IMG/VR virus record: IMGVR_UViG_3300020195_000423
Span: 1 to 24,251 of that record
DNA: 24,251 nucleotides
Strand: one strand, 5' to 3'
Source: a virus
The notes beneath the pieces are model-generated. The model was not told the origin of the DNA. It saw only the letters and a list, made by a program, of their open reading frames with translations, and ran no database searches. Positions 1-24,251 of the stretch are shown piece by piece; the stretch's first letter is position 1, and each line of letters starts with the position of its first letter. The position numbers were made by a program, and so were the translations under genes.

Positions 1-590
1 TTGCATTGGCTCCCCGTGTACACGTGCTGTCCCTTTTTGCAGATCTTCCCCATCCCAGAACTCCCTGTAGTAATCATAATAAACTTAATTAGTTAATAGA
101 TGTTATACCAGTATCTACTCTTACTCCCCACTGTACATCTCAACTCTTTAACTCTAAATTAATTCTAACAACTAGTTATTTCCGTGTCAAGTATAAAATT
201 CAACGTGTCGAATATTAAATTTACTGCGTTACACACTGAATAGGCATAATTACCCAAATCTGATTTTGAGGGTCAATAATATCAGGGACTTGGCGAGACG
301 CACGCCAGTGAATTAATTGTGTACGTATGTACTCGTTCCTTGCTTATCTATCAAATAGATATTAACATTCCCGCAAATAAATCTTTTGCTATTTTTGGCG
401 CCTAATAACGATTCTAATCGATAGTACCCCAAACCAATACCGAGGTAGCACCCCAGCCCTATACGGCCACCAGCGGCGTTATTAGGCCCACTGTGGGGCA
501 TGTTTGTTGAATATCTTACCCCCTATCGCACCACACACCCCCTGCCACCCACCTTCATTCGTTGATCCAAAAATAAATTACATTAACCTA
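1..590. other. Non-coding left region
   Basis: I see no convincing gene in this stretch. The left half is AT-rich with several TTAATT-type words; the right half has C-rich patches (about 515-550). A 10-bp perfect palindrome, CGTGTACACG, lies at 15-24, and a small hairpin (TGGCG/CGCCA, 7-base loop) near 292-308 has no T-run after it. The only longer open frame, 313-501 on the - strand (62 residues), lacks a well-placed ribosome binding site. Because the late promoter lies at its right end, the region is probably the intergenic space between early or lysis genes and the virion operon. Operators or an origin could sit here, but none can be proved from sequence alone. Confidence 0.5.
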
Positions 591-619
591 TTGACGCAGT
601 AACTTTTTTATGACATAAT
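591..619 (+). promoter_or_regulatory. Sigma70-type promoter of the late operon
   Basis: A -35 box TTGACG (591-596) is followed by exactly 17 bases and a -10 box CATAAT (614-619). Each matches five of six consensus bases. The expected transcription start, near 626, leaves a leader of about 20 bases before the GTG start at 646. All genes up to the terminator at 8230 are on the same strand with small gaps or overlaps, so this promoter could drive the whole packaging, portal and scaffold block. Confidence 0.7.
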
Positions 620-640
620 TAATTAGTATCAAGTAGGGAG
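614..640 (+). repeat. Late-leader element, copy 1
   Basis: This copy of a recurring element overlaps the -10 box and reads TTAATTAGTAT, two bases, AGTAGGGAG. It matches the capsid-leader copy (8305-8328) at 19 of 24 bases without gaps. A third, slightly shorter copy is at 17556-17577. The last part (AGTAGGGAG) also serves as the Shine-Dalgarno sequence of the gene at 646, five bases before its GTG. The earlier TTAATNAGTAT part is not explained by ribosome binding. Confidence 0.5.
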
Positions 641-645
641 TTCGC

Positions 646-972
646 GTGAAGCCGAAACAAAAATTCTTGCCGGGGTTGTCTGCCAAATGTACGAGCCGTT
701 GCGCCCGTGAGTTTGTGGACTTTGATTACGTCGACAAGTTGAGTTCGGAAGAGAAGCAGTGGCTTGATCAGTTTTCCAGAGAATATTATCAAAACGATTT
801 CTCTGCCCCTGAGTTTCATGTTGACAAAGAATCAAAGCGGGAATTGTACAGGACCAACAACGAGCGTGCCCGTGATATTTGGAACACAGGCGTGCGTGAC
901 CCGAACGAAGTGGACATCGACGTTCAAATAAGAACGCGCAAGCCCCACTTCAAGGCGGGTCGCGATGAGTAA
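646..972 (+). CDS. Small phage protein, first gene of late operon
   Basis: The product is 108 residues, charged and soluble, with no membrane segment. A central part, about residues 30-50 (SSEEKQWLDQFSREYYQNDF), resembles small proteins often found near terminase genes of tailed phages, as far as I can recall; no function is known to me. The GTG start is chosen because a Shine-Dalgarno sequence (TAGGGAG, 634-640) ends five bases before it, and there is no better ATG. The end overlaps the next gene by 8 bases (ATGAGTAA), so the two are probably translationally coupled. The many aromatic and charged residues suggest a folded protein. I would keep it as a hypothetical phage protein. Confidence 0.75.
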   Translation: MKPKQKFLPGLSAKCTSRCAREFVDFDYVDKLSSEEKQWLDQFSREYYQNDFSAPEFHVDKESKRELYRTNNERARDIWNTGVRDPNEVDIDVQIRTRKPHFKAGRDE

Positions 973-1519
973 CAAGCGAAGCGGCTACGCAGTTGATAGT
1001 GTAATTGACACCGGCGTCAATATGTCCCTGCGACGTATTTACCTCTTTGGCTCGCTGGACAACGACATGGCTGAGCGGTTTGCCGTGGCTATGGACATTC
1101 TGTCGGCAGCCGGTCCAGAACGCATAAACATTACTATGAACTGCGAGGGCGGCAGTGTGTATGACGGGCTGTCGATGGTGGACGCAATACGGGCATCCCG
1201 CTGTACTACCGATGTACTTGTTACGGGGCAGTGCCTGTCGATGGCTACAGCCGTACTGCAGGCAGCTACTTACAGACGCGCCATGCCCAACGCTACATTT
1301 ATGGTTCACGACGGATCGGACACCTATACCGGACACGCGCGTAATTTCGAGGCTTGGGCAGCAGATAGCAAACGCCTGCGCGAAATTTACTACGGACTGC
1401 TGGCAACACACAGTGAGCACAACGCCAAGTTCTGGGCACGTAGCTGCGTAGTTGACAAGATTTTTTCTGCAACCAAGGCGCTGAAACTTGGGCTAATTGA
1501 CGAGGTGGTAGATGCGTGA
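965..1519 (+). CDS. ClpP-like serine protease (S14 type)
   Basis: The 184-residue product has the ClpP/crotonase-like protease pattern. The nucleophile Ser92 lies in GQCLSMATAV, His115 in MPNATFMVHDG, and the acid is probably Asp164 in VVDKIFSATKAL, followed by the typical GLIDEVV end. NCEGGSVYDGLSMVDAI at 59-75 matches the family's INSPGG region. In tailed phages such proteases often process capsid, scaffold or portal proteins during prohead maturation, which would fit a late operon. Here, however, the gene sits before the terminase and far from scaffold and capsid genes, so its target is inferred. There is no signal peptide, so it should act in the cytoplasm. Met20 (ATG at 1022) is a possible later start. 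The gene overlaps both neighbours by 8 bases. Confidence 0.85.
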   Translation: MSNKRSGYAVDSVIDTGVNMSLRRIYLFGSLDNDMAERFAVAMDILSAAGPERINITMNCEGGSVYDGLSMVDAIRASRCTTDVLVTGQCLSMATAVLQAATYRRAMPNATFMVHDGSDTYTGHARNFEAWAADSKRLREIYYGLLATHSEHNAKFWARSCVVDKIFSATKALKLGLIDEVVDA

Positions 1520-1868
1520 AGTAGATGTAGCAAAGAATTATTTGCGCTACGTAGAAATGGGCAGACCACTGGACAACGCACCCACGGGAGCGCGACTACT
1601 GCACGCATCTGTTCCCGAAGCCTGCCGAAAAATGTTGTGGGAAGCGGTTTGGGGTGTGGCGCACAATTTGGCAGTCCCCACTATCGGCAAGTCAACGGCA
1701 CGCGGCTGGCTTCTCTCGTACCCGCAGGCGCTGGAAAAATTAGACGATGCCAACAATAAGGCAAAGAAGAAACTGACTCTGGACGAGGCCACCGACCAAG
1801 CATACCGCTCAGAATACTTATATCTATGTGGGATCTTTTACAAACACTGCAGGGAGTACTACCCGTGA
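1512..1868 (+). CDS. Hypothetical phage protein
   Basis: The product is 118 residues and I do not recognise its family. It has a hydrophobic/aromatic core (residues about 40-70, with WEAVWGVAHNLAVPTIG), a basic helical part (NNKAKKKLTLDEATDQAY) and a Cys/Tyr-rich end (LYLCGIFYKHCREYYP). No enzyme motif is visible. The ATG overlaps the protease stop (ATGCGTGA), and a GAGGTGG sequence upstream can act as ribosome binding site. The end overlaps the next gene as GTGA, so it is part of a coupled chain of small genes. It is convincing as a gene because of its packing and length, not because of homology. Confidence 0.7.
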   Translation: MREVDVAKNYLRYVEMGRPLDNAPTGARLLHASVPEACRKMLWEAVWGVAHNLAVPTIGKSTARGWLLSYPQALEKLDDANNKAKKKLTLDEATDQAYRSEYLYLCGIFYKHCREYYP

Positions 1869-2149
1869 ACAAATATAATTTAGACGCCGTGCATCGCATT
1901 GTCGGCAATATCGAAGTTCTGCTGGCGAATAACTCGTTTCCAGTAAAAGACGTGCAAGCAGTAATCGAGGCACTGCAGTGGGCGGCATCCTTCAAAACCA
2001 ACCTTCAGGAGGTAATATCCAATGTCGAAAAAGCAAGAGAACTCGCCGCAGATAGCCCTGTCGCTGAACAAAACGCCGCTGGGGTGGGTAGTGACGGAGT
2101 TTCAAATACAAAACGGCGAAATCGTAAAAGAAACCAAGTCGCAACCTGA
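1865..2149 (+). CDS. Hypothetical phage protein, overlaps next gene
   Basis: From the GTG at 1865 the product is 94 residues. This start is preferred over an ATG at 1826 because AGGGAG (1851-1856) lies 8 bases upstream and the GTG overlaps the previous stop as GTGA. Residues 1-50 look like a compact helical domain (NLDAVHRIVGNIEVLLANN, then VQAVIEALQWAASFK). The end is Ala/Gly-rich and then strongly basic (NTKRRNRKRNQ), which might bind nucleic acid. The last 128 bases are shared with the gene at 2022 in another frame. I do not recognise a function. Confidence 0.65.
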   Translation: MNKYNLDAVHRIVGNIEVLLANNSFPVKDVQAVIEALQWAASFKTNLQEVISNVEKARELAADSPVAEQNAAGVGSDGVSNTKRRNRKRNQVAT

Positions 2150-2216
2150 TCTGCGGGCTATCGCGCTGGAAAAACTCTCAAGGGACATGGCAGCAATTTT
2201 TTGGACAAACGGATAA
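2022..2216 (+). CDS. Small hypothetical protein inside overlap
   Basis: The product is 64 residues. The start is decided by a near-perfect Shine-Dalgarno sequence, AGGAGGT (2007-2013), eight bases before the ATG, the strongest in this part of the window. The sequence looks like a small alpha/beta fold (SLNKTPLGWVVTEFQIQNGE, then a helix with LRAIALEKLSRDMAAIF). Two thirds of the gene lies inside the end of the preceding gene, in a different frame. I do not recognise a family. The neighbouring small pre-terminase genes suggest an accessory role in late infection, which is only context. Confidence 0.65.
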   Translation: MSKKQENSPQIALSLNKTPLGWVVTEFQIQNGEIVKETKSQPDLRAIALEKLSRDMAAIFWTNG

Positions 2217-2229
2217 TTAGGAGATAATT

Positions 2230-2514
2230 ATGGAAAAGTTTATCAGAGCATTTGAGTTTATTCGTCTTCTCGACAAAGAAGGCAACATCAGTCTGACTAA
2301 CGTGGCGCTGGTGGTGGCGTTAGTGAAGATCGCGTTAATGCCAGCCATTGCGTTGCCCGAACTGGCCGCATTTCTCGGCACAGTCGCGGCATATCAGGTT
2401 CGTCGTGCTATCACCATGACCCCAGTAAACGCGGCAGACGAGAATGCAGCAATTGCAGACGCAGTAAAAAATCTTGAAACAAAAGTGTCGGCGCTGCAGC
2501 TCATGCGCAAATAA
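2230..2514 (+). CDS. Small two-helix membrane protein, holin-like
   Basis: The product is 94 residues. An amphipathic start (residues 1-16) is followed by two predicted membrane helices, about 22-38 and 42-57, with a short proline-containing turn between them. A charged C-terminal tail (60-94) includes a heptad-like stretch near 72-92. AGGAG at 2219-2223, six bases before the ATG, supports the start. Small two-helix proteins of this size include phage holins, but also superinfection-exclusion and other membrane proteins, and no lysis enzyme lies nearby. The membrane topology is well supported by sequence; the holin role is a guess. Confidence 0.7.
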   Translation: MEKFIRAFEFIRLLDKEGNISLTNVALVVALVKIALMPAIALPELAAFLGTVAAYQVRRAITMTPVNAADENAAIADAVKNLETKVSALQLMRK

Positions 2515-2718
2515 CCTACCCACGTGCGCGAGCAGGATTCTGTGTTCTGCTGCGCCCACTAACTCAAAACACGAGACAGTTCGGTCCTCTGCTTGCAGGT
2601 TCCACTGTGTTAGCTCGTGCAAGCGGCCAAAGGCCAAAGAAGCCAGCTCTATGCTGGAAGATCTGGGGAGACACGGGGTAGCTCCAGCGAGAATAACAAC
2701 GAAGCCCGACCACAATTT
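2515..2718 (+). ncRNA. Structured non-coding stretch before packaging genes
   Basis: About 204 bases without a convincing gene hold several hairpins. Stem 1 pairs 2526-2535 with 2547-2555 (nine pairs, one bulged G, 11-base loop). Stem 2 pairs CACGAG (2570-2575) with CTCGTG (2614-2619) and ACAGT (2576-2580) with ACTGT (2604-2608). Stem 3 is GGCC-AAA-GGCC (2625-2635). Stem 4 is CCAGC-TCTAT-GCTGG (2643-2657). Stem 5 pairs CTGGGG (2663-2668) with CTCCAG (2682-2687). Some arms have alternative partners: GCTTGCA (2591-2597) with TGCAAGC (2618-2624), and GCTGG (2653) with CCAGC (2684). No T-run follows, so it is not a plain terminator. It may be a leader RNA, a free RNA or part of a packaging site. 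Confidence 0.4.
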
Positions 2719-2934
2719 ATGCATGACAAAATAAAAAACATTCTAGAGCGCGAAATCTCTCGGCTAAATGTGACATCCACTGGCCGAGGACTGGATGAGT
2801 CTGAAGTTCGCTCACTCATCTCACTTATAAAAGCGTTTCAACAGTTCATAGGCGAGACACCCAAGGATTCCGACAAATCCTCTCCTGCCGTGTCCCCGTT
2901 AAATGAGTTATTAGATGGAATCACCAACGAGTAA
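2719..2934 (+). CDS. Possible small terminase subunit-like protein
   Basis: The product is 71 residues from the ATG at 2719. The frame stays open upstream to a GTG at 2617, but that extension is low-complexity and overlaps the hairpin region, and neither start has a clear ribosome binding site. The protein is helical and charged: one helix near residues 2-16 (DKIKNILEREISRL), a second near 26-43 (ESEVRSLISLIKAFQQF), and a Pro/Ser-rich tail. Short helical proteins of this kind directly before the large terminase are often the DNA-recognising small subunit. It is shorter than typical small subunits, so the role is inferred from position. Its last 20 bases overlap the large terminase gene. Confidence 0.5.
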   Translation: MHDKIKNILEREISRLNVTSTGRGLDESEVRSLISLIKAFQQFIGETPKDSDKSSPAVSPLNELLDGITNE

Positions 2935-3745
2935 GAAAATGGACGCCAGTATAACACTTCGCGAGCGACAAGCCGAGCTGTGGCGGCGGGGAATCCTTGC
3001 GCCGTGGAAGCTGCACTCGGTACAAAAAGAAATTTACGAACTGATTAATGCATGTGCCGCGAAGAAGTTTGTGATTAACGCAGGACGGCGAAGTGGAAAA
3101 TCGTGGCTGCTTGTACTTATGTGCATCGAGTACGCAATAAAGAACCCTGGAAGTGACATTAAATTCGCGACCCCCACAATGCGACAGACACGCAAGATTA
3201 TTAACCCACTGTTTCGTAACCTGCTGGCAAACTGCCCCAAACATCTGCGCCCGAAGTACAAAACATTCGACAGCGCGTGGGAATTTCCCAACGGATCTGT
3301 AATCACGGTAGCAGGATGTGACGGAGCTAACGCAGATGCATTGCGCGGTACTCAGGCACATTTGTCTGTAGTGGATGAGGCCGGGTTTGTTGACCCAGAA
3401 GTCCTATCATACGTGGTGCAAGACGTTCTGTTGCCTCAGTCTCTGCTTACGGGCGGCAGAATTATTCTATCCAGTACGCCCCCTGTGTCAGGTGCTCACC
3501 CATTTATGCGGTTTGTTGAGGCAGCCATTGCTGAGGGTGCCTACGTAAAGAAGACCATTTACGACAACCCCATGGTTTCCCCAGCACAGCTAGAAGAATT
3601 TAAGCGGGAAGCAGGCGGAGAAAATTCTAGTACGTGGCGGCGCGAGTACTGCTGCATCGAAGGAAATACGAAGCTAACGGTACGCACGGCGGACGGCGAA
3701 ATCAGAACCATGACTGTAAGGGAGTTAAAACGTGAATTACGCTAA
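2915..3745 (+). CDS. terL: Large terminase, ATPase half with intein N-fragment
   Basis: This 276-residue product is the N-terminal half of the phage DNA-packaging motor. Walker A is AGRRSGKS (residues 56-63), Walker B is LSVVDEAGF (150-158, Asp154-Glu155), and the coupling motif SSTP is at 186-189. Residues 1-246 are terminase and end in WRREYC. Residues 247-276 begin with Cys247-IEGNT and have the look of an intein N-fragment, ending in a stop at 3743-3745. The nuclease half is missing and is supplied by the next gene, which starts 14 bases upstream of this stop in another frame. Alone, this half would lack the nuclease. The start is uncertain: ATG 2915 overlaps the previous gene, and ATG 2939 is an alternative that would remove eight residues. 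Confidence 0.9.
   Translation: MESPTSKKMDASITLRERQAELWRRGILAPWKLHSVQKEIYELINACAAKKFVINAGRRSGKSWLLVLMCIEYAIKNPGSDIKFATPTMRQTRKIINPLFRNLLANCPKHLRPKYKTFDSAWEFPNGSVITVAGCDGANADALRGTQAHLSVVDEAGFVDPEVLSYVVQDVLLPQSLLTGGRIILSSTPPVSGAHPFMRFVEAAIAEGAYVKKTIYDNPMVSPAQLEEFKREAGGENSSTWRREYCCIEGNTKLTVRTADGEIRTMTVRELKRELR
3653..3742 (+). other. Split-intein N-fragment (30 residues)
   Basis: This segment codes for residues 247-276 of the ATPase half. It begins with the splice-site cysteine (codon 3653-3655) followed by IEGNT, then two short strands and a helix (VRELKREL). From memory, the pattern Cys-x-x-Gly-(Asp/Asn)-Thr and a length of 25-30 residues match the atypical N-fragment of the AceL-TerL split intein from an Ace Lake terminase. 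The cysteine before it (residue 246) is assigned to the terminase because joining at 246/247 restores REYC-CEFV, a usual terminase sequence at this point. Confidence 0.8.
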
Positions 3746-5144
3746 AATTTACGCCACTCTCATAGCAAGGGGTAGATGCCGTAAACTTGCAGGATACCAC
3801 GAGGTCCACCACATAATTCCTAAATGCATGGGTGGAAGTAATAGTGCTGACAATCTTGTGTCGCTTACGGCAAAAGAGCACTTTATCACACATCATCTTC
3901 TTATAAAGATGTTTCCTGATAACCGCGGACTCAAATTTGCTTTTGGGAGTATGTCTAGGTCCAACAGCAAGCAACTTAGATACACTCCTAATTCATATGA
4001 AGCAGTAAAAAAAGCAAACGCTGAGGCGCTCTCTTCATTACATAAAGGCCGTATTTGTTCTGAATTGACTAGAAGCAGAATGAGCGCAGCAGCGAAAGTT
4101 TCGGCTACCGTCAAGGAAAAAAATAAGCCTTCATTCAATTGTAAGAACTTAGAAATATTAACTCCTTCAGGATTCAGGCCGTTCGATGGGGTTGCATATA
4201 CGGGGCTAATTCCTTGCCTTGAGTTTCATTTATCAAATGGGCTTTCTGTAACAGTATCGGCCAAGCACAGATTTGATGCATCCGAAAAGAAGGCGACTGA
4301 GTACGTTATAGGCGACTGTCTTCTTACGGATTCAGGATACGCCGATATCACAGGAATTGTATCTGTAGGAAGGAAGCAGACATTCGACATCCTGGAGGTA
4401 GGCGGCGGCCATCTATTTTTCGGCAACAACATAGCACACCACAACTGTGAATTCGTCGTGGATGTCAATCGCAGCGTTGTTCCAGAAGCAACCGATGCAC
4501 ATATGGAACGCATCACATACGAAGTTGTAAAACCGCCATTTTATTTGCCAACAACTGGCATCGATCTTGGATACACAGACGGAACTGGAGCTGTGTTCGG
4601 ATACTACAACTTTAAGCTAGACAAACTTGTAATCGAAGACGAACTGTTTCTGGCTCGCACCACATCCGACAAGATTATCGCAGAGACAAAACGTATCGAA
4701 GTACTACATTGGGGCAAGGATCGCCCACCCCCACAAAGAATCGTGGACGGCCCTGCCCTAGCCATAGCCGACATGGCAGCAGTACACAAGTTTTCTTGTC
4801 GCGCCCCCGATAAAACGGATTTGGCGGCCAATATCAACCGGCTCAGGATGTTTATCAACGACGAGAGACTGATCATCAATCCTCGATGCCGCAACCTGAT
4901 ATCGCAGCTCAAGTTTGCTATTTGGAAAGATGATTCGCGCAAGACTTTTGCCAGGGACAGCGGCGGATACCACTTCGATGTACTGGCCGCGCTCATGTAT
5001 TTCTGCAAACACGTTGACATGAGTTCCAACCCGTTCCCAGCTGGATATGGATACGACCCATTCACTGATTTCGGATACCCACGAGACAATGAATCAAGCA
5101 CAACATCAATTATACGACGCATGTTTTCCTTAAACCGCCGCTAA
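3732..5144 (+). CDS. terL: HNH endonuclease - intein C-fragment - terminase nuclease half
   Basis: The 470-residue product has three parts. Residues 1 to about 137 form an HNH homing endonuclease (His26-His27, Asn41, His50) with a NUMOD3-like stretch at 104-122 (HKGRICSELTRSRMSAAAK). Residues about 138-238 are an intein C-fragment: His179 in SAKHRF, then GHLFFGNN and a final HHN ending at Asn238. Residues 239-470 are the terminase nuclease, starting with Cys239-EFVVDVN and holding likely metal-binding Asp278 (GIDLGYTD), Asp339 (IVDG) and Asp416 (HFDVLAAL). The GTG start is supported by AAGGGAG (3718-3724) seven bases upstream. Trans-splicing to the previous product would give a terminase of about 478 residues and release HNH-intein. 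A frameshift fusion is possible but less likely. Confidence 0.9.
   Translation: MNYAKIYATLIARGRCRKLAGYHEVHHIIPKCMGGSNSADNLVSLTAKEHFITHHLLIKMFPDNRGLKFAFGSMSRSNSKQLRYTPNSYEAVKKANAEALSSLHKGRICSELTRSRMSAAAKVSATVKEKNKPSFNCKNLEILTPSGFRPFDGVAYTGLIPCLEFHLSNGLSVTVSAKHRFDASEKKATEYVIGDCLLTDSGYADITGIVSVGRKQTFDILEVGGGHLFFGNNIAHHNCEFVVDVNRSVVPEATDAHMERITYEVVKPPFYLPTTGIDLGYTDGTGAVFGYYNFKLDKLVIEDELFLARTTSDKIIAETKRIEVLHWGKDRPPPQRIVDGPALAIADMAAVHKFSCRAPDKTDLAANINRLRMFINDERLIINPRCRNLISQLKFAIWKDDSRKTFARDSGGYHFDVLAALMYFCKHVDMSSNPFPAGYGYDPFTDFGYPRDNESSTTSIIRRMFSLNRR
4143..4445 (+). other. Split-intein C-fragment (about 101 residues)
   Basis: The fragment covers roughly residues 138-238 of the second gene. It starts near KNLEILTPSGFRPFDG, which resembles the start of the AceL-TerL C-fragment as I remember it. 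The block B histidine is present (His179 in SAKHRF), but the usual threonine three residues before it is valine (Val176). The C-terminal end has the expected strand (FDILEV), the GHLFFGNN loop, penultimate His237 and terminal Asn238. Cys239 follows as the +1 residue needed for transesterification. The catalytic positions therefore look intact apart from the block B change. The exact N-terminal border is approximate. Confidence 0.8.
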
Positions 5145-5159
5145 CAACGAGGCAACCAA

Positions 5160-7163
5160 ATGGACGATGTTTATTTTGCCAATCTGGGCAGAGATGATCT
5201 GGGTTCGGAACTTTACAGACGAGTCACGAACTACTACGACGAAATCAGAAACAATGGCCGACTTGGGCTGTGGGGCAAAGCATATAACGCCTATTATGCA
5301 CTCGACGAGAGCGGGAGACATGTTGCATCTCAGATAGAGCGAAAAGGCGAGCGCCGCGAATACAGCTCCATCAAGATAAATCACTTCCGCAATTTCTTGA
5401 TCAACATCCATGTAATAATTACGCAGCAACGCCCGTCTTACGAGTGTCGTGCAATTAATTCAGACTACAAAAGCAAAACGCAAACCATATTAGCGTCTAA
5501 CATTCTTGAGTACTACTTACGCGAGAAATATCTTGAGGGGCACTTCCGCCGCGCAACCGAACTATGCCTAATCGGCGGCGAATCTTACGTAGAACTAACT
5601 TGGGACATGGAGGCTGGCGATGATTTTATGCCAGACCCCGAGACGCAGAAGATTCTTAAGACGGGGGACATTGGGGCGAGAGTATACCACCCAGCAGATG
5701 TTGTACGTCCTTGTGTGGCCGATTCAGATACTAGACCGGACTGGTATGTCCTTCGTAGATTTGAGGTGCGTCACGAGGTTGCTGCCAGGTACCCAGAATA
5801 TGCGGATAAGATTCTCAGCGCGTCAAGCGATGATGCTCACACCCTAATGAACTTCAGCACTATGCCTAAAGGCGACGACTGGTCGGATGAATATATCCCC
5901 GTGTTTTACTTCTATCATGATCGAACTGCAGCCGTTCCAGAAGGAAGGCAGGCGATATTTCTGGCCAGCAGCGAAATTATTGAAGAGGGCGCGTTAGCCA
6001 CTAAGCAACTTCCTGTACATAGAATGATGGCATACCCACAGTATGGCACTTCGTTCGGTTATTCGGTTGCATTTGATTTGCTGTGCATCCAAGACGGTAT
6101 CGATCTACTCAATACAATCATTCTATCTAACCAAGCAACGTTCGGTGTCCAAAATATCTGGATGAAACCTGGGAGTAACCTCAATGTCACCCAGTTAGGC
6201 CAGGGTATGAATGTCATCGAATCCTCGGACAAACCAGAAGCCATAAACCTTACCAGCACCCCTGCAGAAGTATTTAATCATCTTCGCGGACTCGAAGGAC
6301 AGGGCGAGACAATATCTGGCGTGAATAGTGTTGCGCGCGGCCAGCCCGAAGCCTCACTCAAGTCAGGATCGGCACTGGCCTTGGTTGCTTCCCAAGCGGT
6401 GCAGTTCAACAACGGTATTGCTGCAGCTTATTCACGTTTAATGGAAGATGTTGGAACGGGTATTGTCCGAACTCTGCAGCAGCGTGCTGTTATTCCACGT
6501 ACCACTGCAATTGCCGGTAAGAATCGCCGCAGTTACGTGAGGCAGTTTGTCGGCGACGATATCAAAGACATAAACCGCGTAATAGTTGACATGGGAAACC
6601 CTATCAGCCGCACGTTGTCTGGCCGCGTACAGATGGCTCAAGACTTATTGCAAGCGCAGCTACTCAAGCGACCAGAGCAATACATTCAAGTAATTCAAAC
6701 TGGATCACTTGACCCGTTGATTGAAGACGAAGAGTCGGAGCAAATGCTTATCTCTGCGGAGAACGAGCGAATTCGCGAGGGTGAGGTTCCGCCTGTCATA
6801 AACATCGACGTCCATTTACAGCACATCATGGGACACAGGATGGTATTGGCCGACCCTGACTCCCGCAAGGATACCAAGGTAGTAACGGCGACCCTGGCAC
6901 ACATCCAACAGCATATCGAAGCGCTGCAGAACACAGACCCGGCACTTCTTAATGTTCTCGGGCAGAAAAATCTACCGCCGCCTGGTATGCCGCCAGGTGC
7001 TCCACCTCCAGGAGATCAACAAGCGCCACCTGAAGGCCAACAACCCGGCCAAGGAGAGCAGATGCCAGCTCCAGCAAACGCGTCACCACAGATGGCAGCA
7101 AGTATGCCAAATATGCCCGATCTTCCACCAAATGCACCCGCTAATTTAACACAACCTCAGTAA
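5160..7163 (+). CDS. Portal protein
   Basis: The 667-residue product follows the large terminase and precedes the scaffold gene, the usual place for the dodecameric portal through which DNA enters and leaves the capsid. The sequence agrees: an N-terminal helical part with the YDEIRNN and INHFRNFLINIHVIITQQRPSYE segment (about residues 75-100), a mixed core, a long helical stretch around SGVNSVARGQPEASLKSGSA (about 385-405), and a polar C-terminus. From about residue 600 on, the tail is very rich in Pro, Gly and Gln, which is unusual and probably disordered. A GAGG lies about eight bases before the ATG. The gene is 15 bases behind the terminase stop, so co-transcription is expected. Confidence 0.85.
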   Translation: MDDVYFANLGRDDLGSELYRRVTNYYDEIRNNGRLGLWGKAYNAYYALDESGRHVASQIERKGERREYSSIKINHFRNFLINIHVIITQQRPSYECRAINSDYKSKTQTILASNILEYYLREKYLEGHFRRATELCLIGGESYVELTWDMEAGDDFMPDPETQKILKTGDIGARVYHPADVVRPCVADSDTRPDWYVLRRFEVRHEVAARYPEYADKILSASSDDAHTLMNFSTMPKGDDWSDEYIPVFYFYHDRTAAVPEGRQAIFLASSEIIEEGALATKQLPVHRMMAYPQYGTSFGYSVAFDLLCIQDGIDLLNTIILSNQATFGVQNIWMKPGSNLNVTQLGQGMNVIESSDKPEAINLTSTPAEVFNHLRGLEGQGETISGVNSVARGQPEASLKSGSALALVASQAVQFNNGIAAAYSRLMEDVGTGIVRTLQQRAVIPRTTAIAGKNRRSYVRQFVGDDIKDINRVIVDMGNPISRTLSGRVQMAQDLLQAQLLKRPEQYIQVIQTGSLDPLIEDEESEQMLISAENERIREGEVPPVINIDVHLQHIMGHRMVLADPDSRKDTKVVTATLAHIQQHIEALQNTDPALLNVLGQKNLPPPGMPPGAPPPGDQQAPPEGQQPGQGEQMPAPANASPQMAASMPNMPDLPPNAPANLTQPQ

Positions 7164-7172
7164 GGAGTTTTT

Positions 7173-8207
7173 ATGTCAACAACAGTAGCTTCCCCATCGT
7201 CGGCACCAGCATCTTCCGGCGCATCGTCGGCACCTAGTGTGTCGTCGTCCCCATCTCCAGCATCCGCGTCTCCGGCTCCGTCTTCTTCTCCGTCATCTTC
7301 ACAGGGTTCTCAGGCCAAACAGGTATCCGACTCAACCCACAATACTTCCCAACCAGCTTCTCAGCCACAAGACAAAGCTGTTCCCGGAGAAACCCCAGCG
7401 GAGACTGCCGAGCGCAAGTACAAGCTGAAAATCAACGGCGTCGAAAAAGAATACGGTGAGGCGGAAGTAATCCGTCGTGCTCAGCACTTCGAAAGCGCGG
7501 ATCAGAAATTTCAAGATGCGGCAAAATCAAGAAAGCAGGTCGAGTCGTTCTTGGCGGCGCTGAAAAGCAATCCTATGGAAGTTCTGGCTAACCCAAATCT
7601 GGGATTTAACTTCCGTGAGATTGCCGAGCAGTATCTTGCCAAAGAATATCGCCAAGAGATGATGTCTCCAGAGCAGCAGGAGCTGGAGGAGCTACGTTCA
7701 TTCAAGTCAGGACAAATGCAGGCCAGAGACGAAGCCGAGCAGGCACGAGTGGAAGCGGACAAGGCCACCGAGTTCAACACGATGCAGGCCAAGTATGCGC
7801 AGGACTACGACCGCTCCATTCGAGAATCTCTAGACAAATCTGGACTACCCCGTACCCCACAGACATTACGCAGGGTTGCAGAAGTAATGCACGCCGCCCT
7901 TAAAAAGGGATACGAGCTGGACGTTCATACCGCCGTTGATATGGTAAGGGATGGCTACAGTTCGGACGTATCGCAATTATTCGGCCAGCTTGATGGCGAG
8001 AAGCTAATGAGCGTACTGGGTGAGGATCTGGCCAAGAAGATCCGTACCTATGATCTTCAACGACTAAAGGCAAAAATGTTGCCACCCCCATCCCCAGCTC
8101 CTACTCCTACTGGTCAGGTTCAGCCTCGTGAATCTTCAGCAGGTTCTGACAGGCTTAGCCCCTCCGACTGGATTGCTTCTCTTCGTAAAAAGGCCGGAGT
8201 CGATTAA
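7173..8207 (+). CDS. Capsid scaffolding protein
   Basis: The 344-residue product has the composition and position of a scaffold, which shapes the prohead and is then lost or cleaved. Residues 1 to about 70 are almost only Ser, Pro, Ala and Gly. A segment near 84-105 (YKLKINGVEKEYGEAEVIRR) is a motif I associate with phage scaffold-type proteins. The middle (about 165-220) is a charged, Gln/Glu-rich coiled-coil region. The C-terminus ends in a short basic helix (SPSDWIASLRKKAGVD), as expected for a capsid-binding end. AAGGAG lies six bases before the ATG. The ClpP-like protease at 965 might cleave it, but nothing here proves that. Confidence 0.8.
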   Translation: MSTTVASPSSAPASSGASSAPSVSSSPSPASASPAPSSSPSSSQGSQAKQVSDSTHNTSQPASQPQDKAVPGETPAETAERKYKLKINGVEKEYGEAEVIRRAQHFESADQKFQDAAKSRKQVESFLAALKSNPMEVLANPNLGFNFREIAEQYLAKEYRQEMMSPEQQELEELRSFKSGQMQARDEAEQARVEADKATEFNTMQAKYAQDYDRSIRESLDKSGLPRTPQTLRRVAEVMHAALKKGYELDVHTAVDMVRDGYSSDVSQLFGQLDGEKLMSVLGEDLAKKIRTYDLQRLKAKMLPPPSPAPTPTGQVQPRESSAGSDRLSPSDWIASLRKKAGVD

Positions 8208-8229
8208 CAACGTAACCACCTCTCATTAC

Positions 8230-8260
8230 GGAGCTATCCAACGGCTCCTATTTTTTTCTT
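8230..8260 (+). terminator. Intrinsic terminator after scaffold gene
   Basis: GGAGC (8230-8234) pairs with GCTCC (8244-8248) around a nine-base loop, followed almost directly by TATTTTTTTCTT. The stem is short but the U-tract is strong. It lies 22 bases behind the scaffold stop, so part of the late transcript probably ends here while the capsid gene is expressed from its own start or by read-through. Confidence 0.65.
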
Positions 8261-8471
8261 GACAAATCAAATATTTTTCTTACCGGACTGAAGATTTTTC
8301 TCTTCAATATTAATAAGTATTTAGTAGGAGCTACATAAGCGGCGTATACCCACTCGGATTACCCCCACCTCGTTGTAGATCTTCGCGATTCTTGCCCACC
8401 AATTGGCGGCAGATGACACAGAACACTGACCATTCCACACAAAACAACCCATTCTAAGGACATAAACATCC
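8261..8471 (+). promoter_or_regulatory. Long capsid-gene leader with hairpin
   Basis: No gene fits here. A perfect hairpin, TGAAGA-TTTTTC-TCTTCA (8289-8306), stands directly before the second copy of the late-leader element (8305-8330). A TTGACA lies at 8259-8264, but there is no matching -10 box 16-18 bases after it. If the leader element marks a start, as at 614, the capsid mRNA has a leader of about 150 bases. The AGTAGGAG in the element is not followed by a start codon at a usable distance. The capsid's own ribosome binding site is probably AAGGA near 8457. Confidence 0.45.
8305..8330 (+). repeat. Late-leader element, copy 2
   Basis: This copy reads TTAATAAGTAT, two bases, AGTAGGAG. It aligns without gaps to 614-637 with 19 of 24 bases identical, including CAATAT where the first copy has the -10 box CATAAT. 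It sits behind the terminator at 8230 and before the capsid gene, and is not followed by a start codon. Its conservation is therefore not explained by ribosome binding alone. Confidence 0.5.
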
Positions 8472-9707
8472 ATGACTCAGTATAATTCAGCAACTACAAT
8501 TTCCGCTTGGCTTAAAGAAATTTACGCAGACTCTTTGCAAAACCTCGTCCCCGAGGGAGTCCGCCTAATTAAAATGGTCCAGTTCAAATCTGGCGACAAA
8601 GAGATCGGCGACAAGTTTATCCAACCTGTTGTCTTAACCCACGAACACGGTTTCACCGTCGGTTCTGGCGCGTTTTCTTTGAACAACCACATTGCAGCTA
8701 CTTATGGCGAAGCCCAAGTCACTGGCACTAACCTGTTGCTCCGTACCGCGATCAGCTACGATGCTGCCGCTCGTGCATCGTCTTCCAAAAAGGCTTTCAT
8801 GAAGTGGTCTGAGCAAGTCGTTGGAAACATGACCAGCTCTTTCACCAAGCGTCTCGAAGTTCTGGCGTTTTACGGCGGCACGAGTCTCGCTAAAATTTCC
8901 GCAGTAAGTGACTCTTCAGGAACAAACACGGTCACAGTATCGGCAGCTACCTGGGCAAGCGGTATCTGGGCAGGAGCTGAAGGCGCTGAACTTGACTGTT
9001 ATTCAGCAACCTCTGGCGGAACACACCGCAGTAACGCGGCCGCACTTGTTATTACGGCTGTAGATCTTGTAGCACACACCATCACTGTTACAGGTGACGC
9101 GGGTGACACCGCCGATATCGCTGTTAACGACTTCCTCTTCTATCGTGGTTTCCGTGGTGCTGAAATGACTGGCATTGATAAGATTGTCACCAACACTGGC
9201 ACCCTCTACAACATCAGCGCGACCGATTATGCGCTCTGGAGCTCTAGCTCTTACTCCGCTGGCAGTGCAGCCCTGTCGATGTCGAAAATTCAATCTGCAG
9301 TGGCGCTTGGCGTTGCTAAGGGATTGGACGAAAAGGTCACGGTATTCTGCTCACCAGGAGCATACGCGAACCTTAACAGCGATATGTCGGCACTTCGTCG
9401 TATCGACGGAGCACGCAAAGGCGACAACGGCTTCGAGTCCATCACCTACTTCGGTGTCAACGGCGAAATCGAGATCGTTCCATCCATCTACGTTAAAGAG
9501 GGCGAAGCATTCTGTCTGCCAGTTAAGCAATTCTGCCGCCTCGGTTCTACCGATGTGACCATGAAGATGCCTGGACAGGAAAGCGACCAACTCGTTCTGC
9601 AACTTCCAAGCAACGCTGGATACGAAATGCGCTTGTTCACGGATCAAACCGTGTTCTCACAGCGCCCTAGCTGGGCCGTCAAGGTCACTGGCATCGTAAA
9701 CGCCTAA
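8472..9707 (+). CDS. Major capsid protein
   Basis: The 411-residue product is the likely main shell protein, probably of the HK97 fold. It follows portal and scaffold, and is preceded by its own leader, as expected for the most abundant virion protein. Near the N-terminus is a region with many charged residues (about 30-60). A helical segment follows (KAFMKWSEQVVGNMTSSF, about 106-123, comparable to a spine helix). A Ser/Thr/Ala-rich beta insertion (about 140-225) could be a surface domain. The C-terminal half has regular alpha/beta pattern (SKIQSAVALGVAKGLDEK and beyond) and ends in SWAVKVTGIVNA. There is no recognisable protease. The exact capsid family is not assigned. Confidence 0.85.
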   Translation: MTQYNSATTISAWLKEIYADSLQNLVPEGVRLIKMVQFKSGDKEIGDKFIQPVVLTHEHGFTVGSGAFSLNNHIAATYGEAQVTGTNLLLRTAISYDAAARASSSKKAFMKWSEQVVGNMTSSFTKRLEVLAFYGGTSLAKISAVSDSSGTNTVTVSAATWASGIWAGAEGAELDCYSATSGGTHRSNAAALVITAVDLVAHTITVTGDAGDTADIAVNDFLFYRGFRGAEMTGIDKIVTNTGTLYNISATDYALWSSSSYSAGSAALSMSKIQSAVALGVAKGLDEKVTVFCSPGAYANLNSDMSALRRIDGARKGDNGFESITYFGVNGEIEIVPSIYVKEGEAFCLPVKQFCRLGSTDVTMKMPGQESDQLVLQLPSNAGYEMRLFTDQTVFSQRPSWAVKVTGIVNA

Positions 9708-9715
9708 TCTGTCTC

Positions 9716-9776
9716 CTTACGTTGATGGAACCTTGTGGGGGGGTTAATACCTTCTGCCTGGTTCCATCTTCGTAAG
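9716..9776 (+). other. Strong hairpin between capsid and next gene
   Basis: GATGGAACC (9724-9732) pairs perfectly with GGTTCCATC (9760-9768), and CTTACG (9716-9721) with CGTAAG (9771-9776) across a symmetric TT/TT internal loop, giving 15 base pairs. The 27-base loop contains a run of seven G. There is no T-run after the stem, so a plain intrinsic terminator is unlikely. It may protect the capsid mRNA from 3' degradation or reduce expression of the next gene. Confidence 0.75.
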
Positions 9777-9807
9777 AACCTAAAATTCAACTTCAAGGAA
9801 TATTTAA

Positions 9808-10350
9808 ATGGCAACATTTCTAATCACTTTTAAGACTCCATCCGCATCCGATGCTACAAATAAGGTGCGCACGGCTGGCGCTAGAGAGCAAGCTAGAGAA
9901 ATCGCACAGTATCTTGAGGAGCTGGGCAGTGGAAATAAAAAAGCCTCAATCCATGTGCAGACTTCTGCCAGTGACCCCGTATCAGCTTCTGCAACCGCCA
10001 CGTTGGCCAGCGTAGCTGCAGATGACACAATCACTATTGGTAAAACCACTCTCACAGCCAAAGCGTCTCCATCCGGCGAAGACCAGTTCTCCCAGGCAAG
10101 CACCGATACTGCGGATGCTGCTGCACTTGTCGCCAAGATCAACGCACATAGCGTCCTGAGTTTGCTTGTCAGCGCCTCATCAGCACTCGGTGTAGTTACA
10201 ATCACGTCATTATCTAAGAGTCATCTGGCCAACCACATTGCACTTTCATCCTCCAACGGAACTAGATTAGCAGTAACCGGATCTGGGTATCTCGCGTCTG
10301 GTACTGGCGGAGCACAGTCGGCGGCTACTTCTTACTCATTTGGTCAATAA
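9808..10350 (+). CDS. Head accessory or decoration-type protein (putative)
   Basis: The 180-residue product is rich in Ala, Ser and Thr and directly follows the capsid gene, where decoration or head-completion genes are often found. The N-terminus (residues 1-50) is an alpha/beta start with a helix near AREQAREIAQYLEELGSG. Residues about 60-165 are beta-rich with the pattern DDTITIGKTTLTAKASPSGE, followed by a helix holding AALVAKINAHS. A related pattern occurs within the nozzle protein at 14478. AAGGAA lies about eight bases before the ATG. The structural role is inferred from place and composition. Confidence 0.65.
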   Translation: MATFLITFKTPSASDATNKVRTAGAREQAREIAQYLEELGSGNKKASIHVQTSASDPVSASATATLASVAADDTITIGKTTLTAKASPSGEDQFSQASTDTADAAALVAKINAHSVLSLLVSASSALGVVTITSLSKSHLANHIALSSSNGTRLAVTGSGYLASGTGGAQSAATSYSFGQ

Positions 10351-10399
10351 TCGGTACGGACGCTAAGCCGGAGATTTAGACAATTCGTAAGAGGGTTAA

Positions 10400-13312
10400 A
10401 TGGCAACATCTGTCTCAGTAAATAATACAACCTACTCCGTACCAGCTCGTGGCGACAATACGTGGAGCGGCGCAGCTGGTGTTGACGGTCTTCTAATCGC
10501 ACTTGCTACCCACACGCTTCAAGTCACTGGCGGAACTTTCACGTTGCAGGCCGAAGTTAACACTGGAGCAACCTATGGCTTCAAACTTCCCTATGTGAAA
10601 ACCGCCACGGCCAATCCATCTACTACTGGTGTTATCAGGCTGGCCAACAATGAGGGTGCGGGCTGGCGAAATGCCGCAAATAATGCCGATCTACTTCTCC
10701 GCGTGAACGCAACCAATATTCTGGAATTCAACGGCAATCCTCTAGTGACGCTGGCTCTCGGAGTAGCTGATACGGCGCTGCGAATGAATGCGGCTGGAAC
10801 TGCGTATGAGTTTGCAAAGATAGTAAACGCAAACGTAGATAATGCAGCGGCTATTGCATATTCCAAACTAAATCTTGCGACCAGCATAGTTAACGCAGAC
10901 ATTGGTGCAGCGGCTGCAATTGCCTATTCCAAGTTAAACCTCGGAACTAGTATTGTGAATGCCGACATCTCTGCCAGTGCTGCGATTGATTATTCCAAGT
11001 TAAACCTAGCGACGAGTATCGTTAACGCAGACATTGGCGCGGCTGCGGCTATTGCACGCTCGAAAATAGCAGCAGGCACGGCTAGTCATGTTGTCATCCA
11101 CGACGGATCGGGCCTCCTTTCTAGCGAGGCTGCTCTAGCGATCACTAGGGGTGGCACTGGGCAGGCTACTGCCAATGCAGCATTAAACGCGATTCTTCCG
11201 ACCCAAACCGCCAATCGTCTTTTAAAATCAGATGGCACTAATACTACTTTTTCACAGGCCGTCCTTACTACGGACGTAAGCGGTACACTTCCGATTGCAA
11301 ACGGAGGCACTGGGCAAACTGCTGCTAATGCGGCATTTGGCGCTTTGTCTCCTATGACTACCAACGGGGATTTGACGATTAGATCTGGCGGTGTTCCGGC
11401 TCGCTTAGGTGTCGGCGTAGATGGTCAGTCTCTTCGAGTCGTGTCGGGAGCTCCAGCTTGGGCAGACGGCGGAGCCGGATCTGGCGAGATAAATTTAATT
11501 GATAACCCTTCGGCTTCTAGTAACACAACCGGCTGGACTGCTGCCACAAATCACACTGTAACCAGGCTTACCGATGGCTCACCGCTTGGCGCTCAGACAT
11601 CAACGGCTTTCCGCTTCGCTAAGACGGTCGCTGCCTCTACTACAGAGTCTTCTACATCAGGCATCTATTATCCGTTCACGGTTCCGGTTGGACTACGAAA
11701 CACCCCGCTTAAAATTCAACCATACGTTATCGTCCCTGCTACTGGCGTTTGGCGCGTATCTGTTTATGACGGCACGACTAGGCTTTCTCTGCGATCTGAT
11801 ACGAGCGGGGCAACTACACTTCCCGCAGGCTTCACGGGCAGAGTTCAGCTAGTTTTCGATACCACGGCTTCTTCGGCTTACACGCTGTCATTCACTGAAA
11901 CTTCAGGCGTTATTTCTGACCTAGACGCTACAAATATCATCGTGGGTCCGGGAATACAGCCACAGGGTGCAGTGGTTGGGCCAAAGGTAGATTTCACCCC
12001 TGTTTTTTCATCAACTAGTTTGGGAACTCTCAGCTCCGTAACTGCATCCTACCAAAGGGTGGGGAGCCGACTTAACGTAATGGCTAATTTCAATGCGGGA
12101 ACGGTCACAAGTTCGACTCTCACAATGATTTTACCAGACAGCCTCACAGTAAATTCCTTGGGACTTGTGGGGAGCTGGCAAAGGGGAAACTCTACCGCTA
12201 GTACCAGAAAAAGAGGGGCTATAATTACGGCAGTTATAAATGACTCCGTCGTGTATTTAACTAATGATGACTACACCCAAGCAGAAAACCCATTTTCGGG
12301 CAGAACAGCCAACAGTATTTTTCTAAGTGCAGATCAAGTCTCGTTAAACTTTTCTGTTGAGATTTCGCAATGGGCTGGCTCCGGCACTGTAAATTTAGGG
12401 CAAAACGATGTTGAGTATGCATCTGTTGCGGGAACTTGGGACGCAGATACTTCAACCACTGTATACGGACCTGCTGGCGCTGCTATGGGTACAGGCGGCA
12501 ATATTACAGCCACAGCGGGCAGAACAAAAACAATCACATGGCAAACGCCTGTGCAAGCTACTGACAGAGTTCAAGTCTGGGGTTCAAAAGATCAAGTACA
12601 GTGGTTTTTAATAAACGACTCCCAGCTAGGCTCATCCAATGCCTCGGTTATAAAAAGCCAAGACTCAGTAGGGAATGTTATAGCAGGCGTTTCAGTTAGA
12701 CCGGGCGCAAGCGTTACTCAATCTGTTGTTCACTTTGCTAGATTTCTTTCAATGGCGAACGACGATAGTCCTACAGTGGACTGGCCAACTTCGTCAGCTT
12801 TTTGGGTGGCGACTAAAGGGGCTTCGGGCGCTGTTGTTGGTTATGGCCACGCTACTGCAACTGCTTCGGGGTTTGTTGCGGCAAGTGGCTCGATTGGTAC
12901 CACAAGACTCGGCGGCCAAAGTGGATACGGCTCAACCAACACACACATTAGACGATTCTCAACGGTTATAACAAACACCTCTACGGACGTAACAATCACG
13001 CAGTCAGCAGCAAACGGTGAGTCTTTTACTATCGGAAGAGCGGGCCTGTATTCGATCAGCTATACCGACGCGTGCAGTGCTAGCTGTAACATGGGGATCA
13101 GTAGAAATAGCGCTCAATTGACAACCAGCATTGCAGCGATAACGCAAGCTGACAGACTGTTTTTAATGTCTCCTACTGGTAACGACCTATTTTTAACGGG
13201 GTCAATCATAATTTATCTAGCGGCTGGTGACGTGCTTAGAGCGCATGGGGATGCAACTTCTGCGGCGACTAGCACCACAAGGACACAGCTAACGATACAG
13301 AGAATCTATTAA
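10400..13312 (+). CDS. Tail fibre / receptor-binding protein
   Basis: The 970-residue product is modular. Residues 1 to about 115 look like a virion-attachment domain (VNNTTYSVPARGDNTWSGAA, later TTGVIRLANNEGAGWRNAAN). Residues about 152-225 hold 22-residue tandem repeats. Two GGTGQ motifs near 251 and 301 are typical of phage fibre shafts. The part after about 530 is beta-rich, and the last 120 residues (with FTIGRAGLYSISYTD) resemble a C1q/TNF-like trimer head. It should bind the host surface, so the C-terminal half probably sets host range. The region from about 11990 on is more A/T-rich than the repeat part, fitting module exchange. GAGGG four bases before the ATG is a close-set binding site. 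Confidence 0.85.
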   Translation: MATSVSVNNTTYSVPARGDNTWSGAAGVDGLLIALATHTLQVTGGTFTLQAEVNTGATYGFKLPYVKTATANPSTTGVIRLANNEGAGWRNAANNADLLLRVNATNILEFNGNPLVTLALGVADTALRMNAAGTAYEFAKIVNANVDNAAAIAYSKLNLATSIVNADIGAAAAIAYSKLNLGTSIVNADISASAAIDYSKLNLATSIVNADIGAAAAIARSKIAAGTASHVVIHDGSGLLSSEAALAITRGGTGQATANAALNAILPTQTANRLLKSDGTNTTFSQAVLTTDVSGTLPIANGGTGQTAANAAFGALSPMTTNGDLTIRSGGVPARLGVGVDGQSLRVVSGAPAWADGGAGSGEINLIDNPSASSNTTGWTAATNHTVTRLTDGSPLGAQTSTAFRFAKTVAASTTESSTSGIYYPFTVPVGLRNTPLKIQPYVIVPATGVWRVSVYDGTTRLSLRSDTSGATTLPAGFTGRVQLVFDTTASSAYTLSFTETSGVISDLDATNIIVGPGIQPQGAVVGPKVDFTPVFSSTSLGTLSSVTASYQRVGSRLNVMANFNAGTVTSSTLTMILPDSLTVNSLGLVGSWQRGNSTASTRKRGAIITAVINDSVVYLTNDDYTQAENPFSGRTANSIFLSADQVSLNFSVEISQWAGSGTVNLGQNDVEYASVAGTWDADTSTTVYGPAGAAMGTGGNITATAGRTKTITWQTPVQATDRVQVWGSKDQVQWFLINDSQLGSSNASVIKSQDSVGNVIAGVSVRPGASVTQSVVHFARFLSMANDDSPTVDWPTSSAFWVATKGASGAVVGYGHATATASGFVAASGSIGTTRLGGQSGYGSTNTHIRRFSTVITNTSTDVTITQSAANGESFTIGRAGLYSISYTDACSASCNMGISRNSAQLTTSIAAITQADRLFLMSPTGNDLFLTGSIIIYLAAGDVLRAHGDATSAATSTTRTQLTIQRIY
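10853..11065 (+). repeat. 66-bp tandem repeats in the fibre gene
   Basis: Repeat units start at 10853, 10919, 10985 and 11051, with an exact 66-base period, the fourth being partial. Each codes for 22 residues with the core IAYSKLNLATSIVNADIGA. Codons at matching positions differ between units, so the repeats are not a recent duplication. They would form a regular trimeric shaft, and unit number may change fibre length. Confidence 0.85.
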
Positions 13313-13352
13313 CAGCAGCAACCTACATCACGTTTAAACTAAGGAGATATAA

Positions 13353-13565
13353 ATGTTAGACGCAAAAGCAAAGATTCTAGAACATATTATGGACATGTGC
13401 GACGGAGCCATGGTCAAAAAGGCGCAGAGCAAGAAGGCTCCAGCCATCGCAGCTATTTCCATTGAAGCCGAGAAGCCAGAGCAGCTCGATGAGGAAGAAC
13501 GCAAAGAGGAACCAGAAATCAGCGAAGATGATCTCAAAGCACTACTGTCCCAGCTTGGGAGCTAA
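13353..13565 (+). CDS. Small acidic hypothetical protein
   Basis: The product is 70 residues. A first helix (residues 3-20, AKAKILEHIMDMCDGAM) is followed by a short basic stretch and then a very acidic tail rich in Glu and Pro (about 38-62, EKPEQLDEEERKEEPE). AAGGAG at 13341-13346, six bases before the ATG, is a strong ribosome binding site. It lies between fibre and connector genes and ends three bases before the next start. I do not recognise a family; a small assembly factor or virion component would fit the place, without direct evidence. Confidence 0.7.
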   Translation: MLDAKAKILEHIMDMCDGAMVKKAQSKKAPAIAAISIEAEKPEQLDEEERKEEPEISEDDLKALLSQLGS

Positions 13566-13568
13566 TCC

Positions 13569-14474
13569 ATGTCAGAGTCCTTCACAACTGAAGAGCTGCT
13601 GTCCGACATAAAGCAGCGTGCAATGGTCCCTACCGACCAGACCACATTTACTTCGTCTGATCTGCTGCGTTTTGCTACAGATGAGCTGCGTATGGCGTTA
13701 CTGCCAACGCTTCTTGCTGAACGTGAGGAATTTTACCTTTCCGAAACAGGCGCAACTCAGTCTATAGTCGCATCGCAGGCTGCGTACCAAATACCGGCGC
13801 GAGCTGTAGGACAAATGCTGCGCGACGTGTTGTTGGTAGACAGTGACAGCAGAGTGTACAATCTTAAGCGTATCGAATATGACGAGATACCCAACTATCA
13901 GTTTTCTGGAACTGGCACTCCCGAATTTTTCTGCTTGCGCAACAACAAAATTGTACTGTTTCCTACACCCAGCACTACAGCTGCGTCTGCCTATGATCTA
14001 CTTACTCCGTACTACACTCGCCCATCAAAACTCATCGAAGTAACTGCTGCGGCGCAAGTCGCGTCGATGGCAGGAAGCACTGTAACGGTAACTTCACTTC
14101 CGTCAACCATAGCTAACGGTGCCTCAATCGACTTTATTCGTGACACAGGTGGGTTTGAATGTCTCGCCATTGATCAGACTATAACTGGTGTGGCAGGAAC
14201 TGTGCTGACATTTGCCAGTGTGCCAACTGATTTAACGGTAGGCGATTGGGTCGCACTTGCTGGCCAGTCCCCTATCCCTCAACTTCCAGCTGAACTACAT
14301 CCATTATTGGCCGAGCGTGTTGCACGCAAAGTTATGAAATCAATCGGCGACATAAACGGCGTCAAGATGTCCGATCAAATAATCGCAGAAATGACAGACG
14401 GCGCATCTAAAATGACAAGCCCGCGTGTTCACGGCGAATCAAAACGAGTCGTAAGCCGAATTTTTTGGCGGTAA
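13569..14474 (+). CDS. Head-tail connector (adaptor) protein
   Basis: The 301-residue product probably forms the ring below the portal. The N-terminal helical part (SFTTEELLSDIKQRAMVP, then SSDLLRFATDELRMALLP) and the C-terminal helical part (PAELHPLLAERVARKVMKSI, ending SKRVVSRIFWR) have the look of podovirus tail-tube A or adaptor proteins, with a beta-rich insertion between (about 150-235). It precedes the large nozzle-like protein, the usual order of these two. GGGAG lies seven bases before the ATG, and only three bases separate it from the previous stop. The assignment is by composition and order. Confidence 0.6.
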   Translation: MSESFTTEELLSDIKQRAMVPTDQTTFTSSDLLRFATDELRMALLPTLLAEREEFYLSETGATQSIVASQAAYQIPARAVGQMLRDVLLVDSDSRVYNLKRIEYDEIPNYQFSGTGTPEFFCLRNNKIVLFPTPSTTAASAYDLLTPYYTRPSKLIEVTAAAQVASMAGSTVTVTSLPSTIANGASIDFIRDTGGFECLAIDQTITGVAGTVLTFASVPTDLTVGDWVALAGQSPIPQLPAELHPLLAERVARKVMKSIGDINGVKMSDQIIAEMTDGASKMTSPRVHGESKRVVSRIFWR

Positions 14475-14477
14475 TAA

Positions 14478-16958
14478 ATGGCACAATCTTTAATTACAAA
14501 GGCCACAGGGCTACACACTCATCCATCTAGTATCAGCTCGGTACCGGATGGAGCACTTGTTGTTGCAGATAACGTAAACATAGATCGCGAGGGATTAATA
14601 ACCCCACGTCGCGGATTTGATCGTCTAGCATTCGGGCTGTCTAACTCTCTTTTTCGTACTAATGTAATATCCACTTATCAATCTGCACTTATCGCGCACT
14701 ACTCCACAAATTTACTTGCGTACTACAGCAATTCTACCGGATGGACTGCTTACTCTGGTACATATAGTCCCGCAGACCCAAACTACAAGGTGAGATTTGC
14801 GCAGTCCAACCAGAACTTGTACTTCACATCATCGTCCGGCCCCAAAAAGCTAGACTCAGTTACTGCAACAGTCAAAGCGTCGGGCGCGGTTCAGGCGTTA
14901 TCTTTAAGTGGTGTTACTACGGGATCTAGTGGGTTTCTTACCCAAGGATTTAAAGTAGCTTATCGCTTATTGTGGTACTACAAGGACGCCAATAACAACT
15001 TCATTTACGGTGCCCCTTCCGAAAGAGCCGTTGTTACAAACATCATCGCCACTGCAGCAAGTAGGGACATTTCGTTATCAGTCACTACCCCTCCAGGAGT
15101 AGATACCACTTGGTTCTACCAGCTGTACCGCTCCGCCGAATATCCAGAAGAAGGAACCGAACCTAACGACGAGCTGCAGCTTGTGTTTGAGGCCGCTTAT
15201 GTTTCTGGCGCAACATTTACTATCGTAGACAACACGCCGGACGATTTGCGCGGAGCCACGATTTATACAGCGTCTTCACAGGAAGGTATCGTAGCCGCAA
15301 ATACACAGCCCCCACTTGCAACCGATATTGCTGTATTCAAGGGCGCTATGTTCTATGCCAACGTTACAAGCAAACACAGAATGTTCATATCACTTCTCGC
15401 AGTTGGCGGTTCATCGGGTCTAGCTGCGGACGATACTGTTACATTAGCCGGTACCACATATACAGCAAAGGCATCGGAGACTGTAGGGTCTGGATTCTTT
15501 CAGGTGACTACATCAGGAAGTGCGTCACAGAATATCTCTGACACGGCCAGAAGTCTTGTAAAAGTTATCAATCAATATTCGTCTAATACATCTATTTACG
15601 CTTACTATAGGTCCGGCCCCGATGATCTACCAGGCAAGATTCTACTAGAAGCCCGCGAAGTCGGAGCAGATGCCTTTTACGCCATCAGCTCCAGAGCGAC
15701 GTGCTGGTCCCCAAGACTTCCTACATCGGGTACCTCCATTGTGTCTTCTAATGACCGCTATAAGCACGGCGTGTTCTTCAGCAAAGCCCTACAGCCGGAG
15801 TCTGTACCGATCAGTAACTTCTTCCTAATCGGATCAGCCGACAAGGAGATCGTGCGTATTATTCCGTTACGTGACTCCCTGTTTGTTTTAAAAGAGGACG
15901 GCATATTCCGCGTGTCCGGCGAAGCAGGCTCGTTTCGTGTTGACCCGTTTGATAGCACCGCAAAGATCATCGGAGCAGACACAGCAGTTACGCTAAACAA
16001 TCAGATTTATTGCCTGACAGACCAAGGTGTCGTGTCAATTACCGAAACTGGCGTATCAGTAATTTCACGACCAATCGAAAAAACGCTGCTGGAAGTTTTC
16101 GGAATCAGTCTTGCCGATGTTAAGGCGTATAGCTTTGCTGTTGGATACGAGACGGAACGAAAATACATCCTATCTACCATTACTACTGTAGGGGATACAT
16201 CGGCGTCTCAACAGTTTGTTTTTAACACGTTTACAAATACCTGGACTCGGTGGACCATTTCGTCAACATGCATGGTAGTTAATGGAGAAGATGACAAGCT
16301 GTATGTTGGCGACAGTGCGTCTAACTTCGTCAACAAAGAGCTGAAAAACTACACTTTCCGCGACCACGTAGATTACGGGCTTTCGTCTACTATCAGCGCA
16401 TACGACTCCGCCACTAAAACCATTACTCTATCCAACAGTGACCAGGTAGATGTTGGGGACGTCGTGTATCAATCCACATCAATATACGCGGTGGTATCTG
16501 CCAGAGATTCTGTAGCAGGAACTGTAACAGTGTCAATCGACGCCCCATTTACAGCAGCAGCTGCAACCATTTACAAAGCCATAGACTGCAAGATTAAGTG
16601 GGTACCTATCACAGGCGGAAATCCTGGCGAGCTGAAGCACTTTCGCGAATCCAGCCTATTGTTCAACACAGATTTCGTGGAAACAGCCGAGATCCTATTT
16701 AGCTCTGAGCTGTCGGCGTCCACCAACATCGTTACCCTTACCGGTACTGCCGTTGGCCTGTGGGGGTTATTTGGTTGGGGAGATGTGCCGTGGGGTGGCT
16801 CACAGAAAGCGCGTCCTATACGTACTTACGTCCCACAGCAGAAGCAGCGGTGTACGCAGCTGAGTATAGAGTTCAACCACCAGATAGGCTACTCCAGTTT
16901 CGAGCTGGCTGGTATTTCTGTCGTCTGGAACGCAGGCACAGAAAAGATCATGAGATAA
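14478..16958 (+). CDS. Tail nozzle / tubular protein B-like virion protein
   Basis: The 826-residue, mainly beta protein starts with the typical LHTHPSSISSVPDGALVVAD and NVNIDREGLITPRRGFDR (about residues 12-48), a pattern I associate with nozzle-type beta-propeller proteins at the tail tip of podoviruses. Repeated propeller-like strands follow, for example LFRTNVISTYQSALIAHYS and LRDSLFVLKEDGIFRVSGE. Residues about 310-390 are an inserted module (DDTVTLAGTTYTAKASETVG) similar to one in the protein at 9808. The gene begins three bases behind the adaptor and is followed after one base by the next gene, so all three are co-translated closely. Its likely role is closing the tail and guiding DNA exit. 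Confidence 0.75.
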   Translation: MAQSLITKATGLHTHPSSISSVPDGALVVADNVNIDREGLITPRRGFDRLAFGLSNSLFRTNVISTYQSALIAHYSTNLLAYYSNSTGWTAYSGTYSPADPNYKVRFAQSNQNLYFTSSSGPKKLDSVTATVKASGAVQALSLSGVTTGSSGFLTQGFKVAYRLLWYYKDANNNFIYGAPSERAVVTNIIATAASRDISLSVTTPPGVDTTWFYQLYRSAEYPEEGTEPNDELQLVFEAAYVSGATFTIVDNTPDDLRGATIYTASSQEGIVAANTQPPLATDIAVFKGAMFYANVTSKHRMFISLLAVGGSSGLAADDTVTLAGTTYTAKASETVGSGFFQVTTSGSASQNISDTARSLVKVINQYSSNTSIYAYYRSGPDDLPGKILLEAREVGADAFYAISSRATCWSPRLPTSGTSIVSSNDRYKHGVFFSKALQPESVPISNFFLIGSADKEIVRIIPLRDSLFVLKEDGIFRVSGEAGSFRVDPFDSTAKIIGADTAVTLNNQIYCLTDQGVVSITETGVSVISRPIEKTLLEVFGISLADVKAYSFAVGYETERKYILSTITTVGDTSASQQFVFNTFTNTWTRWTISSTCMVVNGEDDKLYVGDSASNFVNKELKNYTFRDHVDYGLSSTISAYDSATKTITLSNSDQVDVGDVVYQSTSIYAVVSARDSVAGTVTVSIDAPFTAAAATIYKAIDCKIKWVPITGGNPGELKHFRESSLLFNTDFVETAEILFSSELSASTNIVTLTGTAVGLWGLFGWGDVPWGGSQKARPIRTYVPQQKQRCTQLSIEFNHQIGYSSFELAGISVVWNAGTEKIMR

Positions 16959-16959
16959 T

Positions 16960-17559
16960 ATGGCAGCATTACCACCACTAAAACGTATTACCGCCGAAGA
17001 TTTCTCGGAGCAGATAAGCTGGATAGCCAAGCTACTGCAGCCGCTTAACGTGTTCTTTGACTCTGTTTATTCGGCGTTAAACAAGAACCTGACATTCGCC
17101 GACAACTTTAAGGCAATGGTAAAAACGGTTGTTGTTGATAATACGCAGGCCACATTTACGCCCATTAAAATATCGTCCACTATCGGACGTCCTGCTGGTG
17201 TGTGGGCAGTCAGCGTAAGAGATCGTGCAGGTAATTCGCAGGTTCTAGGCGGCGGCGGGACAGTTAGCTGGGGATACGAGAACGGCCAGATTCTGATAAA
17301 CGCTATAAGTGGGCTAACTACGCTCTCCAGCGGTACTACTACCAACACAAGCGCGACTCTATCCAACGTCACCAACGCTAATCATCTTCTTATCGGTCAG
17401 TCAGTTGCAGGTACCGGAATACCGACAAATACAAAAATATCATCAATTTCAGGGTCTTCCGTCATTATGACAAACGCGGCCACTGCATCGGCATCAGGGG
17501 TTTTACTGGTATTTAGTGGTAAATCGTATGATCTGACTTTCATCGCCGTCGCTGGTTAA
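16960..17559 (+). CDS. Tail-associated structural protein (putative)
   Basis: The 199-residue product begins with a helical segment (ITAEDFSEQISWIAKLLQPL, then FFDSVYSALNKNLTFADNFKAMVK), followed by beta-rich domains with many Gly, Ser and Thr (about 60-199). I recall similar proteins beside nozzle genes in other podoviruses, but no function for them. The start is one base behind the nozzle stop. The helical start and beta-rich end would suit a short tail appendage or plug. Its stop codon TAA lies inside the third copy of the late-leader element. Confidence 0.6.
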   Translation: MAALPPLKRITAEDFSEQISWIAKLLQPLNVFFDSVYSALNKNLTFADNFKAMVKTVVVDNTQATFTPIKISSTIGRPAGVWAVSVRDRAGNSQVLGGGGTVSWGYENGQILINAISGLTTLSSGTTTNTSATLSNVTNANHLLIGQSVAGTGIPTNTKISSISGSSVIMTNAATASASGVLLVFSGKSYDLTFIAVAG

Positions 17560-17577
17560 TCAGTATAAGTAGAGGAG
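17556..17577 (+). repeat. Late-leader element, copy 3
   Basis: This copy reads TTAATCAGTAT, one base, AGTAGAGGAG and begins on the stop codon of the gene before. It has the same order of blocks as copies 1 and 2 but is one base shorter between AGTAT and AGTAG, with an extra A before GGAG. It lacks the -10-like bases seen before the other copies. The GGAG end is the ribosome binding site of the gene at 17582. Confidence 0.45.
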
Positions 17578-17581
17578 TTTT

Positions 17582-19090
17582 ATGGCTTTCTTACCAATGT
17601 CCCAGCAAGAACTGGACGCACAAAAAGCAAAAGATCAGGCTGGAGGCTCCCAGACCCAAGAACAAACACTATCGTCTGGTAGTGGGTTTGCTGCGGGTAC
17701 TGGTGCAGGCGGACAGGCTGCTGGTAAATCTGCGCCTGCTACTGGTGGATTCACCAACCTCCAAGACTATCTAGGTGCTAACGAGGGCGAGAATGCTGTA
17801 AATACGGCTGCAGCTGCCGGTAATAACGTAAGAGAGTCAGTAGATAAATTCAAATCCTCTGCTGCAGATGCAATTACCGATGTAAGTGGAAGAGCCTCGG
17901 GCGCTACTATACGAGACGATGCCGATGCAAGAGAAAAAACCAAGGGTGATATAGCAGGTGCTATCAACAACAACGCTTCACGCACTAAAATAGATTATAG
18001 TCGCAGCACCTATTCAGGCCCTTCAGAGGATTCAGCAGCAGACGACTACACATCTGCAGTAACTGGAGACTACAATAAGGCTACAGCGAAAGTTGAAGCA
18101 CTGAAGTCTTTTGGCGGTCGCGGTGAAATTTTAAAAGAAGTATATTCTAAGCCCAATCGTTCCTACGACAAAGGTGAGCGAAGACTAGATAACTTCATTC
18201 TCGGTTCGTCCGCTGCCGGTAAGAACATGCTTGATGATCAGGCACTAGCCAACGCTAATTTAAGCGTTACTAGAGACGAAGGACTTGCAGATTCGGTTTC
18301 TGCGGTAAAACGGGCAATCGACACATCGCAGGCTACTAATAACTCGTGGAACAGTATGTTGGGAACTGGCGCAGATGCGTCTAAGGCAGCACACAAGACT
18401 GCAACCGAAGGTGCTACAGCTGCCAACGCAAAGGCAGCAGCCGATTTCACTAAACTGGAATCAGACCTGAGCACTACTCCAGGACAGATAAGTTTCTTAG
18501 CAAATCAGATTCTTAGTACTCTTCCTGACACAATGGACGCACCTCAGCAAGCATTCGGTCAAGCACAGGCAATGGTCGAAAAGGGCTTTGATTTCTCACA
18601 AATTCTCAGCAACGCCACACCCAAGTTAGCATCTGCATCTACCCTTATGACGGCCCCGGAGAGTGCAAACTATGCGGCGCTACAGAGTTATTTGGGCGGT
18701 GAGGGATGGGATGCTGGATTTAATCCCGACGCGGAAAAGGGAATTCAATCTTATACTCCAGACGCAGCCGCTATACGTGGATTGGCAGACGCAGAAACCG
18801 CGCGCTACAGTGAGGAGAGTCGTATCGAAAACCAGGCTCGAAGGGCACAATGGGCTGCAGAACGTGCGGAAGAAAGACGTAGAGCTGCTGAGTTGCGTAA
18901 GATATTTGACGACGCTGTAAAAGGAATCTTCCCCGAACCATCCAAAACTAATAACATTTTAATGTCTCAAGAAGACGCAGAAGCGGCGAGAGAGAGATAT
19001 GCATATAGACCACCACCACCACCACCCCCAGAAAGTAATGTTGACTTAACTGTTGGCGGCTATAACCCGTATAACCCGATTTTACCCTAA
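17582..19090 (+). CDS. Candidate internal virion (ejection) protein 1
   Basis: The 502-residue product is Ala/Gly/Ser-rich at the start (residues 15-60), then helical with many charged residues. FTNLQDYLGANEGENAV (57-73) is a motif I recall from similar phage virion proteins. Later parts include a basic, strongly helical stretch (about 415-445, with AAERAEERRRAAELRKI) and a run of seven prolines near 477-483. No enzyme domain is visible, such as a transglycosylase or lysozyme. GAGGAG six bases before the ATG is a good binding site. It opens a group of four large proteins that resemble ejected core proteins by size, composition and order after the tail genes; that role is inferred. Confidence 0.6.
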   Translation: MAFLPMSQQELDAQKAKDQAGGSQTQEQTLSSGSGFAAGTGAGGQAAGKSAPATGGFTNLQDYLGANEGENAVNTAAAAGNNVRESVDKFKSSAADAITDVSGRASGATIRDDADAREKTKGDIAGAINNNASRTKIDYSRSTYSGPSEDSAADDYTSAVTGDYNKATAKVEALKSFGGRGEILKEVYSKPNRSYDKGERRLDNFILGSSAAGKNMLDDQALANANLSVTRDEGLADSVSAVKRAIDTSQATNNSWNSMLGTGADASKAAHKTATEGATAANAKAAADFTKLESDLSTTPGQISFLANQILSTLPDTMDAPQQAFGQAQAMVEKGFDFSQILSNATPKLASASTLMTAPESANYAALQSYLGGEGWDAGFNPDAEKGIQSYTPDAAAIRGLADAETARYSEESRIENQARRAQWAAERAEERRRAAELRKIFDDAVKGIFPEPSKTNNILMSQEDAEAARERYAYRPPPPPPPESNVDLTVGGYNPYNPILP

Positions 19091-19131
19091 AGAATAATGA
19101 TCAAGCAACTTCTTATACACGGAGAATCTGT

Positions 19132-20163
19132 ATGGCTGGAATAATGGACGCAGCTGATGGAGTGCTGTTTGGCGGTGCCAACAAAAATAAAGCACAGGAT
19201 AAATTAGAAGAAGCACGTCGCCTGTACGGAGATCTCCCGTTACCAGAACTGGAGAGATTACTGCTACAGGGCGACACCTACGTAGGAGACGTGACCGCCC
19301 CAGTTATTGACGCACCCGAAAGGCTTCAGGCACATACCGTTGAAGCAGCTACGCAGGGTAACACTGAGATGAGCAACATCAGCGTCGATCCTCGTCTTAA
19401 GGCCGCCCAGCTTAACGCCCTCAGCCAGATGCAGGAAATAGGCAGCAACGGTGGTATGAATCTCGCTGATAAAGCAAATCTATCTCGAATTCAATCCGAG
19501 ACATCTCAAGCAGACAGAGGCAGGCGCGATGCCGTGCTTCAGAATATGAATGCACGAGGTATGGGCGGGTCTGGTGCAGAGTTAATGGCACAGCTTCAGA
19601 GTTCACAGGCCGCTACAGATAGAAGTTCTCAGGCAGGATTAGATGTCGCCGCTCAGGCACAATCAAGAGCACTACAGGCTATGATGCAAAGTGGACAGAT
19701 GGGCGGAGAAATGCGCGGACAAGAATTTGGTGAGCAGGCCAAAATAGCTTCCGCACAAGATGCCATTAACAACTTTAATACCGGAACCACAAACAACACA
19801 CGCCAATTCAATGCAGGACAGCAAACGGGAGCTGATAAATTCAACATTGGTAACGCCTATGATGCCACCAAGACAAACGCAGCCACTGGATTTAACGCAG
19901 CATTGAGTAACAGAGATGTGAGGCAGAATGTATCCAACTCTGGTACATCGGCGGCCAACGCGTCTCAACAGTATAACGTGACAGCACTACCTCAGAAGAA
20001 TTTCGACAACGCGAAATCCAAGGTTGACGGACAGGTAGATATTATTTCTAAGCAGGCCGATCTATTACAGAAAGAGTTCGACACCGAAGAAACCAAGAGA
20101 GGCGTGGTTAAAGGCGCTATAATAGGAGCTGGTACCAAGGCAGCAACGGGGGGAATGGGATGA
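19132..20163 (+). CDS. Candidate internal virion (ejection) protein 2
   Basis: The 343-residue product is rich in Ala, Gln, Asn and Met, with long helical stretches: KAQDKLEEARRLYGDLPLPE near 20-39 and a central Gln/Met/Ala-rich part (about 130-205). An Asn/Thr/Gly-rich region (about 215-285) follows, then a helix and a small-residue tail (GAIIGAGTKAATGGMG) that could insert into a membrane. Such composition is common in proteins that leave the capsid with DNA. It overlaps the next gene as ATGA. ACGGAGA before the ATG is a moderate binding site. No catalytic motif is seen. Confidence 0.6.
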   Translation: MAGIMDAADGVLFGGANKNKAQDKLEEARRLYGDLPLPELERLLLQGDTYVGDVTAPVIDAPERLQAHTVEAATQGNTEMSNISVDPRLKAAQLNALSQMQEIGSNGGMNLADKANLSRIQSETSQADRGRRDAVLQNMNARGMGGSGAELMAQLQSSQAATDRSSQAGLDVAAQAQSRALQAMMQSGQMGGEMRGQEFGEQAKIASAQDAINNFNTGTTNNTRQFNAGQQTGADKFNIGNAYDATKTNAATGFNAALSNRDVRQNVSNSGTSAANASQQYNVTALPQKNFDNAKSKVDGQVDIISKQADLLQKEFDTEETKRGVVKGAIIGAGTKAATGGMG

Positions 20164-21665
20164 GCGAATATGACCAATATGACGATGAAGAACAGGACGA
20201 TGAGAGTCTAGGTATGCCTGCGTTAGTTCCTGCTCGCCTTCCCGCAGGCGCACCACCTAAACCTACAGGTAGTTCGACTTACACACCAAAAGGCCCGACC
20301 ACGTTAAGTGATGAAGAGTTGGCTTTAGTTCGCGGCAAGATTGCAGAACGCTACACCAATCCGGCTGATTACGACTCGTCTGTAAAGGCAGCTGAATCCT
20401 CAGCCAGAAACAAAACTACCATGTCGCACCTAGCCGAAGGACTGGAGAGTGTTGCAAGTGCTGGCGCTATCGCAAGAGGACACAAAGTAAATAGCGCGGG
20501 CTGGGAATCTTTTAGACAGGGTTTGAGCGAACCTGCAGTCAATGCACGTAAAGATGCAGAGACTAGTCGGAAAAGAGACGAGGCCATGCGTCCAAGCGAT
20601 CCAGGAAGCCCCGAGTCGCAACGAGCACGCGAGTTATGGGGAGCAGTATATAAAGAAGCTTACGGCGGTAAATTACCGGCTGGGTTTGAGGGACTGTCTG
20701 CGGCTGACCTATCTAAGGGCAATAAGTCTGTGGACAGCATGCTTCGTGGTGTGCGTGAGCAAGATAAGATGGGATTCCAGGATCAGCAAGCTGGCAGGAA
20801 GATAGATGCCACAACTGCAGCCAACACCATTAAGGAAAACAAGACAGATGCAAGAGCGGCTGAGTCGCGCGCGCTAACTGGAAAAATGCATAAGGAGCGC
20901 ATAGACCAAAAAGGCGACATAGACGCAAAAAACCGAGCAATAGGAATCGCAGAAATCGCCGTCAAAGGCTATATGCCAGCAGATCCAAACTCATTCAGAA
21001 TGCAACCAACTGAGGCAAAAAAACTCAGAGATGTGCAAGCAGTGAACTTAGATATTAACGCTGGATTAAATACCCTTGAGGGTCTGTACGAAAATAACGA
21101 CGGCCTCGACATTCTACCAACAGAGAAGAGAGATTTGGCCGCTGCAGTTGCTGCCAGATTGTTTATTCGTGTAGGTACCTCGGATGTTCGCGGTGCTCTC
21201 CAAAAAGCCGAGATTGATTTCGTTTCTAAGTACATGCCAGAGGGAACTAGTGAGGCAGCCGTTAAAGATAATCTATCGTCTCTGTTTCAGAAGTGGAACT
21301 CATCCGGTTCCGAGGGCGCCGCAGCCCAGAGTATGTTTATGAACAGGTTACGTGCTCTTCGCGCAGGCACTAACGACAACTTTAACAACTTAATCAAAAC
21401 TTACAATTTAGTACCAAATCCAGACGATGTGATGGAGGTTGACGACAGAGGATTTACTAAGGAACTAGAAGGCGGACAAAAATCAGCCGCAAAATCAGCA
21501 ACGCCAGGTACTCCCAGCAGCATCAAGAAAACTAACGCCGCTGTATCGGCCTACATCAATAAAAATATGGAAGCCCTCAAGCAGGCCGGTATTGATCCGT
21601 CAAACTTAGCTGCAGTTAAAGCGGCGCTAAAGAAATCAAATCCGAACTTCTTATTCGAGGATTAA
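20160..21665 (+). CDS. Candidate internal virion (ejection) protein 3
   Basis: The 501-residue product starts with an acidic, then Pro-rich stretch (residues 1-50). The middle is a long charged helical region (about 80-290) and the end is a compact helical part (ISAYIN-like segment and LKQAGIDPSNLAAVKAAL near 475-492). No membrane segment and no enzyme motif can be seen. Start overlaps the previous stop as ATGA, and the stop directly abuts the next ATG, so the three large genes are coupled. The conserved look of the 280-430 part suggests a folded domain rather than simple filler. Its role is inferred from the cassette. Confidence 0.6.
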   Translation: MSEYDQYDDEEQDDESLGMPALVPARLPAGAPPKPTGSSTYTPKGPTTLSDEELALVRGKIAERYTNPADYDSSVKAAESSARNKTTMSHLAEGLESVASAGAIARGHKVNSAGWESFRQGLSEPAVNARKDAETSRKRDEAMRPSDPGSPESQRARELWGAVYKEAYGGKLPAGFEGLSAADLSKGNKSVDSMLRGVREQDKMGFQDQQAGRKIDATTAANTIKENKTDARAAESRALTGKMHKERIDQKGDIDAKNRAIGIAEIAVKGYMPADPNSFRMQPTEAKKLRDVQAVNLDINAGLNTLEGLYENNDGLDILPTEKRDLAAAVAARLFIRVGTSDVRGALQKAEIDFVSKYMPEGTSEAAVKDNLSSLFQKWNSSGSEGAAAQSMFMNRLRALRAGTNDNFNNLIKTYNLVPNPDDVMEVDDRGFTKELEGGQKSAAKSATPGTPSSIKKTNAAVSAYINKNMEALKQAGIDPSNLAAVKAALKKSNPNFLFED

Positions 21666-23273
21666 ATGTCAGAATTTAAACTGCCACCTATGGACGACGA
21701 TGAAGTCGATGCTATGGCGCTCCCTCCGATGGATGATGAGCCACCAGCCGCCGAACCTGAAAAGGGTTATGGGCTGAAGGATCTTGGCAAAGACGTAATT
21801 GACGCTGTTCCATTCCTACCCAACGACATGGATTTTGGCGGGGCACTTGATGCGTTCTCGTCTAGTATGTCTAATATCCCTCTCGTATCTCCTGCTATCC
21901 GCAACACAGGAAAGAGCATGGTCGCCGGTTCGCAGGCGCTAAAAGATCGTGTTCTTGGTAAGGAGAAGGATCTTGGCGCAGCATTCGGTAAACGTTTAAA
22001 CGAATATGACGACAGAGAAGAATCCCAAGAGAAAATCGACGCAGGCAAAAGAAAAAATCATCCCACAGCAGCTTTAATGGGGTCCGTAGCACAGATGGGG
22101 GTTATGCCAGCTACTGCTGTTAAAGCAGGAGCAACGCTGGGAAGTAAGGTACTGGCTGGTGGTGTAAACACAGGTATTACTGCTTCGGCGGCATACGCGG
22201 ATGCTATTGGCAGGGGCGCGTCCAACGAGGAGGCCATGACAGCGGCTAAGTCTGCAGCTGCATTTTCTGGTATTCTAAGTTCGTTACCTCCTGCAGTACA
22301 CGCGGCCAAGACTGTTGGAGCAGGCGCTAAACAATTTGCCAGAAACCGCGCAATTAAATCACTAGATCCTATTTTATCTCAGCAAGAATTACTCAACAAC
22401 AAAGGCATTACCGATAAGCTTGCCGATGAGTTACTGGATAGCGGAGTAGTAAAGTTTGGTTCGTCTGTCGATGGGATGTTACCACGTGTAGAAAAGGTGC
22501 TAGGTGATAAGGGGCGACGCATAGGCGCAATTCGCGACGAGGCCGACAAGGTAATAAACGCTAACCAAAGCGAGAAGATAGATTTGGGCCGCCTGTTAAA
22601 AAAGGCAGATATTCAGCAGGGACTCGCATCCGATTCTAACCTTCCAGCTCAGCGGGCAGCCCGTGCTTATACAAAAAATGCAGAGGCATTCAACAATACG
22701 CCACGACGAAATATCGAGCAGGTTCAGCAGGAAATAGAATCCTTAAACCAGCAGATCCCGTTCAAACAGGCGTATGCCGAAAGATCACCTGATAAGCAGA
22801 TATTGACTGACTTACGTGCAGACCTTCAGGAGGGAGTTAGTGACAAGATCTCTTCCTTGCTGCCAGAACGTGCTGCCGAATATAAACAGAATATGAGTTC
22901 GTTCCCACTATTTAAGGGCGCAGAAGAAATACTCTCAAAATCATCGGCCAGACAGGCACGCAACGGAGATTTTGGATTTAGGGATTTGATGGCGGCAGGT
23001 ATTCCTAAAGGTGGGGACGCTGCTGGGTCGCTTACAGCTATTGCGTCTAAGCTTGCACGCGAACGCGGTAATTCGTCGCTGGCTGCGTCGTCTAACATGG
23101 TGGCTAAGGTTCTTGGGAGCGATCCTTCTAAACTAGGACCGTTCGCATCTATTCTACAAAAAGCATCAGAACGTGGGCCGCTAGGCGTTCTGACTGCGCA
23201 CAAAATACTGATGAAAGAGGACGAGCAGTACAGATCTATGGTTGGCACGTTACCGGAGATGGGCGATGAATGA
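21666..23273 (+). CDS. Candidate internal virion (ejection) protein 4, membrane-active
   Basis: The 535-residue product begins with acidic, Pro-rich repeats (residues 1-30, PPMDDDE and PPMDDE). Residues about 132-225 are a long stretch rich in Ala, Gly and Ser with few charges (such as VAQMGVMPATAVKAGATLGS), which could insert into or cross a membrane, as ejected proteins do to guide DNA through the cell envelope. The rest is helical and charged, with a coiled-coil-like part near 355-370 (RRNIEQVQQEIESLNQQIPF). The gene starts directly behind the previous stop; GAGG lies seven to eight bases before. Its end overlaps the next gene by eight bases. No peptidoglycan-cleaving motif is visible. Confidence 0.6.
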   Translation: MSEFKLPPMDDDEVDAMALPPMDDEPPAAEPEKGYGLKDLGKDVIDAVPFLPNDMDFGGALDAFSSSMSNIPLVSPAIRNTGKSMVAGSQALKDRVLGKEKDLGAAFGKRLNEYDDREESQEKIDAGKRKNHPTAALMGSVAQMGVMPATAVKAGATLGSKVLAGGVNTGITASAAYADAIGRGASNEEAMTAAKSAAAFSGILSSLPPAVHAAKTVGAGAKQFARNRAIKSLDPILSQQELLNNKGITDKLADELLDSGVVKFGSSVDGMLPRVEKVLGDKGRRIGAIRDEADKVINANQSEKIDLGRLLKKADIQQGLASDSNLPAQRAARAYTKNAEAFNNTPRRNIEQVQQEIESLNQQIPFKQAYAERSPDKQILTDLRADLQEGVSDKISSLLPERAAEYKQNMSSFPLFKGAEEILSKSSARQARNGDFGFRDLMAAGIPKGGDAAGSLTAIASKLARERGNSSLAASSNMVAKVLGSDPSKLGPFASILQKASERGPLGVLTAHKILMKEDEQYRSMVGTLPEMGDE

Positions 23274-23577
23274 TGATTTTTCAAATTTGGTTATATCGCG
23301 GTTAGATAGCATCGATGATTCCATCAAGGGGATTTATCGCCACGCTGCAAGTACAGACGTAACGCTGGCTAAGCAATCCGTTTTGCTTGACGAGCACATC
23401 CGGCGAACTCATTTGTTGGAGATGGCGATGTTACAGGAAGCCAAGAACAGTTCTGCTGCAATATCCCCCGTAAAGAAACATGTCGAGGGTATGCATTTTC
23501 TGCTTAAGGCGGTGGGTGCTTTGGCTGCTATAGTGGGGCTGGTTACTGGTATATATAAGTTATTGGGTCTGAATTAG
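23266..23577 (+). CDS. Coiled-coil single-helix membrane protein, XhlA/holin-like
   Basis: From the ATG at 23266 the product is 103 residues. This start is preferred over 23242 because GGAG (23255-23258) lies seven bases before it; it overlaps the previous gene by eight bases. Residues 5-60 are helical and coiled-coil-like, 78-100 form one clear membrane helix (FLLKAVGALAAIVGLVTGIY), and the tail is short. This is the layout of XhlA-like lysis accessory proteins and some small holins. No endolysin is found in the window, so the lysis partner, if any, lies outside. It could also be a virion membrane protein. Confidence 0.7.
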   Translation: MNDDFSNLVISRLDSIDDSIKGIYRHAASTDVTLAKQSVLLDEHIRRTHLLEMAMLQEAKNSSAAISPVKKHVEGMHFLLKAVGALAAIVGLVTGIYKLLGLN

Positions 23578-23585
23578 TTCATATA

Positions 23586-23606
23586 AGCATCTTTATGCTG
23601 CCTTTT
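23586..23606 (+). terminator. Possible terminator of the late operon
   Basis: AGCAT (23586-23590) and ATGCT (23595-23599) form a five-pair stem with a CTTT loop, followed after three bases by TTTT. A second small hairpin, GTAT/ATAC within 23614-23624, also runs into CTTTT. Both sit in the 49-base gap between convergent genes, where transcription from both sides should stop. The T-runs are short, so strength is uncertain. Confidence 0.45.
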
Positions 23607-23631
23607 AGGTGCGTATGTGCATACTTTTAGG
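23602..23631. repeat. CTTTTAGG direct repeat beside integrase
   Basis: The word CTTTTAGG occurs at 23602-23609 and again at 23624-23631, 22 bases apart, which is about two helical turns. It overlaps the end of the integrase gene. The spacing could suit protein binding on one DNA face, for example integrase arm sites, but two copies of eight bases may also be chance. Confidence 0.3.
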
Positions 23632-24251
23632 CGTCTAAATCTAGCTCAACCCAGTCATCCTCATCCCCTAGATCGTCCGGTCTGCGAACGTATAGGGCTG
23701 TTGTGCTAGGGTCTGAATGACGTGCGTGGTTCTTTAGGGCAGTGAAGTCCATACCCCCGTAATGTCCTAGCCAGTAGATACTAGCCCTTCTTAGATCCTT
23801 AATGGTAATTCCAGGAAAACCCTCACGGCCCCATACCTTGTAAAGCCAATCCGGTCTTGTAGTCCAAATTGGTTCGGTTGGTGGCAAATCCCGCAACAGC
23901 TCTACGATCTCCCTTGCAGCTCTTTCATCAAAGCATGCTACCCATCCAGTCGAGTTATTCTTCGGCCCCTTGATATTCTTACCGCTCTTTTGTTTAGTTA
24001 TCTTCGCAGCAAATCGGCTATACAGCTTTGCCTTGGCCATGACTTTGCAGCACTCCAGCCCCGTTACCTTTGATCCACCCTTAAAATCAGATGGGCAGAT
24101 GGCTGCCAGCTCCTGGGAGCGGAGACTAAAGAAGAAGCCAATTAACGCAATCAGCCGTATTTTTGGTGATCCATAAACGTGGTCTAATACATCTTTAGGC
24201 GTAATAGTGAATTTCAGCGGAGTCTTACTTCCGCCAACTATCGCGTTACGT
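23627..24251 (-). CDS. Tyrosine recombinase (phage integrase), C-terminal part
   Basis: The reading frame is open to the right window edge; about 207 codons are seen and the N-terminal DNA-binding part lies outside. An internal ATG at 24040 is not the true start, because the frame upstream contains the box I arginine in SLRSQELAAICPSDF (Arg codon near 24119-24121). Further family marks are a lysine in the beta-hairpin region, IKDLRRAS (Lys in place of the usual His, then Arg), HARHS, and the nucleophile Tyr in STTALYVRR. The C-terminal tail is acidic (DDLGDEDDWVELDLD). These enzymes integrate and excise phage DNA at attachment sites. The gene is convergent to the virion operon. The set of catalytic residues looks complete. 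Confidence 0.85.
   Translation of the reverse strand, partial: RNAIVGGSKTPLKFTITPKDVLDHVYGSPKIRLIALIGFFFSLRSQELAAICPSDFKGGSKVTGLECCKVMAKAKLYSRFAAKITKQKSGKNIKGPKNNSTGWVACFDERAAREIVELLRDLPPTEPIWTTRPDWLYKVWGREGFPGITIKDLRRASIYWLGHYGGMDFTALKNHARHSDPSTTALYVRRPDDLGDEDDWVELDLDA

What the first reader, a model, noticed from the sequence alone, without database searches (positions are those of the whole stretch)
2915..5144. Large terminase encoded as two genes joined by an atypical split intein
Seen: the ATPase half ends with 30 residues that begin Cys-IEGNT and then stop. The nuclease half starts at Cys239, directly behind an intein-like HHN end. Joining the parts restores REYC-CEFVVDVN, a normal terminase sequence, and both halves keep their motifs (Walker A and B, three nuclease Asp). 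Known: atypical split inteins with very short N-fragments, such as AceL-TerL, occur in phage terminases. Inferred: the active packaging motor depends on protein trans-splicing. A very short N-fragment also makes such inteins of practical interest.
Basis: partly seen in the sequence, partly recalled or inferred. Interest (0 to 1): 0.88.

Follow-up and report, generated by a model that had tools for sequence, protein, structure and literature searches.

The report
Split packaging motor gene with intein
This virus of bacteria encodes its DNA-packaging motor as two separate proteins that a self-splicing element (a split intein) is predicted to stitch together, with a DNA-cutting "homing" enzyme built into the second half; the arrangement is real, but close parallels exist in other bacterial viruses.

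Summary
ORF1 (2915-3745) is the ATPase half of a large terminase plus a 30-residue N-intein. ORF2 (3732-5144) ends in a C-intein of the AceL/GOS-TerL ("Cat") class followed by the terminase nuclease half. Evidence: a C-intein profile built without the window (E 1.5e-16); an N-intein profile built without the window (only convincing hit in the window, exactly at C247); a predicted fold closest to the Cat intein (6dsl, Z 13.5, 1.6 A); and 17 related terminases that run uninterrupted through the splice point. A second, 99.3% identical contig keeps the same split.

The ORF2 GTG coincides with the natural start of this endonuclease family and has a strong ribosome-binding site, so it is a real second gene rather than a frameshift error. 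Split TerL inteins with varied nucleases at the break occur in many phages, and Aeromonas phage PX29 already carries a GIY-YIG nuclease fused to its C-intein. This is a new, divergent member of a known kind. Splicing itself is not demonstrated.

The parts
2915..3652 (+). Terminase large subunit, N-extein (ATPase half, residues 1-246)
   Evidence: Terminase_6N E 4e-13, phrog_2 E 1e-23; aligns with 17 contiguous terminases
3653..3742 (+). IntN, 30 residues (C247-R276); stop codon 3743-3745
   Evidence: Leave-out IntN profile hits ORF1 247-272, E 1.2e-4, only significant hit of 712 window ORFs; segment absent from relatives
3717..3724 (+). Shine-Dalgarno TAAGGGAG of ORF2, inside the IntN codons
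   Evidence: -7.9 kcal/mol with anti-SD; 3.6% of candidate starts in the window do as well
3732..5144 (+). ORF2: HNH endonuclease - IntC - TerL nuclease half, GTG start, overlaps ORF1 by 14 nt
   Evidence: GTG aligns with the start codon of MobE-like relatives
3732..4121 (+). MobE-type HNH homing endonuclease domain, about 130 residues (HNH residues H26, H27, N41, H50, H54)
   Evidence: phrog_655 E 4e-43, Pfam HNH E 5e-5, T4 MobE 43% identity; catalytic residues invariant
4140..4445 (+). IntC, about 102 residues, ends HHN (N238)
   Evidence: 6dsl CatC E 4e-8, leave-out profile E 1.5e-16, fold Z 13.5 to 6dsl
4446..5141 (+). Terminase large subunit, C-extein (nuclease half, from the +1 residue C239)
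   Evidence: tblastn to 17 contiguous terminases; nuclease motifs aligned
3720..3761 (+). Predicted RNA hairpin covering the SD and GTG of ORF2 (possible translational coupling; weak)
   Evidence: -15.5 kcal/mol, z -2.6, 8 of 200 shuffles as good; not seen at the corresponding place in five related loci

Best explanation
The large terminase is made as two proteins. Protein 1 is the ATPase half carrying a 30-residue IntN. Protein 2 is a MobE-type HNH homing endonuclease, then a 102-residue IntC, then the nuclease half. IntN docks into IntC and completes the HINT fold. Cys247 and Cys239 act as the two nucleophiles and the terminal Asn238 of IntC cyclises, leaving a 478-aa terminase joined ...REYC-CEF.... 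The excised IntC stays attached to the endonuclease, which can cut intein-free terminase genes of co-infecting phages and so spread the cassette. ORF2 is translated from its own GTG by ribosomes that finish ORF1 (14-nt overlap). Shown: the genes, domain identities, intact catalytic residues, intein-free relatives. Inferred: splicing, homing, translational coupling.
For: Sequence match to the Cat atypical split intein; leave-out profiles for both halves; predicted IntC fold closest to 6dsl, Z 13.5, 1.6 A over 104 residues; all splicing residues present (Cys1, block-B His, HHN, +1 Cys); 17 relatives contiguous through the joint; the same insertion point as in the AceL-like loci L106-L114; second contig with the same split and 100% identical proteins; start codon and SD of ORF2; parallel two-gene layout in Aeromonas phage PX29.
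Against: No expression or splicing data. IntC is only 23-36% identical to other members. The residue before the intein is Cys where relatives mostly have Leu, so the local extein is unusual. No other HNH-IntC fusion was found.
Confidence: 0.88

Rival explanations
1. The intein is contiguous: a +1 ribosomal frameshift within 3729-3745 joins IntN to the endonuclease-IntC frame, and the intein splices in cis like an ordinary endonuclease-bearing intein.
For: The frames overlap for 14 nt and ORF2 is open throughout; contiguous versions of this intein class exist in vB_VmeM-32 and SRB7757.
Against: ORF2 has its own SD and a GTG that coincides with the start codon of the MobE-like family; no obvious slippery sequence in the overlap; split layouts with similar overlaps are the rule in the class.
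Confidence: 0.05
2. The two halves work as a non-covalent 'gene in pieces', as reported for ribonucleotide reductase of Aeromonas phage Aeh1 interrupted by mobE, and the intein halves are relics.
For: A MobE-type endonuclease is involved here too; the Aeh1 case is cited in PMC3322345 and PMC10448857.
Against: Every splicing residue is kept, both intein halves match leave-out profiles, and between the two contigs the proteins are identical despite synonymous change. Relics would be expected to decay.
Confidence: 0.04
3. The split is a sequencing or assembly error in a contiguous intein.
For: The window is a single contig known from assembly only.
Against: A separate contig with 45 mismatches and 9 gaps over 8.4 kb has the identical junction. 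A good SD and a family-conserved start codon at the junction would be a coincidence under an error.
Confidence: 0.02

Closest known systems
AceL-TerL / GOS-TerL atypical split inteins and their consensus Cat (PDB 6dsl)
   Same: Short IntN (25-37 aa known, 30 here), IntC of about 104 aa (102 here), host gene TerL, Cys1/Cys+1, C-extein starting CEF, same fold
   Different: About 30% identity in IntC; a homing endonuclease is fused in front of IntC; the terminase belongs to a different, non-T4-like lineage
Aeromonas phage PX29 terminase genes 17A/17B (GU396103.1)
   Same: Two overlapping genes, TerL-N+IntN and endonuclease+IntC+TerL-C, GTG start of the second gene inside IntN codons
   Different: Nuclease is GIY-YIG/SegE-like with NUMOD3 instead of HNH; T4-like jumbo phage; IntC 28% identical
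MobE-type HNH homing endonucleases (phage T4 MobE and relatives; PHROG 655)
   Same: HNH domain about 40-59% identical, same N-terminus, catalytic residues kept
   Different: Relatives are stand-alone genes with their own C-terminal tails; none of 79 other loci examined runs into a C-intein
T-even and Campylobacter phage TerL split inteins (SG1, TG1, PspYZU05, kaaroe, CP21, IBB_35)
   Same: Same IntN/IntC class, genes overlapping by a few to about 30 nt, nuclease at the break; IBB_35 has a MobE-type nuclease in the locus
   Different: Most use another insertion point in TerL (after the Walker B DE); nuclease separate or fused on the N side
Fractured genes (Dassa et al. 2009, known here only through citations)
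   Same: Split intein halves with a homing endonuclease between them
   Different: The endonuclease is in frame with IntC rather than a separate gene

Membership tests
Atypical split intein, AceL/GOS-TerL (Cat) class | Very short IntN and IntC of about 100 residues | tested here: met
   30 and about 102 residues
Atypical split intein, AceL/GOS-TerL (Cat) class | Homology of IntC and IntN to the class | tested here: met
   6dsl E 4e-8; leave-out profiles E 1.5e-16 and 1.2e-4
Atypical split intein, AceL/GOS-TerL (Cat) class | HINT fold | tested here: met
   Predicted IntC: best match 6dsl, Z 13.5, 1.6 A over 104 residues; next rows are other inteins
Atypical split intein, AceL/GOS-TerL (Cat) class | Catalytic residues Cys1, block-B His, terminal Asn, +1 Cys | tested here: met
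   C247; H in SAKH; HHN; C239
Atypical split intein, AceL/GOS-TerL (Cat) class | Trans-splicing activity | not testable with these tools
   Needs expression
MobE-type HNH homing endonuclease | HNH domain of the family with intact catalytic residues | tested here: met
   phrog_655 E 4e-43; H26, H27, N41, H50, H54 kept
MobE-type HNH homing endonuclease | C-terminal DNA-binding tail | tested here: inconclusive
   Only one NUMOD3-like stretch (KGRICSELTRSRMSAAAK, read by eye) before IntC; relatives are about 200-280 aa
MobE-type HNH homing endonuclease | Site-specific cutting and homing | not testable with these tools
   Needs enzyme assay or mixed infection
Fractured gene with a separate endonuclease gene between split intein halves | Endonuclease is a separate gene with its own start and stop | tested here: not met
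   It has its own start but no stop and runs in frame into IntC; this is the PX29-like fused variant

The most novel reading that the evidence does not exclude
Fusing the homing endonuclease to the front of the C-intein locks it to an essential gene: IntC has no well-placed start of its own, so a stop or frameshift in the endonuclease would also abolish the terminase. Together with a start-site hairpin opened by ribosomes on ORF1, this would tie endonuclease output to terminase assembly and protect the selfish element from the usual decay.
Probability: 0.25. Interest if true: 0.6.

Novelty: new member of a known kind. Interest (0 to 1): 0.45.

Why it matters
It places the AceL-type split intein in a terminase lineage away from the T4-like phages and adds a very divergent sequence (at most about 36% identical to other C-inteins sampled) to a class used for protein labelling, where a short N-fragment is valuable. 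The survey also shows the break in TerL inteins filled by at least six nuclease families (HNH, GIY-YIG, TnsA/endonuclease I-like, T5orf172, DUF559, DUF7487), fused to either side or free. That makes the order of events, intein break first or nuclease insertion first, testable by comparison.

Tried and rejected
Frameshift or assembly error: rejected because of the second contig, the SD and the family-conserved start. IntC alone against Pfam, NCBIfam and PHROGs gave nothing useful. A single-sequence search with IntN against the PDB gave no hit, as it is too short, so a class profile was built. The designed-repeat-protein hits are chance matches. MW202458 (hit H1), matching 81% of ORF2 at 22% identity, is annotated as an ordinary large terminase and was not taken as a second fused case. 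A genome-contig scan found no relatives; repeating the viral scan with an 8-row alignment returned the same 15 loci. The first mixed alignment for folding (A3) misplaced the IntC rows and was not used. The hairpin at the ORF2 start was not seen in five related loci. A C-intein tree had low support for the window's place and was not used as evidence. The Dassa 2009 paper is not held.

Full report
WHAT IS THERE. Two plus-strand ORFs overlap by 14 nt: ORF1 2915-3745 (276 aa) and ORF2 3732-5144 (GTG start, 470 aa). ORF1 carries the terminase ATPase domain (Terminase_6N E 4e-13; phrog_2 E 1e-23) and ends with a 30-residue segment from Cys247. ORF2 holds, in order, an HNH endonuclease (phrog_655 'homing endonuclease' E 4e-43), an intein-like segment ending HHN, and the terminase nuclease half.

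INTEIN IDENTITY. A search of solved structures finds the consensus engineered atypical intein CatC (6dsl) at E 4e-8 over the whole IntC. A profile built from fifteen other C-inteins, window excluded, finds ORF2 139-239 at E 1.5e-16 for a search space of 100,000. A profile from eight other N-inteins, window excluded, has one significant hit among 712 window ORFs, ORF1 247-272 (E 1.2e-4), and none in the intein-free terminases. An AlphaFold2 model of IntC plus TerL-C has an all-beta IntC with pLDDT mostly 55-87; the TerL part is unreliable. Its best structural match is 6dsl, Z 13.5, 1.6 A over 104 residues, followed by other inteins. Cys1, the block-B His (SAKH), HHN and the +1 Cys are all present.

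EMPTY SITE. Seventeen related terminases from IMG/VR, about 32-45% identical, run straight through the joint with no insertion; most read REYLCE or similar, so the intein sits directly before a commonly conserved Cys. The same point (..EFE^C..SHN^CEFLGS) is used in the AceL-like loci L106-L114. Walker and nuclease motifs align in the spliced product.

WHY TWO REAL GENES. A separate contig, 99.3% identical over 8.4 kb with 45 mismatches and 9 gaps, has the same junction and 100% identical proteins in both ORFs. The GTG of ORF2 aligns with the start codon of nearly all free-standing MobE-like relatives examined, which begin M-N-Y or M-D-Y. It has TAAGGGAG seven nt upstream, pairing at -7.9 kcal/mol, a value reached by 3.6% of candidate starts in the window. 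No well-placed start lies directly before IntC: the nearest in-frame ATG (4080) lacks an SD, and ATG 3951 has one only about one nt away. So IntC is most likely made fused to the endonuclease, though a start at 3951 cannot be excluded.

THE ENDONUCLEASE. It is a MobE-type HNH enzyme (T4 MobE 43% identical) with H26, H27, N41, H50 and H54 intact. None of the 79 other MobE-like loci examined continues into a C-intein. In L061 and L071 such genes lie between the halves of a canonical split intein in a recombinase gene that looks like UvsX (named by inspection).

COMPARISON. TerL inteins of this class are common in phages (97 records by tblastn at E 0.01, nearly all under TerL annotations where shown). 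Layouts seen: separate nuclease gene (SG1, PspYZU05, TG1, SEA1, L102-L114); nuclease fused behind the N side (kaaroe, JK32, Thanatos-2, 1.244.A); no nuclease (EniLVp02); contiguous (vB_VmeM-32, SRB7757). Nucleases at the break include GIY-YIG, TnsA/endonuclease I-like, T5orf172, DUF559 and DUF7487. Aeromonas phage PX29 is annotated as gene 17A with N-intein and 17B with 'GIY-YIG endonuclease and C-intein', confirmed here by profiles. Campylobacter phage IBB_35 has a MobE-type nuclease in its TerL intein locus. So the split, a MobE nuclease in such an intein, and fusion to IntC each have precedents; the combination, the terminase lineage and the sequence (at most about 36% identity to any other C-intein sampled) are new. 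Searches of open papers found no description of an HNH-IntC fusion; subscription literature was not covered.

MECHANISM. From established intein chemistry: N-S shift at Cys247, transfer to Cys239, Asn238 cyclisation, S-N shift, giving the 478-aa motor protein and releasing IntN and HNH-IntC. Homing into intein-free terminase genes follows from the nuclease family and is inference. A predicted hairpin over the ORF2 start (-15.5 kcal/mol, z -2.6) could couple translation of the two genes, as gene overlaps and RBS-masking hairpins are described for T4-group homing endonucleases (PMC2988022). It was not seen in other loci and is weak.

VERDICT. Real, correctly read in its main point, enlarged by the fused homing endonuclease, and a new divergent member of a known kind.

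Noticed in passing
L061 3043-5249; L071 3050-5354: A recombinase gene that looks like UvsX is split by a canonical split intein (long IntN, short IntC) with a MobE-like endonuclease gene between the halves.
   Followed up: partly
L116 and L122 (Campylobacter phages IBB_35 and CP21): The terminase locus carries several stacked inteins of this class; in IBB_35 the gene annotated as MobE endonuclease holds a C-intein, a piece of terminase and a MobE-type nuclease.
   Followed up: partly
L105 2231-5188: One 986-aa open frame has three or more full C-intein-like matches in a row, so a terminase with three inteins seems likely.
   Followed up: no
13569-14474: SU10 adaptor domain (PF24175, E 4e-13), with a portal (phrog_156) and major head protein elsewhere in the window; suggests a podovirus-like head-tail module.
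   Followed up: partly
23627-24040, minus strand: 137-aa ORF reminiscent by eye of the C-terminal part of a tyrosine recombinase (..HARHSDPSTTALYVRRP..), but no Pfam or PHROG match.
   Followed up: partly
10400-13312: 970-aa ORF with near-identical internal repeats (AAIAYSKLNLATSIVNADI); no PHROG match.
   Followed up: no
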